NCBI GenBank assembly: GCA_947585865.1
Contig: CANPXH010000001.1
Location: forward strand, 1-64,000
Source: an uncultured Clostridia bacterium
GTDB lineage: Bacteria > Bacillota > Clostridia > Lachnospirales > CAG-274
Length of the DNA: 64,000 nt
Direction of reading: 5' to 3'
Shown here: piece by piece, positions 1-64,000 of the stretch
Numbering within the stretch: position 1 is the stretch's first letter
Layout of the letters: each line of letters opens with the position of its first letter
Position numbers and translations under genes: made by a program
The notes under the pieces: generated by a model
Told to the model about the DNA's origin: nothing
Database searches by the model: none
What the model saw: the letters and a program-made list of their open reading frames with translations, nothing else

Positions 1-101
1 GAAAATATCCCCCTTTGTTATAGATTTTTTTAGGTATAAATAATTTTCAAATATAGTATAATACATAATTATCCTTTATTAATTTTAGGGGGAAAGTCAA
101 T

Positions 102-126
102 AAAAAAGAGCCTTTCGGCTCTTTTA
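102..126 (-). terminator. Rho-independent terminator of prfC
   Basis: A 9-bp perfect stem (104-112 with 117-125, loop TTTC) is followed on the minus strand by a T-run. It lies 17 bases beyond the prfC stop codon. Bases 1-100 upstream of it are AT-rich and hold nothing else I can support. Confidence 0.85.
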
Positions 127-142
127 TTACTGAAAAATTGTG

Positions 143-1723
143 TTAAAAATTATCATCTACGGCAAGAGCCTCTATAAGCTCAACATCCTCATTTCTTTCC
201 ATAAATGTATTCAGTGAATAATTGTTTGCAAAGAGAAGGATAGGGCGGTCAAAGTGGTCGAAAACAAGTGTACATCTTGAATTGGTAAGCGCCTTTATTT
301 CGTCAACGGTCTTTCCCTTTACCCATCTTGCCACGCTGTAGTTCATAGGCTCCATGCGTATCTCGGAATTGTATTCGTTCTTAAGCCTGTATTCAAATAC
401 TTCAAACTGGAGCTGACCGACAGCGCCGAGAACCACATCATTATATTCTGTCTTATATATCTGTATTGCACCCTCCTGGGCAAGCTGATCCACGCCCTTT
501 TGGAATTGCTTTGCCTTCATGGTATCTATCGGCCTTACCTTCATAAAAAGCTCAGGGGGAAATGTGGGAAGGGGTTCAAAATACAGCTTGTCTTTGCAGT
601 CTGTTAATGTATCGCCTATCTGATAATTTCCCGTGTCGTATATTCCTATTATGTCGCCTGCAATGGCTGTGTTCACATTTTCTCTTTCGTTTGCCATAAG
701 CTGTGTGGACTGGTTCAGCTTCATAGGTTTTCCTGTCCTTGAAAGAGTAACGCTCATACCTCTTTCAAAGGTACCCGAACAGATCCTGAAAAAGGCAAGT
801 CTGTCTCTGTGGGCAGGGTTCATATTCGCTTGTATCTTAAATATAAAGCCTGAGAAAAAGTCATCCGTAGGGTGTACGACCCCCGTTGTTGTCCTTCTGT
901 CTCCGGGAGGCGGCGACATTACAAGAAAATGCTCAAGAAATTCCGTTACGCCAAAATCAGCCAGCGCCGTGCCGAAAAATACGGGAGAAAGCTTTCCCTT
1001 TGATATAAGCTCCATATCAAAATCGTTTCCCGCTCCGTCTAAAAGCTCTATCTCATCTCTCAGCGCCTGTAAGTTTTCATGAAAAATAATATCATCGAGT
1101 GCTTTGTCAAATACACCTTCATCGGTAAGCTCTATCGTTCTCTTTTCTTTGTACAAATGTATCTTGTTTTCCAGCCTGTCATACACTCCTTCAAAATACG
1201 CTCCGTTGCCTATGGGCCACGTAACTGCTACGGAAGGCAAGCCGAGAGCATTTTCCAATTCTTCCAGAAGGGCAAGAGGCTCCATGGCATCTCTGTCCAG
1301 CTTGTTCATAAATGTAAATATGGGTATGCCTCTCATACTGCACACCTTGAAAAGCTTTTCCGTCTGCGCCTCAACACCCTTTGCGGCGTCTATTACCATT
1401 ACTGCTGAATCCACAGAAGTAAGTATTCTGTAGGTATCTTCGCCAAAATCATTATGACCCGGGGTATCCATAATGGATACGATCTTATCATTATATTCAA
1501 ATTGCATAACTGATGAGGTTACGGAAATACCTCTTTGCTTTTCTATCTCCATCCAGTCCGATCTGGCATAGCGGCCTTTCCTTGCCTTTACGGCTCCCGC
1601 TTCGTGAATGGCGCCGCCATGAAGCAAAAGCTTTTCCGTAAGGGTGGTCTTGCCTGCATCGGGATGGGATATTATGCCAAAGATCCTTCTTTTGTTTATT
1701 GACTCGATATTTGGTTTTGCCAT
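143..1723 (-). CDS. prfC: Peptide chain release factor 3 (RF3)
   Basis: Translational GTPase that recycles RF1 and RF2 from the ribosome after peptide release. The 526-residue product matches the usual RF3 length. The N-terminal G domain shows the P-loop (SHPDAGKTTL, about residues 19-28), the G3 motif DTPGHNDF (about 87-94) and the G4 motif NKLD (about 140-143), followed by the EF-G-like domain II and the RF3-specific C-terminal domain. The ATG is preceded by an AAAGGAA-type ribosome binding site. It stands alone, with its own terminator downstream and a divergent neighbour upstream. EF-G is the main alternative but is longer and has domain IV, which is absent here. Confidence 0.96.
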   Translation of the reverse strand: MAKPNIESINKRRIFGIISHPDAGKTTLTEKLLLHGGAIHEAGAVKARKGRYARSDWMEIEKQRGISVTSSVMQFEYNDKIVSIMDTPGHNDFGEDTYRILTSVDSAVMVIDAAKGVEAQTEKLFKVCSMRGIPIFTFMNKLDRDAMEPLALLEELENALGLPSVAVTWPIGNGAYFEGVYDRLENKIHLYKEKRTIELTDEGVFDKALDDIIFHENLQALRDEIELLDGAGNDFDMELISKGKLSPVFFGTALADFGVTEFLEHFLVMSPPPGDRRTTTGVVHPTDDFFSGFIFKIQANMNPAHRDRLAFFRICSGTFERGMSVTLSRTGKPMKLNQSTQLMANERENVNTAIAGDIIGIYDTGNYQIGDTLTDCKDKLYFEPLPTFPPELFMKVRPIDTMKAKQFQKGVDQLAQEGAIQIYKTEYNDVVLGAVGQLQFEVFEYRLKNEYNSEIRMEPMNYSVARWVKGKTVDEIKALTNSRCTLVFDHFDRPILLFANNYSLNTFMERNEDVELIEALAVDDNF

Positions 1724-1826
1724 AATTTATGTTCCTTTCATAATTATCTTTTTCCATCTTATCTATTTTATAGTAAAATACCTGTGTTTGCAAGTACAAA
1801 TTAACAGTTATGGCATTTATTTTGCA

Positions 1827-1872
1827 TTTATTATAACGCTTGACAGATATATAATAAATTTATAGACGTCTA
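1827..1872 (+). promoter_or_regulatory. Probable promoter region with 10-bp palindrome upstream of the CAP-domain gene
   Basis: A TATAAT hexamer at 1850-1855 and a perfect TTGACA at 1840-1845 lie 25-60 bases ahead of the gene, but they cannot both belong to one promoter because they are only 4 bases apart. TATAAT with a weak -35 at 1827-1832 gives 17-bp spacing. A perfect 10-bp palindrome (TAGACGTCTA, 1863-1872) sits near the expected transcription start and could be an operator. The exact assignment is uncertain. Confidence 0.45.
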
Positions 1873-1897
1873 AATAATTTACAAAGGAGAGCGATAT

Positions 1898-2785
1898 ATG
1901 AAAAAATTGATCGTTATGACAGGCATATTGGCTTTTGTTATGTCAGGCTCTGTATTTGCCGGAAGCAGTAGCTGTTGTACGAACGGAAATGCAAATATAT
2001 ACATAAAAGGTACAAGCCAACAGTATAATAACTGTGGAGGGCAAAGCGGATGTCTTGTTGTAAACGGAAGGCAGATAACATTTGACAAAACCGACCTTCA
2101 GACTAAATTGAAGGAATTGATACAAAAATGCAAGGAGGAGGCGATAGAAAACTCAAAGTGGCTCAATGGCTGGGGAACTGACAAGGAACCCTCAACACAA
2201 GCCACAACAAAGGCTCCCGCAGCGGAAAAGCCTACAGAGGCCACAACAAAGGCTCCCGTAACGGAAAAGCCCACACAGGCCACAACAAAGGCTCCCGTAA
2301 CGGAAAAGCCTACACAGGCAACAACTAAGGCTCCCGTGACGGAGAGACCAACACAAGCAACGACCAAAGCCGAAAAAACTACGGAAACAACTACCGCTGC
2401 TGTCAATGTAAATCAATCTATGGCTCAGCAGGTACTTACTCTTGTTAATAATGCAAGAGCGCAAAACGGCTTATCAGCCCTTAAGCTAAACAACAGCTTG
2501 TCTGCCGTAGCTCAGAAAAAAGCTGAGGATATGAAGAATAAAAATTATTTTTCACATACCTCACCTACATACGGAAGTCCCTTTGATATGATGAGAAATG
2601 CAGGGATCACATATAAAACGGCAGGAGAAAACATAGCCTATGGTCAGAAAACAGCCAACGAAGTATTTAATGCGTGGATGAATTCAACAGGACATAGGCA
2701 GAACATATTAAATAAAAGCTATAAGGAGATGGGATTGGGAGTAACATCAGGCAAGGTATACTGGAGCCAGATGTTCATAGGCTAA
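1898..2785 (+). CDS. Secreted CAP/SCP-domain protein with Thr-Pro-rich tandem repeats
   Basis: A signal peptide covers about residues 1-22 (MKKLIVMTGILAFVMSGSVFA). A Cys-containing segment (SSCCTNG, GQSGC) follows, then four near-identical 13-residue repeats of the type TTKAPVTEKPTQA (about 100-155). The C-terminal CAP domain (about 170-295) has the family hallmarks YFSHTSP, AGENIAYG and GHRQNILN. Bacterial CAP proteins of the YkwD type are extracellular and mostly of unknown function. The Thr-rich stretch is probably an extended, possibly glycosylated, linker. There is a good RBS (AAAGGAG) and a terminator follows. It may act at the cell wall beside the two L,D-transpeptidases downstream, which is inference from position. 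Confidence 0.88.
   Translation: MKKLIVMTGILAFVMSGSVFAGSSSCCTNGNANIYIKGTSQQYNNCGGQSGCLVVNGRQITFDKTDLQTKLKELIQKCKEEAIENSKWLNGWGTDKEPSTQATTKAPAAEKPTEATTKAPVTEKPTQATTKAPVTEKPTQATTKAPVTERPTQATTKAEKTTETTTAAVNVNQSMAQQVLTLVNNARAQNGLSALKLNNSLSAVAQKKAEDMKNKNYFSHTSPTYGSPFDMMRNAGITYKTAGENIAYGQKTANEVFNAWMNSTGHRQNILNKSYKEMGLGVTSGKVYWSQMFIG
2193..2360 (+). repeat. In-frame 39-bp tandem repeats in the CAP gene
   Basis: About four copies of a 39-bp unit encode 13-residue TTKAPxxExPTxA repeats. The copies are nearly identical at DNA level, so the number may vary between strains by slippage or recombination. Confidence 0.8.
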
Positions 2786-2800
2786 AAATACGTATATAAG

Positions 2801-2830
2801 ATCGCCTGTATTCTTGCAGGCGATTTTATT
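2801..2830 (+). terminator. Rho-independent terminator after the CAP gene
   Basis: An 8-bp stem (2801-2808 with 2817-2824) is followed by TTTATT, 15 bases after the stop codon. Confidence 0.85.
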
Positions 2831-2885
2831 ATACAGTCTAAAAACGCCATATTTTTCCGTAATTGATAAAAAATCTATATAATAC

Positions 2886-2914
2886 TTGAAAAAATTGTTA
2901 AAATATATTACAAT
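2886..2914 (+). promoter_or_regulatory. Sigma-A promoter of the L,D-transpeptidase pair
   Basis: The -35 TTGAAA (2886-2891) and -10 TACAAT (2909-2914) are separated by exactly 17 bases and lie 36 bases before the start codon. Confidence 0.75.
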
Positions 2915-2949
2915 ATAACTAACTATAAATTGAGATATGGTGAAAGATC

Positions 2950-5019
2950 ATGAGAAGCAAAAAAAATAAAAAGGACAGAGGTATTTCTGTAAATGAATTA
3001 TTGGAAAGGGAACGTATTGCCGACAATATGACGGCAGAATCCAATAATGCCAATATGACTTTGCAGGCTGCAAACGTAGAAAAAGCAATCACATTCGAAA
3101 TTCCGGAGGACTCTAAATCGAAAGAGGACAAGGATATTGCCTCATCTGACGAACGTGAATTTGACGATACATATGACGGAAACATCCCGGAAGAAAAAAC
3201 ATCCGATAAAAAATACGATGATAATATTACGGAGAACGAAAGCACTCCCCAAAAAAAGCATGCAAAAAAAGATACCGATAATATAAACGCCCATAAAAAA
3301 ACCGCTAAAGAAAAAAATGCAAATCATAAAAACAACGGCAATAAAAAAAGAGTCAAGATAGGCAGCATTGTTCTTATTGCAGCCTGTGTTTTTGTTGTCC
3401 TTTGTTTTGCGATGTATATGATCATAGCCTTAGGATATTATGGAAACAGGTTCCTTAAGGGAACCGCCATTAACGGCAACGAGGTCTCCAATGTTAAGAC
3501 TGAAAGCTATATCGGTCAATTGAGCGGCAATGTTGGGGATTATACGCTTACAATAATGAACAACAGCGAAGAGACCGATGTTATAAACGGTTCCGATATA
3601 AAGCTTGCCGTTTCGGACAATGCCAAGGCAAAAGTAAGAGACTTATGCTCTTCACAGAATAAGATCATGTGGCCTATGGGCTATTTGGGCAAAACATATG
3701 ATTTGAGCATAAGCGACATTACAGAATACGATAAGGATGCGCTTACTTCTATAGTGCAAAGCTCTGTAGGCTACAATCTTCCGCAGACTATCAAGAATGA
3801 ATCTGCTTCTCTTAAATTTAAAGAGGGCAAGTATATTGTAACTCCTCCGACAAACGGAGATGAGATCGATAAAAAAGCTTATATAGAGCGTGTAAATGAA
3901 TATATCTCCGATCTGAAGGATATCATGGTCATACAGGATTCAGATGTCTATGTAAAGACAGAGGAGCTTTCCTCAGCCGAGCAAGCGCTCAAGACTGCCT
4001 GTGACAAGGCCAATGAAATAATAAAAGGCATATCCATTTCAGTAAAAATGGGAGATACCAACGAGGATATCACAGAAAATGTTATGAACGGCATTATTTC
4101 CGTTGATGACAAATACAATGTTACGATCGACAATAATACTATAAATAATTATGTTGCGGAGCTTGGCAAGAAATATAACAATATGGGCATTACCAGAATG
4201 TTTAAGACCGCTCACGGTACTGAGGTACAGGTAAAGGGAGGAGACTACGGCTGCTCATTAAACACAAAAAATCTTGCATCCAACATAAAAAATGCCGTGT
4301 TTAACAAAAAGCCTTTAAACACAACCGTTAAGCTTACCAAAAATGTACTTAGCGGCATAGGCACGGATATAGGAAAGTCCTATATAGAGGTTGATCTTAC
4401 GAATCAATATCTCTATATGTTCATAGACGGCAAGAAGGTAAAGGAATGTCCTGTTGTTACGGGTCTGCCCGGCGAAAGGGCAACTCCTCAGGGTACATAT
4501 ATGCTCAAGAATAAAATGATGGATGTGCCTTTGGTAGGAGAAAATTACGTTACACCGGTTAAATATTGGATGCCGTTTAACGGAGGCATAGGTCTCCACG
4601 ATGCCGTATGGCAAAGCAAATTCGGCGGAGAGCTTTACAAAACCAAAGGTTCTCACGGCTGTGTCAATCTTATGATGAAAGATGCCGCCGATATTTATAA
4701 GAATGCCGTTGTCAGGATGCCTGTTGTGTGCTATTACCATGCCAGGATATCTTCATTCCAGCCTATAGCTTCAAGCGGCCCTGTTCAGGGTACATACAGA
4801 GCTTTGACGGATAAGGAATTGAAAATGCGTGACGACCTACTTAACGGCAAGAAAATAAATGACAGCAATGTTGTGCGGGATTCCGTTACGGACAATAAAC
4901 CCGCAAGCAATAACAACGCAGCGGCTCAGCAGACAAACACGTCAAACGATGAGGCGGTCAAAGACAATAACGGCAGCGTAATAGAGGATATCGTTGTTAC
5001 CCCTGCCTCCAATGAATAA
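2950..5019 (+). CDS. Membrane-anchored L,D-transpeptidase (YkuD) with PG-binding domains
   Basis: Cell-wall enzyme predicted to form 3-3 peptidoglycan crosslinks or attach partners to meso-diaminopimelate. The 689 residues begin with a charged Lys/Asp/Glu-rich cytoplasmic region (1-135), then one TM segment (about 138-160), then an extracellular region of the PG_binding_4 type, then the YkuD catalytic domain (about 475-600), whose catalytic motif SHGCVNL contains the nucleophilic Cys. A low-complexity Asn/Ser tail ends the protein. No signal peptidase site is evident, so it should stay anchored with the catalytic part outside. The next gene is a paralogue 26 bases downstream, probably in the same transcript. 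A GGTGA RBS supports this ATG. Confidence 0.92.
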   Translation: MRSKKNKKDRGISVNELLERERIADNMTAESNNANMTLQAANVEKAITFEIPEDSKSKEDKDIASSDEREFDDTYDGNIPEEKTSDKKYDDNITENESTPQKKHAKKDTDNINAHKKTAKEKNANHKNNGNKKRVKIGSIVLIAACVFVVLCFAMYMIIALGYYGNRFLKGTAINGNEVSNVKTESYIGQLSGNVGDYTLTIMNNSEETDVINGSDIKLAVSDNAKAKVRDLCSSQNKIMWPMGYLGKTYDLSISDITEYDKDALTSIVQSSVGYNLPQTIKNESASLKFKEGKYIVTPPTNGDEIDKKAYIERVNEYISDLKDIMVIQDSDVYVKTEELSSAEQALKTACDKANEIIKGISISVKMGDTNEDITENVMNGIISVDDKYNVTIDNNTINNYVAELGKKYNNMGITRMFKTAHGTEVQVKGGDYGCSLNTKNLASNIKNAVFNKKPLNTTVKLTKNVLSGIGTDIGKSYIEVDLTNQYLYMFIDGKKVKECPVVTGLPGERATPQGTYMLKNKMMDVPLVGENYVTPVKYWMPFNGGIGLHDAVWQSKFGGELYKTKGSHGCVNLMMKDAADIYKNAVVRMPVVCYYHARISSFQPIASSGPVQGTYRALTDKELKMRDDLLNGKKINDSNVVRDSVTDNKPASNNNAAAQQTNTSNDEAVKDNNGSVIEDIVVTPASNE

Positions 5020-5045
5020 TTTCTTTTGCAAAGGAGAAAATGTAT

Positions 5046-6983
5046 ATGGATAGCGAAAAGTTGAGAGAGCTTCTTGGCGAGGATGATAAAAACGGCGGCG
5101 TCGATGTTAACTACAGGCAGTTCATAGACTATGACGATGACATTGACGAAGATGAAGAAACGTTCCCGCAAAGCGATGAAGAAAACAGATCTGATGACAG
5201 TGAAGATATACACTATGACAGTGAAGATATACACGATGAAAGTGAAGCTTCGGCACCGGCAAGAAAGAAGATCGATCTGAGCGTTCTCGATGAACCGGCA
5301 GAGAAAAAAGGATCCTATACAAAAAACAAGCTGAAAATAGCCGGGGCAGTCGGTATATTTATGTTGGCCGCAGCTGTGACAATATATATTTGCATATCTT
5401 ATGTTCTGTACAGCAACAGGTTTGTACCGTCTACTGTTATAAACGGTTTTAATTGTTCCAACAAAACCGTTGACACTGTGTTTGATGAGATCAACGGCTC
5501 ACTTGACGATTACAAACTTTCAATAATGATAGGCGGTATCAATTCGGATATTATCTCAGGCAGCGATATCGACCTGAGATGCAGTGACAATCTGAAGGCG
5601 ATACTTACCGATATATGCAACAATCAGAAAAAGTATTCTTGGCTCAAGGGTTTTTTTGTAAAATCGGATGAGATATATGTAAGCAACGGTATGGATTTGG
5701 ATTATGAGGCTCTTGACGGGATACTTGACAATTCTGTTGTGTTTGACATTACCCCAACGATAAAGAGCGAAGATGCAGGCATTATGTTCAATGGCGACGA
5801 ATTTGAGATAAAGCCTGCTATATACGGCGATGAGATAAACAGAACGGCTGTAAGGAATCTTGCCATAAAAAAGATACAATGTCTTGACGAGACTTTGGAT
5901 GTATCTACAGAGCAGTGCTATATCCTGCCTTCTGTTTCCGAAAACGATGAGAAGCTTAAGACAGCCTGCGAAACGGCTAACAGATATATTGACAAGTCCA
6001 TTACCCTCAAGGTATTTGACACGACTCAAATATTGGACAGATCCGTTCTTAATAAATGGGTCACGGTCAATTTCAATGCCGATGTGGTGGCAAATGAAGA
6101 TGAGATCAAGGACTATGTAAAGACTCTTGATGACAAGTATACTACATTCGAAAAGCCAAGAAACTTCAAGACGCACTACGGAGACACCGTTGCCGTATCG
6201 GGAGGAGACTATGGCAGAAAGCTCAATTCCGAACTCCTTTGCGAACAGCTTGGCGAGGCAGTATTGAGCTTTGACGATGAAGAAGTTACTGCCGAATTTA
6301 CAAGCGGCGCCATGGGTCCTGTAGGCAATGATATAGGAACGAGCTATATAGAAGTGGATCTGACAAATCAAAAGCTTTGGATGTATAAAAACGGCAAACA
6401 GATAGTTGAGACCGATGTGATCACAGGCAAAAACGACGGCAAGCACAATACCCCTGCGGGTACTTACAAAATTAAGGACAAGAAGAGAAATGCAACGCTC
6501 AAGGGCGAAGATTATACTCAGCCCGTGGCGTATTGGATACCGTTTAACGGCGATATAGGTCTGCATGACGCACCGTGGCAGACAGCCTTCGGCGGCACAA
6601 CATATATATTAAACGGTTCTCATGGCTGTGTAAATCTGCCTCCCAACGTTGCTGCGACCATATATAACAATGCCGTTAAGGATATGGCAGTCATATGCTA
6701 TTTCCATTCGGTTGTTGCGGCTCCTTTGGAAGCTGTTACGCAAGTGCCTGCCGCTTCATCCGCTCCTGCGCCTGTTATAACAGCGCCGGAAATAACATAT
6801 CCGCCTGTATCGGATAAAACAGAGCAGGAAACTTATGTCGAGGTGTTTACGGAAGGCAGCAGCCAGGCGGCTTCGGATAATAAGACCGAAGTTACCACAA
6901 AGGCTCCGTCTGCGCCGGAGCATTTTGAAAATACCGATAATGACGAAATAATCCATGAAGAAACGGTAGCGCCCGTTGAATAA
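5046..6983 (+). CDS. Second membrane-anchored L,D-transpeptidase (YkuD), paralogue of the preceding gene
   Basis: Same architecture as its neighbour: an acidic cytoplasmic N-terminus containing a short DSEDIH repeat, one TM segment (about 96-118), PG_binding_4-type regions, and a YkuD domain with SHGCVNLP and the conserved GLHDAPWQ. A Pro/Thr/Ala tail follows, including TTKAPSAPE, which resembles the CAP-protein repeats. The chosen ATG lies 9 bases after the GGAG of the RBS; an in-frame ATG two codons earlier is only 3 bases from it. The two paralogues differ throughout, so the duplication is old. A terminator follows. Confidence 0.92.
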   Translation: MDSEKLRELLGEDDKNGGVDVNYRQFIDYDDDIDEDEETFPQSDEENRSDDSEDIHYDSEDIHDESEASAPARKKIDLSVLDEPAEKKGSYTKNKLKIAGAVGIFMLAAAVTIYICISYVLYSNRFVPSTVINGFNCSNKTVDTVFDEINGSLDDYKLSIMIGGINSDIISGSDIDLRCSDNLKAILTDICNNQKKYSWLKGFFVKSDEIYVSNGMDLDYEALDGILDNSVVFDITPTIKSEDAGIMFNGDEFEIKPAIYGDEINRTAVRNLAIKKIQCLDETLDVSTEQCYILPSVSENDEKLKTACETANRYIDKSITLKVFDTTQILDRSVLNKWVTVNFNADVVANEDEIKDYVKTLDDKYTTFEKPRNFKTHYGDTVAVSGGDYGRKLNSELLCEQLGEAVLSFDDEEVTAEFTSGAMGPVGNDIGTSYIEVDLTNQKLWMYKNGKQIVETDVITGKNDGKHNTPAGTYKIKDKKRNATLKGEDYTQPVAYWIPFNGDIGLHDAPWQTAFGGTTYILNGSHGCVNLPPNVAATIYNNAVKDMAVICYFHSVVAAPLEAVTQVPAASSAPAPVITAPEITYPPVSDKTEQETYVEVFTEGSSQAASDNKTEVTTKAPSAPEHFENTDNDEIIHEETVAPVE

Positions 6984-6993
6984 TATTATAAAT

Positions 6994-7022
6994 AAAAATG
7001 CCTGTTAAGCGGGCATTTTTAT
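6994..7022 (+). terminator. Rho-independent terminator of the L,D-transpeptidase operon
   Basis: A stem of AAATGCC with GGCATTT followed by a T-run, 11 bases after the stop codon. Confidence 0.85.
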
Positions 7023-7044
7023 TTACAGACAATGAGGTATCTAT

Positions 7045-7665
7045 ATGACAGACAGTATTATATTTGACCTTGACGGTACACTATGGAATGCTACGGATGC
7101 AATATGTATGGTATGGAATATTGTGCTCAACGATTATCCCCATATAAGGGAGCCTATCACAGTTAAAGAGCTGGAAGGCTGTATGGGGCTGCTTTTGGAT
7201 GATATAAGCAGAAAGCTTTTCCCCAAGGAAAGCAGTGCCATGCAAAAAGAACTGATAACTAAATGCTGCGACAAGGAAGTGGAATATCTCTCTCAGCATG
7301 GCGCCATATTGTATCCAAAGCTTGAGAAGACCCTTGATACGCTGGCAGGAAGACACAAGCTTTTTATTGTAAGCAATTGCCAATCCGGCTATATAGAAAG
7401 CTTTTTTGACGGACATGGTTTATCAAAGTATTTTACGGATTTTGAATGTGCGGGAAATACGGGAAAAGAGAAGGGCGAAAACAATAAGATAATAATAGAG
7501 CGAAATTCCCTTAAAGCGCCTGTATATGTAGGCGACACCGAAGGCGACAGACAATCGGCGATCGCCGCGGGCATTCCCTTCGTATATGCGGCCTACGGCT
7601 TCGGAAGCGTAAAAAAATACGACTATATAATAAATGAATTCAGTGAGTTGGCTGATATATTTTAA
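7045..7665 (+). CDS. HAD-superfamily phosphatase, phosphoglycolate-phosphatase-like
   Basis: All HAD motifs are present: motif I DLDGTL (residues 8-13, nucleophilic Asp), motif II SNC (about 112), a motif III Lys in the GKEKGE region and motif IV GDTEGDR. The helical cap between motifs I and II marks subclass I. At 206 residues it fits Gph/PpaX-type enzymes that dephosphorylate small phospho-metabolites; the substrate cannot be told from sequence. GAGG lies just ahead of the ATG. It is convergent with the SDR gene, and its stop codon lies 2 bases from the terminator stem of that gene. Confidence 0.85.
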   Translation: MTDSIIFDLDGTLWNATDAICMVWNIVLNDYPHIREPITVKELEGCMGLLLDDISRKLFPKESSAMQKELITKCCDKEVEYLSQHGAILYPKLEKTLDTLAGRHKLFIVSNCQSGYIESFFDGHGLSKYFTDFECAGNTGKEKGENNKIIIERNSLKAPVYVGDTEGDRQSAIAAGIPFVYAAYGFGSVKKYDYIINEFSELADIF

Positions 7666-7691
7666 AAAAGCCTGTCCAAAAGGACAGGCTT
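7664..7691 (-). terminator. Terminator of the SDR gene, abutting the HAD stop codon
   Basis: A perfect 10-bp stem (7668-7677 with 7682-7691) has a T-run on the minus-strand side. The plus-strand side lacks a T-run, so it mainly serves the SDR gene. Confidence 0.8.
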
Positions 7692-7712
7692 AATGATATT
7701 CGGTCTTATCTA

Positions 7713-8507
7713 TCAGGGCTGCTTGCCGATATAAGCAAGTATACCGCCGTCTACATAAAGGATATGGCCGTTAACAGCATCGGATGCGTCTGAAGCAAGG
7801 AAAATAGCAGGACCTGCCAATTCCTCTGGCTTTAACCATCTTGCGGCAGGAGTTCTGCCAACGATGAACTGATCGAACGGATGTCTTGAACCGTCAGGCT
7901 GCTTTTCTCTTAAAGGAGCTGTCTGAGGAGTTTCGATATAACCGGGTCCTATGCCGTTGCACTGAATATTGTACTGACCGTACTCGGAGCAAATATTTCT
8001 TGTAAGCATCTTAAGGCCACCCTTAGCGGCAGCATAAGCGGAAACGGTCTCTCTGCCAAGCTCTGACATCATAGAGCATATGTTGATTATCTTGCCGTGA
8101 CCCTTCTTGATCATGCTTGGGATAACTGCCTTAGACATGATGAAAGGAGCGTTAAGGTCAACATCGATGACCTGACGGAATTCAGCGGCTGTCATATCAC
8201 ACATAGGTATTCTCTTGATGATACCTGCGTTATTTACAAGAATGTCGATAACGCCGACTTCTTTTTCTATAGTTGCGATCAAATTATTGACTGCATCTTC
8301 GTTTGTAACATCGCAAACATAGCCATGAGCGTCAATACCTGCTTCCTTATAAGCAGCGATACCCTTGTCAACGAGCTCCTGCTTAATATCGTTGAAAACA
8401 ATAGTAGCTCCTGCCTTAGCCATGCCTGAAGCAATAGCAAAGCCAATACCGTAAGAAGCACCGGTTACAAGAGCAACTTTACCTTCCAATGAAAAATTAA
8501 TACTCAT
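7713..8507 (-). CDS. Short-chain dehydrogenase, gluconate 5-dehydrogenase / KduD-DhuD type
   Basis: An NAD(P)-dependent SDR of 264 residues. It shows the cofactor motif TGASYGIG (about 16-23), NNAG (about 90-93), the catalytic Ser in NICSMM and YAAAK (Tyr and Lys of the active site), plus the C-terminal ILYVDGG signature. The closest recognisable subgroup is gluconate 5-dehydrogenase, which overlaps with 2-deoxy-D-gluconate 3-dehydrogenase and with the uronate reductases KduD and DhuD. Substrate choice within the group is not certain. The RBS AAGGAGG is strong, the promoter is consensus, and inverted repeats surround it, so regulated catabolic expression is likely. An RpiB-family isomerase 18 kb away could be a pathway partner (inference). 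Confidence 0.85.
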   Translation of the reverse strand: MSINFSLEGKVALVTGASYGIGFAIASGMAKAGATIVFNDIKQELVDKGIAAYKEAGIDAHGYVCDVTNEDAVNNLIATIEKEVGVIDILVNNAGIIKRIPMCDMTAAEFRQVIDVDLNAPFIMSKAVIPSMIKKGHGKIINICSMMSELGRETVSAYAAAKGGLKMLTRNICSEYGQYNIQCNGIGPGYIETPQTAPLREKQPDGSRHPFDQFIVGRTPAARWLKPEELAGPAIFLASDASDAVNGHILYVDGGILAYIGKQP

Positions 8508-8526
8508 TTCTTTACCTCCTTAAAAT

Positions 8527-8609
8527 AATATGCAATTGAATGCTTATGATATAATTATAATACAATATATGGTATTTGTCAAAACAATAATTGTAAATAA
8601 TTGCATATT
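8527..8609 (-). promoter_or_regulatory. Consensus promoter of the SDR gene with flanking and internal inverted repeats
   Basis: On the minus strand TTGACA (8577-8582) and TATAAT (8554-8559) are both perfect and 17 bases apart. The spacer holds a 14/16 palindrome (8560-8575 region). A perfect 11-bp inverted repeat (AATATGCAATT at 8527-8537, its complement at 8599-8609) brackets the whole promoter. A strong core enclosed by paired sites suggests a repressor that binds both arms. Confidence 0.8.
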
Positions 8610-8666
8610 TTAAGGGCAATATATTTATTTTTTTATTAAAATTGTTATAAATTGATAATATAATAC

Positions 8667-8695
8667 TTGATTTTGTTCTGTTAATGTAGTATAAT
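8667..8695 (+). promoter_or_regulatory. Sigma-A promoter of the cpsC operon
   Basis: TTGATT (8667-8672), a 17-base spacer and a perfect TATAAT (8690-8695), 31 bases before the start codon. Confidence 0.8.
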
Positions 8696-8726
8696 AACTT
8701 AAGATATATTAGAAAGTTGGGTAACT

Positions 8727-9449
8727 ATGATTGAAAACAGAGATGACACTATAAATGAAATAGATCTCCAAAAGCTCCTTATAGCAGTTCTTGAAAGGCT
8801 AAAGTTTATTGTTATAATAACCGTTGCCTTCGGTATCATATTCGGAGCTGTAAGTATATTTCTTATAAGTGATGTATATCAGACGCAGGTTTCACTCTAT
8901 GTTAACAACAACAAAGATGCTGTATCTCAAAACCTGGATGCAGGCGACATAAGCGCAGCTACGATGCTTGTTTCCACATATGTTCATCTTATCAATAGCA
9001 ATGCTGTTTTGGAGGATGTGGTGGAGAGCATCGATCTTGACTATGATGTGGAGGATATAGCCAAGATGATAAATGTCTCTGCCATAGAAGATACGCAGAT
9101 GCTTATGCTGTCCGTTTCCAATACGGATCCGGATCATGCTTACATAATAGCTAATGCAATTGCCGACAAGGCTCCGCCCAAGATTACCGAGATAATGGAC
9201 GGAAGTACCGTAAAGGTAGTCGATTATGCCGTTAAGCCCGAAAGGCCCATATATCCCAATACTTTGAAAAACATTGTGCTTGGACTTTTTCTCGGCTTTG
9301 TGCTCGGTGTAGCTGTGGCTGTTATTTCCGAGATGCTTGACAATACCATCAAATCCGAGGAGGATATCACAAGGCTTATACCCGATATCCCGGTGATCGG
9401 CGTGATACCCGATATAGTTATAAAAAATACTGAAGAGAGCAGAGGATAG
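8727..9449 (+). CDS. cpsC: Wzz/CpsC-type chain-length determinant and kinase modulator
   Basis: A membrane protein of 240 residues with two TM segments (about 31-53 and 175-197) around an extracellular Wzz domain, ending in a short cytoplasmic tail. In Gram-positive bacteria such proteins (CpsC, CapA, YwqC) control polysaccharide chain length and activate the partner tyrosine kinase, which is encoded 2 bases downstream. The proline-rich motif before the second TM (PERPIYPN) is typical. The first gene after a strong promoter. Confidence 0.9.
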   Translation: MIENRDDTINEIDLQKLLIAVLERLKFIVIITVAFGIIFGAVSIFLISDVYQTQVSLYVNNNKDAVSQNLDAGDISAATMLVSTYVHLINSNAVLEDVVESIDLDYDVEDIAKMINVSAIEDTQMLMLSVSNTDPDHAYIIANAIADKAPPKITEIMDGSTVKVVDYAVKPERPIYPNTLKNIVLGLFLGFVLGVAVAVISEMLDNTIKSEEDITRLIPDIPVIGVIPDIVIKNTEESRG

Positions 9450-9451
9450 AT

Positions 9452-10258
9452 ATGTTTAAAATACCTAAGATCAACATTAAAGACAAAGCAAGATCCTCAG
9501 CAAATCTCAACAGCAGAACAAGCATAGAAGAAAACAGCAAGAGAATTTTGTCAAAGGATCTTGGCTTTGATATACACGAGTCATATAAGGAACTCAGAAC
9601 AAATATCATGTTTTCGCTTCCGGGCAGCGGCTGTAAGGTGATATCAGTGACGAGCGGCATTGCTTCGGAAGGCAAAAGCACCACCTGCTTCAATGCGGCG
9701 ATCACTTTTGCGGAAACAGGCGCCAAGGTCATAGTTATCGACTGTGACTTAAGAAGACCAAATGTTGCAAACCTTTTGCATATAAGAAAAGAAAAGGGAT
9801 TGAGCAACATCCTTATAAATGATTGTAAATTGGAAGATGCTGTAATAAAGACGGAATATTCCAATTTGGATACTATAATCGCAGGGAAAATTCCTCCCAA
9901 TCCGGCGGAGCTTTTGTCCTCTGCCCCGATGAAGGAGCTTATAAAAACTCTTAGGGAAAAATATGATTATATTTTCCTTGATACTCCTCCTGTAAATGTG
10001 GTCACTGATGCTTCATTGCTTACCACTATCGTAGACGGCTACATTATCGTGATCAAGCAGCTAAGAGCTGAAAAGTCCGCTCTTGTGGAAACTGTCAGAA
10101 AATTGAATTTTGTCGATGCAAAGATACTTGGCTTCATTTTGAACGGGGTCAAATATACAAAAATGGGTTACGGCAAGTATGGCTACGGCAAATACGGTTA
10201 CGGCAAGTATGGCTACGGTAAATATGGCAAATATTATAACAATACGGAAAATCAGTAA
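9452..10258 (+). CDS. cpsD: Bacterial tyrosine kinase CpsD/YwqD with Gly-Tyr-rich autophosphorylation tail
   Basis: A BY-kinase of 268 residues with Walker A (GIASEGKSTT, about 68-77), Walker A' (IVIDCDLRRPN, about 95-105) and Walker B (IFLDTPPVN, about 174). The C-terminal tail has four GYGKY pentapeptides plus GKYY, giving a dense tyrosine cluster, the usual autophosphorylation target in this family. The kinase is regulated by CpsC (upstream) and reversed by CpsB (downstream). An N-terminal extension of about 40 residues precedes the conserved ESYKELRTNI motif. Confidence 0.93.
   Translation: MFKIPKINIKDKARSSANLNSRTSIEENSKRILSKDLGFDIHESYKELRTNIMFSLPGSGCKVISVTSGIASEGKSTTCFNAAITFAETGAKVIVIDCDLRRPNVANLLHIRKEKGLSNILINDCKLEDAVIKTEYSNLDTIIAGKIPPNPAELLSSAPMKELIKTLREKYDYIFLDTPPVNVVTDASLLTTIVDGYIIVIKQLRAEKSALVETVRKLNFVDAKILGFILNGVKYTKMGYGKYGYGKYGYGKYGYGKYGKYYNNTENQ
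10168..10236 (+). repeat. 15-bp tandem repeats encoding GYGKY
   Basis: Four 15-bp units followed by a partial unit encode the tyrosine tail of the kinase. Third-position differences between units show that the repeat is not brand new. Confidence 0.85.
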
Positions 10259-10285
10259 ACATTGAGGTAAAAGGGGGCAATGTTT

Positions 10286-10987
10286 ATGATAGATATACAT
10301 TCTCATATTTTACCTGCCATAGATGACGGCAGCAGGAACTTGGAAATGACATTGAAAATGCTAGAGGAAAGCTATAAACAGGGAATTACGGATATAGCTG
10401 CCACCCCGCATTTTTATATAAGCAAGGACAATACGGAAAGCTTTTTGAAAAAAAGGAACAATGCATATGATGCGGTTTGCAAAGAGACAGCCGGAAGGAA
10501 TGATCTGCCCAACATATATTTGGGAGCGGAGGTCTATTTCTTCAACGGCATCAGTCATTATGATGGATTGGAAGAGCTTTGTATAAATAACAGCAGGTAT
10601 ATGCTTTTGGAAATGCCGTTTAATAAATGGAGCAATAAAGTATTGGCGGAGATCGAAAATATTATTTTTGACAGAAAGATAATACCGATCATTGCACATA
10701 TTGAAAGATACATAGATTTTCAAAACGGTACAGACAATATAAATAATTTATTTTCGCTTGAAGTTATCATTCAGGCAAATGCTTCTTACATAAACTATAT
10801 GTTTTCAAGAAGAAAGGCTATTAAATGGATAGATAACAATATTATCCAAATTTTAGGCTCTGATGCTCACAATATGGATTCAAGAGCCCCCAACCTTGGC
10901 AAGGCTTACGATATCATCAGAAAAAAGCTGGGTGAGAGTGCAGTAAGCCGCATTAATGATTTTGGTAAAGAAATTTTAAATATATAA
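10286..10987 (+). CDS. cpsB: PHP-family tyrosine-protein phosphatase CpsB/YwqE
   Basis: Manganese-dependent phosphotyrosine phosphatase of 233 residues that resets the BY-kinase. The N-terminal metal motif DIHSHILPAIDDGS and later metal ligands (TPHFY, EVYF, IAHIERY, GSDAHNM) are all present. The ATG used here is 8 bases after AGGGGG; an ATG two codons earlier is too close to it. The genes that usually follow this trio (polymerase, flippase, glycosyltransferases) are absent; a small TM protein follows instead. Confidence 0.92.
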   Translation: MIDIHSHILPAIDDGSRNLEMTLKMLEESYKQGITDIAATPHFYISKDNTESFLKKRNNAYDAVCKETAGRNDLPNIYLGAEVYFFNGISHYDGLEELCINNSRYMLLEMPFNKWSNKVLAEIENIIFDRKIIPIIAHIERYIDFQNGTDNINNLFSLEVIIQANASYINYMFSRRKAIKWIDNNIIQILGSDAHNMDSRAPNLGKAYDIIRKKLGESAVSRINDFGKEILNI

Positions 10988-11023
10988 ATTTTCTTTAGTA
11001 TTTTAATACGAAAGGAGATATAA

Positions 11024-11836
11024 TTGAAAAACAAAAGACATAGATCACATAAAATACATATATGTATTTTATTGATTATAATAATCTTGATTATCGTTTT
11101 GGCTGCCTTATATATGTGGCAAAAAAACAACATTGACGCAGTTATGAGCGCAGCTAAATATTCACAAGACGATATTCAGCAACAGATCGTTGATTCCAAG
11201 CAGGATATAGAGACCGAACTGGAACAACATGATGTAGTTGGCCTCAGAGATTTTACCTTTGAAGAAGAGGAGCAAATAAGAAAGGGTCAACTGTCTGTGG
11301 AAGATGCTATGGCCAGAATTATGGAGGAAAGCGGTGTTGCCGATAACAGTTCGGCCGCATCGGATGGCAACCCATCAAATCAAGGTAATAACATCACTGA
11401 GGACAACAAGGATGATAATGCTTCAGCCAAATCAAGTCAGCCTTCAAAAGGTGCCGACGGCTCTGCCGATAGCAGCACAGCAAGCAGCAGCACAGCCGCC
11501 GATGAAGAAAAGGTCATTCTTACCGAGTACGCACAGAGACTTTATTCACTTAAAGCTACATATCTCGGACGTATCGGTAATCTTATAGACCAAGCCAAAG
11601 CTGACCATAATAACGGAATGGGCAAAAAAGAGCTCATATCCAAATATCTTGGTACTGCGGCTTCTCTTGAGAGTGAAGCAGATTCCCAAGTGAACGCATT
11701 GTTATCCGAGCTTACACAGAAGCTTAATTCCATAGGAGCCGATACAAGTATTGTAAATACTATGAGAAGCGCCTATGAGAATGAAAAAAGCTTAAAAAAG
11801 TCATATTATTTAAGCTTATACAATAATAAGAAATAA
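11024..11836 (+). CDS. Hypothetical single-pass membrane protein with Ser/Ala-rich linker
   Basis: Starts at TTG, 8 bases after a strong AAAGGAGA site; no ATG fits. A Lys/Arg/His-rich N-terminus precedes one TM segment (about 12-35). The outside part has an acidic helical region, a Ser/Ala/Asp/Asn low-complexity linker (about 105-160) and a helical C-terminal half (about 165-270) that could form a coiled coil. No known domain recognised. It lies 36 bases after cpsB and 16 bases before a secreted dockerin protein, so it is probably in the same operon. A structural or tethering role is possible but unproven. Confidence 0.75.
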   Translation: MKNKRHRSHKIHICILLIIIILIIVLAALYMWQKNNIDAVMSAAKYSQDDIQQQIVDSKQDIETELEQHDVVGLRDFTFEEEEQIRKGQLSVEDAMARIMEESGVADNSSAASDGNPSNQGNNITEDNKDDNASAKSSQPSKGADGSADSSTASSSTAADEEKVILTEYAQRLYSLKATYLGRIGNLIDQAKADHNNGMGKKELISKYLGTAASLESEADSQVNALLSELTQKLNSIGADTSIVNTMRSAYENEKSLKKSYYLSLYNNKK

Positions 11837-11852
11837 TAGGAGGAAAATTATT

Positions 11853-12941
11853 ATGAAAAAGAAAATTTTAAGCTTGACTGCTGTTGTTTTAGCAATGGCA
11901 ATGACTACTACATCAGTTTTCGCAGCTATTACTCCAAGAGACGATGCCGATGTGGATGGCGATGGTGCTGTTACCGCAAACGATGTAGAAAAAATCATTA
12001 ATGGTGCCGAAAACGGTAACTTTGACGGTGACACAGGCGTTACCCCTACAGATGCCAAGGCTTTAATGTACTACATCCTTCAGCCTAAGAATGTAACTGA
12101 GAAGTATGGTATCAGAGTTTCAACTTCTACTGAATTCCTTGGTGGTGCAGAAGTTAAGTTATATGATAATCTTGGCGATACAACACCGGACAATAGAGGT
12201 TTCAATGCCGTAAGCGAAAGCGGTCCTCTTACACCGAGTACCAAAATCACGGAAGCTATCGACCAACTCAAAAATAACCTTGACCCGGCAAAGGTAAGCT
12301 CTACTCTTAATAAGATCCAGTTCCACAGCGAAAAGAAGGGCGATGTTAAGCTTAGCGAATACAATGGTTGGATAATGTTCCGTTGGGCAGTATCTCCTAT
12401 AGTTCCTATGGATGCTGATATGGCAAAAGATGCCAATAAGACATTGTCAGCTGATGAAAATGTTGCTACAGCACCTGCAGATAAGCAAGCAAGAGCAGCA
12501 GCATTAGATGATGTAGCTGCAAAGTTAGGTATCCCCGATGCAGAAGGCAAAGCAAACACTATAAGTCTTACAGCAGATGATCTTGGCAGTATTATCACTG
12601 AGCTTTATAAGGCATTTCCAAATGATATCACTGAAGATGAAATCAGAGCTGCAGCTGAAAGAGTTATAAACATTACAGTTGAAGGTAAGGGCGGCAGCGG
12701 TAAGTATACATTTACTTACGCTAAGAATGACGAAGCACCTACAGCTATCGATGCTAAGGACTGTGCATTTGTTAATGATGTTGTTGCTTTTGCAAAAGGC
12801 GGATGGCAGGATAAGACTATCGAAGATGCAAGAACAACCTTCGGCGACAAGGTTACTCTTACAAGCACACTTAAGGGTGGTCAGCCTAAGAGCGCAACAG
12901 TTGAGATCTATAAGAGAATAGACACTAAGAATTTACCTTGA
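11853..12941 (+). CDS. Secreted protein with an N-terminal dockerin-like domain
   Basis: A signal peptide (about 1-24, ending SVFA) is followed at once by two EF-hand-like calcium loops, DADVDGDGAVTANDVEK and DGDTGVTPTDAKALMYYI, spaced like a type I dockerin (about 28-75). The remaining 285 residues match nothing I recognise; they are polar, with predicted helical parts (for example AARAAALDDVAAKL-like stretches), and end in KRIDTKNLP. Dockerins normally sit at the C-terminus of cellulosomal enzymes, so the position and the absence of an enzyme domain are unusual. The RBS TAGGAGG is very strong. A 14-bp-stem hairpin follows. Confidence 0.78.
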   Translation: MKKKILSLTAVVLAMAMTTTSVFAAITPRDDADVDGDGAVTANDVEKIINGAENGNFDGDTGVTPTDAKALMYYILQPKNVTEKYGIRVSTSTEFLGGAEVKLYDNLGDTTPDNRGFNAVSESGPLTPSTKITEAIDQLKNNLDPAKVSSTLNKIQFHSEKKGDVKLSEYNGWIMFRWAVSPIVPMDADMAKDANKTLSADENVATAPADKQARAAALDDVAAKLGIPDAEGKANTISLTADDLGSIITELYKAFPNDITEDEIRAAAERVINITVEGKGGSGKYTFTYAKNDEAPTAIDAKDCAFVNDVVAFAKGGWQDKTIEDARTTFGDKVTLTSTLKGGQPKSATVEIYKRIDTKNLP

Positions 12942-12982
12942 TCTGACTGATCATTGTATAAATAAGTAATTAATAATATAAT

Positions 12983-13019
12983 TGCAAAAGAGATTGTCCC
13001 GGTGGCAATCTCTTTTGCA
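12983..13019 (+). terminator. Perfect 14-bp hairpin between the dockerin gene and the SLH gene
   Basis: Arms 12983-12996 and 13006-13019 are perfectly complementary with a 9-base loop. The right arm carries TCTTTT but no T-run follows, so this may be a partial terminator or an mRNA-stabilising hairpin. Confidence 0.6.
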
Positions 13020-13045
13020 GTAAATACAAAACAGGAGGAAACTAT

Positions 13046-14215
13046 ATGAAAATGAAGAGTTTAATAGCAGCATCCATAGTTGCTGTTTGCTGTATCACAG
13101 GCACAGCGCTTGTATCTGCCGCAGAGCAGGGCAAGAGCTTTTCTGATGTGGATTACAGCAGCGATACGGGTATTGCGATCAGCAAAATGACAGATGCAGG
13201 CTATTTAAAGGGTTATCCCGACGGCAGCTTTAAGCCTGATGCAACTATCACAAGAGCAGAGCTTACTACTGTATTCAACAATGTTTTCGGATATACCGAA
13301 ATCGCCAATGCCGATATGAAGGATTTTGCAGATAATGCCGATCCAAACGCATGGTATTATTCAGCAGTAAGGATCGCTCAAAGTAACGGCTACATAAACG
13401 GCTTTGATGACAACACCTTTAGACCTAAGGATAATTTTACAAGAGAACAGACTGCTGTTGTTATAGCTCTTGCAGGCAAGCTTGAGAACAAGGAGATCAA
13501 GCCTGAGATATTAGATACGGTATCTCCATGGGCTTCTGTGTATGTGGATACTGTTATTAACAACAATATCATGCCCTTGGAAGCAGGATTATTCAGAGCT
13601 AAGGAAAATATTACAAGAGGCGAGGTATGTAAGGCTCTTGTAAACTTTGTTGCAGACAATGAAAAAATAACAGAGACCACAACATCTGCAGAGACAACAA
13701 AGGCAGACAACGGAAAAAATACTACTGAAACTACTACCAAAAAAGCAACAGGCTCCGGTGGTGGTGGCGGCGGCGGAAGCAGCTCCGGCGGCGGTGGCGG
13801 CGGTTCAAGCAGCTCAAGCAGCAATTCCGGCTCATCCGCTGCAACCACAACTACTACCGAGGCAACTACAGAAGCCACAACGGAAGCTCCGGTCACCGAT
13901 CCGTCAGATATAGTTCTTACGGATTCCCAAAGAGCGGCGCTTGACAGTGTAATAAAGACTACAAAGAACATTGTTATCCTTAATCTGTCAAATAATGATC
14001 TTAAGGACATAGCAAGATTTGTTCTTAATGCAATGGAAAGCTATTATGCCGACTCAAGCTATGATATAATTTCAGACGGACAGGCTGTAAGAAGTATGTA
14101 TAATGATCTTTCAGAAGATGAAAAACAGGAATTCCAAAGAATATGTTATTCCAGCTACAGCGCTTCTGATGTAGCCGAGCTTAAGGATGTGTTTGGTCCG
14201 CTTTTAGGCCTGTGA
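13046..14215 (+). CDS. S-layer homology (SLH) domain surface protein
   Basis: A signal peptide (about 1-26) leads into three SLH repeats (about 30-85, 90-150 and 155-205) with the motifs GYPDGSFKPDATITRAE and GFDDNTFRPKDNFTREQ. SLH triplets bind pyruvylated secondary cell-wall polymer. A Thr-rich then Gly/Ser-rich linker (about 212-290) connects to a C-terminal domain of about 100 residues (TDSQRAALDSVI onward) of unknown function. The CpsBCD trio upstream might regulate synthesis of the polymer that SLH domains bind (inference). VanZ-like gene follows after one base. Confidence 0.9.
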   Translation: MKMKSLIAASIVAVCCITGTALVSAAEQGKSFSDVDYSSDTGIAISKMTDAGYLKGYPDGSFKPDATITRAELTTVFNNVFGYTEIANADMKDFADNADPNAWYYSAVRIAQSNGYINGFDDNTFRPKDNFTREQTAVVIALAGKLENKEIKPEILDTVSPWASVYVDTVINNNIMPLEAGLFRAKENITRGEVCKALVNFVADNEKITETTTSAETTKADNGKNTTETTTKKATGSGGGGGGGSSSGGGGGGSSSSSSNSGSSAATTTTTEATTEATTEAPVTDPSDIVLTDSQRAALDSVIKTTKNIVILNLSNNDLKDIARFVLNAMESYYADSSYDIISDGQAVRSMYNDLSEDEKQEFQRICYSSYSASDVAELKDVFGPLLGL

Positions 14216-14216
14216 T

Positions 14217-14645
14217 ATGACAAAGCTGAAATATGTATTTATTGTACTTACGATCCTGTGTATAGGCTTCATTTGGACTAACTCTTCCATGGATGCGGAG
14301 CATTCCTCGGGAATAAGCTTTGCCCTTGTAGAGTTTATAAACGATCTCTTCAATATAAATATTACGGAAGGCATTATAAGAAAGCTGGCGCACTTTACAG
14401 AGTTTGCGGGCTTAGGCTATCTTATTACATCGGATTTTTATTTCTATGACCATGATATAAAAAAATGCTGGCATTGTATAGCCTTTTTAGGGCTTTTGAC
14501 AGCCTGTGTTGATGAAACCATACAGATATTTTCGGCAGGGCGCAACAGCTCCGTAACGGATATTTGGATCGATTTTTCAGGCGTGTGCTGTGCTATCGCA
14601 GTCACATATATTTTGTATAAATTTATAAATAAGCGGATCAAATAG
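14217..14645 (+). CDS. VanZ-like family membrane protein
   Basis: 142 residues with about four TM segments. The VanZ-family core is visible: FIWTNSSMDAEHSS near the N-terminus, RKLAHFTEFAGLGYL in the middle, and DETIQIFSAGRNSSVTDIWIDFSG toward the end. VanZ proteins give low-level teicoplanin resistance in Tn1546, but chromosomal homologues are common and mostly uncharacterised envelope proteins. The start codon follows the SLH stop by one base, so the two are probably translationally coupled. A strong terminator follows. Confidence 0.85.
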   Translation: MTKLKYVFIVLTILCIGFIWTNSSMDAEHSSGISFALVEFINDLFNINITEGIIRKLAHFTEFAGLGYLITSDFYFYDHDIKKCWHCIAFLGLLTACVDETIQIFSAGRNSSVTDIWIDFSGVCCAIAVTYILYKFINKRIK

Positions 14646-14711
14646 ACAATTTTAAGCTTGTGTATAAGGTTGATCTGCTTTAGTATCAGATATTTGAGCA
14701 TAGAAATATTA

Positions 14712-14750
14712 GGCTCAGAAAGTCGATTTGCGGCTTTCTGAGCCTTTTTT
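14712..14750 (+). terminator. Strong rho-independent terminator after the VanZ-like gene
   Basis: An 11-bp perfect stem (14712-14722 with 14734-14744) followed by six T residues. Confidence 0.92.
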
Positions 14751-14939
14751 GTGTACTTGAAAACAGGTGCTTCTGCATATAAAAAGCCTGCTGTGCTGCA
14801 GACAGAATATTATTTTTTAAGCCTTTATTTGCCGATCTTATTTTGTTTTTTTATATAAAAATAAAATTTATTGCCGTTTTACCGAAAAGCAATAAACACA
14901 GGATAATGCTATTTTTTTGCTTATTTTTAAAAAAATATA

Positions 14940-14968
14940 TAGTCAAATATAGAAAAATGTGTTATTAT
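14940..14968 (+). promoter_or_regulatory. Probable sigma-A promoter of the pyrH-polC operon
   Basis: TAGTCA (14940-14945), 17 bases, then TATTAT (14963-14968), 25 bases before the start codon. The -35 is weak. Confidence 0.55.
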
Positions 14969-14993
14969 TATATCAGCGGAAGGAGTGCGTAAA

Positions 14994-15695
14994 ATGTATA
15001 ATAAGGTAATACTTAAATTAAGCGGTGAAGCTCTTGCCGGAAATTCTCAGGGCAGCTTCAATAACGATGTGATATTTTCGATCATCGATCAGATCAAAAC
15101 AATTATTTCTGCCGGCACAAAGGCTGCTCTGGTAATAGGCGGCGGAAATTTTTGGAGAGGCAGAAGCGCCAATCCTCATATGGACAGGGTGACCGCCGAC
15201 AAAATAGGTATGCTTGCCACGGTTATGAATGCTCTGTATTTTGCAGACTGCTGCAAGCAAAAGGGTATAGACGCCGTTGTAATGACGCCTATCAAAATAG
15301 GTACATTTACAACCGAGTTCTCTAAGGACAAGGCGAACAAGCTGCTAAAAAAAGGCAAAATAGTTATATTTGCCGCCGGTATAGGACATCCCTTCTTTTC
15401 AACAGATACCGTAACGGCATTGAGAGCCTGCGAGCTTAACGCAGATGCCATACTTTTTGCAAAGGCGGTAGACGGCGTATATGACAGTGACCCTGCCGTA
15501 AACCCGTATGCAAGAAAATATGATGAGATACCGTGCAGGGACATAGTGGAGAAGAATTTAGGTGTTATAGATATAGCTGCCGCCAATCTTTGCTATGAAA
15601 ATAAAATACCTGTAGTATTATTTGGCTTAGCTGAGGAAAACTGTATAATAAGAGCCGCCAACGGCGAAAAGATAGGCACGACTGTAACCGTGTAG
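14994..15695 (+). CDS. pyrH: UMP kinase
   Basis: Phosphorylates UMP to UDP, the entry to UTP and CTP synthesis. The 233-residue amino-acid-kinase-fold product shows KLSGEAL (about 8-14), the glycine loop VIGGGNFWRG (about 45-54) and the C-terminal nucleotide-binding segment FAKAVDGVYDSDP. The start is taken as the ATG that lies 8 bases after GGAAGGAG; a GTG three codons earlier overlaps that site. The first gene of a conserved Clostridia operon; an unusual structured spacer separates it from frr. Confidence 0.95.
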   Translation: MYNKVILKLSGEALAGNSQGSFNNDVIFSIIDQIKTIISAGTKAALVIGGGNFWRGRSANPHMDRVTADKIGMLATVMNALYFADCCKQKGIDAVVMTPIKIGTFTTEFSKDKANKLLKKGKIVIFAAGIGHPFFSTDTVTALRACELNADAILFAKAVDGVYDSDPAVNPYARKYDEIPCRDIVEKNLGVIDIAAANLCYENKIPVVLFGLAEENCIIRAANGEKIGTTVTV

Positions 15696-15701
15696 CTTTT
15701 A

Positions 15702-15849
15702 ACATTCAATATTTTTAAAATAAAGGTGTATTTTCCTTGTCGGTAACCTTGTTTCCCTGCGTCGGCTTGCAGGCAACCCTTTGGCAGGACACAAGGACTG
15801 CGGAAAATATAACTTAAAAATATTTCATTACATTCAATATTTTTAAAAT
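15702..15849 (+). repeat. 108-bp structured insert flanked by perfect 20-bp direct repeats, pyrH-frr spacer
   Basis: The same 20 bases occur at 15702-15721 and 15830-15849. Between them lies an imperfect inverted repeat: AATATTTTTAA (15708-15718) pairs with 15814-15824, TATTTTCC (15729-15736) pairs with GGAAAATA (15802-15809), and CCTTGT (15735-15740) can pair with ACAAGG (15791-15796). Because of the direct repeat, 15814-15824 can alternatively pair with 15836-15846, right beside the frr RBS (GGAGGT, 15850-15855). It could be a miniature insertion or a regulatory RNA; no known family recognised. Confidence 0.75.
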
Positions 15850-15862
15850 GGAGGTAATTTTT

Positions 15863-16417
15863 ATGTCTGAACATACCAAAGTTTATGAAGAAAAGATGGG
15901 CAAAACCGTAAAAAATTTAACAAATGAGCTGCTCGGCATCAGAGCCGGAAGAGCCAATACCCATGTGCTGGATAAGGTAGTTGTGGAATGCTACGGTATG
16001 GAAATGCCCTTGAACCAGGTAGCCAACATTTCAGTTCCCGAAGCCAGGGTGCTTATGGTACAGCCCTTTGATAAGTCCACAATAAAAGCAATAGAAAAGG
16101 GCATAAACAAGGCTGATATAGGCATCAACCCTAACAGCGACGGCAATGTAATAAGACTTGTGTTCCCTGAGCTCACAGAAGAAAGAAGAAAATCCCTTAC
16201 AAAAGATGTAAAGAAAATGGGTGAGAATTCAAAGGTCGCTATCAGAAATATAAGGCGTGACGCCATGGATCTTGCTAAGAAGCTTGAAAAGAAAAGCGAA
16301 ATAACAGAAGATGAATTGGATGATCTTGAAGAAGAAATACAAAAGCTTACAGATAAATATATAAAGGATATTGACAAAGCTATTGAATCCAAAAATAAAG
16401 AGATCATGTCTATATAA
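15863..16417 (+). CDS. frr: Ribosome recycling factor
   Basis: Splits the post-termination 70S complex together with EF-G. The 184-residue length is normal for RRF. Conserved segments include [39 protein letters not shown] and [24 protein letters not shown]. The ATG chosen is 7 bases after GGAGGT; an earlier in-frame ATG at 15848 overlaps that site. It lies 167 bases from pyrH, a gap filled by a structured element. Confidence 0.96.
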
Positions 16418-16525
16418 ATATTTAAATGATGTTTTTGTATTTACAGGTTTAATGTAAAAATGTAAAGGCTATCGCAAAGTTTAAAATAAAGTCTGCGAAA
16501 CAGCAATTTTTTTGATAATATGAAT

Positions 16526-16555
16526 AATAAGTCTGACATTTTTGTCAGACTTATT
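16526..16555 (+). terminator. Perfect 13-bp hairpin between frr and uppS
   Basis: Arms 16526-16538 and 16543-16555 pair perfectly around TTTT. The right arm ends ACTTATT but no T-run follows, so it may be a leaky intra-operon terminator or processing site that lowers uppS-polC expression relative to pyrH-frr. The 16418-16525 spacer holds nothing else. Confidence 0.6.
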
Positions 16556-16581
16556 TGCAGTAATGAGAAATGAGGGATATT

Positions 16582-17304
16582 ATGGCAAATGCAGTGCCAA
16601 AGCATATAGGGATAATTATGGATGGTAACGGCCGCTGGGCCAAGAAAAAACATCTTCCCCGTGTTCTGGGGCATAAGCAAGGCGCAAATACTCTTGACAA
16701 TCTTTTAAACGACGCAAGAGGTTTGGGTGTTGAACATATTACCGTATATGCCTTTTCTACGGAAAACTGGAAAAGGGCAGAGGATGAAGTCAACGGTATT
16801 ATGGGTATACTGAGAGAATACATAAACAAGTATTTCAGAGACTATATAAACAGCGACTTCAGAGTTGACTCTATAGGCGATCTGACCGCTCTTTCAGACG
16901 ATCTTCAAAAGGATATAGCCAAGCTTAAGGAGGTATCTAAAAACAGAACAGGTATCCACCTTACCATTGCTATGAACTATGGCAGCAGAGATGAGATAAA
17001 AAGGGCTGTCCAAAAAATTGCACAAGAGGTAAAAGACGGTAAATTGGATCCCCTTGATATTACAGAGGAAACTATATCCGATCATCTTGACAGCGCCGGA
17101 ACTCCCGATCCCGAACTTATAATAAGAACAAGCGGTGAATTAAGAACAAGTAATTTCCTGCTGTGGCAAAGCGCTTATTCCGAATATTACATTACGGATA
17201 AGCTATGGCCGGATTTTACAATAGATGATCTGAAGAATGCCATAAAAGCCTATCAAGGCAGAGACAGACGTTTCGGCGGCAGAAATGAGGTTGGCAAATG
17301 TTAG
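16582..17304 (+). CDS. uppS: Isoprenyl transferase, undecaprenyl diphosphate synthase type
   Basis: Makes undecaprenyl diphosphate, the lipid carrier for cell wall and polysaccharide synthesis. The 240-residue cis-prenyltransferase shows the catalytic Asp in IIMDGNGRWAKK (about 12-23), YAFSTENWKR (about 55-64) and the C-terminal RTSGELRTSNFLLWQSAYSEYY. The ATG used is the one after GAGGGATATT; another ATG four codons earlier has no good RBS. It overlaps cdsA by 7 bases. Confidence 0.95.
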   Translation: MANAVPKHIGIIMDGNGRWAKKKHLPRVLGHKQGANTLDNLLNDARGLGVEHITVYAFSTENWKRAEDEVNGIMGILREYINKYFRDYINSDFRVDSIGDLTALSDDLQKDIAKLKEVSKNRTGIHLTIAMNYGSRDEIKRAVQKIAQEVKDGKLDPLDITEETISDHLDSAGTPDPELIIRTSGELRTSNFLLWQSAYSEYYITDKLWPDFTIDDLKNAIKAYQGRDRRFGGRNEVGKC

Positions 17305-18092
17305 TAAGGATAATTTCAGCAGCGATAGGGATCGTTTTTTTGCTGCTTTTTATAATTGTGGGCGGCTTGCCTCTTGAGGCTGTGACGCTTCTAATATCTC
17401 TTATAGGCATATATGAGCTGTATAAGGCTGTTTCGGGCAAAATAAAGCCTGTACACTTTGCAGGCTTTTTACTGAATATTTTTTATTTTATATTTGTTAT
17501 AATGTCGGACAAAACAGAGTATTTTGATCTGATATTCATTTCAATGATATTGGTAATAATGACTGTGCTCGTCTTGCTGCATAAAACAAATACCATACTT
17601 GACGGCGCAATTACAGTGCTTGGTTTTTTCTATGTCACGGTAATGATGAGCCTAATATGCAGATTACGTGATTTTTCAATCATATTTACATGGCTTCCCT
17701 TTATTTTTGCCTTTGCAAGCGACACAGGCGCATATTTTATAGGCTCCGCTATAGGAAAGCACAAGCTTACTCCTGAGCTAAGCCCTCATAAATCGGTTGA
17801 AGGCGCAATAGGCGGTGTTGTAACTGCCGCTGTGCTGTCATCGATTTACGCTTTTGTTTGCTACAAATACTATGGTCTGGCTCCCGAATTTATATGGATA
17901 CTTGCCATTGCCGGTGCTGTAGGTTCTGTATTTGGACAGCTTGGAGATTTGGCAGCATCCTCAATAAAAAGACAGGTCGGTATAAAGGACTACGGCAAAA
18001 TTATGCCGGGGCATGGCGGTGTTATGGACAGATTTGATTCCGTATTGTTTACAATGCCTTTTGTTTATATTATTATGTGTATTTTTTCTTAA
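17298..18092 (+). CDS. cdsA: Phosphatidate cytidylyltransferase
   Basis: Integral membrane enzyme making CDP-diacylglycerol from phosphatidic acid and CTP, the branch point for phospholipids. The 264-residue product has about eight TM segments and the family signature near the C-terminus, KRQVGIKDYGKIMPGHGGVMDRFDS (about 224-248), with the metal-binding Asp residues. Starts inside the end of uppS. Confidence 0.95.
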   Translation: MLVRIISAAIGIVFLLLFIIVGGLPLEAVTLLISLIGIYELYKAVSGKIKPVHFAGFLLNIFYFIFVIMSDKTEYFDLIFISMILVIMTVLVLLHKTNTILDGAITVLGFFYVTVMMSLICRLRDFSIIFTWLPFIFAFASDTGAYFIGSAIGKHKLTPELSPHKSVEGAIGGVVTAAVLSSIYAFVCYKYYGLAPEFIWILAIAGAVGSVFGQLGDLAASSIKRQVGIKDYGKIMPGHGGVMDRFDSVLFTMPFVYIIMCIFS

Positions 18093-18104
18093 GGAGTGTT
18101 TACT

Positions 18105-19250
18105 TTGACTGAAAATATCGCAATTCTTGGTTCAACAGGTTCTATAGGCACGCAGACTCTTGAAGTGATAAGAGATATTGGCGGCATAAAAGTATGGGCA
18201 ATGAGTACGAATACCAGGATAGATCTTTTTGAAAAACAGGTGAGAGAGTTCAAGCCCGATATCGTTTGTGTAATGGATAAAAACAAGGCCGATGAATTCA
18301 AAAAAAATGTGGCGGATCTGCCTGTTAAGATATATACGGGAATGGAAGGGCTTATTGCCGTAGCCACATATAAAAAGGCTGATACCGTAGTTAATTCCGT
18401 TGTGGGCAATATAGGTCTTGTGCCAACTACAGAAGCCATAAAGGCCAAAAAAAATATTGCTCTTGCCAATAAGGAAACTCTTGTTACATCAGGCGAGCTT
18501 GTAATGAAGCTTATAGAAGAAAACGGAGTTGCAATGTATCCCGTAGACAGTGAGCATTCAGCAATATTTCAATCTCTGCAGGGAAATAAAGGCAACAAGA
18601 TAGCTAAGATATTTCTTACCGCTTCGGGAGGACCGTTCAGAACATATGAGGATGTATCAAAGGTGACTGTGGATGATGCGCTTAAGCATCCAAATTGGGA
18701 TATGGGCAAAAAAATAACCATAGATTCTGCTACACTTATGAATAAAGGACTTGAAGTCATAGAGGCAAAGTGGCTTTTTAATGTAGAGCTGGATCAAATA
18801 GAGGTGCTGGTGCATCCTCAGAGCATTGTGCATTCAATGGTAGGCTATGAAGACGGCGCCGTTATAGCCGAATTGGGCGAACCCGATATGAGAGTGCCGA
18901 TACAGTATGCTCTTACCTATCCAAAGAGAGTCAGGAATTCTTTTCCGAAAATAAATTTTTTTGAAAGAAATGACCTTACCTTTGAAAAGCCCCATGCAGA
19001 CAAGTTCCCGTGTCTTGGCTTGGCGTATAAAGCAATAAGAACGGGCGGCACTATGCCTGCCGTTTTAAATGCGGCAAATGAAATTGCCGTTGCCAAATTT
19101 ATAGATAGGAAGATAGGCTTTTTAGATATCCCAAAACTTATAGAAAAGACAATGAGTGCATATACTGTTAAGTATAATTATAATTTAGAGGATGTTCTCA
19201 AGGCCGACAAATGGGCAAGGGAATATGCCGAAAATACAGAGGTGGATTAA
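18105..19250 (+). CDS. dxr: 1-deoxy-D-xylulose 5-phosphate reductoisomerase
   Basis: Converts DXP to 2-C-methylerythritol 4-phosphate in the non-mevalonate isoprenoid pathway. The 381-residue protein has the NADPH motif GSTGSIGTQTL near the N-terminus, ALANKETLVTSG, the metal and substrate segment PVDSEHSAIFQ and the loop HPNWDMGKKITIDSATLMNKGLE. TTG is taken as start because it lies 8 bases after GGAG; a GTG three codons earlier overlaps that site. Confidence 0.95.
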   Translation: MTENIAILGSTGSIGTQTLEVIRDIGGIKVWAMSTNTRIDLFEKQVREFKPDIVCVMDKNKADEFKKNVADLPVKIYTGMEGLIAVATYKKADTVVNSVVGNIGLVPTTEAIKAKKNIALANKETLVTSGELVMKLIEENGVAMYPVDSEHSAIFQSLQGNKGNKIAKIFLTASGGPFRTYEDVSKVTVDDALKHPNWDMGKKITIDSATLMNKGLEVIEAKWLFNVELDQIEVLVHPQSIVHSMVGYEDGAVIAELGEPDMRVPIQYALTYPKRVRNSFPKINFFERNDLTFEKPHADKFPCLGLAYKAIRTGGTMPAVLNAANEIAVAKFIDRKIGFLDIPKLIEKTMSAYTVKYNYNLEDVLKADKWAREYAENTEVD

Positions 19251-20324
19251 TTGTCTGTTATTTTAACTTTACTTATTTTTACCGTGATCGTGGTGATACA
19301 TGAGGCAGGACATTTTTGGGTAGCGAAAAAATGCAATGTTTTGGTTGAAGAATTTTCTGTCGGTATGGGTCCTAAATTATGCGGATTCAAAAAAGGGGAT
19401 ACTGAATATAACATAAGAATACTTCCCTTAGGCGGCTTTTGCAGAATGGCCGATGAGGCAGAAGACAGAGATGATGTTATATCATTTAATGACACCACGC
19501 CTTTGCAGAGAATAGCCATATGCTTTGCAGGCCCTGTTATGAATTTCATACTTGCCTTTGCTGCCATGACAATTATTGGAATGTGCACATATATGATGAC
19601 CACCGATATAGTGGCTATCAGTGAAAATTCCGCAGCGGCCGAGGCGGGAATACAGGCAGGCGATACCATAACCGCTGTAAACGGTCATAAGGTATACAGC
19701 AGGAGCGACTTTGATTTTTATACAAGTCAAAGCACGGATGACAATTATTTGATTACTGTTAAAAGAAACGGCAGAAATATGGACTTTAATATTTCTCCCA
19801 GATATGATGAAAAGGAAAAAAGAAGTCTTTTTGGCTTTAGCCTTGATATAAAAGCACCGTATTTTGATGTCATGGGTTTAAACAAAGATCGTTTGCTTGA
19901 AAAAGCAAGCTTGGTCAAATATTTTTCATATGGTTTTTTCAGTATGGTCAGTATCGTCAAAATGACGGCATATGCTTTTGTGCAGCTCATAACAAGCAAA
20001 ATAGCCATTACGGAAATGTCGGGGCCTATAGGCATCACTTCCGCAGTAGGCGAGGTATACAGAGAAAGCGCAGCCCTCAGCAAATGGGCTGTCATATTGT
20101 CAATGCTTGAACTGACAGCCTTGCTGAGTGCCAACCTGGGCGTTATTAATCTTATGCCTTTGCCGGCAATAGACGGAGGACGTATAGTAATTGCTTTTAT
20201 AGAGCTTATCACAAGGAGAACCGTACCCAAAAATATAGAAGGGCTGGTGCATTTTATAGGCTTCGTTCTTTTAATGGCACTTGGCATATATATAGCATAT
20301 AACGATGTACTTAAATTGATTTAA
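19251..20324 (+). CDS. rseP: Site-2 zinc metalloprotease RseP
   Basis: Intramembrane protease that cuts anti-sigma factors and leftover signal peptides inside the membrane. The zinc site HEAGH (residues 17-21) is in the first TM segment, a PDZ domain lies in the middle (about 120-195), and the second active-site motif NLMPLPAIDGGR is near the C-terminus. Starts with TTG directly after the dxr stop; GAGGTGG overlapping the end of dxr serves as RBS, so coupling to dxr is likely. Confidence 0.94.
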   Translation: MSVILTLLIFTVIVVIHEAGHFWVAKKCNVLVEEFSVGMGPKLCGFKKGDTEYNIRILPLGGFCRMADEAEDRDDVISFNDTTPLQRIAICFAGPVMNFILAFAAMTIIGMCTYMMTTDIVAISENSAAAEAGIQAGDTITAVNGHKVYSRSDFDFYTSQSTDDNYLITVKRNGRNMDFNISPRYDEKEKRSLFGFSLDIKAPYFDVMGLNKDRLLEKASLVKYFSYGFFSMVSIVKMTAYAFVQLITSKIAITEMSGPIGITSAVGEVYRESAALSKWAVILSMLELTALLSANLGVINLMPLPAIDGGRIVIAFIELITRRTVPKNIEGLVHFIGFVLLMALGIYIAYNDVLKLI

Positions 20325-20336
20325 AGGGTGATTTAA

Positions 20337-21389
20337 ATGATAGAAAGAAAAAAAACACGAACAGTGAAAATAGGCAATGTACTTGTCGGAGGCAATAATC
20401 CCATAGCGATACAATCCATGTGCAATACAAAAACCTCTGATGTAGAAGCAACAGTCGGTCAAATCAAGGAGCTTGAGGAAGCCGGCTGCGAAATAATAAG
20501 AGTTGCCGTTCCCGATATGGCGGCGGCGGAAGCAATAAAAGATATAAAAAAGCAAATAAATATCCCGCTTGTAGCCGATATACATTTTGATTACAGGCTT
20601 GCGTTGAAGGCTATAGAAAACGGCGTTGACAAACTGAGGATAAATCCCGGAAATATAGGCAGCGAGGACAGAGTAAAAGCTGTTGTCGAAGCTGCAAAGG
20701 AAAAAGGAATACCTATAAGAATAGGCGTTAATTCGGGATCCCTTGAAAAAAATATACTTGAAAAATATGGAGAGGTCACGCCTCAAGGTCTTGTGGAAAG
20801 CGCATTGGGTCATGTGAGGATATTGGAAAAATATGATTTTCACGATATAGTTATTTCAATAAAAGCTTCCAACGTACCTTTTTCACTTGATACTTACTCA
20901 CTTCTTTCAAATACGGTGGACTATCCTATACATTTAGGCATAACCGAAGCCGGCACAAAATGGGCGGGTACTGTTAAATCTTCCGTAGGAATAGGCGCTA
21001 TACTGGCTATGGGTATAGGCGACACTATAAGGGTATCTCTTACAGGAAGCCCTGTAGACGAAGTGAGAGTGGCAAAGGAGATACTTAAATCACTGGGATT
21101 GAGAAAATTCGGAATAGAATTCATATCATGCCCAACGTGCGGAAGAACATCCATAGATCTTATAGGCCTTGCCAATAAGGTCGAGGAAAAATGCAGAAAT
21201 ATAAATAAAGATATAAAGGTCGCAGTGATGGGCTGTGCCGTAAACGGACCGGGAGAAGCAAGAGAGGCGGATATAGGTATTGCCGGCGGAAAGGGCTACG
21301 GGCTTATATTCAAAAAAGGCGAAATACTTAAAAAGCTTCCCGAAAATCAGCTTTTAAACGCTCTTATAGAGGAGATAGATAAGCTGTGA
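20337..21389 (+). CDS. ispG: 4-hydroxy-3-methylbut-2-enyl diphosphate synthase
   Basis: [4Fe-4S] enzyme for the penultimate step of the MEP pathway, here sharing an operon with dxr. The 350-residue protein has the TIM-barrel part ([21 protein letters not shown]) and the C-terminal cluster-binding cysteines in SCPTCGR and [12 protein letters not shown]. Twelve bases after rseP. Confidence 0.96.
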
Positions 21390-21404
21390 TTTGGAGTGGT
21401 ATAC

Positions 21405-24400
21405 ATGAAAAATACAGAATTTAATAAGGTGTTTGGCAATATAGACCTTTCTGCAAATGTCAGGACAAATTTGAAAAATACGATCGTCGATACATTGAAG
21501 GTTACCAATGAAAGCAAAAATGTAGAGGTGCATCTTTTATCCGATGCATTTGTTGACGAAAGCTGTATAAATGATTTGGAATCAGATATTTTAGATGCAT
21601 TTCCGGGTATCGAAGGCGTAAGCGCAGACATTTCATACAATATGGAAAACTGCACGGATGAAGAAAAGATCGCTCAATATTGGCACAGACTCGAGGATAT
21701 AGTAAGGAGCAGAAATTTTGTGTGTTCGGCTTTGTTTAAAAATGCCGAATGGCATCTTGATGAAAACATACTTAATATCTTTGTGGACAATAATTCTGCC
21801 TTTTTATTCAAAAACTTTGATCTTGATAAAGAATTTAGCAAGGTACTGGAGCAAAGACTTAATATAAATGTCAATGTTGTGTTCAAAAATAAAGAAATTG
21901 ATGAAGGGGCTATAGAGGAAAAGAAAAGGCTCATTTTAAAACACAACGAAGAATATATGGCTCAGGCTGCCGCTCGTATGGAAGCCTCCGCCACCGTTCC
22001 CGTAATAAGTGATACCGACTTTAATAAAAAAAGAAGAATAAAAGCTTCAGCGCCTTCTTTAGCTACCATAGAGCAAGAACCTGTTTCCATTACGGAAGCG
22101 TGCAGAAAAATGGGAGAAGCCGTTATCGAGGGAAGAATATATATGGAAGCCCAAACAAGGGAGACAAAAAACGGTCGACTGATTGTTAAAAGTGCCGTTA
22201 CAGACGGAACAAACTCCGTATATATCAAAATGTTCATACAGCCCGAGGAATACGGAAAATATAAAAAGCTTGTAAATAAAGGTAAAAAGCCTGTATATGT
22301 AAGAATAAAGGGCAATATAGAAAACGATCCCTTTGAAAATAATGAGCAGGTACTTATCATAAGGGAGATAAACGAAGCACAGGCGCCGGAAATAAGGCCC
22401 GATAATGCACCTGAAAAGAGAGTGGAACTGCATCTTCATACAAATATGAGTATGATGGATGGCATTACGTCTGCATATGAGTACATTGACAGAGCCGTAT
22501 ATTGGGGTCATAAGGCAATTGCATTTACAGATCACGGTGTGGTACAAGCCTTTCCCGATGTACTTCACGCAATAGAAGGCAAAAATATCAAACCTCTTTA
22601 CGGCTGTGAAGGATATATGGTAAACGATATCGGTGCAATCGTTAAAAATTCCCATGGCCAAAGCATAGATACTACATATGTTGTGTTTGACCTCGAGACT
22701 ACCGGCCTGAACAACAAAAGCGACAAGATCATAGAGATAGGAGCCGTTAAGGTAAAGAACGGTGAAATAATAGACAGATTTTCTACATTTGTTTATCCCG
22801 AAAGACATATAGAACCTAAGATATCAAAGCTTACGGGAATATATGACGAAATGGTTGAAGGCTACGGTACCGAAGAAGACATTGTTCCCGAATTTATGGG
22901 ATTCATAGGCGACAGTGTGCTTGTGGCACATAATGCCGGCTTCGATGTGGGATTTTTGAGAAGGTTTGCAAAAGAAAAGGGCGATAATATAGATAACACC
23001 GTTATAGATACTCTTGAGCTTTCAAGAGCACTTTTGCCTGCGCTCAATAATTTCAAGCTGGATACGGTATGCGATGAGCTCAATATTTCTCTTGAAAATC
23101 ATCACAGAGCCGTTCATGATGCGGAAGCTACAGCACTTTGCTTTATGGAATTTATAAAAATGCTTAAGTCAAAAGGTATTGTAAGTATAAATGAAATTAA
23201 TGCAGCCTGTAGCGAATCCATAGATAAATCCAAGATTACAAAGAGATATCATATTATAATTTTTGCAAAAAATCAGGCGGGATTGAAAAATCTTTATGAG
23301 CTTGTGTCTGCATCACACATTAAATACTTCAATAAAAGAAGCTCAAGGCCGTGTATTCCCAAATCCGAGATACTTAAATACAGGGAAAATCTTGTGTTGG
23401 GTTCAGCCTGCGAAGCAGGTGATCTGTATGAAGCCGTATACAGTGATATGCCCGAAGAGGATATAAAAGAAATAGTGGCGTTCTATGATTACCTTGAAGT
23501 ACAGCCTATAGACAACAATAGATTTATGATAAACAATACGAGCCGTAATGGTAAATCTGTTGAAAGCGAAGATGATCTTATCAATATAAATAAAAGAATA
23601 GTTGAGCTTGGCGATAAATACAATAAGCCTGTAGTTGCAACGGGTGATGTGCATTTTATCGATCCCGAATGCGCCGACTACAGAAGAATAGTACAGATAG
23701 GCGAAGGCTTTAAACTTGAAGACTGCGAGGATCAGGCGCCTCTTTATTTCAGGACAACAGAGGAAATGCTCAATGAATTTTCCTATTTGGAAAAAAGTAA
23801 AGCATATGAAATAGTTGTAACGAACACAAACATTGTTGCCGATATGATAGATGACGGTATCATAGCTATACCTCACAAGAAATGTCCGCCGAAAATAGAA
23901 GGCTCGGAGGAGGATCTGCGCAGGATAACCACACAAAGAGCAAAAGAGATATATGGCGATCCTCTGCCCGAAATAATAGAAACAAGATTAAATAAAGAGC
24001 TTGAATCTATAATAGGCAATGGCTATGCGGTGCTTTATATCATAGCTCGTTTGCTTGTAAAAGACTCAAATGAGCATGGATACATAGTTGGTTCAAGAGG
24101 TTCTGTTGGAAGTTCATTTGCCGCAACTATGGCAGGCATAACAGAGGTGAATCCTCTTGATCCTCATTATGTATGTCCAAACTGCAAATACTCTGATTTC
24201 ACTTCGGAGGAAGTGCAGAAGGTAGCGGGCAATTCGGGCTTTGACCTGCCTGATAAAAAATGCCCCGTATGCGGCACGGAAATGAATAAAAACGGCCAGG
24301 CAATACCATTCGAGACATTCCTGGGCTTTAAGGGAGATAAGGAGCCCGACATAGACCTTAATTTTTCCGGAGAGGACCAAACAAGGGCTCACAAGTATTG

Positions 24401-25784
24401 CGAAACTTTGTTCGAGGGCGGTAATGTATATAAGGCCGGCACAATATCCACATTACAGGATAAAACAGTGTACGGATATGTATTGAAATATTGTGAACAA
24501 AAGGGCATAGCAATGAAAACAAGCGAGATAAACCGTCTTGTGGAAGGCTGTGTGGGAGTAAAGCGTTCAACAGGTCAGCATCCCGGAGGCCTTGTAATTG
24601 TTCCCGATTATACTGATATACATGAATTTTGTCCTGTTCAGCATCCTGCAAATAAGGCGGACTCCGGCGTGACAACGACACATTTTGACTATCATTCGAT
24701 AGATGCCTGCCTCCTTAAGCTGGATATGCTGGGTCATGATGTACCTACAATACTGCGTATGTATAAAGATATTACCGGCTTTGATCCGCTTGATGTGCCT
24801 ATGAATGACAAAGCAACAATGTCATTGTTTACATCTCCCGAGGCTCTTGGGGTGACAAAAGAGCAAATACACTGTGAAACAGGTACATTAGGACTTCCCG
24901 AATTCGGAACGAATTTTGTAATAGGTATGCTTCTTGAGACACAGCCAAAATCGTTTTCCGGCCTTGTTAAGATATCCGGACTTTCCCATGGTACCGATGT
25001 ATGGAACGGAAATGCACAGGAGCTTATTGAAGAAGGTGTATGTACTCTTAACGAAGTTATTCCTACAAGAGATGATATAATGGTATATCTTATGCTCCAT
25101 AATGTACCGAATGCAGATGCATTTTCGATAATGGAAAATGTGAGAAAAGGAAGAGGCCTGAGACCCGATGAAGAAGAGCTTATGCGCAAGCATGACGTTC
25201 CTGAATGGTATATAAAAAGCTGTAAAAAAATAAAGTATATGTTCCCAAAAGGACACGCTGTGGCATATTGCACAAATACGTTTAGAATAGGCTACTTTAA
25301 AATAAACTATCCGTTAGCATTTTATGCAGCACATTTTTCAATGAAATATGAAAATTTTGAATATGATAATATGTGTTTCGGGCTTGAAAAAGCTCAGCAA
25401 AGATATGATGAGATAGCAGCAATGGGAAAACAGGCTTCCGATAAAGACAGATCTGTGGCAGATATATTAAAGCTTGTCATAGAAATGTATGTACGTGGAT
25501 ATAAATTTACAAAGATCGATATTCATAGATCAGAGGCAACAAAATTCAAGGTAGTCAAAAATGACAATGGCGAAGAAGTGCTGCTGCCGCCTTTGTGTAC
25601 AATAGAAGGCATGGGTGTATCTGTGGCAGAATCTGTGGTCGAAGCAAGAAAAGACGGTGAATTTGAAACTCTTGAAGATATGATGAACAGAACTCAGCTT
25701 GGAAAGAAACTTATAGAGCTGATGAAGATAAACGGAGTTGTAGACGGAATAAGAGATACGGATCAGCTGACATTGTTTACATAA
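21405..25784 (+). CDS. polC: DNA polymerase III alpha subunit, PolC type
   Basis: Main replicative polymerase of low-GC Gram-positive bacteria. The 1459 residues hold an N-terminal domain, an OB-fold region (about 230-325), a PHP domain (VELHLHTNMSMMDG, about 340) interrupted by a DEDD 3'-5' exonuclease (VVFDLETTGLNNKSDKIIEIGAV, about 425-590), and the polymerase core with PDIDLNFSGE, a palm motif, plus a zinc-binding CPNCKYSD/CPVCG segment. The start is the ATG 8 bases after GGAG; a GTG three codons earlier overlaps that site. The last gene of the operon. Confidence 0.97.
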   Translation: MKNTEFNKVFGNIDLSANVRTNLKNTIVDTLKVTNESKNVEVHLLSDAFVDESCINDLESDILDAFPGIEGVSADISYNMENCTDEEKIAQYWHRLEDIVRSRNFVCSALFKNAEWHLDENILNIFVDNNSAFLFKNFDLDKEFSKVLEQRLNINVNVVFKNKEIDEGAIEEKKRLILKHNEEYMAQAAARMEASATVPVISDTDFNKKRRIKASAPSLATIEQEPVSITEACRKMGEAVIEGRIYMEAQTRETKNGRLIVKSAVTDGTNSVYIKMFIQPEEYGKYKKLVNKGKKPVYVRIKGNIENDPFENNEQVLIIREINEAQAPEIRPDNAPEKRVELHLHTNMSMMDGITSAYEYIDRAVYWGHKAIAFTDHGVVQAFPDVLHAIEGKNIKPLYGCEGYMVNDIGAIVKNSHGQSIDTTYVVFDLETTGLNNKSDKIIEIGAVKVKNGEIIDRFSTFVYPERHIEPKISKLTGIYDEMVEGYGTEEDIVPEFMGFIGDSVLVAHNAGFDVGFLRRFAKEKGDNIDNTVIDTLELSRALLPALNNFKLDTVCDELNISLENHHRAVHDAEATALCFMEFIKMLKSKGIVSINEINAACSESIDKSKITKRYHIIIFAKNQAGLKNLYELVSASHIKYFNKRSSRPCIPKSEILKYRENLVLGSACEAGDLYEAVYSDMPEEDIKEIVAFYDYLEVQPIDNNRFMINNTSRNGKSVESEDDLININKRIVELGDKYNKPVVATGDVHFIDPECADYRRIVQIGEGFKLEDCEDQAPLYFRTTEEMLNEFSYLEKSKAYEIVVTNTNIVADMIDDGIIAIPHKKCPPKIEGSEEDLRRITTQRAKEIYGDPLPEIIETRLNKELESIIGNGYAVLYIIARLLVKDSNEHGYIVGSRGSVGSSFAATMAGITEVNPLDPHYVCPNCKYSDFTSEEVQKVAGNSGFDLPDKKCPVCGTEMNKNGQAIPFETFLGFKGDKEPDIDLNFSGEDQTRAHKYCETLFEGGNVYKAGTISTLQDKTVYGYVLKYCEQKGIAMKTSEINRLVEGCVGVKRSTGQHPGGLVIVPDYTDIHEFCPVQHPANKADSGVTTTHFDYHSIDACLLKLDMLGHDVPTILRMYKDITGFDPLDVPMNDKATMSLFTSPEALGVTKEQIHCETGTLGLPEFGTNFVIGMLLETQPKSFSGLVKISGLSHGTDVWNGNAQELIEEGVCTLNEVIPTRDDIMVYLMLHNVPNADAFSIMENVRKGRGLRPDEEELMRKHDVPEWYIKSCKKIKYMFPKGHAVAYCTNTFRIGYFKINYPLAFYAAHFSMKYENFEYDNMCFGLEKAQQRYDEIAAMGKQASDKDRSVADILKLVIEMYVRGYKFTKIDIHRSEATKFKVVKNDNGEEVLLPPLCTIEGMGVSVAESVVEARKDGEFETLEDMMNRTQLGKKLIELMKINGVVDGIRDTDQLTLFT

Positions 25785-25811
25785 TTAAATTCAAAGCATA
25801 TATAGGGTTCA

Positions 25812-25910
25812 AAAAAAATAGGGCCGATTTAGGGCAAATATACCCTTAACTATTCGCAAAACTATCCTTTTACGAATAGTTAAGGAACTGCCCCGACCTA
25901 TTTTTTATGT
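25812..25910 (+). terminator. Long imperfect inverted repeat downstream of polC
   Basis: The core is a perfect 13-bp stem (25844-25856 with 25873-25885, 16-base loop). Outside it the arms continue imperfectly to AAAAAATAGG paired with CCTATTTTTT (25812-25821 with 25898-25908). It ends in a T-run and so can terminate polC, but it is far longer than a normal terminator. Confidence 0.7.
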
Positions 25911-25933
25911 ATAAAATTCTTGTAATTCCACTT

Positions 25934-25967
25934 AAAAAGGCATTATTCTTTGGAATAACGCCCTTTA
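25934..25967 (-). terminator. Terminator of the RpiB-family gene
   Basis: A stem of 12-13 bp (25936-25948 with 25953-25966, small imperfections), with a T-run on the minus strand. It lies about 55 bases past the stop codon. Confidence 0.7.
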
Positions 25968-26021
25968 ATCTTTAATAATATTTCAGCTTCAAGTATTGCA
26001 CACTGTATTCTGCCAAACTTA

Positions 26022-26657
26022 TTACAGTATTCCCTTTATATATTCTGCAATATCAGCATCTTTACATTCCGCAAAGAAATATTCGCTGAATTTTTCGCCG
26101 CTTACTGCACCCTTTAGCAATTCCTGATCTATATTCTTAAGTATCGTAAGCATATCCGTATGAGTTATCTTCTTTACCTCATCGAGTATCTTTTTATTTC
26201 TCTGTTCGGGCACTACTCTCTCCTTGGGATAGCCCTGTCCGCTCTTTCCTGAGAATAACTGTTCAAAAGTATATTTAAGATTGAGCTCTGCTCCCCAACC
26301 AAATCCTTTGGCAAAAGGAAATGCTGCACAATTGCCGTCATTTATCTGAGCAAACATATAGCCGTCTGAGGGATCGACGATGTGTCCGCACAGCACTCCC
26401 GGAAAAGCATTGCAGGCAAGCATAGCGCCTTCACCTGTACCGCAGCCTGTTACAACAAAATCTGCCGCACCGGAGTTAAGGAGTATCGCAGCCAATATAC
26501 CGCACTGTACATATGTAAGCTGTGCCTTGTCCTCGGCAGTATACATACCATAGTTAAATACCTCATGCCCCTTAGGCTCGACAACGCTTTTTAATGTTGA
26601 AAATATAAGTTCGTTCTTTGCTGCCTGACTGTTTTCATTGATCAAAGCAATTTTCAT
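26022..26657 (-). CDS. RpiB/LacA/LacB-family sugar isomerase with C-terminal extension
   Basis: The N-terminal 150 residues have the RpiB fold signatures: MKIALINENSQ, ADFVVTGCGTGEGAMLACN (catalytic Cys and GTGEG loop) and the GHIVDPSDG region. The protein is 211 residues, about 60 longer than ribose-5-phosphate isomerase B, with a Lys/Asp-rich helical tail. Such longer members include the 4-deoxy-L-threo-5-hexosulose-uronate isomerase DhuI, so uronate metabolism is as likely as the pentose phosphate pathway. A consensus promoter with AT palindromes suggests regulation. The substrate is not certain. Confidence 0.82.
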   Translation of the reverse strand: MKIALINENSQAAKNELIFSTLKSVVEPKGHEVFNYGMYTAEDKAQLTYVQCGILAAILLNSGAADFVVTGCGTGEGAMLACNAFPGVLCGHIVDPSDGYMFAQINDGNCAAFPFAKGFGWGAELNLKYTFEQLFSGKSGQGYPKERVVPEQRNKKILDEVKKITHTDMLTILKNIDQELLKGAVSGEKFSEYFFAECKDADIAEYIKGIL

Positions 26658-26693
26658 AATTTCGCACCTCTCATAAATTGATTTTATATATAC

Positions 26694-26733
26694 ACTATAA
26701 AATAAATAAAGGGATTTGTCAACTGTATATACA
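26694..26733 (-). promoter_or_regulatory. Consensus promoter of the RpiB-family gene with adjacent palindrome
   Basis: On the minus strand TTGACA (26717-26722) and TATAGT (26694-26699) are 17 bases apart. A perfect palindrome TGTATATACA (26724-26733) lies one base upstream of the -35, a typical operator position for activators or GntR-type repressors. Confidence 0.78.
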
Positions 26734-26764
26734 AAAAAAGGCAGCTTATAAAGCTGCCCTTTTG
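26733..26764 (-). terminator. Terminator of the 98-residue membrane protein gene
   Basis: A perfect 8-bp GC-rich stem (GGCAGCTT 26740-26747, AAGCTGCC 26751-26758) with seven T residues on the minus strand. Confidence 0.88.
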
Positions 26765-26783
26765 CGGTGTATCCTCCTGCCTG

Positions 26784-27080
26784 TCAGCAGGCTTTTTTAT
26801 AATAGCCCAATGAAATAAGACTATCCAAATATATAACGTTGTTTTTCCTTACAATAGGTCTTCTCTTTGCTTGTTTGCGTTTATTGGCCTTTGCACTGTC
26901 TGCGGCAATACCATATATAAGCCAGCATACAGATGCTATTGCTATAAAAGGAAGCGTTGCCCTTTCCATGCTTTCAAATGCCACATTGCCGCTCCAGCTT
27001 ATAAAGAAATTGATGCAAAATAATGTACAGGATACAGTTACGATCGTCAATGCTCTTCTGCATAATTTTTTGATATTCAT
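26784..27080 (-). CDS. Small hypothetical membrane protein (98 residues)
   Basis: Two hydrophobic segments (about 10-30 and 42-60) are followed by a strongly basic stretch (KANKRKQAKRRPIVRKN) and a C-terminus with a hydrophobic helix ending YYKKAC. No family recognised. RBS GGAGG is strong. It has its own consensus promoter, terminator and an unusual cluster of CGAACA motifs upstream, so it is a single-gene regulated unit. An SOS-controlled membrane protein such as a cell-division inhibitor is a possibility suggested by the upstream motifs, not by the protein itself. Confidence 0.7.
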   Translation of the reverse strand: MNIKKLCRRALTIVTVSCTLFCINFFISWSGNVAFESMERATLPFIAIASVCWLIYGIAADSAKANKRKQAKRRPIVRKNNVIYLDSLISLGYYKKAC

Positions 27081-27101
27081 ATAATAACCTCCATTGTAAT
27101 A

Positions 27102-27206
27102 ATATGTTCGATAAATTTTTTGGTATCATTGAAAATATTTCCATATTTTTATTTGATTTACGCTTATTATATCACATATATGTTCGTTTGTCAAATGTTT
27201 GTTCGA
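27102..27206 (-). promoter_or_regulatory. Consensus promoter with repeated CGAACATAT motifs upstream of the small membrane protein
   Basis: On the minus strand perfect TTGACA (27189-27194) and TATAAT (27166-27171) are 17 bases apart. The 9-mer CGAACATAT occurs exactly twice, in the spacer (27178-27186) and in the leader near the RBS (27102-27110); a third CGAACA lies upstream of the -35 (near 27200). The motif resembles the left half of the Firmicutes LexA box. Confidence 0.72.
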
Positions 27207-27250
27207 TATTTTTCGAATTTTTTTTCTGACTTTTATTTTTAATGCGGTTA

Positions 27251-27259
27251 TGCTATACT
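27251..27259 (+). promoter_or_regulatory. Extended -10 promoter of the FAH-family gene
   Basis: TGCTATACT (27251-27259) is an extended -10 element. No good -35 is visible. Confidence 0.55.
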
Positions 27260-27294
27260 TTATTTGAATATATATGCGTTCAGGGGGTATTTAT

Positions 27295-28140
27295 ATGAAA
27301 CTTGTTACCTTTATACATCTTGGCAAAACTATGGTCGGCGCTATTACCGACAGGTATATTTATCCATTGCCCTTTTCTTCCATGAATGAGCTTATAATTT
27401 CTGAATGTAATATAGAAAAGCTAATTGCTATGGCAGGCAATCCCATTGCCATACAGGAAAGTCAAATATTGGCTCCCATACCTGAGCCAAGACAGGATAT
27501 CATATGTCTCGGTATCAATTTTCTTGATCATGCTGCCGAGTCTGCACGCTATAAAAAAGAAGCCTTTGGCGGCGACAGACCCTATGCGGTGTATTTTTCC
27601 AAGAGGGTTAACGAATGCTTGCCCGATAAAGGCTTGCTGCCCGATCATAGGAATATTGTAGACAGTTTGGATTATGAGTGTGAACTGGCGCTTGTAATAA
27701 GCAAAGATGCTAAAAATGTTCCAAAAGAAAAAGCTTTTGACTATGTATTCGGCTATACTATCATGAATGATATAAGCGCACGTAATTTACAAACAAGGCA
27801 TAAGCAGTGGTATTTCGGCAAAAGTCTTGACGGCTTTACTCCTATGGGTCCTTGTATCGTAACGGAAGATGAGTTTTCAAGACCTCCCGTACTTTCGGTC
27901 AAATCCTTTGTTAATGGCGAGCTCAGACAAAACAGCGCCACAGATCTTTTTATATTTGATATACCTCATGTGATCGCAGAACTGTCACAGGGTATGACCC
28001 TCAAGGCAGGAACGATCATTGCCATGGGTACTCCTGCCGGCGTAGGCATGGGATTCCAACCGCCTAAATTTATTAAAAAAGGCGATGTTGTGGAATGCGT
28101 TATAGAAAAGATAGGAAAGCTTACCACATATATAGGTTGA
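27295..28140 (+). CDS. Fumarylacetoacetate hydrolase (FAH) family protein
   Basis: 281 residues. A short N-terminal domain is followed by the catalytic FAH domain (about 65-280) with metal-binding segment DYECELALVI (about 123-132), DISARNLQ, KSLDGFTPMGP and the C-terminal GTPAGVGMGFQPPKFIKKGD. The family cleaves or decarboxylates or hydrates beta-keto acids (for example acylpyruvases, 2-keto-3-deoxy acid dehydratases); the substrate is not evident. The ATG follows AGGGGG by 7 bases; an upstream in-frame ATG precedes that site. Possibly linked to uronate or KDG-type sugar acid metabolism, but nothing adjacent proves this. Confidence 0.85.
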   Translation: MKLVTFIHLGKTMVGAITDRYIYPLPFSSMNELIISECNIEKLIAMAGNPIAIQESQILAPIPEPRQDIICLGINFLDHAAESARYKKEAFGGDRPYAVYFSKRVNECLPDKGLLPDHRNIVDSLDYECELALVISKDAKNVPKEKAFDYVFGYTIMNDISARNLQTRHKQWYFGKSLDGFTPMGPCIVTEDEFSRPPVLSVKSFVNGELRQNSATDLFIFDIPHVIAELSQGMTLKAGTIIAMGTPAGVGMGFQPPKFIKKGDVVECVIEKIGKLTTYIG

Positions 28141-28145
28141 TAATA

Positions 28146-28192
28146 AAAAAGCCTGAATTTTGAGGATCACCTCATTGTTTCAGGCTTTTTAT
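28146..28192. terminator. Shared terminator hairpin between FAH gene and transglutaminase gene
   Basis: AAAGCCTGAA pairs with TTCAGGCTTT around an inner TGAGG/CCTCA stem, with A-run on the left and T-run on the right, so it can work in both directions. The stop codon of the transglutaminase gene lies in the right arm region. Confidence 0.82.
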
Positions 28193-30106
28193 AAGTTTAT
28201 TGAGCTTTTTGATATCGTTTTTTTCGGAGCTTGGCGAAAACATTATTTTTTCTGCCAGCATTATTGTTTTATCAACGGTCTCTGAGGAATTGCCTCTTTC
28301 TTTAAGCAAGGCTCCCAGCTCTTTAAGTGAATTTGTATTTGCACCTGTTTTTTCGGAAAGGCTGTTAATTAAAACAGAAGCTTTTTCAGAGTCGCTCGCT
28401 TTCATATATTTTACGATCTTATTCAAAAATTTGAAAGCTTTCAAAAGCAATATCAAAGCTATTACAGTCAGCACTGCCGTTATGATAAATACAGCCAATG
28501 CTTTAAGTACACTATTCATTATATTTTTAGGTGTGTATTTTTCTTTGTCTACCGTTCTGAAATAATTATTTATATCTGTATTGGGGTGTTCTTTTTTATT
28601 GTTTTCCTCCTCTATAATCTTTTTAGTTTCTTCCATAGACGGAGGATCTGAAACGTTGACGTTTATCCAGCCCTTTTCACTGTCGTATATTTCCACCCAC
28701 GCATAAACATTGGCATTTGTTATATCTACATTGAATTTTCCGCTTTTCCTGTCGTATTTACTCGCCAATATCTGTTCGTCATCGATCTTATATCCGCTTA
28801 CATACCGTGCCGGAATCCCCATATCTCTGAGTATCAAAACAGCGGCGGAGGCAAAATGTGTTGAATTGCCCTTTCTGTCGTCTTCAAGAAAATTGTTGAC
28901 AAAATCCTTGCCATACGGAAGAGTCTGCGTCGTTATGCTGTATGTATAATTATTGATGAGATAGTCGGCTACCGCCTTGGCGGCATCTTCATTTTTAAGG
29001 AAATTTTGTTCTGCACATATTTTGTCTGTTATTTTCTTGTTTTCATCATCGATATTCAGATAAGAGTTTATATCCTCCGTGTCGGCACTTGTCCACATAT
29101 TCATTCTGTAGTTATAATCCTGACCGATAAATTCCCTGAGCAATACGCTTTCATCATCGGGCATATCAAGCTGCACGGTTTTTATCTTCTTCATATCGGG
29201 CTTGAAATACGCCTGGTATCCTACCTGCCCTGCATCAAAGCTGCTGCGATTATTGAAATCCTTGTATTCCACATATTTCATAACAGCAATATCTCTTACG
29301 GTCGCCTTTAAGCTATTGGTGTAGTCTTTTGGTAAGCTTTTGGCGCCGCCTGTAAGGAGAGCAGCGGTTCCTATGATACAGGCAATAAAACAAAGCTGCG
29401 ATATATATAGACTGTCACCCTTTTGAAAATATGTATTTTTTCTTGCGGGCTTGAATCGATTGCCAAATAATATTTTGCGCTTTGAGCACAAATTCAAAAC
29501 ACACACGATAACAAGAGTCACTATCAGCGCAGCTCCAAATTTTTTATCTACATTCCCGCCGCCGAATTTAATAAATCCAAGCAAAAGCGAAACAAGGACA
29601 CCATATAAAATTTTGGACATATAGCGGCCTATGATAAGAGCAGTGATAATGACTACAGCCACGGTCACGGTATGCGCTACCATATTGATTGTAAAAGATG
29701 TATCTGTCATTATCTTGTCAAATCCGTCTACCTCCGGCAAGCTGAAGGCTATACGTATAACGCTGTATGACTCATTCATTATAGCCAATATCCCGTTTTT
29801 GAGTATCTCAAAATTATTTTCGATATATTTGTAAAGTATATATATCAAGCCGCTGTTTACTGCAAGAGCGGCAATAATATTTATATCGGCGAGCATTAAA
29901 ATAAAAGCTAATATTGCATCGATCTTAAATATAGCCTTCATTTCTATATGGATATTGAAGCTGTTAAAACTGATATATACTATCAGCAATGTTGAAATAA
30001 AAACAAGAATATATCTGATGATAAAGTTAAAAATATTCATATCGGAAATCACATATCCTTGTTTATTGAATACTATTCCTGTTTTTACCGTGTTCTTTTT
30101 TTTCAT
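28172..30106 (-). CDS. Membrane transglutaminase-like protein
   Basis: 644 residues with several N-terminal TM segments (about 28-200 plus one near 240), an extracellular transglutaminase-like domain (about 370-500) and a further TM segment near 560. The Cys-His-Asp core can be traced: the NSTHFASAAVLILRDMGIPARYVSGY segment has Thr where the Cys usually sits, followed by AYAWVEIY-type VYAWVEIYDSEKGW with a Val-Tyr-Ala-Trp in place of the usual His-Ala-Trp. So the catalytic residues look replaced. Third gene of a MoxR-DUF58-transglutaminase operon, found widely with unknown function. Overlaps the DUF58 gene by ATGA. Confidence 0.85.
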   Translation of the reverse strand: MKKKNTVKTGIVFNKQGYVISDMNIFNFIIRYILVFISTLLIVYISFNSFNIHIEMKAIFKIDAILAFILMLADINIIAALAVNSGLIYILYKYIENNFEILKNGILAIMNESYSVIRIAFSLPEVDGFDKIMTDTSFTINMVAHTVTVAVVIITALIIGRYMSKILYGVLVSLLLGFIKFGGGNVDKKFGAALIVTLVIVCVLNLCSKRKILFGNRFKPARKNTYFQKGDSLYISQLCFIACIIGTAALLTGGAKSLPKDYTNSLKATVRDIAVMKYVEYKDFNNRSSFDAGQVGYQAYFKPDMKKIKTVQLDMPDDESVLLREFIGQDYNYRMNMWTSADTEDINSYLNIDDENKKITDKICAEQNFLKNEDAAKAVADYLINNYTYSITTQTLPYGKDFVNNFLEDDRKGNSTHFASAAVLILRDMGIPARYVSGYKIDDEQILASKYDRKSGKFNVDITNANVYAWVEIYDSEKGWINVNVSDPPSMEETKKIIEEENNKKEHPNTDINNYFRTVDKEKYTPKNIMNSVLKALAVFIITAVLTVIALILLLKAFKFLNKIVKYMKASDSEKASVLINSLSEKTGANTNSLKELGALLKERGNSSETVDKTIMLAEKIMFSPSSEKNDIKKLNKLIKSLKQ

Positions 30107-31080
30107 TGGACCGACTCCACCGTGTTGCTTATATAAATAAACCTATGTCCTTTATATATTTTTTTATATTCATTTATTCCTCTGTTCGCTATCATATCCG
30201 GGGCAGAGTCGTATATGTCGATAAGCAGATCATATGCGCTGCTTTCGTCTGAAACATATCCGCTTTTAAATTCCTCTGCTCCCGCAGGCAGCCAAAAAAC
30301 ATAAAAATTTCTTTTATGCTTCAATACCGCATACAGCTCATCCAGCGCCTTGTCTATATTATTAACGTACATATCCAGCAATACGACTGCCTCATCCATG
30401 CTTGTCCTTTCGTATTCCCGTACATATATATCATCCATACGTGCGGTCAGCTTCCAATTTATACCGTTGAGCCTGTCTCCTTCCCTGTATTCTCTGAAGG
30501 AGCTTATATCACCGCTGTTTGAACTGTAAACATTTTCCGATGGTATATTGTCCGTATCTATTGCGCCTGTCATATCGGTGCTGCAGCTTTCAGTCTCCTT
30601 TGGGAAAACAACAAATGAATATTTTGATCCGCTTGACATACTTTTTTTCAATATACCTAGCATATCGGTATATTCCACTTTTTCAATATTGATATCAAAT
30701 ATCCCGTTATAAACTATCTTAAACGGCCGTCTTATATTTTTGCCGCAGAGCACTCCCAAGGGAAAGGAATAGCTTTCGGCCGTGCCTTTATAATATCTGT
30801 TTTTTATTGAAAGCGTAACGGTAACATTGCTTACAGGACAAAGGCACCTGTTTTTTATGCTGAGCTTTATAAGGCCCTTGTCTTTTTTTCTGTATTCTGT
30901 TTTATCAGTGGATATATGTATGACACAGCCTTTTGAGAGTGCAAACAAAAATATATCGGCAGCCGCAAACACAATAAGAGCCGCCGCAATTTTAAACAAG
31001 GGATATACATTAAAATAAACAGCGGCAGATATTAAAATAAATATTAATACAATAAAAGAGGTTACCTTAAATATTCGCAT
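30103..31080 (-). CDS. DUF58 domain-containing protein
   Basis: 325 residues: two N-terminal TM segments (about 5-45), then a beta-rich part and the DUF58 signature about 195-240, FREYREGDRLNGINWKLTARMDDIYVREYE, followed by a von Willebrand A-like fold (VVLLDMYVNN). DUF58 proteins occur with MoxR ATPases and transglutaminase-like proteins and are thought to act as chaperone-assisted membrane assemblies. Middle gene of the operon. Confidence 0.9.
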   Translation of the reverse strand: MRIFKVTSFIVLIFILISAAVYFNVYPLFKIAAALIVFAAADIFLFALSKGCVIHISTDKTEYRKKDKGLIKLSIKNRCLCPVSNVTVTLSIKNRYYKGTAESYSFPLGVLCGKNIRRPFKIVYNGIFDINIEKVEYTDMLGILKKSMSSGSKYSFVVFPKETESCSTDMTGAIDTDNIPSENVYSSNSGDISSFREYREGDRLNGINWKLTARMDDIYVREYERTSMDEAVVLLDMYVNNIDKALDELYAVLKHKRNFYVFWLPAGAEEFKSGYVSDESSAYDLLIDIYDSAPDMIANRGINEYKKIYKGHRFIYISNTVESVQ

Positions 31081-31097
31081 TCACATCATTCCCGTGA

Positions 31098-32012
31098 TCA
31101 TATCCTTATTTTCTTTACAATGTCTCCTATGACTTTTTCGGCATTTATGCCCTCGGCTCTGGCATCATTGCTGAGTTCTATCCTGTGGCAGGCGGTGCAG
31201 TAGATTATATCGAGCACATCATCGACCGAAACAAATTCTCTTCCGTTGTATAATGCACTTGCCTTTGCCATTTTAAGTATTGCAATACTTCCTCTCGGGC
31301 TTATGCCTATTGCCGTATATTTATTTTTTCTGGTAGAGTTTACAATATTAACTATGAATTCATATATATTCTCCTTAACATATATGTCCTCGGCAGCCGT
31401 TCTCAATTCTGTAAGCTCACCGGCTGAAATAATATTTTTTAATACCTCAAGCTTATTATCCTTGGCGCCCTTCATTATGCTGATCTCATCCTTGGCATCG
31501 GGATAGCCTATGGATGTTCTTATCATAAATCTTTCGATCTGTGACTGAGGAAGTCTCTGAGTGCCTGCTGAACCAAAGGGATTTTGAGTAGCGATGACAA
31601 TGAAAGGCTCGGGAAGCTTTCTTGTGACTCCGTCAACTGTATATCGCCCTTCCTCCATAAGCTCGAGAAGAGCCGACTGGGTCTTGGATGATGTTCTGTT
31701 TATCTCATCTGCAAGGAAAAGATTGCATACCGCTCCTCCTTTTATATATTCAAAATCGCCTTTTTTCTGATTATACATATTAAATCCTATAACATCGCTT
31801 GGCATTACATCAGGCGTAAACTGTATCCTGTTATAGTCAAGCCCAAGCGTTCTTGAAAGAGCCAATGCAAGCGTTGTCTTGCCGACGCCGGGTATATCCT
31901 CAAGAAGTATATGACCGCCTGCAATTATAGCCAGCACTACATTTTTAATTATATCCTTCTTGCCTATAATGACCTTGCTTATCTCATCTGTTATCGTATT
32001 TATATTCTTCAT
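31098..32012 (-). CDS. MoxR-family AAA+ ATPase
   Basis: 304 residues. Walker A GVGKTTLA (about 43-50), Walker B LFLADEINR (about 98-106), sensor 1 ATQNPFG (about 140) and the C-terminal lid domain are visible. MoxR ATPases are thought to remodel or activate partner proteins containing VWA or DUF58 domains, and that partner is next. The start is the ATG after GGAGGAG; a TTG-type upstream extension overlaps that site. Confidence 0.93.
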   Translation of the reverse strand: MKNINTITDEISKVIIGKKDIIKNVVLAIIAGGHILLEDIPGVGKTTLALALSRTLGLDYNRIQFTPDVMPSDVIGFNMYNQKKGDFEYIKGGAVCNLFLADEINRTSSKTQSALLELMEEGRYTVDGVTRKLPEPFIVIATQNPFGSAGTQRLPQSQIERFMIRTSIGYPDAKDEISIMKGAKDNKLEVLKNIISAGELTELRTAAEDIYVKENIYEFIVNIVNSTRKNKYTAIGISPRGSIAILKMAKASALYNGREFVSVDDVLDIIYCTACHRIELSNDARAEGINAEKVIGDIVKKIRI

Positions 32013-32046
32013 AACGCTCCTCCGATATAAGTAAACAATATACATA

Positions 32047-32075
32047 ATTATAGCATATAATTTTTTTCGTGTAAA
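32047..32075 (-). promoter_or_regulatory. Sigma-A promoter of the moxR operon
   Basis: On the minus strand TTTACA (32070-32075), 17 bases, then perfect TATAAT (32047-32052), 35 bases before the start codon. Confidence 0.8.
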
Positions 32076-32088
32076 TATTTTTATAAAA

Positions 32089-32117
32089 TTGACATTCGGA
32101 GCTATTTGTTGTAAAAT
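32089..32117 (+). promoter_or_regulatory. Sigma-A promoter of the SGNH-like gene
   Basis: Perfect TTGACA (32089-32094), 17 bases, then TAAAAT (32112-32117). It diverges from the moxR promoter, leaving about 110 bases of leader before the gene. Confidence 0.78.
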
Positions 32118-32226
32118 ATGTATAATGATTTAAGCGAAGCCGTATTTTCGCAATAAATCGAACTGCTCATTTTATTTTCATAAGGCTTTCGTCTATGAAT
32201 AAATATTTATGAAGTGAGGTCACTGT

Positions 32227-33294
32227 ATGTTTGGACATAATAAAAAAGACAACGGCAGCTATAATATAGATTTTCCGGAAAGGATAATAATTATAGCTGT
32301 TATAATAATCTTTATAGCGGTAATAGTGCTCTGTGCTTTTAAATTTATATTTAAAGAGCCGCCTCCGGAGGATATTACTCCCAAGGATTTTACAGAGTAT
32401 TCCCACGAAAACGATTTTAACAAAAATGTATACGGAGAGGCACAGACTCCCAATATGGAAAATATTCCCGCCGATCCTTCCGAGCCGACGCCTATATCAT
32501 GCTGGGGCGATTCCTACACGATAGCCGCTGACTATTCCACACCGTCTTATGTGGCATATCTGTCAAAAAATGCGGTAAGGCTTTGTTATAATTTAGGTGT
32601 AAATCAAGGCTCTATAGAGGATATTGCCGCACGTCAGGGCGGAGTTCCCCTTTATGTTGCGCCCTTTGATATCCCGGCTAAGGTAGAGTACAGAGAAATA
32701 GCTGTTTCAAATTCCTACGGCTATGAGCCGAATATAGACTTTGACAAGAATTCAGGTTTTAACCCCTGTAAAATAAACGGTATTGAAGGAATACTCTCTC
32801 AGTTCTACGGCACATATAAATTTACAAGGCTTGCAAGCGGCTTTGAAGATATCATCCTTGAGCCCACACCTGTTGTTACCAAAGCTATGGAGCTCAGGAA
32901 AAACGACATCACAATATTTTTTATAGGAAATACCAAAAATTTTGTGGATGATGCCAAGACGATCGAAATATACAAAAAAATGGCTGAATTTTTGGATTCG
33001 GATAAATATTTGGTAATAGGCCCTATCGTAGGAGATGTGGACAGGATAAAGAAGATAAATTCAGATCTTTCATCAGCCTTCGGCAATAAATTTTTAGATC
33101 TTTACAGTTATCTTTACAATGATGCCGTCAAAGAATATGATGTAACGATAAACGAAGAGGATAAGCCCGGCATAGCCAAGGGCAACATCCCTGCCAACTT
33201 TGTGTTAAACGGCAAAGGCTTCAGCAAGCAAGGCGCCGAGATCGTCGGAAAAAAGGTATCCGATACGCTCAGCAGCTTAGGCTATTATGAATAG
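32227..33294 (+). CDS. Membrane-anchored SGNH-hydrolase-like protein, catalytic dyad apparently missing
   Basis: 355 residues: a short cytoplasmic part, one TM segment (about 20-43), a proline-rich spacer, then a domain starting with CWGDSYT (about 93), the block I nucleophile motif of SGNH/GDSL esterases. Later parts resemble the fold (ITIFFIGNTKNF for block III, NGKGFSKQGAEIVGKKVSDTL for the end helix). The block V Asp-x-x-His that normally precedes the LNGKG segment reads ANFV, so the catalytic His and Asp are not in place. It might be an inactive or altered member, or a different fold. The RBS AAGTGAGG is adequate. Followed 11 bases on by a small TM protein. Confidence 0.65.
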   Translation: MFGHNKKDNGSYNIDFPERIIIIAVIIIFIAVIVLCAFKFIFKEPPPEDITPKDFTEYSHENDFNKNVYGEAQTPNMENIPADPSEPTPISCWGDSYTIAADYSTPSYVAYLSKNAVRLCYNLGVNQGSIEDIAARQGGVPLYVAPFDIPAKVEYREIAVSNSYGYEPNIDFDKNSGFNPCKINGIEGILSQFYGTYKFTRLASGFEDIILEPTPVVTKAMELRKNDITIFFIGNTKNFVDDAKTIEIYKKMAEFLDSDKYLVIGPIVGDVDRIKKINSDLSSAFGNKFLDLYSYLYNDAVKEYDVTINEEDKPGIAKGNIPANFVLNGKGFSKQGAEIVGKKVSDTLSSLGYYE

Positions 33295-33305
33295 GAGATA
33301 AAAAA

Positions 33306-33725
33306 ATGAAAAATAAATACAGCTTTATTGCATATGTGATCATGGCGATTTTGATATTCATAACGGCGATCGCTCTTATATTGGCGGCAGGAAACATCAA
33401 AACAAATAAGGCTGCTCTCGAAAGCAAGAACAAAGAGATACTCGATTATGTAAACCATTCGGTAGAGCTTTGCGAAAAAGCCTACGATGTTTCAAAAGCC
33501 GATGAAAATGAAAGAACATTTTTAAATGACTACATCGACAATATAAACAAGTATGAAAATGTCAGAACAAAGGCAAATATAGCTGTTGCTATGCTTACGG
33601 ATACGGCGGATATGCTTGCGAATAAATATTCAATAGGCCTTATTACAGAAAAAGTTTCAAGAGAAACACAGCATGAGCTTGCCATAGTAAGATCGGATAT
33701 AGAAAATGCTGTCTATGCAGAATAA
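33306..33725 (+). CDS. Small single-pass membrane protein, unknown function
   Basis: 139 residues: one N-terminal TM segment (about 9-30), then an all-helical, charged extracytoplasmic region likely to form a coiled coil. No domain recognised. Lies 11 bases after the SGNH-like gene and 21 bases before gltX, with an RBS (TAGGAG), so it is probably cotranscribed with both. Confidence 0.75.
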   Translation: MKNKYSFIAYVIMAILIFITAIALILAAGNIKTNKAALESKNKEILDYVNHSVELCEKAYDVSKADENERTFLNDYIDNINKYENVRTKANIAVAMLTDTADMLANKYSIGLITEKVSRETQHELAIVRSDIENAVYAE

Positions 33726-33746
33726 ACGCCACAGGAGGAAAACACA

Positions 33747-35186
33747 ATGATAAGAACAAGATTTGCGCCAAGCCCCACAGGCTATATGCACATAGGAAAT
33801 TTAAGAACGGCTTTATATGAATTCCTTATTGCAAAATCACAAGGCGGCAAATTCATATTGAGAATAGAGGATACGGACAGAGAAAGATACGTAGAGGGTG
33901 CTACGGACATAATATATAAAACTCTTGAGATGGCTCATATGCCCCATGACGAGGGCCCGGATATAGGCGGCCCCTATGGACCTTATGTGCAGAGCGAGAG
34001 AAAAAATGACTATATCGACTATGCCAAACAGCTTATAGAAAAGGGAGAGGCATATTATTGCTTCTGCACAAAGGAAAGACTTGATTCTCTCAAGGTGGAT
34101 ATCGGTAATGAAGCTGTTGCCAAATATGACAGGCATTGTCTTTCTCTTTCCAAAGAGGAAATAGATAATAACCTTAAAAACGGCGTTCCCTATGTTATAA
34201 GGCAAAAAATAAAAGAAGGAACGACCACATTCCACGATGTTGTATACGGAGATATTACCGTTGAAAATGAAGAAATGGAAGATCAGATATTAATTAAGAC
34301 CGATGGTTTTCCCACATATAATTTTGCCAATGTAATAGACGATCATAAAATGAATATAACTCATGTTGTAAGAGGTGCAGAGTATCTTTCTTCTACGCCC
34401 AAATATAATTTGCTCTATGAGGCTTTCGGCTGGGAAATACCTACCTATATACATCTTCCCGCAGTTATGAAGGACAAGCACAACAAGCTGTCAAAAAGAA
34501 ACGGCGATGCTTCTTTTCAGGATCTTATTGCAAAGGGCTATCTGCCCGAGGCCATAGTAAACTATATTGCCCTTCTCGGCTGGTCTCCTTCCGTGAATCA
34601 AGAAATTTTCACTATGGATGAGCTTATCAAGGAATTTGATGTAAAGGGCCTTTCCAAATCTCCTTCGATATTTGATATCGACAAGCTTACATGGATGAAC
34701 GGCGAATATATTAAAAAGATGGATCCCGAAAGCTTCTACAAATGGGCGGAGGATGAGTTGAGATCTGCCGTTAAGCGAGACGATATCGATCTTAAAAAGG
34801 TCGCAGGATATGTACAGTCCAGAATAGGAACATTAAAGGATATTGCCGATATGGTAGACTTCATAGACGAGCTGCCGAAATATTCTTCAGATCTGTATGT
34901 TCATAAGAAAATGAAAACAACAAAGGAAATGTGTATTGAGAATCTCAATAAGATACTTCCTGTTCTTGAAAATATCGACCAATGGGATAACGATACTATA
35001 TACAATTCCATGATGAATGTAATACAAGAGCTGAATATTAAAAATGGTCAAATGTTTTGGCCGGTAAGGACTGCTCTTTCAGGCAAGCCTACGTCTCCAT
35101 GCGGCGCCAGTGAATTGGCGGAGCTTCTTGGCAAGGAGGACTCTATTGCCAGAATAAAGAAGGGAATAGATCTGCTTTCAGAATAA
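33747..35186 (+). CDS. gltX: Glutamyl-tRNA synthetase
   Basis: Charges tRNA-Glu (and in many Firmicutes tRNA-Gln, before amidation). 479 residues; class I motifs [14 protein letters not shown] (HIGH region, about 5-18) and KLSKRNG (KMSKS region, about 248-254). A zinc-type knuckle CFCTKERL with a later CxC-like Cys (about 106-131) is present. Strong RBS (AGGAGG). Discriminating or non-discriminating type cannot be told from this window. Confidence 0.95.
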
Positions 35187-35212
35187 ATTAAATAAATATT
35201 CACAAATTACTA

Positions 35213-35244
35213 TTGAAATTTAAGTAAAAAAGAATTATACTTAA
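35213..35244 (+). promoter_or_regulatory. Promoter of ilvE with overlapping inverted repeat
   Basis: TTGAAA (35213-35218), 17 bases, then TATACT (35236-35241). A perfect 7-bp inverted repeat, TTAAGTA (35220-35226) with TACTTAA (35238-35244), overlaps the spacer and -10 and could be a repressor site. Confidence 0.75.
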
Positions 35245-35278
35245 TTTAAACAATTTTTCATAAGAAAGAAGGATGAAA

Positions 35279-36346
35279 ATGCTCAATATTAAATACGATC
35301 TATCAAAAAATCCAAAGAAAAAGCCGGATCAAAATAATCTTGGCTTCGGCATTTACTACACAGATAATATGTTTGCAATGGACTACACCGAAGGCACAGG
35401 CTGGCATGATGCAAGGATAGTTCCTTATGCACCTATTTCTCTCGATCCTGCCGCTATGGTGCTCCACTACGCACAGGAGTCCTTTGAAGGCTTAAAGGCT
35501 TACAGAACTCCAAGCGGTGATATTCAGCTTTTCAGACCCGAGAAGAATGCTGCAAGAATGCAGAATACAAATAAAAGAATGTGTATCCCTGCCCTTCCTG
35601 TGGAGGATTTCGTACAGGCTTGTAAGGCTCTTGTTTCCGTGGAAAAGGATTGGGTACCGTCTGCCGAGGGTACATCACTTTATTTAAGACCGTTTGTAAT
35701 AGCAACAGAGCCGCACTTGGGCGTGCGTCCTTCTGCAACTTATACATTCTTTATAATCGCATCTCCTGTCGGGGCATATTACTCAACAGGCATCAATCCT
35801 GTTAAGATATATGTTGAAGATGAGTATGTAAGAGCTGCTCCCGGTTTGACAGGCTTTACGAAATGCGGCGGAAACTATGCCGCATCCCTTGCCGCTCAGG
35901 TAAAGGGTCATGATCTTGGATACGAGCAGGTACTTTGGCTCGACGGTGTTGAAAGAAAATATGTTGAGGAAGTAGGCTCAATGAACTGCTTCTTTAAGAT
36001 CGACGGTACTATATACACCGCTCCGACAGTCGGCACGGTACTTCCCGGCATCACAAGAATGTCATGTATAGAGCTTCTTGAAAAGTGGGGATATAAGGTA
36101 TCAGAAGACAGACTTGCCATAGTTGATATCATAAAGGCTTCCAAAGAAGGCAAGCTTGAAGAAGTATTCGGCACAGGCACGGCTGCTGTTATTTCTCCTG
36201 TCGGTGAGCTTCGTTATGAGGATGATGTGTGCATTATAAATGACGGAAAGATAGGCGAAGTAACTCAAAAGCTTTATGATACTCTCACAGGCATACAGTG
36301 GGGTAAGATCAAAGACGATATGGGTTGGACAACCAAAGTTGAGTGA
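35279..36346 (+). CDS. ilvE: Branched-chain amino acid aminotransferase
   Basis: PLP enzyme of fold type IV that transfers amino groups between branched-chain amino acids and 2-oxoglutarate. 355 residues, the longer (BCAT II) form. It shows ESFEGLKAYR (about 65), LYLRPF (about 125), GFTKCGGNYAASL with the PLP-binding Lys (about 195), EEVGSMNCFF and TLPGITR-like VLPGITRMS. The ATG used is 6 bases after AAGAAGG; an ATG two codons earlier is immediately adjacent to it. Monocistronic with its own promoter and terminator. Confidence 0.95.
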   Translation: MLNIKYDLSKNPKKKPDQNNLGFGIYYTDNMFAMDYTEGTGWHDARIVPYAPISLDPAAMVLHYAQESFEGLKAYRTPSGDIQLFRPEKNAARMQNTNKRMCIPALPVEDFVQACKALVSVEKDWVPSAEGTSLYLRPFVIATEPHLGVRPSATYTFFIIASPVGAYYSTGINPVKIYVEDEYVRAAPGLTGFTKCGGNYAASLAAQVKGHDLGYEQVLWLDGVERKYVEEVGSMNCFFKIDGTIYTAPTVGTVLPGITRMSCIELLEKWGYKVSEDRLAIVDIIKASKEGKLEEVFGTGTAAVISPVGELRYEDDVCIINDGKIGEVTQKLYDTLTGIQWGKIKDDMGWTTKVE

Positions 36347-36355
36347 TCATACAAC

Positions 36356-36390
36356 GGGCGCCGCATTGATAAATGCGGCGCCCTATTTTT
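36356..36390 (+). terminator. Very strong terminator of ilvE
   Basis: A perfect 12-bp GC-rich stem (36356-36367 with 36372-36383, loop GATA) followed by TATTTTTAT. Confidence 0.93.
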
Positions 36391-36444
36391 ATGCAATATT
36401 GTTATTAAGTATGGCCGACCGCCCTTTATTTAGTGTCAGTTATA

Positions 36445-37182
36445 TTAATCGGTCGATATTTTGTATTTCTTTGATGCACCGTCATCCAATGTCTGTATAA
36501 TTGTGTATCCGTTTGCCTTTATCGTCTCATAAAAATGCTCCTTTTGCATTTGTATCAATTCATTATTGTCATAGTCAAATATTTTATCTGCAAGACCTTT
36601 TATCTCCTCGTGGGTAACAGGCGTCTTGCAAAATTCTTCAACAGACGATCTGTAATAGGAACCATCCTTTGGCTGTATTATCTCAACAGGGCTGTTTATA
36701 AGCTTTTCAATATCATAATCACTTGGATTGTTAACTGCGGACAAGTCGGTATCGGCAGTAAATATATATGCCATTGGCATACTATAAGAGCTGTCCAGTT
36801 CTATGACATCCTTATTTACAACATAGCTTTCGGAATATACTGTGGCATAAAGCATTAGCATATTGCTTTCTGCTCTGTAGTCATGAAGCTTTGCAGATGT
36901 TACCTTAAAGCCGCCTTCAGGCTTATCAACGTCACTTTCCACGGCATACACAAGTCTTAAAAGCTTATCATCGCCCCTGTATTCATAGCTCTTAAGCTCG
37001 CTGCTGTATCTAAAGGCGTCGGATATATCCACATAATCCGTTTCATCTATATCTTCTTTATTATTTAAAGAAAATATCACAACCAATATAACAGCCAACA
37101 CGGCCAAAACAGCAATAATTATAAAAATTCTTTTATGCTCTTCCAAAAAATTTTTTAGTTTGTTTAAAATTTCATCGTTCAT
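36445..37182 (-). CDS. Hypothetical single-pass membrane protein at the end of the pth-rarD-mfd cluster
   Basis: 245 residues: cytoplasmic start, one TM segment (about 20-42), then a mixed alpha/beta extracytoplasmic region with many acidic residues. No family recognised. The ATG follows GGGGGAAATT; a TTG four codons earlier lies within that RBS. Fifteen bases after mfd, so probably cotranscribed. Confidence 0.75.
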   Translation of the reverse strand: MNDEILNKLKNFLEEHKRIFIIIAVLAVLAVILVVIFSLNNKEDIDETDYVDISDAFRYSSELKSYEYRGDDKLLRLVYAVESDVDKPEGGFKVTSAKLHDYRAESNMLMLYATVYSESYVVNKDVIELDSSYSMPMAYIFTADTDLSAVNNPSDYDIEKLINSPVEIIQPKDGSYYRSSVEEFCKTPVTHEEIKGLADKIFDYDNNELIQMQKEHFYETIKANGYTIIQTLDDGASKKYKISTD

Positions 37183-37197
37183 AATTTCCCCCAAATT

Positions 37198-40100
37198 TTA
37201 TGAGATAGCTGTAATGAGATTTCTGAGTTCGGATAAAACATTTTTTTCATCCATAATGCCATAAGTGATATAAGGCTCTCCGCCGTTGGCGGTAAAAAGT
37301 ATGCGCCCTTTGCTTTCCGATACTGTTTTCATAAGGCTTGCGGTATTGACCGAAGCATCCGATTTAAAATAAATCAGTATCTTATTGCCCTTTTGAGCAA
37401 TATTTGTGGTGCCTATGCTGTGGCCCATAGCCTTTGTAAGTGCGACATCCAAAAGATTTGCAACGGATCTGGGCATAGTACCGAAACGGTCTTCCATCTC
37501 CTCCTGAACATCATAATAATCATCCAAGCCGGAAATAAGAGATATTTTCTTGTACATTTCAAGCTTCTGTTCCTCGTTGGATATATAGGAATTTGGAATA
37601 AAGGCATTGAGCTTGATATCAATGGCTGTTTCAAATTCCTCATTGATGTCTATGCCCTTAAGCTCCATAACAGCCTCGTTAAGCAGCTTGCAGTAAAGCT
37701 CATAGCCAACGCTGTCCATATGACCATGCTGTTCGGCTCCCAGCAAATTGCCTGCGCCTCTTATCTCAAGATCTCTCATAGCAACTCTGAAGCCTGATCC
37801 AAACTCGGTAAATTCCTTTATTGTCTGTAATCTTTTCTCGGCATCCTGCTGCAGCACCTTGTCCCTTGCATACATAAGATAAGCATAGCTTGTTCTGTAA
37901 GAACGCCCTACGCGCCCTCTTAACTGATAAAGCTGACTGAGACCCATTTTATCTGCGTTTGATATTATTATAGTATTTACATTGGGAATGTCAAGTCCTG
38001 TTTCGATAATAGTGGTACAAACAAGAACATCGATGTTGCCTTCCGTAAACTCCATCATAATGTCCTCAAGCTCTTTTTTGCCCATTTTTCCATGAGCGAA
38101 GGCAAAGCGTGCTTCCGGCACAAGGGCTTGTAATTCTCTTGTTATATTGGAAATATTGTTTACCCTGTTGTATAGGAAATACACTTGTCCGTTTCTTGCA
38201 AGCTCTCTGTGTATAGCATCTCTTACGGATTCCTGCTCATATTCCATTACGTAGGTCTGAACGGGCAGTCTGTCATGAGGCGGTTCTTCCAGTATGCTCA
38301 TATCCCTTATCCCGGTCATACTCATATGAAGTGTTCTGGGAATAGGCGTAGCTGTAAGAGTAAGGACATTTACGTTTTTCCTTAATTCCTTGAGCTTTTC
38401 CTTGTGAGCCACGCCAAAGCGCTGCTCTTCGTCTATTATCACAAGTCCGAGATCCTTAAAACTGATATCCTTGCTGAGTATCCTGTGAGTACCTATTACT
38501 ATATCTGTCTTTCCGCTTTTAAGCTCTGATACGATCTTCTTCTGTTCACCTGTGTTTACAAAGCGGGAAAGCATTTTAACAACTACGGGATAAGGCTCCA
38601 TCCTTGCCTTGAAATTTACATAATGCTGTTTGGCAAGTATAGTCGTCGGCACAAGATAAGCAACCTGTTTGCCGTCTTGCACTGTCTTGAATGCCGCTCT
38701 GATAGCTATTTCCGTTTTGCCGTAGCCGACATCTCCGCATATAAGTCTGTCCATTACCTTGCCGGCTTCCATATCTGATTTCACATCTTCTATAGCTGCA
38801 AGCTGATCCTCTGTCTCCTCATATTCAAAATCTTCTTCAAACTCCCTTTGCCATAAAGTATCGGGAGAATACATATACCCTTTGGCCTCCTGCCTTAGAG
38901 CATATAGCTCTACGAGATCCTTGGCTGCTATGTGAGCAGCCTGCCTTGCTTTTGATTTAGCCCTTTCCCAGCTTGTGCCGCCAAGTCTGTTAAGCTTTGG
39001 CTTGGCAGTTTCGCCGCCTATATATTTCTGCACCATATCCATTTGATTTATGGCAACATAGAGCACATCCTCTTTGGCATAGCCTATTTTCATATAGTCT
39101 TTGCTTACGCCGTCTGTAAGTATCTGTTCTATACCTCTGTATATTCCTACGCCATGGTTTTCATGGACTACATAATCGCCGACTTTAAGATCCGAAATAT
39201 TTTGTATAGGCGTACCGTCTTTGCTTTTCCTTCGGGTTCTGCGCCTTTTCTTTTCTTCAACGAGCACATCGTTTTCCGTAATGACAGCGAGCTTGTCAGA
39301 TGTGTATTCAAAGCCGTGTGACAGATATCCCCTTGTAATGCAGACCACACCTTCCTTAAGAGAGGCATCGTCTGTATTTTCCGCATATACGGCCTTTATG
39401 TTCCTTTCGGTAAGCTCATTAAGCATCCTCATACATTTTGTATGGCCGCCTGCAAGAAATATGACCTTATTGCCCTTCTTGCACATATAGCTTATATCCT
39501 CAGTCATAAGGTTAAGATCATTTTTTACAATTGCAATGCTCTTTACACTAAAGCTTATTATAGACTTGGGATCGTATTCCTTTATGGTATGAAGGAACGC
39601 ACACATAAGGATAGTTTGCCTGCCGTTAAGAGCAGAAACAATATCCTCATAGCTGTATATCATATTCATTTGAGAAGGCAGCATATGGCCTTTTTCTATC
39701 CTGCCTTCTATGCTTTCCGTAAATTCATTGAGTATAAATTTACTGTGATCGGCTACTCTTGACGGTTCATCTAAATACACGATAGCATCATCGTCAAAAT
39801 AATCCATAAGAGTAACGGTATTGTCGTAAAAATAATTTATATATTTCTCGATACCCGAAAAGCTTTTTTCCTCTCTGAGTCTTTCTGTTATCTCATTTAT
39901 TGTAAGTTTGATCTTATCAGGCACATTTTTGTAGCTTTTAAGCTCACTTTCCATATTTTCAACAGCTTTTTCAATATCCTCTTCTTTATATACAAGCTCT
40001 CGCATAGGATATATAGTAAGCTCTCTTGCGTTCTCAACGGAACGCTGGGAAACTGTGTCCAATATTCTTACCGAATCCACCTCATCATCCCACAGCTCTA

Positions 40101-40677
40101 TTCTGACGGCATTGGAGCTGACAGAGGAGTATATATCAAATATGCCTCCTCTTAAAGCAAACTGTCCTTGCCCTTCTACCATATCGCAGCGCTCATAGCC
40201 CATAAACACAAGCTGCCTGCAAAGCTCTTGAATATCCAATTTGTCGCCGACTTTGATATTTATGATAAAGCTTTCAAAAACATTTCTTGGCACAAGTCTG
40301 TCAAACAATGCCTCAACAGAAAGCACAACGGCAGTTTTCTCGCCTGTGACAAGCCTAGATATGATCTCAAAGCGCTCCTTGATTATATCAAGACTTTTAA
40401 CATCCGCCCAATAGAATATAACATCCTTAGACGGATAAAGCTGTACTTTGTCCTTGAGAAAAAATTTGAGATCATTGTATATTTCTTTGGCTCTTAATTC
40501 GGAATTTGTTATAATGAGCGAAGAACGATCAAGGCTCTGTGCAATAGCTGCAATAATGTGGCTTTTCTGCGTGTCTATGACGCCTGCGGTAAGTATGGGA
40601 GTCACATTGCATTCAATATCCTTTTTTAATTTTATATAATCTTCATTTTTGTCGAGAAAATCAAAATAAATGCTCAT
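37198..40677 (-). CDS. mfd: Transcription-repair coupling factor
   Basis: Displaces RNA polymerase stalled at DNA lesions and recruits UvrA. The 1159 residues have the UvrB-like N-terminus, the RNA polymerase interaction domain (DLKVGDYVVHENHGVGIYRGIEQI, about 495-520), the helicase part with Walker A DVGYGKTEIA (about 650) and DEEQ box IIDEEQRFGV (about 750), and the C-terminal TRCF domain. Starts within ATGA overlapping the rarD stop. Confidence 0.97.
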   Translation of the reverse strand: MSIYFDFLDKNEDYIKLKKDIECNVTPILTAGVIDTQKSHIIAAIAQSLDRSSLIITNSELRAKEIYNDLKFFLKDKVQLYPSKDVIFYWADVKSLDIIKERFEIISRLVTGEKTAVVLSVEALFDRLVPRNVFESFIINIKVGDKLDIQELCRQLVFMGYERCDMVEGQGQFALRGGIFDIYSSVSSNAVRIELWDDEVDSVRILDTVSQRSVENARELTIYPMRELVYKEEDIEKAVENMESELKSYKNVPDKIKLTINEITERLREEKSFSGIEKYINYFYDNTVTLMDYFDDDAIVYLDEPSRVADHSKFILNEFTESIEGRIEKGHMLPSQMNMIYSYEDIVSALNGRQTILMCAFLHTIKEYDPKSIISFSVKSIAIVKNDLNLMTEDISYMCKKGNKVIFLAGGHTKCMRMLNELTERNIKAVYAENTDDASLKEGVVCITRGYLSHGFEYTSDKLAVITENDVLVEEKKRRRTRRKSKDGTPIQNISDLKVGDYVVHENHGVGIYRGIEQILTDGVSKDYMKIGYAKEDVLYVAINQMDMVQKYIGGETAKPKLNRLGGTSWERAKSKARQAAHIAAKDLVELYALRQEAKGYMYSPDTLWQREFEEDFEYEETEDQLAAIEDVKSDMEAGKVMDRLICGDVGYGKTEIAIRAAFKTVQDGKQVAYLVPTTILAKQHYVNFKARMEPYPVVVKMLSRFVNTGEQKKIVSELKSGKTDIVIGTHRILSKDISFKDLGLVIIDEEQRFGVAHKEKLKELRKNVNVLTLTATPIPRTLHMSMTGIRDMSILEEPPHDRLPVQTYVMEYEQESVRDAIHRELARNGQVYFLYNRVNNISNITRELQALVPEARFAFAHGKMGKKELEDIMMEFTEGNIDVLVCTTIIETGLDIPNVNTIIISNADKMGLSQLYQLRGRVGRSYRTSYAYLMYARDKVLQQDAEKRLQTIKEFTEFGSGFRVAMRDLEIRGAGNLLGAEQHGHMDSVGYELYCKLLNEAVMELKGIDINEEFETAIDIKLNAFIPNSYISNEEQKLEMYKKISLISGLDDYYDVQEEMEDRFGTMPRSVANLLDVALTKAMGHSIGTTNIAQKGNKILIYFKSDASVNTASLMKTVSESKGRILFTANGGEPYITYGIMDEKNVLSELRNLITAIS

Positions 40678-41540
40678 TTCAATCTATCCTTTTTGTTGCT
40701 TATGATAAACAATATAAGTGCGAACCATACAAATACAAAGGTCATTATATCGGATAACGCAAGACTTTCATTGTATAATATTACACCGACCAAAAATTGC
40801 AGCGTTGGATTTATGTACATAAGTATACCCGAAAGAGACATAGATATGTTCTTTATACCCGATGCAAAGAAAAGCAGCGGAACAGACGTCACAACACCCG
40901 AAAGCGGCAAAAGAACATAGTTCAGCCCTCTTAGATTGCCTATAGCTCCCATCCCCTTGTATTCAAACAGCAATATGCCTATAAGCGCAAAGGGTACGAC
41001 TGCAAGAGTCTCTGTGAAATTAGACGCTTCGCTGCTTATATCTATCTTTTTCTTAAAGGCGGAATACAGCGAAAAAGACCCGCCTATTATAAGGGCAATA
41101 TAAGGTATGGAAGCCTCACGTATCACAGGGATAAGTATACCCATAAAAGCTGTTGCAACGGCGATCCATTGAAGTACATTGAGCTTTTCTCTGTATATTA
41201 TAAAACCAAGCAATATACTTATGATAGGGTTTATAAAATATGCAAGGCTGGCATCGAGCACATGGCCGGTATTTACAGCCCAAATATATGAACCCCAGTT
41301 TATTGTAAGGAAAATGCCGCATACGGCAAGGTGAATAAAAAGCCTTGTATCTTTGAGTATATTTTTGATAACGTATACTTCTTTTTTAAGGCAAAGTATG
41401 ATAAAGCAGAATATAAGAGCCCATACTATCCTGGAACAAAGTATATATACGGGATCAAGATCGCTCATAAGCTTCCAGTATATGGGAAGGAGACCCCAAA
41501 GTACATAGCACATAGAAACATAAAAAGCGGATCTTTTCAT
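40674..41540 (-). CDS. rarD: EamA/RarD-family transporter
   Basis: 288 residues with ten predicted TM segments and a double EamA domain; YVLWGLLPIYWKLMSDLDPVYILCSRIVWALI at the start is diagnostic of RarD. Members are drug/metabolite-superfamily exporters of poorly known substrate. It overlaps pth upstream and mfd downstream by ATGA on each side, so the three are tightly coupled. A transporter between these two housekeeping genes is unusual. Confidence 0.92.
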   Translation of the reverse strand: MKRSAFYVSMCYVLWGLLPIYWKLMSDLDPVYILCSRIVWALIFCFIILCLKKEVYVIKNILKDTRLFIHLAVCGIFLTINWGSYIWAVNTGHVLDASLAYFINPIISILLGFIIYREKLNVLQWIAVATAFMGILIPVIREASIPYIALIIGGSFSLYSAFKKKIDISSEASNFTETLAVVPFALIGILLFEYKGMGAIGNLRGLNYVLLPLSGVVTSVPLLFFASGIKNISMSLSGILMYINPTLQFLVGVILYNESLALSDIMTFVFVWFALILFIISNKKDRLK

Positions 41541-42136
41541 TGCTCATCCTCCGAAGTCTGTTTTCCTTGGCCTCTTTTGTTATATTTATTCATTGCTTCG
41601 GCAGTATCATTTTGTTTTACTATCATGGCTATGGCGTCACCTGCATCGGTAATGCCCTTAATAATGCCGTCATGCTCTTCCTCTGTAAATTTGCTAAGAA
41701 CATATTTGGCAAGATCCCATTTGTCCGGCTTTTGGCCTATGCCTACTCTTACCCTGGTAAAATTATCGTAGCCAAGCTGATACATTATGCTTCTTAAGCC
41801 CTTTTGCCCGCCGTCGCTGCCCTTTTTCCTTATGCGTATACCGCCCACCGGCAAATTGATATCATCACATACAACTATTATATCTTCAGGCTCCAGTTTG
41901 TAAAATGATACAAATTCCCTGACAGATTCTCCGCTCAGATTCATAAATGTAAGGGGCTGAATAAGCATGACCTTTTCAAAGCCCATATGTCCTTCCCCTA
42001 CCACAGCTCTGAATTTTTCCTTATTCATATCAATATTATAATCGTAGGCAAGCTTGTTTATGACCTCAAAACCTACATTATGCCTTGTCCAGGCGTAATC
42101 TCTGCCCGGATTGCCCAAACCGACTATGGCCTTCAT
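41537..42136 (-). CDS. pth: Peptidyl-tRNA hydrolase
   Basis: Releases tRNA from peptidyl-tRNA that drops off ribosomes. The 199-residue protein has the usual MKAIVGLGNPGRDYAWTRHNVGFEVI start, with catalytic His in TRHNVGF (about residue 20), PLTFMNLSGESV, CDDINLPVGGIRIRKKGSDGGQKGLRSI and GIGQKP. The ATG is preceded by GGAAGTGA. Its promoter lies beyond the 152-bp repeat, so the leader is about 180 bases. Confidence 0.95.
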   Translation of the reverse strand: MKAIVGLGNPGRDYAWTRHNVGFEVINKLAYDYNIDMNKEKFRAVVGEGHMGFEKVMLIQPLTFMNLSGESVREFVSFYKLEPEDIIVVCDDINLPVGGIRIRKKGSDGGQKGLRSIMYQLGYDNFTRVRVGIGQKPDKWDLAKYVLSKFTEEEHDGIIKGITDAGDAIAMIVKQNDTAEAMNKYNKRGQGKQTSEDEQ

Positions 42137-42169
42137 ATACTTCACTTCCGTTTCATATGTGTTCAATAA

Positions 42170-42321
42170 AGTCAAGGATATTCGTACTACGCTTACGCTA
42201 CGTACTCATAACCGACGGCTTTTACCAAAGCCTTTGTATTCAGCAGGAGCTTGTACCCCTGCTGAATACAAAAGTAAGTACTCGCCGCTTATAGAAGCGG
42301 GAGACTTACCCGTCGGTTAAA
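42170..42321 (+). repeat. 152-bp structured repeat, copy 1
   Basis: Nearly identical to 44422-44573 (151 of 152 bases). Outer arms ACCGACGG (42211-42218) and CCGTCGGT (42310-42317) close a multibranch fold: hairpin GGCTTT/AAAGCC (42217-42232), a perfect 15-bp hairpin (42233-42247 with 42258-42272) and a composite hairpin with GTAAGT/ACTTAC (42274-42279, 42304-42309), CTC/GAG and CCGCTT/AAGCGG (42285-42300). A GTAC-rich segment precedes it. Palindrome density and the position as a free-standing intergenic unit suggest a miniature element or structured RNA. IS200/IS605 ends or omega RNAs look similar in style, but no transposase is nearby. Confidence 0.9.
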
Positions 42322-42349
42322 GTATAACACAAAAAACATATTTTTACAA
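42321..42349 (-). promoter_or_regulatory. Promoter of pth-rarD-mfd abutting the 152-bp repeat
   Basis: On the minus strand TTGTAA (42344-42349), 17 bases, then TATACT (42321-42326), preceded by TG (extended -10). Its first base is the last base of the repeat, so transcription would start inside the repeat and carry nearly all of it as leader RNA. Confidence 0.65.
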
Positions 42350-42406
42350 ATATATAGGCGTATTTTTATTATAATTGAAATATTCAGCTCCATTTTCATA
42401 TTAATA

Positions 42407-42435
42407 TTGAAAAAAATTTAAAATTAGGGTATAGT
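42407..42435 (+). promoter_or_regulatory. Sigma-A promoter of rqcH
   Basis: TTGAAA (42407-42412), 17 bases, then TATAGT (42430-42435), 37 bases before the start codon. Confidence 0.75.
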
Positions 42436-42471
42436 TATATAAGAACATTTTTACCTACGGAGGTCATAAAT

Positions 42472-44229
42472 ATGGCATTTGACGGTGTTACTGTATCAGC
42501 ACTTGTTTCGGAAATAAAAAATAAAGTCATAGGTGGGAGAATAGACAAGATATATCAGCCCGAAGGCGATGAGATAATACTTAGTATAAGAAGCTTTGGC
42601 AAAGCCTATAAGCTGCTGCTTACCGCCAACCCTTCCAACCCTAAGTTCCATTTTACAAATATCAGCAAGGACAATCCTCCTGAACCGCCTTTGTTTTGTA
42701 TGGTTATGCGAAAGCATTTGCAAGGCGGAAAAATAATCGATATAGAGCAGCCGAATTTTGACAGGATGATCAACATATATGTGGAATCTCTTAATGAAAT
42801 GGGCGATCATTCCGTTAAAAAGCTTATAATGGAAATAATGGGGCGGCACAGCAACATTATACTTACAGACAGCGACGGCACCATATTGGACTGTATCAAA
42901 CATATAACTCACGATAAAAGCTCTGTAAGAGAGGTATTGCCGGGCAAAAAATATGAGATGCCGCCTAAGCAGGATAAAATAAACACTCTTATGCTGGACA
43001 AAGACAACTTTTTTACAGTGGTCAAAAACAACGGTGCAAAAAAAATACAAGCCCTTATATATCAAAGCTATACCGGCATAAGCCCAATAATGGCAACAGA
43101 GATATGTACAAGAGCCGGCACAGACGGCTCGGACTTTGCCGAAACGCTGTCAAGCGAAAAGATCGACAGGCTTTATACGGAATTTAAAAAAATAGTTGAC
43201 GATATAGGCAGTGAAAATTTTTATCCTTGCATTATCAAGGATGATAAGGGCAATATCATCGATCTCTTCCCTATAAAGCCAAGCTTTGGGAATATTGAAA
43301 AATACGAGAGTATGTCCGCCCTTACCGAGGATTTTTACAAAACAAGGGATCTCACATACAGAATAAATCAGAAAACGCAGGATCTAAAGAAGCTTATAAA
43401 CCAAAATATAGAGCGCTGCATAAAGAAAAAGGAAATACAGCTCAAGACTCTCAAGGATATTGAAAACAGGAACGAGCTTAGGCTGTACGGTGAACTTATA
43501 ACGGCAAATATATATTCCGTAAAAAAAGGTATGACCCTTGTTAAGCTTGTGAATTTTTATTCGGAAAACGGTGAAGAGATAGAAATAGAACTTGACGGCG
43601 ATCTTACTCCCGCCGAAAATGCTCAAAAATATTTTAAAGCCTACAACAAAGCAAAAAGGACTTATAATGCCATACAAGAACAGATAATATCCAATAATGA
43701 AGAACTCGCCTATCTTGAAGGCGTGTTGACATCAGTGAACAACTGCATAACGGAACAGGATATAAGGGAAATAAGGCAAGAATTGCGAGATGAAGGATAT
43801 ATCAAAAAGGTGAAGGCTCAAAAAGGAAAAGCTTCAAAGAAAAGATCATCTCCTATGCACTTTATTTCATCTGACGGCTATGATATATATGTAGGCAAAA
43901 ATAATGTGCAAAACGATGAGCTTACACTGCATTTTGCCAAGCCAAGAGATATGTGGTTCCATACCAAAACGATCCCGGGCTCTCACGTCATAGTAGTGAA
44001 CAAGGGCGAAGCTATACCCGACAGCACGCTGAATGAGGCGGCAATGCTGTCTGCCTATTTCAGCAAGGCAAGAAATTCTGCTATGGTGCCTGTAGACTAT
44101 ACAGAGAAAAGAAATGTCAAAAAGCCCAATGGCGCCAAGCCCGGAATGGTCATATATGAAACCAACAAAACAGCTTATATGACCCCTTCCGAAGAGGATA
44201 TCAATAAAATAAAAAGGATAGATCAATAA
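42472..44229 (+). CDS. rqcH: NFACT-family protein RqcH (fibronectin-binding protein A homologue)
   Basis: Ribosome quality control factor that binds stalled 50S subunits and adds alanine tails. 585 residues: NFACT-N domain at the start (MAFDGVTVSALVSEIKNKVIGGRIDKIYQPEGDEI), helix-hairpin-helix and coiled-coil regions in the middle (about 270-420), and the NFACT-R domain at the end (YVGKNNVQNDELTLHFAKPRDMWFHTKTIPGSHVI). Many databases call this fibronectin-binding protein. RBS GGAGGT. It lies exactly between the two 152-bp repeats. Confidence 0.94.
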   Translation: MAFDGVTVSALVSEIKNKVIGGRIDKIYQPEGDEIILSIRSFGKAYKLLLTANPSNPKFHFTNISKDNPPEPPLFCMVMRKHLQGGKIIDIEQPNFDRMINIYVESLNEMGDHSVKKLIMEIMGRHSNIILTDSDGTILDCIKHITHDKSSVREVLPGKKYEMPPKQDKINTLMLDKDNFFTVVKNNGAKKIQALIYQSYTGISPIMATEICTRAGTDGSDFAETLSSEKIDRLYTEFKKIVDDIGSENFYPCIIKDDKGNIIDLFPIKPSFGNIEKYESMSALTEDFYKTRDLTYRINQKTQDLKKLINQNIERCIKKKEIQLKTLKDIENRNELRLYGELITANIYSVKKGMTLVKLVNFYSENGEEIEIELDGDLTPAENAQKYFKAYNKAKRTYNAIQEQIISNNEELAYLEGVLTSVNNCITEQDIREIRQELRDEGYIKKVKAQKGKASKKRSSPMHFISSDGYDIYVGKNNVQNDELTLHFAKPRDMWFHTKTIPGSHVIVVNKGEAIPDSTLNEAAMLSAYFSKARNSAMVPVDYTEKRNVKKPNGAKPGMVIYETNKTAYMTPSEEDINKIKRIDQ

Positions 44230-44384
44230 AGAACAAATTATCTGACGTGTCAAGCCTATGCTTTGTATGCGGCAGCATCTCATCATCCCGATGTTTCCGC
44301 ATTTCGGAAAGTCCATATGGCCGACGATCGATATATGTTCTCTGTATTCTTTATATCGTGATAACAGAAGTGTCTTATAATATA

Positions 44385-44421
44385 AAAAGGACTGTCTATT
44401 TGGATATGACAGTCCTTTTTT
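44385..44421 (+). terminator. Rho-independent terminator of rqcH
   Basis: AAAGGACTGTC pairs with GACAGTCCTTT, followed by a T-run. The 152-bp repeat starts at the very next base. Confidence 0.9.
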
Positions 44422-44573
44422 AGTCAAGGATATTCGTACTACGCTTACGCTACGTACTCATAACCGACGGCTTTTACCAAAGCCTTTGTATTCAGCAGGA
44501 GCTTGTACCCTTGCTGAATACAAAAGTAAGTACTCGCCGCTTATAGAAGCGGGAGACTTACCCGTCGGTTAAA
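44422..44573 (+). repeat. 152-bp structured repeat, copy 2
   Basis: Same orientation as copy 1, offset by 2252 bases. The only difference is T at 44511 against C at 42259; in the 15-bp hairpin this turns a G-C pair into G-U, so the fold is preserved. It begins right after the rqcH terminator and ends 8 bases before the stop codon of the convergent nucleoside kinase gene. Confidence 0.9.
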
Positions 44574-44581
44574 AAATTTAT

Positions 44582-46237
44582 CTATACGTTAAAACAGCTT
44601 CCTCCGATAAACTCTCTTATAAGGGAGTTGGGAGGTATGCTTTCAGAGCTTATATTGAGAAAGCTGTTGAGAAAATTAAGCAGTCTCTTTGCTTCGGGGT
44701 ATCCGCTTTCCGAATGATCTATGCTGAACAGCAGCGGTTCCGCATAGGTCTTGAGCACACCCAATTCATAAATAAGCGCTGAATTAAACATGGCATCCGC
44801 CTGTTCCTGATATGGGAATATGTTTTTATTTTCTCCTTCCAACACCTTGTGCCACATATCTATGGTGCTTTTGGCGCTAAAGCCTCTGTAATTGTTGTCT
44901 CTTACTATCCTTCTGAGAAGTCTTGTGTCGGTAGTTGATATTCTGCTGTGTTCATCTATATTTAGCTGAGTCAGAGCGCTGATGTATATTTTAAATTTAT
45001 CTTCCTTAGGTATCCTATGGGTAAGCTTTTCATTTATGCCATGGATGCCTTCTATGATAAGTATGCTGTCAGGCCCCATTTTTATAAGCTTTCCTTTAGG
45101 CTTGCCTTCACCTGTTATAAAGTCATATAAAGGAGTTTCTACAGCTTCGCCGCTCAAGAGCCTTAAAATATCATCATTAAAGCGCTCTACCTGTAAAGAA
45201 TCAAGGCACTCAAAATCCTGTTTGCCGTCTTCGCCCACAGGTATATCCGCTCTCGGCTTGTAATAATCATCCAATGATATTATGCTGGGGAAAAGCCCCA
45301 GTGCTTTAAGCTGAATACCCAGTCTGTTTGAAAATGTTGTTTTGCCCGATGATGACGGGCCTGCTATAAGAACTATTTTCTTGCCCCTTTTAAATATCTC
45401 ATCGGCGATATTTGCTATTTTCTTTTCCTGCAATGCTTCGGAAATAAGTATTATCTCCTTGAGCCTTCCGTCACATATAAGGTCATTAAGAGCGCCTGCC
45501 GAGGACACCTCCAATATTCTTGACCAATTTGTATACTCGGCATATATTTGTGTCAGCTTGGGATATGCTTTGTATTCATTTATATGCCCCTTCACGCTTC
45601 GGCTCTCGAATTGCAGCACAAATCCGTCACTGTGCATATGAAGATCAAATACCCTTATATAGCCTGTCTGCGGCACCATAGTGCCATACAGATAGTCGTA
45701 ATAATCATTCATTTTGTATATTGTGACATTAAGAGATTTTACGTATTTCAAAGCTTTTTTTCTGTGCTCAAGGCCATATTTATCAAATATTTCAATAGCC
45801 TCATTTATAGGCACGTTAAACTTTTCTATGGCATAATTCCTGTTTACGATATTTTGCATCTCCGCTTTAATATCCTGCAACAGCTTTTTAGTTATTTTAA
45901 CACCGCTGATATGGCAAAAGAAATTGTTATTTATTGTATGCTCGACCCATACCGCTTTGTTGTGGCCAACAATATTGGCTATAGCAGCGAGCATTATGAA
46001 TGCACAGCTTCTTTGATAAGTCCTGTTGCCAAATTCAGATGTGATATCCAAAAATTCAACCGTACAATCCTTATTGATAACATAGTTCAGATCTCTTTCT
46101 ATATTGTTGACCTTTGCCAAAAGTATTCTGCCGCTTTCCTCTCCCGCATAGCTTTTGCTAAGCTCCATAAGCGATGTGTGATCATCGGCCTGCATATAGC
46201 TGTCGTTGTTTATGATATGCACCTTGTAATGCTTCAT
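44582..46237 (-). CDS. Uridine kinase-like nucleoside kinase fused to a ThrRS-like N-terminal module
   Basis: 551 residues. The N-terminal half has a TGS-like segment (about 1-65) and a threonyl/alanyl-tRNA synthetase second-additional-domain-like region (about 70-230). The C-terminal half is a uridine-kinase P-loop domain with Walker A AGPSSSGKTTFS (about 292-303), DDYYKPR (about 322-328) and LIIEGIHGIN (about 390). This fusion is common in Clostridia and annotated as uridine kinase or nucleoside kinase; its substrate is not well established. Twelve bases after nif3, so the end of the dgt-dnaG-rpoD cluster. Confidence 0.88.
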   Translation of the reverse strand: MKHYKVHIINNDSYMQADDHTSLMELSKSYAGEESGRILLAKVNNIERDLNYVINKDCTVEFLDITSEFGNRTYQRSCAFIMLAAIANIVGHNKAVWVEHTINNNFFCHISGVKITKKLLQDIKAEMQNIVNRNYAIEKFNVPINEAIEIFDKYGLEHRKKALKYVKSLNVTIYKMNDYYDYLYGTMVPQTGYIRVFDLHMHSDGFVLQFESRSVKGHINEYKAYPKLTQIYAEYTNWSRILEVSSAGALNDLICDGRLKEIILISEALQEKKIANIADEIFKRGKKIVLIAGPSSSGKTTFSNRLGIQLKALGLFPSIISLDDYYKPRADIPVGEDGKQDFECLDSLQVERFNDDILRLLSGEAVETPLYDFITGEGKPKGKLIKMGPDSILIIEGIHGINEKLTHRIPKEDKFKIYISALTQLNIDEHSRISTTDTRLLRRIVRDNNYRGFSAKSTIDMWHKVLEGENKNIFPYQEQADAMFNSALIYELGVLKTYAEPLLFSIDHSESGYPEAKRLLNFLNSFLNISSESIPPNSLIREFIGGSCFNV

Positions 46238-46249
46238 ATATATCCCCCT

Positions 46250-47041
46250 TTATATTTTCATAAGTGTTTGACCGTTTATTTCAGACTCCATAACTTCTAC
46301 GGCGTCAAATTTATTTTTTATATACCTGCATATCTCAGGCACAACTATGACCTCTGTCAAATAATGAGTGCCGTCTATGATACACAAGCCCATATCTTCG
46401 GCATTCTGAGCATCGTGATATCCGATATCTCCGCTTATATATACATCACAGCCCTTTTCAACCGCCGCAAGGAGAAGATCGGTATCGCAGCCCTTTCCCG
46501 TGCAAAGCCCTACCTTTTTCACATTTCTGTTAAAATCTCCGTTTATGCTGAGGCTGTCGGCGCCAAGCCTTTCCTTTACAAATAATGCAAATTCTTTAAA
46601 GGTCATATCATTTTTTAAATATCCGACTTTACCTAAAAATCCGTTTTCTCCCACAGGAAGAAGACCCTCTGTGCTTTCAAGACCGAGAATTTTGGCGAGG
46701 GTTGTATTTGTGCCGCCTTCCGCTATATCCAAATTGGTGTGTGCGGAATATATTATCAAATCGTTTTTGACTGCCTTTGCTATTTTTTTTGCAATAGGCG
46801 TTTTGTAATCCATATTTTTAATGCCCTTGAATATAAACGGATGGTGGGTGATTATCATATCGGCTTTTTTATCTGTAGCCTCATTTATTACCTCATCACG
46901 ACAATCCAAAGCAACTATTATCCTGCTTACGCCTGCATTTTCATCTCCGACCATAAGTCCAACATTATCCCAATCCTCCGCAAGATATTTTGGTGCAAGC
47001 TTTTCTATGTGTTCGATTATATCCTTTGCTTTTACAGACAT
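46250..47041 (-). CDS. Nif3-like dinuclear metal centre protein
   Basis: 263 residues of the GTP cyclohydrolase 1 type 2/NIF3 family (YqfO). Metal ligands are visible in ITHHPFIFKG (about 60-69), YSAHTNLDIAEGG (about 96-108) and the C-terminal DGTHYLTE. Function is unsettled. It overlaps trmK by 10 bases, with its RBS GGAGG inside trmK, which is the usual gene pairing in Firmicutes. Confidence 0.92.
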   Translation of the reverse strand: MSVKAKDIIEHIEKLAPKYLAEDWDNVGLMVGDENAGVSRIIVALDCRDEVINEATDKKADMIITHHPFIFKGIKNMDYKTPIAKKIAKAVKNDLIIYSAHTNLDIAEGGTNTTLAKILGLESTEGLLPVGENGFLGKVGYLKNDMTFKEFALFVKERLGADSLSINGDFNRNVKKVGLCTGKGCDTDLLLAAVEKGCDVYISGDIGYHDAQNAEDMGLCIIDGTHYLTEVIVVPEICRYIKNKFDAVEVMESEINGQTLMKI

Positions 47042-47715
47042 TTTAATACCTCCTCGTAAAGCTCGGAAAGCTCGGTCAATTCCTTGTATTTTGCTTTTTC
47101 CGTCTTATTGCTTTTCTGCATATTTTCAAGTATATTCATTATTTTATACAGTTCCTCCTTGGCAAATTCCTTGAGCACAGGAGATCTTTTTTTTATAAGC
47201 GTTCTGCCAAAAAGATATTCAAGAGGAGTGTAGCTTTCGCTTCCCTTGACTGCATTTATTACGGTATAATACTTTCCCTTTTCTTTTATCATATTTTCAT
47301 CTGCTATCTTAAAGCCTACGGAATGTATGTACAGCCTTACCTTATCAATATCTCTTTGGGGCTGTAAAACAAGCTGAGATGCATTGTTGACAACGTTTGG
47401 ATTGCTTTGCAGTATATTTATTGCAAGAAGACCTCCCGTGCCCGCTATTACTATACAGTCTGTTTTGTCTCCTTCTGATATTACTTCAAGGCCGTTTCCG
47501 CATCTGACATCTATATATCTATCCATATTATGAAGGGCGATGTTGCGATATGCTTTATCACAGGAGCCTTTGCTTATATCTGCCGCAACAGCCCTTTCTA
47601 TAATATTGTTTTTAATAAGATATATGGGCAAATACCCATGATCAGTACCTATATCCGCCAGCATACGGCATTTATCCACCATTTGGCATACTGCTTTGAG
47701 TCTTTTTGAAAGCAT
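47032..47715 (-). CDS. trmK: tRNA (adenine(22)-N1)-methyltransferase
   Basis: 227-residue SAM-dependent methyltransferase. MLSKRLKAVCQMV, CRMLADIGTDHGYLPIYL (SAM-binding motif I), RCGNGLEVI and IAGTGGLLAINIL are family hallmarks. It methylates A22 in some tRNAs. The ATG is used; a GTG three codons earlier lies within the AAGGTGA site. It sits between rpoD and nif3 as in other Firmicutes. Confidence 0.92.
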   Translation of the reverse strand: MLSKRLKAVCQMVDKCRMLADIGTDHGYLPIYLIKNNIIERAVAADISKGSCDKAYRNIALHNMDRYIDVRCGNGLEVISEGDKTDCIVIAGTGGLLAINILQSNPNVVNNASQLVLQPQRDIDKVRLYIHSVGFKIADENMIKEKGKYYTVINAVKGSESYTPLEYLFGRTLIKKRSPVLKEFAKEELYKIMNILENMQKSNKTEKAKYKELTELSELYEEVLKCL

Positions 47716-47729
47716 ATATATCACCTTAA

Positions 47730-47758
47730 AAATATAAGGCTGTCGATGACAGCCTTAT
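47730..47758 (-). terminator. Perfect 11-bp hairpin after rpoD
   Basis: ATAAGGCTGTC (47734-47744) pairs perfectly with 47748-47758; on the minus strand it is followed by ATTTTTAAGG. It lies 8 bases after the rpoD stop and just before the trmK RBS, so it may reduce read-through into trmK-nif3. Confidence 0.75.
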
Positions 47759-47766
47759 AAAATATT

Positions 47767-48855
47767 TTATAAATAATCCTTAAGCTTTTTGCTTCTGCTG
47801 GGATGTCTCAGCTTTCTTAAAGCCTTAGCCTCGATCTGTCTTATTCTTTCTCTTGTTACCTCAAACTGTGAGCCGACCTCTTCAAGAGTCCTGGCTTTGC
47901 CGTCTTTAAGGCCAAATCTCAGCTTGAGCACTTCTCTTTCCCTTTCCGTAAGGGTATCCAATACCTGATCGAGCTGTGTCTTAAGGAGCGAAAAAGCCGC
48001 TGCATCTGCAGGAGCAGGTATATCCTCATCGGGTATGAAATCACCTAAATGACTGTCTTCCTCTTCACCTATAGGAGTTTCCAAAGAAACAGGCTCTTGA
48101 GCGATCTTTCTTATTTCTCTTACCTTTTCCACAGGCATTTGCATTTCTCTTGCAAGCTCGTCATCGGTAGGCTCTCTGCCCTTTTCCTGCAAAAGCTGTC
48201 TTGAAACTCTTATGATCTTATTTATATTTTCGACCATATGGACAGGGATCCTTATTGTTCTTGCCTGATCTGCTATGGCTCTGGTTATAGCCTGTCTTAT
48301 CCACCAAGTGGCATATGTGCTGAACTTAAAGCCCTTTCTGTAGTCGAATTTCTCTACAGCCTTTATAAGACCTAAGTTGCCTTCTTGTATAAGATCAAGG
48401 AAAAGCATACCTCTTCCCACATATTTTTTTGCAATGCTCACAACAAGACGAAGATTGGCCTCAGCAAGTCTCCTCTTGGCGTCCTCATCGCCCTGCTCTA
48501 TTTTTTCCGCAAGCTCGATCTCTTCCTCAGCGGAAAGAAGAGGCACATTACCTATTTCCTTAAGATACATACGAACATGGTCGTCAATATTTATATTGTT
48601 ATCTGAAACAGACAGATCAAGCTCTCTGTCTTCGTTCTCATCATCGTCATCCTCTTCAAGAGGAACCGTACCTATAACATCTATCCCCTGCTGCTCCAAA
48701 TATTCATATACTTTGTCGATCTGATCAGGGTCTAAATCTATATTAGACAGACTATCCATAATTACGCTGTAATCCAAAATATTTTTGTTTTTCTTGGCGA
48801 TAGCAATGAGTTCCTTCATTTTACTGGTAAAAGTAACGTCATCTATGGATTTCAT
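47767..48855 (-). CDS. rpoD: Primary sigma factor SigA
   Basis: Housekeeping RNA polymerase sigma factor of 362 residues. Regions 1.2 to 4.2 are complete: [21 protein letters not shown] (1.2), [27 protein letters not shown] (2.1-2.2), [33 protein letters not shown] (2.3-2.4), and the C-terminal helix-turn-helix [30 protein letters not shown] (4.2). An acidic stretch near residue 70 is typical. Follows dnaG by about 30 bases. Confidence 0.97.
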
Positions 48856-48886
48856 TTATACCCTTCCTTTCTCACTTGTAAATATT

Positions 48887-50635
48887 TTAACCATCAGCAA
48901 ATGATATATACAAATTGTTTACTTTTCTTTTATTTTCAATAAGCTGTGAAAGATTTGGATTGGTGTAATCATCGCTGATAAGCTTATCGTAGTAAGCCGA
49001 TTTTATAGCCTTGACAATATCATTTACAGCCTTGACTACCTCATCCTGATCAAATTTTACCCTCTTTACGAATATGGCCGTAAATTTCCTTTGTTCATCG
49101 GGAGTTTCGATACATCCCAAAACCGTGCCCGAATTTACTTCCTTATTGCTTTTATAAAGAGAATATATTGTCTCCATTATTTTTATGTAAAAGGGATCCA
49201 AAAGTTCCTTTGGCTCCAAATATCGGCTGATAACATCATAATATCTCTTATCCGCCATAACAATATTTATTATATCTTCTCTTGCTCCGTCGATCCCTTT
49301 TTTATTGCTGCTTTTTCGTATGCCGGTATTGCTGACATTTGTTATGCCGTTGTTAAGCTTGTTTATCTCGCTTTGGATAGCAGACAGATCGATCCCCGTA
49401 ATTCGTGATACTTCTTTAAGATAAGCGTCTGCTTCTATGCTGCTGCTTACCTCCGACATAAGCTTGGCAATATCTTTTGAAAAATCTATTCTTTCTTCCA
49501 AAACATCAAGATCATATTGCTTTTGTATCTGCTCTGCTCTGAATAATATATGGCTCTTTGCATTGTTCAAAAGCTCGCCAAAGGCAGCCGCACCGAATTT
49601 TTTTATAAATTCATCGGGATCCTTTGCATCAGTGACCTGAAGCACCTTTACTTTAAGGCCTGCTCCCGTAAGCACGGGAATGGCACGAAGCACAGCCTTA
49701 ACGCCTGCCTCATCACTGTCAAAAAGAAGTATTACGCTGTCGGCATATGCCTTCATCACTCTTGAATGATTTTCATTAAAAGCTGTGCCTAGAGATGCGA
49801 CTACATTTTTGAATCCCGCTTGATATATTGCAATGGCATCCATATATCCTTCCACAAGTATGAGCTCTCTTTTTTTCGCCTGCTTGGCCAAATTTAGATT
49901 GTAAAGATTCTTGCTTTTGTTAAATATATCGGTCTCCGGAGAATTAAGGTATTTAGGTTGTCCGTCTCCCAGTATCCTTCCTCCGAATCCTATTATATTG
50001 CCGTATACGTCTATTATGGGAAACATCAGTCTGTTAAAAAACTTATCATAAAATGCACCGTCAGCTTTTTTATATGAAAGTCCGCTTTTAATTATTGTAT
50101 CGTCATCAAAGCCTTCTTCCCTGAGCTTGTTATATAAAGCCCCCTTGGCTATGGGGGAATATCCCAGTCCGAATTTGCGTCTCGCTCCGAGAGTTACTTC
50201 TCTTTTATCAAGATACTCTGTGGCATTTTTACCTTCATCGCTCATAAGACAGTCGTAATAGAAGCGAGCTGCGATCTTATGTATATTATAGAGCTTTTGC
50301 TTAAGCTCCTTTTTTTGCTGTGCATCCCTTGAAAAGCTGACCTCTGGCAATGTATAATTGATTCTGTCCGCAAGGAATTTCAAGGCATCAACAAAGCTGA
50401 GATTTTCCCGCTCCATTATAAAGCCTATAACATTTCCTCCGGCACCGCAGCCAAAGCAATGATAATACTGTCCGTCTTGATGCACATGAAATGACGGTGT
50501 TTTTTCGTTATGGAAAGGACAAAGCCCCACATAAGAGCTTCCGCTTCTTCTCAGCTTGACATATTCGCCTACTACATCCACGATATCGTTGCCCGAACGT
50601 ATATCCTCTATAACATCGTCTGAATAGTAGCTCAT
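48887..50635 (-). CDS. dnaG: DNA primase
   Basis: Synthesises RNA primers at the replication fork. The 582 residues start with the CHC2 zinc finger (CPFHNEKTPSFH with CFGCGAGG, about 39-66), then the catalytic core with TOPRIM acidic motifs (LILVEGYMDAIAI about 255, LLFDSDEAG about 305), and a helical helicase-binding C-terminus. Ribosome binding site AAGGAGG. Confidence 0.97.
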   Translation of the reverse strand: MSYYSDDVIEDIRSGNDIVDVVGEYVKLRRSGSSYVGLCPFHNEKTPSFHVHQDGQYYHCFGCGAGGNVIGFIMERENLSFVDALKFLADRINYTLPEVSFSRDAQQKKELKQKLYNIHKIAARFYYDCLMSDEGKNATEYLDKREVTLGARRKFGLGYSPIAKGALYNKLREEGFDDDTIIKSGLSYKKADGAFYDKFFNRLMFPIIDVYGNIIGFGGRILGDGQPKYLNSPETDIFNKSKNLYNLNLAKQAKKRELILVEGYMDAIAIYQAGFKNVVASLGTAFNENHSRVMKAYADSVILLFDSDEAGVKAVLRAIPVLTGAGLKVKVLQVTDAKDPDEFIKKFGAAAFGELLNNAKSHILFRAEQIQKQYDLDVLEERIDFSKDIAKLMSEVSSSIEADAYLKEVSRITGIDLSAIQSEINKLNNGITNVSNTGIRKSSNKKGIDGAREDIINIVMADKRYYDVISRYLEPKELLDPFYIKIMETIYSLYKSNKEVNSGTVLGCIETPDEQRKFTAIFVKRVKFDQDEVVKAVNDIVKAIKSAYYDKLISDDYTNPNLSQLIENKRKVNNLYISFADG

Positions 50636-50706
50636 ATGTCACTCCCTCCTTGTAATATCAACTCCGATATATTTTAATATTCGACATTTATATGAAATAT
50701 CCTTTT

Positions 50707-51720
50707 TTAAATATATTTTTTTAATTTATCTCCCAAGGCATCTCTTGTCTTTACGGCGTACCTGTCTGTCATTCCCGCTATGTAATCGGCAACTATCCTT
50801 TCTTCCGTTTCGGCGCCTTTTCTGTTTTTGTACATAGCCTTGAATTCTTCCGGCAATTCATCAAAATTATCGACATAATAGCTGAAAAGTATACTTAGAA
50901 ATCTGCTGTATTCCTTTCTTTCGGTATTGAGCTTTCCCGAATTGTATACGTTTTCAAACATATATCCTCTCAGGTTATACATAGATGTGCGCACTTCTTT
51001 GGTCATTCTTATGTCGTTTACATCCATGCTGTTTTTGATTATATCCCTTATCAGGAAATCAATTCTCTCCTTTGAATTTTTGCCAAGCATTTTTACACAT
51101 TCCTGCGGCAGATCGTTATCCGTGATGATCCTCGCTCTTATGGCATCGTCAATGTCGTGATTGATATATGCTATCTTATCCGATAGCTGAACTATTTTTC
51201 CTTCCAGTGTTTTGGGGGAGCCGGCGCCTCTGTGATTTAAAATACCGTCAAGAACTTCCCTTGTAAGGTTAAGCCCTTTGCCGTCTTTTTCGACTCTTTC
51301 CACAACTCTTACGCTTTGCACATTGTGTTCAAAACCGCCCGGCATTACTCTGTTAAGATCCTCTTCCCCAAGGTGTCCGAAGGGAGTATGTCCAAGATCG
51401 TGACCCAAAGCAATAGCCTCTGTAAGATCCTCGTTAAGCTTCAATGCCGTTGCTAATGTCCTTGCTATTTGAGATACCTCAAGGGTATGGGTAAGTCTAG
51501 TCCTGTAGTGATCGCCTTCCGGGGATATAAAAGCCTGTGTTTTATGCATAAGTCGTCTGAAGGCTTTTGAATGTATTATCCTGTCTCTGTCTCTTTGGTA
51601 GCACGTTCTTATGTCGCATGGCTCTTCATGTCTTATTCTGCCCTTGCTTTCCCTGCTCTTTGAGGCATAGGGGCTGAGTATTCTTTCTTCCGTTTCCTCA
51701 TTCCGTTCTCTTATTGTCAT
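50707..51720 (-). CDS. dgt: HD-domain deoxyguanosinetriphosphate triphosphohydrolase-like protein
   Basis: 337 residues; the HD metal site is HTLEVSQIARTLA (first His) and ALGHDLGHTPFGHLGE (His-Asp pair), with RDRDRIIHSKAFRRLMHKTQ near the N-terminus. Family members hydrolyse dGTP or other dNTPs to nucleoside plus triphosphate. First gene of the dgt-dnaG-rpoD cluster, a conserved arrangement in Clostridia. Confidence 0.92.
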   Translation of the reverse strand: MTIRERNEETEERILSPYASKSRESKGRIRHEEPCDIRTCYQRDRDRIIHSKAFRRLMHKTQAFISPEGDHYRTRLTHTLEVSQIARTLATALKLNEDLTEAIALGHDLGHTPFGHLGEEDLNRVMPGGFEHNVQSVRVVERVEKDGKGLNLTREVLDGILNHRGAGSPKTLEGKIVQLSDKIAYINHDIDDAIRARIITDNDLPQECVKMLGKNSKERIDFLIRDIIKNSMDVNDIRMTKEVRTSMYNLRGYMFENVYNSGKLNTERKEYSRFLSILFSYYVDNFDELPEEFKAMYKNRKGAETEERIVADYIAGMTDRYAVKTRDALGDKLKKYI

Positions 51721-51783
51721 AAAATCACCTCTATTATTTATATTTTCTCTTTTACGCCAAAATCCTTTTTTTAGCGCAAAACA

Positions 51784-51812
51784 AAAGGCGGCCGAATATC
51801 AGCCGCCGAAAA
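51784..51812 (-). terminator. Terminator of mntP overlapping its stop codon
   Basis: GGCGGC (51788-51793) pairs with GCCGCC (51802-51807) around the stop codon; a T-rich segment follows on the minus strand. Confidence 0.75.
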
Positions 51813-52377
51813 ATAAATGCTCTATTAAAATTTTAAGACCTATTATTATAAGTACGCAGCCTCCTATCCTTGCAGCATAGGACTGAAAAACGCCGCTTAT
51901 CTTTTTGCCAAGCATAACGCCTATATAGGATATAACAAAGGCAACTATGCCTATTACAAAACAGGAGAACCAAATATCGGTATCCTCCATAAGCGCAAGC
52001 GTGACTCCTACTGCAAGAGCATCAATGCTCGTAGCTATGGCAAGCGCCGTAAGATTGCTTACAGACATTATTTTACTTTCTGTCTGCTCTGTGGAAACTT
52101 CTTCGGTATCGAAGCTGTCCTTTATCATGCCGCCGCCTATTATCGCAAGGAGTATGAATGCTATCCAATGGTCGAAGCTTACTATGTAATGAGAAAATCG
52201 GCTTGCAAGAGCATAGCCTATAAGAGGCATTACAAACTGAAATGCACCAAAAAAGCTGCCGAACACAACAGCGTGCCTTATCTTTATCTTTGGCAGCATA
52301 AGTCCGTTGGATACAGACACCGCAAAGGCGTCCATAGCAAGACTTACCGCCACAAAAAACAATTCTATAAAACTCAT
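51799..52377 (-). CDS. mntP: Manganese efflux pump MntP
   Basis: 192 residues with six TM segments and the two conserved acidic membrane motifs MDAFAVSVSNGL (about 16-27) and SIDALAVGVTLAL (about 118-130). MntP exports Mn2+. Ribosome binding site is GGAGG. I found no yybP-ykoY manganese riboswitch in the 124-base upstream gap, which is unusual for this family. Confidence 0.93.
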   Translation of the reverse strand: MSFIELFFVAVSLAMDAFAVSVSNGLMLPKIKIRHAVVFGSFFGAFQFVMPLIGYALASRFSHYIVSFDHWIAFILLAIIGGGMIKDSFDTEEVSTEQTESKIMSVSNLTALAIATSIDALAVGVTLALMEDTDIWFSCFVIGIVAFVISYIGVMLGKKISGVFQSYAARIGGCVLIIIGLKILIEHLFFGG

Positions 52378-52403
52378 TGTCTTCCTCCAAAAGCTTTTTC
52401 TAA

Positions 52404-52432
52404 ATGATAACTCATATTCATATTGCTGTCAA
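52404..52432 (-). promoter_or_regulatory. Sigma-A promoter of mntP
   Basis: On the minus strand TTGACA (52427-52432), 17 bases, then TATCAT (52404-52409). Confidence 0.78.
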
Positions 52433-52442
52433 TACATTTTTC

Positions 52443-52471
52443 TTGACAAAAGCTGCCGTAACAAGCATAAT
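52443..52471 (+). promoter_or_regulatory. Sigma-A promoter of the beta-helix gene
   Basis: TTGACA (52443-52448), 17 bases, then CATAAT (52466-52471). Divergent from the mntP promoter; the two -35 hexamers are only 10 bases apart, so binding to one may affect the other. Confidence 0.78.
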
Positions 52472-52501
52472 ATAATTAAAAAAACAAAAGGATCGTTTGA
52501 T

Positions 52502-54214
52502 ATGAAAAAATTTATTTTACCTCTTATTTTTATTATTTCAATAGGTATGTCGATATCTGCATATGGAGCTATGCCCAAAAACAAAATAGCCCTTTACGGC
52601 GATGAAAATTTTATACAAGAGATGCTCAAGGACAGCAATGATAACATTTCCCCCGATGCCTTATATGTTGCCGAAAACGGCCAAGACAAAAACAGCGGCA
52701 CTGCGGACAGTCCGCTTAAAACCATACAGGCAGCCTTGGATAAGGTAAAGCCGGGGCAAACGATATATGTAAGAAGCGGTACTTACAGCGGCATTAACTA
52801 TTTTAATTGTTCGGGAACGGAAAAGAATTACATAACGCTCAGGAATTATCCGGGAGAAAAACCCTTGCTCACAGCAAATAAGCAAGGCGCCATATTAAAT
52901 CTGAACGGCAGCAAATATATTAAAATAGAAGGCCTTGAGATAGGCAGATTATCTGCGCCGATAGCTCAAGGGATACTTTTGGATGCTGATGAAAACCATA
53001 TTATCATTAGAAATAACGATATACACGACCTTGTTACGACTATGCCCGGCGAAAACGATGACGGAGAAGCAAATGCAATTCTTTGCTACGGCGAGGGTAA
53101 AACAAAGGAAAGCTCCATAAACAATATCTGCATAGAAAATAACAATGTATACAACAACACTACAGGCTGGTGCGAATCTGTTTCCGTAACGGGAAATACG
53201 GAATATATCAATATAATAAACAACACTGTACATGACAATACGAACATAGGCATAGATTTTTACGGAAATGCGGGCTACTGCTCCGTTAAGGAACTGGATC
53301 AGCCCAGATATTGTGTGGCAGCGGGAAACACGATATACAATTCCGTATGTGATTATGCCGATTGTGCGGGGCTTTATGTTGACGGCGCAAGAGATATTAT
53401 ATTGGAGAACAATATTTCCCATAACAATATGTACGGTATTGAGATCGGCTCAGAGGAAGGAAAAGACAAGCCTCTTGTAAAAAATATAATCGTGCGAAAT
53501 AATCTTGTATATGGCAATCCTTCGGGAGGCATTGCTGTAGGCGGATACGATGCAGAAAATACAGGCGTGGTCACAGATACTAAAATATACAACAATACTA
53601 TCGTAAATAACGGCGAAGGAGAAAACGGCTGGAACGGAGAGCTTTGCTTTTCAAAATGCGATGGTATAGATGTGAGAAATAATATCATATACAAGGAAAG
53701 CAAAAAATACCCTATGATTGGCGGAGAGTTTGACGGCAATTTTGTTAAAAATGTTACCTTCAGCCACAATATATACTATAATCCTCTTGGCGCAGAAGAA
53801 ATATATTTTGAATTTATGGCAAATGAAACAGAGGGTATCGCTGCCTTCAATGCTTGGGCAGGCGGTAACGACACCTTCGGCAAGCCAAATTTTTATTCAG
53901 ACTACAGCCTTATAAAAGACTCATATGGTATAGATATGGGTGATATGTCTGTAAATGAATATACAGGCAAATACGATCTGGCAAATAATCCCAGAGTCAT
54001 CGGTACCATAGATGCAGGCGCCTTTGAATACCAAAGCACTTTAAAAGGTGATGTGGATAAGAACGGTACAGTTGATGTAAATGACGGCAAAATAATATTG
54101 CAGATAATAAGCGGTATCACAAAGGATCTTACGCCTTACGATACAAATGCAATAGACTATAACGGTGACGGCAAAGAAGATATTCTTGACCCTATAGATA
54201 TATTAAAAAAATGA
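52502..54214 (+). CDS. Secreted right-handed beta-helix protein with C-terminal dockerin
   Basis: 570 residues: signal peptide (about 1-23), a stretch DALYVAENGQDKNSGTADSPLKTIQAALDKVKPGQTIYVRSGTY (DUF1565/pectate-lyase-like start, about 50-95), then a ladder of Asn-rich beta-helix coils (NIICIENNNVYNNT, IINNTVHDNTNIGIDFYGN, LENNISHNNMYGIEIG). It ends in a type I dockerin (GDVDKNGTVDVNDGKIILQIISG and DYNGDGKEDILDPIDIL). The fold matches polysaccharide lyases of the PL9/PL1 kind and related pectin-acting enzymes; catalytic residues cannot be confirmed here. The ATG after GGATCG is used. Confidence 0.85.
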   Translation: MKKFILPLIFIISIGMSISAYGAMPKNKIALYGDENFIQEMLKDSNDNISPDALYVAENGQDKNSGTADSPLKTIQAALDKVKPGQTIYVRSGTYSGINYFNCSGTEKNYITLRNYPGEKPLLTANKQGAILNLNGSKYIKIEGLEIGRLSAPIAQGILLDADENHIIIRNNDIHDLVTTMPGENDDGEANAILCYGEGKTKESSINNICIENNNVYNNTTGWCESVSVTGNTEYINIINNTVHDNTNIGIDFYGNAGYCSVKELDQPRYCVAAGNTIYNSVCDYADCAGLYVDGARDIILENNISHNNMYGIEIGSEEGKDKPLVKNIIVRNNLVYGNPSGGIAVGGYDAENTGVVTDTKIYNNTIVNNGEGENGWNGELCFSKCDGIDVRNNIIYKESKKYPMIGGEFDGNFVKNVTFSHNIYYNPLGAEEIYFEFMANETEGIAAFNAWAGGNDTFGKPNFYSDYSLIKDSYGIDMGDMSVNEYTGKYDLANNPRVIGTIDAGAFEYQSTLKGDVDKNGTVDVNDGKIILQIISGITKDLTPYDTNAIDYNGDGKEDILDPIDILKK

Positions 54215-54236
54215 CCCGGTATAGGGTCATTTTTCT
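54211..54236. terminator. Bidirectional terminator containing both stop codons
   Basis: ATGACCC (54211-54217) pairs with GGGTCAT (54224-54230). The TGA of the beta-helix gene is in the left arm and the TGA of spoVAE in the right arm. T-runs flank it in both directions. Confidence 0.88.
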
Positions 54237-54583
54237 TTTGGATCGAATATAAGCGCCATTACAAAGGCCGAAAGGATAGCGGCGCATATTCCTGCCGCTG
54301 TTGCTTTAAGACCTCCGGTAAGAATGCCTATCATTCCCGATTCGTCTATTTCCTTCATTACACCCTTTGACAGGTTGTATCCGAAGCCCAATAAGGGCAC
54401 TGTTGCTCCCGCTCCGCCTATGTCCACCACATATCGGTATATCCCAAGACCGCCGAGCACACAGCCGGCTATTACGTAAAACACAAGTATCCTTGCGGAA
54501 GTAAGCTTTGTTTTATCAATAAGTATTTGACCTATTGCACATATAACGCCTCCTACCCAAAAGGCATTTATATAATCCATCAT
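54227..54583 (-). CDS. spoVAE: Stage V sporulation protein AE (SpoVAEb)
   Basis: 118-residue membrane protein with about three to four TM segments, MMDYINAFWVGGVICAIGQILIDKTKLT at the start and GGAGATVPLLGFGYNLSKG in the middle, as in SpoVAE. Part of the inner-membrane channel that imports dipicolinic acid during sporulation and releases it on germination. The chosen ATG overlaps the spoVAD stop (ATGA) after GGGGGTGAG. Homologous to SpoVAC upstream. Confidence 0.9.
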   Translation of the reverse strand: MMDYINAFWVGGVICAIGQILIDKTKLTSARILVFYVIAGCVLGGLGIYRYVVDIGGAGATVPLLGFGYNLSKGVMKEIDESGMIGILTGGLKATAAGICAAILSAFVMALIFDPKEK

Positions 54584-55602
54584 TGACTCACCCCCTGATT
54601 TTCTATTACCACACAATGGGCAATGCCCGCAATGGATTCGCCCTGCTGAACGCTTGTGGGGCTCATCAATGCACCTGTAGGCACAAACAGTATGCTGTTT
54701 ATCATCTTCCTTCTCAACTTGTGATAAAGCATTCCCGCAAATGTTACGGCCGAACAAGCACAGCCGCTTCCTCCGCTGTGTGTATCTTGTCTGTCCTTGT
54801 CGAATATTTCAATGCCGCAGTCTATATGGACCTTACTGATATCATAGCCTTTTTCTTTAAGGAGCTTCAAAAGCAGGTCCTTTCCCACATAGCCCAAATC
54901 TCCTGTGACAATATGATCATAGTGATCCGGCTTTCTGCCAAAATCCTGAAAATGCTGATAGATGGCATCCGCTGCCGCAGGCGCCATGGCGGCACCCATA
55001 TTGTTTGCATCGGTTATGCCCATATCCACTATCTTTCCTGTCGTTATTCCCGTAATATAAGGATGTTCGTTTCCTTCTGTTATCACAGCGGCTCCGTCGC
55101 CTGTAACTGTCCACGTTGCCGTAGGCGTTCTCTGAGTGCCGAGATCCATAGGGAAGCGAAATTGCTTTTCGGCTGAGCAAAAGTGACTTGACGCCCCCGC
55201 TATCGTGTTTTTGGCTCCGCCGCCGTCTATAAGTATCGCACAAAGGCTCATTGCTTCACCCATTGTAGAGCAAGCGCCGAATACCCCGAAAAAAGGTATT
55301 TTCAATCCCCTTACCCCAAAGGTACTTCCGCAGCATTGATTCAATAGATCGCCTGTTATAACATAGTCTATATCCCGGGGTGAAAGTCCTGCCTTGTTTA
55401 TGGCAAGCTTTAAATTGTCCGATGCCATTTTGCTTTCCGCCTTTTCCCAGCTTTCCTGCCCCAAAAGATTGTCCTGCAATATTACATCAAAATACTCCCT
55501 TAGCGGGCCTTCGCCTTCTTTTGTGCCTACAGTTGAGGCTGTAGCTTTTATTGATATATTTTTGTCAAATTTCATTGACTGCTTTCCTATATGCTTTGCC
55601 AT
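54580..55602 (-). CDS. spoVAD: Stage V sporulation protein AD
   Basis: 340-residue thiolase-fold protein that binds dipicolinic acid on the spore inner membrane. Conserved segments are GPLREYFD, CCGSTFGVRGLKIPFFGVFGACSTM, GDLGYVGKDLL, HSGGSGCACSAVT and LFVPTGALMSPTS. RBS GGAAGTGA 7 bases upstream. Confidence 0.95.
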   Translation of the reverse strand: MAKHIGKQSMKFDKNISIKATASTVGTKEGEGPLREYFDVILQDNLLGQESWEKAESKMASDNLKLAINKAGLSPRDIDYVITGDLLNQCCGSTFGVRGLKIPFFGVFGACSTMGEAMSLCAILIDGGGAKNTIAGASSHFCSAEKQFRFPMDLGTQRTPTATWTVTGDGAAVITEGNEHPYITGITTGKIVDMGITDANNMGAAMAPAAADAIYQHFQDFGRKPDHYDHIVTGDLGYVGKDLLLKLLKEKGYDISKVHIDCGIEIFDKDRQDTHSGGSGCACSAVTFAGMLYHKLRRKMINSILFVPTGALMSPTSVQQGESIAGIAHCVVIENQGVSQ

Positions 55603-55616
55603 TTAACGATCACTTC

Positions 55617-56060
55617 CTAGCCTAAAATACAATATACTATACCTACAATGACCGATGTGAGCACGCCATATAAAATAACGGGGCCCGCAACAATAAATAT
55701 CTTGGCGCCTAGGCCAAGTATCATTCCTTCTTTTTTAAACTCTATGGCCGGAGACGTTACCGAATTGGAAAATCCCGTTATGGGCACTATCGATCCTGCT
55801 CCCGCAAATTTGCCCAGCTTGCTGTACAGTCCGAGACCCGTAAGTATTGAAGCGGCGACAACAAGTATTACAGAGGTATATGTGCCCGCTTCTTCAACGC
55901 TTGCGCCATAAAACTTGGCAATATTCGTTATTACCTGACCTATCGTGCATATTATGCCTCCCACAATAAAGGCTTTGACACAATTTTTTATTATAGGGCT
56001 GTTCGGCGATGCTTTCTTTACCATTTTGCCGTACTGTTCTTTTGTCATTTCCTTACCCAT
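55617..56060 (-). CDS. spoVAC: Stage V sporulation protein AC
   Basis: 147-residue membrane protein with MTKEQYGKMVKKASPNSPIIKNCVKAFIVGGIICTIGQ and GAGSIVPITGFSNSVTSPAIEFKKEG. SpoVAC is the mechanosensitive part of the dipicolinate channel. The ATG follows GGAGG; an upstream extension of eleven codons has no RBS of its own. Confidence 0.94.
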   Translation of the reverse strand: MGKEMTKEQYGKMVKKASPNSPIIKNCVKAFIVGGIICTIGQVITNIAKFYGASVEEAGTYTSVILVVAASILTGLGLYSKLGKFAGAGSIVPITGFSNSVTSPAIEFKKEGMILGLGAKIFIVAGPVILYGVLTSVIVGIVYCILG

Positions 56061-56073
56061 TATATTGCCTCCT

Positions 56074-56505
56074 CTATATGAAATAAAAGCCATCTACAAA
56101 ATAATAGAGCATAGAGCCTGCGGCCTTGCCCAGTGCAAGCGCAGCTATAAAATATTTGATACCCTTATAAAGCCTTGTTCTCCTTGACAGTATGGGTATC
56201 ACATTCAATACCTCGGCAAGAGATACCGCCAAACAGCCGTAAAATATTCCGATGCAGGTGCTAAGTATTATGACAGGCACTGCTCCTATGGGAATATAAT
56301 AGTCATACATTATCGTAAATGCACCGAATATACCTCCTGCGATTATCGCTTCTTCGTATAGCTTAATATTATTTTCCGTCTTTGTTTTCATTGCAAGGCG
56401 AGGCACTACGCCGATTATTGCTATAAAAGCAAATACCGCTCCCGATATCACTACCCCTGCGCCAAGACCCAAAAGTATAAGAAAAACGTATTTTAACGCT
56501 GTCAT
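56074..56505 (-). CDS. spoVAB: Stage V sporulation protein AB
   Basis: 143 residues with about five TM segments (GLGAGVVISGAVFAFIAIIGVVPRLAMKTKT, LYEEAIIAGGIFGAF). SpoVAB family membrane protein of the dipicolinate uptake operon. Overlaps spoVAA by ATGA. Confidence 0.9.
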   Translation of the reverse strand: MTALKYVFLILLGLGAGVVISGAVFAFIAIIGVVPRLAMKTKTENNIKLYEEAIIAGGIFGAFTIMYDYYIPIGAVPVIILSTCIGIFYGCLAVSLAEVLNVIPILSRRTRLYKGIKYFIAALALGKAAGSMLYYFVDGFYFI

Positions 56506-57110
56506 TTTTTGTTCTCCTTGTTCAGTGTATCTATTATGTTTGTATTTACGTCATCTTCATATACAGACATTTCCACCTCTATAGGCGTAGGATCGCTAGT
56601 AAGCTTTTTGCCGCCCAGGTGATTGAAAAATACGATAATGCCCAATGCAAGTCCTATTGAATAAGGCAGGTCTATTATAGCGGGATCCGTAACCTTTTCG
56701 CCGAAAAAAATATAATAATAATTTTCAAACACGGTGGCCATCTGTGCATCCGAATGAAAGCTCATTATTGCCGTTGCCGAGCCTGCAAAAAGTATAATGG
56801 ACACAAACGCTACCTTAAGCACGAGCCATAATATATTCTGCTTCTTTTTTGTGCTGTATTCAACTATTGTGTCCATTTCTCCCACATTGCTTATGGTATT
56901 GCCCGGGAAAGCATTATCTATGGCGTTTATTATATCTATTACGGAAATAAGATAGCATTTGTTTTCCCTCTTGGTTATAGTCATAAGTATAATGTCCTCT
57001 ATTCTGTTTTTAAGTCCGCCTTCGGTATATACCTTGGCAACATCTTTTATTTTGATATATCCGGTACTGGTTACGCTTATTTTTTTATCAGGCTTTATAT
57101 ATATTTCCAT
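56502..57110 (-). CDS. spoVAA: Stage V sporulation protein AA
   Basis: 202 residues: an N-terminal soluble part (IYIKPDKKISVTSTGYIKIKDVAKVY), then two TM segments (about 97-117 and 150-168). SpoVAA family by sequence and by position at the head of the operon, 50 bases after sigF. Many Clostridium species lack spoVAA and spoVAB, so keeping the Bacillus-type set is notable. Confidence 0.9.
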   Translation of the reverse strand: MEIYIKPDKKISVTSTGYIKIKDVAKVYTEGGLKNRIEDIILMTITKRENKCYLISVIDIINAIDNAFPGNTISNVGEMDTIVEYSTKKKQNILWLVLKVAFVSIILFAGSATAIMSFHSDAQMATVFENYYYIFFGEKVTDPAIIDLPYSIGLALGIIVFFNHLGGKKLTSDPTPIEVEMSVYEDDVNTNIIDTLNKENKK

Positions 57111-57160
57111 AGCATCGCTCCTATAGCTCTTTTAAATTATGGTGCCATAAAAATTATTTT

Positions 57161-57880
57161 TTATTCATTAAAGCCCTCTCTCATTTTTTTCAGTATCTTC
57201 TTTTCAAGCCTTGATATCTGTACCTGTGATACACCTATTATTTCGGCTACACTGCTTTGAGTCATTCCCTCCATATATCGCATTTTTATTATGTCTCTTT
57301 CTCTTTTATCCAAACTGTTTAATTTTTCCTCCAGCACGATATTGTCTATTATAGCATCGCATTTGTCATTATTGCCGGCGATGGTATCCATAACATACAT
57401 ATCACGGCCCTTATCCGTTTCTATCTTTTTGTATATCGACTCCACATCCCTCATGGAATTAAGGGCAAGCACAATGTCCTCGCCGCTTATGCCTGTATAT
57501 TCGGAGAGCTCCTGTATGTTCGGCTCTCGGCCGAATTTTACCCTGAACCCTTCCTTTGCCCTCATCAATTTAAATGCTGTTTCCTTTATGCCTCTGCTTA
57601 TTTTTATGATACCGTCATCTCTTAAAAATCTCTTTATCTCTCCGCATATCATGGGTACCGCATATGTGGACAGCTTTACGTCATAACTCAGATCAAATTT
57701 TTTAACAGCCTTTACAAGCCCCATTGCTCCAAGCTGATACAGATCCTCATTTTCCGCTCCACGCCCTGTAAACCTTTTTACGATGCTCCAAATAAGTCCT
57801 GTATTTTCATTTATAAGAATTTCAAAGGCATTCTTATCGCCCTTCTGCGCTTTTTCAATAAGCTTATGTACATCCTCCAT
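57161..57880 (-). CDS. sigF: RNA polymerase sigma-F factor
   Basis: 239-residue first forespore-specific sigma factor. Region 2 is YQLGAMGLVKAVKKFDLSYDVKLSTYAVPMICGEIKRFLRDDG and region 4 is KRERDIIKMRYMEGMTQSSVAEIIGVSQVQISRLEKKILKKMR. Directly follows spoIIAB with a 1-base gap, and is held inactive by SpoIIAB until the septum forms. Confidence 0.95.
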   Translation of the reverse strand: MEDVHKLIEKAQKGDKNAFEILINENTGLIWSIVKRFTGRGAENEDLYQLGAMGLVKAVKKFDLSYDVKLSTYAVPMICGEIKRFLRDDGIIKISRGIKETAFKLMRAKEGFRVKFGREPNIQELSEYTGISGEDIVLALNSMRDVESIYKKIETDKGRDMYVMDTIAGNNDKCDAIIDNIVLEEKLNSLDKRERDIIKMRYMEGMTQSSVAEIIGVSQVQISRLEKKILKKMREGFNE

Positions 57881-57881
57881 A

Positions 57882-58292
57882 TTATTTCAGTTCCTTATAC
57901 ATAGTAATTTTGGTGCCTTTATCCTTTTGCGATATGACGCACACCTTGTCCATAAATGCTTCCATTATCGTAAATCCCATGCCTGAGCGTTCTTCCTGCG
58001 GCTTAGTTGTATACAGAGGTTTTCTTGCAAGCTCTATATTTTCTATACCCCTTCCATAGTCTTCTACCTCGACCATAAGGGCATCATTTTCTATTTCACA
58101 ATATATTCGTACCGTGCCGCTATCGTCATAGCCATGTATTATTGAATTGGTCACAGCCTCGGATACGGCCATTTTAATATCCTCCATATCATTTACGGAA
58201 GGATTTTTATACAGCAAAAAGCCTGATACCGCCAATCTTGCAAAGGATTCGTTTTGTGAAACGGCATCAAATCTTATTTCCATTTTATTCAT
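57882..58292 (-). CDS. spoIIAB: Anti-sigma-F factor (serine kinase)
   Basis: 136-residue HATPase-fold protein with NESFARLAVSGFLLY, EAVTNSIIHGY (N-box), VEVEDYGRGIENI (G1) and ERSGMGFTIMEAFMD (G2). It binds SigF and phosphorylates SpoIIAA. Confidence 0.96.
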   Translation of the reverse strand: MNKMEIRFDAVSQNESFARLAVSGFLLYKNPSVNDMEDIKMAVSEAVTNSIIHGYDDSGTVRIYCEIENDALMVEVEDYGRGIENIELARKPLYTTKPQEERSGMGFTIMEAFMDKVCVISQKDKGTKITMYKELK

Positions 58293-58306
58293 TTGTTATC
58301 ACCTGC

Positions 58307-58645
58307 CTATAATTTCAAGCTGTTTACAGCATTTTTTATCGTATCGTAGTTTTTTATTATTTTATAAAGGCCCGATAAAGTATATATCCTTTCCATGTTC
58401 CCTCTTATGCCTACAAGAGAAACCGTACCCATTTTTTCGCTCATTTCCTTATATCTGCCCAGTATCATACCTATGCCCGAACTGTCCATAAACTCGACGC
58501 CGCTCAGATCTATCACAATATTTTTGATGCTGTGAGACATATTGTCATATATATATCTTTTTATTATCTCGGTATTGTGATGATCTATATCACCGAACAG
58601 ATTTACTATTAATGTATTTCCTTCCAAGCTGCTTTTTATTTTCAT
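58307..58645 (-). CDS. spoIIAA: Anti-anti-sigma-F factor
   Basis: 112-residue STAS-domain protein with LFGDIDHHNTEIIK, VIDLSGVEFMDSSGIGMILGRYK (phosphorylated Ser in DSSG) and SLVGIRGNMERIYTLSGLYKII. When unphosphorylated it frees SigF from SpoIIAB. First gene of the sporulation block. RBS AAAGGAGG. Confidence 0.96.
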   Translation of the reverse strand: MKIKSSLEGNTLIVNLFGDIDHHNTEIIKRYIYDNMSHSIKNIVIDLSGVEFMDSSGIGMILGRYKEMSEKMGTVSLVGIRGNMERIYTLSGLYKIIKNYDTIKNAVNSLKL

Positions 58646-58696
58646 ATAAAAACCTCCTTTACTTAATTTTAAGACATTTACAGTGCTTGTTCAAAT

Positions 58697-58715
58697 AATT
58701 TTGTTAAACAAATTT
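58697..58715. promoter_or_regulatory. 19-bp near-palindrome between spoIIAA and lexA
   Basis: TTGTT-A-AACAA (58701-58711) with extended arms, 8 of 9 outer-arm positions matching. It lies in the spoIIA/lexA divergent gap and may be an operator; no regulator can be named. Confidence 0.45.
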
Positions 58716-58726
58716 TCCAAAAAAAC

Positions 58727-58782
58727 TTTACTTTTCTCAAAAATATGATACAATATTATTAGAACGATAGAATATATTTTCG
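58727..58782 (+). promoter_or_regulatory. lexA promoter with degenerate SOS-box-like motif
   Basis: TTTACT (58727-58732), 16 bases, then TACAAT (58749-58754). GAATATATTTTCG (58770-58782) matches 11 of 13 bases of GAACATATGTTCG, the complement of the Firmicutes LexA box, and lies at the transcription start, where autoregulation would act. Confidence 0.5.
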
Positions 58783-58795
58783 AAAGGTTGGTATT

Positions 58796-59416
58796 ATGCA
58801 AGACTTAACAGATATGCAAAGAAAGATATACGACTACATAAAAGAAGAAATACGCAAGGGCATTACCCCTTCCATACGTGAGATAGGCAAGGCTGTCGGA
58901 CTTTCTTCCACTTCATCCATACACCTTCATCTGAACAGTCTCGAACGCAAGGGCTATATACATAGACCTAAGTCAAAGAAAAGATGTATAGAGATATTGG
59001 ACAACAGCTTTTATGAGTATGACGATGTGTCCGCTGCTCCGGAATACAGCAACATACCTATTATAGGCACTGTTGCCGCCGGTTCTCCGATACTTGCCGA
59101 TGAAAACATAGAAGGATATTTCCCCGTGCCTGTAAGCTATCTTACAAATGACATTACATTTATGCTGAGAATAAAAGGCAACAGTATGATAAATGCCGGC
59201 ATATTCAACAACGACCTTGTCCTCGTGCGCCAACAGGTGACTGCACGCAACGGTGATATTATAATCGCTCTTATAGATGATTCGGCTACCTGCAAGACCT
59301 TCTATAAGGAAGAGGAATATATAAGGCTCCAGCCTGAAAATGACGACTATGAACCCATATATGTAAGGGATTGCCGTATCCTCGGCAAAGTTACCGGACT
59401 TTTCAGGAGCTTTTGA
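58796..59416 (+). CDS. lexA: LexA repressor
   Basis: SOS repressor of 206 residues: winged helix-turn-helix (MQRKIYDYIKEEIRKGITPSIREIGKAVGLSSTSSIHLHLNSLERKGYI), cleavage site Ala-Gly in TVAAGSPIL, active-site Ser in KGNSMINAG and Lys in CKTFYKE. Followed after one base by an exonuclease gene. Confidence 0.96.
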   Translation: MQDLTDMQRKIYDYIKEEIRKGITPSIREIGKAVGLSSTSSIHLHLNSLERKGYIHRPKSKKRCIEILDNSFYEYDDVSAAPEYSNIPIIGTVAAGSPILADENIEGYFPVPVSYLTNDITFMLRIKGNSMINAGIFNNDLVLVRQQVTARNGDIIIALIDDSATCKTFYKEEEYIRLQPENDDYEPIYVRDCRILGKVTGLFRSF

Positions 59417-59417
59417 T

Positions 59418-60062
59418 ATGGACAGCTTTTTGGATTATCTAATTAAAAAGTCGGATATCGGCAGGAATGAATACTTCAACTACAGGCAGCCCTCACGTAA
59501 GGCAGCAAAAAAGCTGTCCTACGAAAAAATAACCGAGCCTACTGCCGAAAGCTATGTCGTATTCGATTTTGAAACAACGGGTATGAATCCCGAACTTAAC
59601 AGAATAATCGAAATAGGCGCAGTAAAGATCACAAATAATGAGGTAACTGGTTCTTTTAACGCTCTTATCGATCCGGAGCAATATATACCCTACAGCATCA
59701 CCCGTATCACACACATCACAAATGATTCGGTAGCCGACAGACCGACTATAAGCACTGTGCTGCCAAAGTTTTGCGATTTTGTTGAAGATATGCCCCTTGT
59801 AGCGCATAACGCTCCCTTTGATATGAGCTTTCTTTTAGCCAACTGCCAGCGTGAAAATTTAACTTTAAGCAATCCCGCCATAGATACTCTGTATCTCAGC
59901 AGAAAATATAACAAGGAATGTGAAAAGCATAATCTAGCATATCTCACCGACTATTTTGATATAAAATTAAAAAATGCCCACAGAGCCTACTTTGATGCCT
60001 TGGCTACCTGTGAGCTGTATAAAATAATACAACAGAAATATTACTCTCTTATCGATCTGTAG
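59418..60062 (+). CDS. DnaQ-family 3'-5' exonuclease
   Basis: 214 residues. The DEDD motifs are FDFETTGMNPELNRIIEIGAV (ExoI), LVAHNAPFDMSFL (ExoII) and NAHRAYFDALATCELY (ExoIII, His-type DEDDh). Similar to the exonuclease of PolC and DinG. About 50 N-terminal residues are outside the domain. The one-base gap after lexA suggests cotranscription, so the exonuclease may be induced by DNA damage. Confidence 0.9.
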   Translation: MDSFLDYLIKKSDIGRNEYFNYRQPSRKAAKKLSYEKITEPTAESYVVFDFETTGMNPELNRIIEIGAVKITNNEVTGSFNALIDPEQYIPYSITRITHITNDSVADRPTISTVLPKFCDFVEDMPLVAHNAPFDMSFLLANCQRENLTLSNPAIDTLYLSRKYNKECEKHNLAYLTDYFDIKLKNAHRAYFDALATCELYKIIQQKYYSLIDL

Positions 60063-60135
60063 ATCGCATATAAATCGAATATAAAATATTTGCAAAATAT
60101 TGCGAGATATTTCTTTAAATATATCAACCTTATAT

Positions 60136-60166
60136 AAAAAACAGGCCGTGTTGCAGCGGCCTGTTT
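60136..60166 (-). terminator. Terminator of tRNA-Arg
   Basis: ACAGGCCG (60141-60148) pairs with CGGCCTGT (60157-60164), with a T-run on the minus strand, directly after the tRNA. Confidence 0.88.
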
Positions 60167-60170
60167 AAAT

Positions 60171-60243
<73 letters not shown>

Positions 60244-60254
60244 ACAACAAAAGT

Positions 60255-60283
60255 ATTTTACAACTAAAAGCAAATTTTGTCAA
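60255..60283 (-). promoter_or_regulatory. Sigma-A promoter of tRNA-Arg
   Basis: On the minus strand perfect TTGACA (60278-60283), 17 bases, then TAAAAT (60255-60260), about 11 bases before the mature tRNA. Confidence 0.82.
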
Positions 60284-60337
60284 GATGAAAATATATGTTT
60301 AATATAAAATAAATTTTAGATTATCTTAATTTTAGTG

Positions 60338-60382
60338 TTGCAATTTATACTTTGATATGTTAAAGTATTAATATGCTAAAAT
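60338..60382 (+). promoter_or_regulatory. Probable promoter region of the amino-acid ABC transporter
   Basis: Two overlapping options: TTGCAA (60338-60343) with TAAAGT (60361-60366) at 17 bases, or an extended -10 TGCTAAAAT (60374-60382). Neither is strong enough to choose. Confidence 0.45.
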
Positions 60383-60405
60383 AATAAAAAAACGGAGGCT
60401 TTACT

Positions 60406-61236
60406 ATGAAAAAATTTTTAAGCATATTACTTGCAGGCACAATGCTCTTTGGTATGGTCGGCTGCGGAGGCAATACGGATACTCCCGATGCGGAGAATAC
60501 CGACACCGCTGCTGAGGATACTGCCGATGCTATCGAAAATACAGATGATGTTCTTGTAATCGGTCTTGATGACACATTTGAACCAATGGGCTTCAGAGAT
60601 GAGAACAACGAGCTTGTAGGCTTCGACATCGATCTTGCCAAGGCTGCTGCCGAAAAGATGGGCACAGAGGTAAAATTCCAGCCTATTGACTGGGATAGCA
60701 AGGAAATGGAGATCGAAACAGGCAAGATAGACCTTATATGGAACGGCTTTTCTACCTCTGAGGAGAGAGAAAAGACATTCACTCTTTCTAAGCCATACCT
60801 TGACAACAAGCAGATAATATTGGTACCTGCCGATTCAGAAATAGCTGCAAAGGCAGATCTTGCAGGCAAGGTAGTAGGCGCTCAGGACGGTTCAACTGCT
60901 GTTGATGCCATTAATAAAGATGATATTCACAATGAATTTGCAAACCTGGCTACATATGATACAAATGTTCTTGCATTCCAAGATCTTGCAATAGGCAGAG
61001 TTGACGCCGTAGTTGCCGATATCGTTGCCGCACAGTATTATATTGCAACAAACGAAGACGCAAATCTTAAAATACTTGACGAAGACTTTGGATCAGAGCA
61101 GTATGTTATAGCCGCAAAGAAAGGCAACACAGAGTTAATGGACAAGGTTCAGACTGCTATTGATGAGCTGAATGCAGACGGTACCTCAGCCGAGATATCA
61201 AAGAAATGGTTTGGCGAGGATATAGTTGTAAAATAA
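60406..61236 (+). CDS. Polar amino-acid ABC transporter, substrate-binding lipoprotein
   Basis: 276 residues: lipoprotein signal with lipobox GMVGC (Cys about residue 20), an Asp/Glu/Thr-rich linker, then a family 3 periplasmic-type binding domain (LVIGLDDTFEPMGFRDENNELVGFDIDLAKAAAEKMG, EMEIETGKIDLIWNGFS, VGAQDGSTAVDAI, AVVADIVAAQYYI). Anchored outside and delivers a polar amino acid or cystine-type substrate to the permease. A hairpin separates it from the permease gene, allowing higher expression of the binding protein. Confidence 0.93.
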   Translation: MKKFLSILLAGTMLFGMVGCGGNTDTPDAENTDTAAEDTADAIENTDDVLVIGLDDTFEPMGFRDENNELVGFDIDLAKAAAEKMGTEVKFQPIDWDSKEMEIETGKIDLIWNGFSTSEEREKTFTLSKPYLDNKQIILVPADSEIAAKADLAGKVVGAQDGSTAVDAINKDDIHNEFANLATYDTNVLAFQDLAIGRVDAVVADIVAAQYYIATNEDANLKILDEDFGSEQYVIAAKKGNTELMDKVQTAIDELNADGTSAEISKKWFGEDIVVK

Positions 61237-61271
61237 GGTATATTGGAAAACAATATTCTGATAATATGATC

Positions 61272-61298
61272 GGGGCTGTTCATCAGCCCCTTATTTTT
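61272..61298 (+). terminator. Attenuating terminator between binding protein and permease genes
   Basis: GGGGCTG (61272-61278) pairs with CAGCCCC (61284-61290), followed by TTATTTTT. Partial read-through would supply less permease and ATPase than binding protein. Confidence 0.8.
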
Positions 61299-61314
61299 GA
61301 AAGGAAGTGAACCA

Positions 61315-61995
61315 ATGTCGGATATAGCTTCATGGGTATCTCAGATGCTTATAGGCTGTAAGCTCACCATAGAGCTTTTTGCCATAACACTTATATTTTC
61401 ACTGCCTCTCGGACTTATTCTTTCATTTATAAGAATAGCTAGGTCGCCAAAGGGTGCTATATCAAAGGCGATATATTACTGCATAGAGTGGATAGTATCG
61501 GGCTTCATACTTATTATGAGAGGCACTCCCCTTATGCTCCAAATATTCTTTGTATACTTTGGTCTGCCCTATCTTCCCGTTATAGGCAAGTATCTTACCT
61601 TTGATAGATTTCCGGCAGGCGCCATAGCCTTTGTGTTAAACTATGGTGCATATTATGCCGAAATATTCAGAGGAGGTCTTTTATCCGTTGATAAAGGTCA
61701 ATACGAGGCGTCAAAAGTACTGGGTCTTACTCCTACTCAAACAAAATTCAGGATAGTGCTTCCTCAAATGTTCAGAATAGCCCTTCCATCTGTTGCAAAC
61801 GAAACGATCATATTGCTTAAGGATACAGCTCTTATAACGGCTATAGGTCTTTCGGATCTGTTGAAGGTGACCACAAATATTGTAAACAGGACCACAAACA
61901 TATCAGCCTTTGCGGTCGCTGCCGTATTTTATCTTATATTCAGCTACATACTTACGATCATATTCCAAAAGCTGGAAAAGAAATTTGATTTTTAG
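61315..61995 (+). CDS. Polar amino-acid ABC transporter, permease
   Basis: 226 residues with about five TM segments; the EAA loop motif EASKVLGLTPTQTKFRIVLPQMFRIALPSVANE (about 135-167) is clear, and FRGGLLSVDKGQYEA precedes it. The ATG follows AAGGAAGTGA; a TTG six codons earlier overlaps it. HisM/GlnP type. Confidence 0.94.
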   Translation: MSDIASWVSQMLIGCKLTIELFAITLIFSLPLGLILSFIRIARSPKGAISKAIYYCIEWIVSGFILIMRGTPLMLQIFFVYFGLPYLPVIGKYLTFDRFPAGAIAFVLNYGAYYAEIFRGGLLSVDKGQYEASKVLGLTPTQTKFRIVLPQMFRIALPSVANETIILLKDTALITAIGLSDLLKVTTNIVNRTTNISAFAVAAVFYLIFSYILTIIFQKLEKKFDF

Positions 61996-62007
61996 GAGGT
62001 CGAGCTT

Positions 62008-62751
62008 ATGTCAATAATTGAAGTACGAAATCTTAAAAAAAGCTTTGGCTCTCTTGAAGTTCTAAAGGATATAAGTATCGATATCGAAAAAGGAGATATC
62101 GTTGCGATACTGGGTCCTTCAGGCTCAGGCAAATCCACATTTCTCAGAAGTCTTATAGACTTGGAGGAAATAGACGGCGGAGATATATGCATAGAGGGAA
62201 AATATCTTGCAAAAAACGGTATATATCCTTCCGAAAAAGAAAAGAGAAAAATACTGAGCAAAACAGGTATGGTTTTCCAGCATTTCAATTTATTCCCTCA
62301 CCTTAATATAAAGAAAAACCTTATGCTTGCTCCCCTTTTGGCCAAACAAGACAGCAGGGAAAACATAGCGGAGCTTGCCAAAGAGACCCTTGAGAAAGTC
62401 GGCCTGGCAGATAAAATAAATGCTATGCCTTCTACCCTTTCCGGCGGCCAAAAGCAAAGGGTTGCAATAGCAAGAGCTTTGATGCTCAGGCCGGATATAG
62501 TCCTTTTTGACGAGCCGACATCCGCACTTGATCCCGAGCTTACGGGAGAGGTGCTAAATGTTATCAGAGAGCTTGCCAAGGAAGGAAACACAATGCTTAT
62601 CGTTACTCACGAGATAGGCTTTGCCTCAGAGGTGGCAAATAAAATAATATTTATGGAAGACGGCTACATACAAGCTGTCGGTACTCCAAACGAAGTAATA
62701 ATAAATCAGACGAACGAGCGTATCAATGCTTTTTTGAACAAGGTAAAATAG
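62008..62751 (+). CDS. Polar amino-acid ABC transporter, ATP-binding protein
   Basis: 247 residues. Walker A GPSGSGKST (about 35-43), Q-loop VFQHFNLFPH, signature LSGGQKQRVAIARAL, Walker B ILFDEPTSALDP and His switch VTHE are all intact, as in GlnQ/HisP. RBS AGGAGG overlaps the permease end region. Confidence 0.95.
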   Translation: MSIIEVRNLKKSFGSLEVLKDISIDIEKGDIVAILGPSGSGKSTFLRSLIDLEEIDGGDICIEGKYLAKNGIYPSEKEKRKILSKTGMVFQHFNLFPHLNIKKNLMLAPLLAKQDSRENIAELAKETLEKVGLADKINAMPSTLSGGQKQRVAIARALMLRPDIVLFDEPTSALDPELTGEVLNVIRELAKEGNTMLIVTHEIGFASEVANKIIFMEDGYIQAVGTPNEVIINQTNERINAFLNKVK

Positions 62752-62767
62752 AAAATATCACTTACAT

Positions 62768-62806
62768 ACAGAGCGTGTCCGTTTTACAGACTCGCTCTGT
62801 TTATAT
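62768..62806 (+). terminator. Terminator of the ABC transporter operon
   Basis: ACAGAGCG (62768-62775) pairs with CGCTCTGT (62793-62800), followed by TTATAT. The rest of the gap to 63029 is AT-rich with a weak ATAATATT/AATATTAT inverted repeat near 62835 and no gene. Confidence 0.75.
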
Positions 62807-63029
62807 ATTCGCTTTTTATACTTATGTATATATCATAATATTGTTTTGATCAAATATTATCACTGCCTTTTACCTGCCTATATGATACGTTCTTACAATA
62901 TCATAAAAGCATAAGAAGCATTGGCAGGCGGGAGTTTATGATTTAAAAACATTTATCAGTGTGGTAATTTTATTTTGAAATATCGGATATAAGTATATAC
63001 GGATATTTAATATTAAAAACTCTTCATTC

Positions 63030-63980
63030 TCATTTGCTCTCCAGTTCACTTGCGATCCCGTTGATCGTTATATTTTCATCGAGCCACTTGTTGTTATTGG
63101 TGTGACAGTACAGATATTCAAGCTTGATCGCCTTATAATATATTTCATTCACATCAGACAAAATATCTATCTGAGTATATCCGTCTTTAAATTTATTCTC
63201 AAAAGAATTTATTGCTTCCGATATTTGCATATACTCGTGTTTTATGCTGCTGTCTTTTATAGAAATAAGCAATCTGTCGTTTTCGCTGTATAGCTTTTCC
63301 ATTGCATTTTTCACATTTTTGCAATACCCTTCAATATCATACTGATCATAATTATCTGTCGCAAATTTAAGCTTTTCGGCAGCCGATCTTACCGAATACA
63401 TATATTCAAACAACTTCTCATCATGGTTTTTTACGGCTGCAATCTGCTTATTTATATCATTCTCCCTGTTTTCTATATTATCCTTTAGCATATGATCTTT
63501 AGGCATTTTGGTATTTTTAACGATATGTGCCATTTCATCTGTTATATCGTGACCAAAGGATAATGTACAAGGATAAAAAATATTCATATCCATAGCATTT
63601 ATCTGTATCTCCCGGTCGCTGAATATGCTCTGTGTAAAAGGATAATTAAAAAGATAGGCATTCAGTGTTTCAAGTATTTCATAAGCTGTATCAAATGCAG
63701 ATTGTGAATCATTTTTATCGGCATAATCCAAAAGAGCATAAGCTCTGAACAGGTCTTCCTTTACTTTTTCATTGTCAACGCATTCTGTCAATTGACCTAT
63801 TCTCTTTATTTCATGACCTAAATAAACGGTTTCAATCTCTCCGCCATTGTACTCATACTTGTAATATTTCTTTAGATCCATTGTAGACTCAAGTATAATT
63901 TCTTTTATAACGGCAAATCTGAAAGGAGACATATTATCAAAAAATAAATGCCTTAATTTAATTATTTTTTCATTTTCCAT
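63030..63980 (-). CDS. Hypothetical helical protein at the window edge
   Basis: At least 316 residues, rich in Glu, Lys, Asn and Asp, apparently all helical and without signal peptide or TM segments. No family recognised. The ATG at 63980 lacks a good RBS and the reading frame stays open to the window end, so the true start may lie outside. Confidence 0.6.
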   Translation of the reverse strand: MENEKIIKLRHLFFDNMSPFRFAVIKEIILESTMDLKKYYKYEYNGGEIETVYLGHEIKRIGQLTECVDNEKVKEDLFRAYALLDYADKNDSQSAFDTAYEILETLNAYLFNYPFTQSIFSDREIQINAMDMNIFYPCTLSFGHDITDEMAHIVKNTKMPKDHMLKDNIENRENDINKQIAAVKNHDEKLFEYMYSVRSAAEKLKFATDNYDQYDIEGYCKNVKNAMEKLYSENDRLLISIKDSSIKHEYMQISEAINSFENKFKDGYTQIDILSDVNEIYYKAIKLEYLYCHTNNNKWLDENITINGIASELESK

Positions 63981-64000
63981 ATTATCAGATACATTTTCCC

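Follow-up and report, generated by a model that had tools for sequence, protein, structure and literature searches.

The two 152-nt repeats that flank rqcH in the window (the whole stretch of 64,000 nucleotides analysed here, from an uncultured Clostridia bacterium) are members of a large, previously unnamed mobile family of gut Clostridia that carries no genes. This family is real, mobile and uncharacterised. The explanation that we regard as probable, with some reserve, is that of a short non-autonomous element transposed, much like IS200/IS605, in the form of folded single-stranded DNA by an enzyme acting in trans. For gut Clostridia, this adds a large uncharacterised mobile family with base-exact insertion rules and a fold backed by covariation, and because these rules and this fold are defined while the mover is missing, a concrete enzyme hunt becomes possible. 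The family also gives a starting point for understanding Clostridiales-1. This candidate RNA was listed in 2010 with no function assigned, and a hairpin resembling its core lies here at the end of a mobile element.

Comparison of the two direct copies (42170-42321 and 44422-44573, 152 nt each) bears out the initial annotation, which had described same-orientation repeats with sharp ends and a single difference: the sole mismatch changes G-C into G-U on the + strand of a 15-bp hairpin. Empty sites place the element proper within 146 of the 152 nt, at 42171-42316 and 44423-44568. The final five bases of each repeat, TTAAA (TTTAA on the - strand), are the retained target, and the first A is a host base that both copies have in common by chance. 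The components of the copies and the neighbouring host genes are as follows.

41537..42136, - strand: pth (peptidyl-tRNA hydrolase; Pfam PF01195, E 8.4e-68), host gene beside copy 1, outside the element
42171..42316, - strand: element copy 1, 146 nt, CCGACGG...CTTGAC; boundaries from the empty sites of other copies, with a covariance model match at 42171-42321
42171..42175, - strand: right end of copy 1, TTGAC
42184..42205, - strand: right-end hairpin of copy 1, GTAC GTA GC GTAA GC GTA GTAC (- strand) between ATGAG and CGAAT
42209..42319, - strand: cloverleaf of copy 1, closed by stem P1 (42312-42319 with 42209-42216), from folds and covariation
42217..42232, - strand: hairpin 3 of copy 1, GGCTTT/AAAGCC
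42233..42272, - strand: hairpin 2 of copy 1, 15-bp stem, site of the only difference between the window copies
42274..42309, - strand: hairpin 1 of copy 1, near the left end, GTAAGT/ACTTAC stem and an upper G+C stem
42317..42321, - strand: TTTAA target kept at the 5' (left) end of copy 1 as read on the - strand; the same motif stands at most sites surveyed and was already there in an empty site
42472..44229, + strand: rqcH (NFACT family; Pfam PF05833, E 6.5e-159), host gene between the copies, outside the element
44423..44568, - strand: element copy 2, 146 nt, one base unlike copy 1, adjoining the rqcH terminator
44569..44573, - strand: retained target TTTAA of copy 2

Copy 1 lies between the divergently oriented pth and rqcH, and copy 2 between the rqcH terminator and an opposite-strand gene of the uridine kinase family. 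A promoter-like site at 42321-42349 (- strand; TTGTAA, a spacing of 17, and TATACT with TG) reaches as far as the copy 1 target; this copy may therefore be located in the 5' untranslated region of pth.

Mobility is documented by three comparisons of filled and empty sites, two of whose empty sites are paralogues rather than the same locus in a sister strain; in each the insertion is clean and neither duplicates nor removes host bases, the inserted length being 146 nt, or 157 nt in one distant copy. From these we conclude that the window element measures 146 nt and entered 3' of TTTAA without any gain or loss of host bases. A copy in a relative (G003) interrupts an IS1182-like transposase gene that has an intact 93% homologue in the genome of the window (G000); the empty site reads TTTCA / TTGAATAACTG and the filled one TTTCA-element-TTAAATAACTG, one target base differing between the homologues. 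Contigs 1 and 33 of G000 share a flank that is empty as AATATAAA / TTAAAATAAAG and filled as AATATGAA-element-TTAAAATAAAG, the difference being exactly the element. Lastly, a 134-aa open frame reappears in G203 once a 157-nt relative is taken out, the cut running from just behind TTTAA through TTGAC; the 113 aa scanned from this frame match ArsC (Pfam E 6.7e-7).

TTTAA stands directly 5' of the element (- strand) at 58 of 62 sites, a count in which the last two target bases are fixed by the method, the site finder having required an AA-containing motif. The right end is TTGAC or near it, the following base on the host side is T at 32 of the 62 sites, and direct repeats at the edges of these sites occur at chance level. 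Copies have no consistent gene context or direction. A palindromic target was rejected (permutation p 0.26), as was a preference for terminators when compared with intergenic TTTAA controls.

The initial annotation had noticed two copies and proposed searching the genome and its relatives, where many more were found. In G000, 36 matching pieces reduce to about 25 copies, full or partial and spread over many contigs, once self-complementary matches inside copies are taken out; four copies elsewhere in this genome are identical to one another, which indicates recent spread. Sequence matches occur in 25 of 61 relative genomes, all of the same bacterial family, and a covariance model built from 19 diverse copies located copies in 29 of 48 genomes of that family, with a maximum of at least 63 per genome, as well as in 18 further genomes of four other families (f4, f6, f17 and f22) within a 295-genome sample of the order. 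Carriers outside the bacterial family include single-contig genomes. The named carriers are metagenome-assembled Clostridia, with bins from the guts of rabbit (isolates named Lapin), deer, sheep and goat; human gut contigs also hold relatives of the element, many of them degenerate. Many assembly breaks fall inside or beside a copy in DFJD and JAGAHK contigs (L190, L195, L199, L211, L215), and since contigs often break at or next to copies, metagenome copy numbers are probably underestimated.

Phage, plasmid and viral collections searched with the window copy gave no match. With the G203 version, matches appear in 13 contigs from human gut that carry a phage label (Bacteriophage sp.; MT835578, MT838429 and 11 other records), and the ten of them that were read contain truncated or small copies and no autonomous element. 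Several of the records with this label, which hold relatives in full or in part, resemble bacterial chromosome more than phage. A viral scan with a short motif returned 70 loci, probably mostly by chance.

Some variation in size was also observed. A frequent variant of ~219 nt is enlarged by ~60 bases in the loop region of hairpin 2 (L153, L190, L205, L213, L222 and others), and hairpin 1 of some copies (G000:C13:240-440, which is L020; L047; G003:C6:41830-42036) contains a second small palindromic repeat with the core GGTCGC/GCGACC or GGCCGGTC/GACCGGCC. On contig 12 of G000 (L024, 1015-2676 and 7693-8640), two frames, one BlaR1-like and one histidine-kinase-like, apparently take their last residues and stop codon from copies.

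The element folds into a four-way cloverleaf, in which a closing stem, P1, surrounds three hairpins, followed by the right-end hairpin and TTGAC. Folded as DNA, the - strand reaches -43.5 kcal/mol (z -10 against shuffles), and the + strand folded as RNA reaches -63.7 kcal/mol (z -8.8 against shuffles). All six helices covary: when the alignment is built without using structure, both sides are changed in 22 of 49 pairs, giving 86 double-changed cells against 30 in shuffles, a count attained by 0 of 500 shuffles and compared with at most 21 cells in slid controls. Judged by these counts and shuffles, the hairpins are kept by compensatory changes across the family. Distant relatives in other families retain the same structural plan with different letters, P1 occurring as CCGAC/GTCGG, CCAAC/GTTGG, CGGAC/GTCCG, CCGAAT/ATTCGG, CCTAAC/GTTAGG and others. 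Of 18 diverse copies, 16 have complementary P1 arms, the foot of which is nearly always TAA/TTA, and the other two folded without P1. The three outermost P1 pairs join a TAA with a TTA of the element, and because this TAA is host sequence, base pairing at the foot of P1 is a possible means of choosing the target.

The initial annotation had taken the single G-C to G-U change as a sign that an RNA fold is under selection. One change is too thin an argument by itself; the fold it pointed to is now strongly supported by the covariation, but the RNA part of the argument did not hold, as wobble-type changes are equal on the two strands across the family (41 G.T versus 43 A.C cells). This equality fits a fold of DNA and favours an RNA on neither strand. 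The suggestion of an undescribed structured family stands, the window copies having no Rfam match at gathering score.

Clean insertion 3' of a fixed 5-mer, the lack of duplication, the unlike end letters and the subterminal hairpins together argue for a working of IS200/IS605 type. ISDra2 inserts 3' of TTGAT and IS608 3' of TTAC, without duplication, and the IS608 site is selected by guide/target pairing (PMC8612924, PMC5934647). By analogy, the - strand of our element would fold when single-stranded, for example on the lagging-strand template, and a tyrosine HUH enzyme of the Y1 kind would cut after TTTAA and after TTGAC and join the element ends; the resulting circle would then be inserted behind another TTTAA. 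Target choice could be aided at the foot of P1, where host TAA pairs with element TTA, much as it is by guide/target pairing in IS608. The - strand is the G-rich strand for 14 of 16 copies in G000 and 14 of 17 in G018, and this joint bias (28/33) matches the expectation for insertion into the lagging-strand template; however, the figure in G067 is 10 of 21, and GC skew is confounded with gene direction, which makes the strand bias weak evidence.

Like IS200/IS605 and its non-autonomous derivatives (PATEs), the element lies 3' of a short fixed target retained at its left flank, and it also resembles IS200/IS605 in the absence of target duplication; its end hairpins, and its strand preference in two genomes, may be further likenesses. 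It differs from them in having neither tnpA nor tnpB nor an autonomous relative sharing its ends, and in a cloverleaf that fills the whole element. Moreover, the subterminal hairpins covary at both ends but the left is unlike the right, whereas those of IS608 are alike (PMC7290912). The early proposal of a miniature IS200/IS605-like element agrees with how the element inserts (three comparisons, 5-nt target, no duplication, end hairpins); among the loci fetched, no enzyme of that family was found with these ends.

None of the Y1_Tnp loci fetched has these element ends, and none of the TnpB loci fetched from relatives holds a copy; accordingly, the full element with tnpB and shared ends that the initial annotation had proposed to look for is absent from the loci fetched. 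A TnpB zinc-ribbon search of G000 gave no match, and among the loci searched no element with these ends encodes a protein. In six genomes with 18 to 63 copies (G007, G011, G028, G029, G031, G036), nothing exceeds the Y1_Tnp threshold, and a relaxed E-value brings up only weak fragments. Y1 genes do not track copy number, being present in 7 of 14 genomes with at least 10 copies and in 13 of 19 with none; G000 itself has a single Y1 gene, of IS200 type and with other ends. Judged by ends shared with a Y1-encoding element, membership in IS200/IS605 would not follow from the Y1 loci fetched. Draft assemblies can hide a multi-copy transposase gene, so the absence of Y1 is not proof. Two candidate long elements, L242 (1.4 kb) and one on contig C12 of G000, turned out to be pairs of separate degenerate copies.

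The same mobile family could instead be moved by an enzyme other than a Y1 HUH transposase, namely an undescribed recombinase or HUH protein, possibly chromosomal. The copies are indeed unexplained by any Y1 or IS91-type gene, and the elements searched encode no protein of their own; yet a fixed 5' target, no duplication, differing ends and subterminal hairpins are what Y1 enzymes produce, and a multi-copy transposase gene may be missing from the draft metagenome assemblies that represent many of the hosts. We consider this reading rather unlikely. A similarly modest chance is given to a cloverleaf DNA class of its own, mobile and widespread in Clostridia, which would choose TTTAA via its own closing stem and be moved by something outside the known Y1, Y2, serine and DDE enzymes, with Clostridiales-1 as a relative or a sharer of the hairpin. 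Among the established enzymes, IS91-type elements are rejected on the presence of a Y2 transposase in just 1 of 48 genomes, with no Y2 gene found that bears these ends, and the serine recombinase of IS607 on the lack of a common dinucleotide core, the left flank ending in AA and the element in AC. An ordinary MITE of a DDE transposase would be short, multi-copy and gene-less as well, but the element has no terminal inverted repeats, edge repeats at chance level and clean empty sites, and with neither inverted repeats nor target duplication this reading is refuted and retains a negligible probability. REP/REPIN sequences (TnpA-REP, RAYT) are likewise short folded DNA repeats with many intergenic copies, thought to move in trans; they differ from our element in fold and size and in the GTAG-type end tag, which it lacks, and no RAYT-type gene was found in G000.

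Other readings place the function in an RNA. Spread of a structured RNA through an RNA intermediate, by reverse splicing or reverse transcription, would suit the RNA-like cloverleaf with its strong covariation and the right-end hairpin in common with the candidate RNA Clostridiales-1; we hold it to be improbable, however, as wobble changes show no strand preference, there is no group I or II match at Rfam gathering score, and neither poly-A nor duplication accompanies the copies. Self-splicing introns are not known to be as small as 146 nt. A stand-alone omega-type guide RNA or a remnant of a TnpB/IscB element, as the initial annotation had also suggested, shares with the IS1341 and omega RNA systems a structured right-end region (~150 nt) and is compatible with IS200/IS605-like insertion. 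Unlike those systems, however, the element inserts as a complete unit that includes a left end of its own, and since this end is the same in every lineage, the copies are whole elements and not remnants; with no TnpB in G000, none beside a copy in the relatives' TnpB loci, no strand preference of wobble changes and no match to HEARO or any other Rfam family at gathering score, the omega reading is largely refuted for the window and keeps a very small probability. A duplicated host regulatory RNA or attenuator would account for folded intergenic copies, at times in 5' or 3' untranslated regions, but copies are inserted in transposase, ArsC-like and other genes, with inconsistent gene context and direction; as a full account it is refuted by the empty sites, and we give it next to no weight.

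Returning to the DNA element moved in trans, its right-end hairpin connects it with Clostridiales-1 (RF01699), which has been listed as a probable RNA that is not cis-regulatory (PMC2864571). RF01699 scores 31-34 bits (E ~2e-4 to 1e-3) on copies of one lineage, below its gathering score of 48 bits, and no other Rfam family was matched, whether the searches used gathering scores or E-values. On the - strand, the aligned region spans hairpin 3 and the right-end hairpin, and the letters common to the element and Clostridiales-1 are ATGAG, G-AGC, GCGGA and CGAAT. A joint pattern occurs in 18 of 35 element copies, 12 of 30 Clostridiales-1 loci and nowhere in 399 kb of other loci, counts that are descriptive because the pattern was drawn from the same two sets. 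Clostridiales-1 is itself a dispersed repeat, present in 56 of 295 genomes and in many of them as multiple copies. The two thus have in common the right-end hairpin (in one lineage also the preceding GCTTGC-loop hairpin) and dispersal in the same order, but differ in the rest of the structure, and in place of a TTTAA target, many of the Clostridiales-1 loci bear terminal stems whose sequence is particular to the locus. Their relation may be one of descent or of a shared recognition hairpin.

The terminal stems of Clostridiales-1 (L163, L164, L162, L177, L184 and others) have complementary arms that differ between loci (mean score 9.0 versus 5.9 for mismatched pairs, 0/5000 permutations) and often overlap the apparent stop codon of the preceding gene. 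At L275-L290 (G283, G261), Clostridiales-1 lies inside a ~190-nt element with inverted ends, ATGACGTAAGG..GTCAAAAG / ATGAGGTAGGTGTCAAAAG, and target duplications of 4-5 bp, that is, a classic MITE carrying an Rfam RNA.
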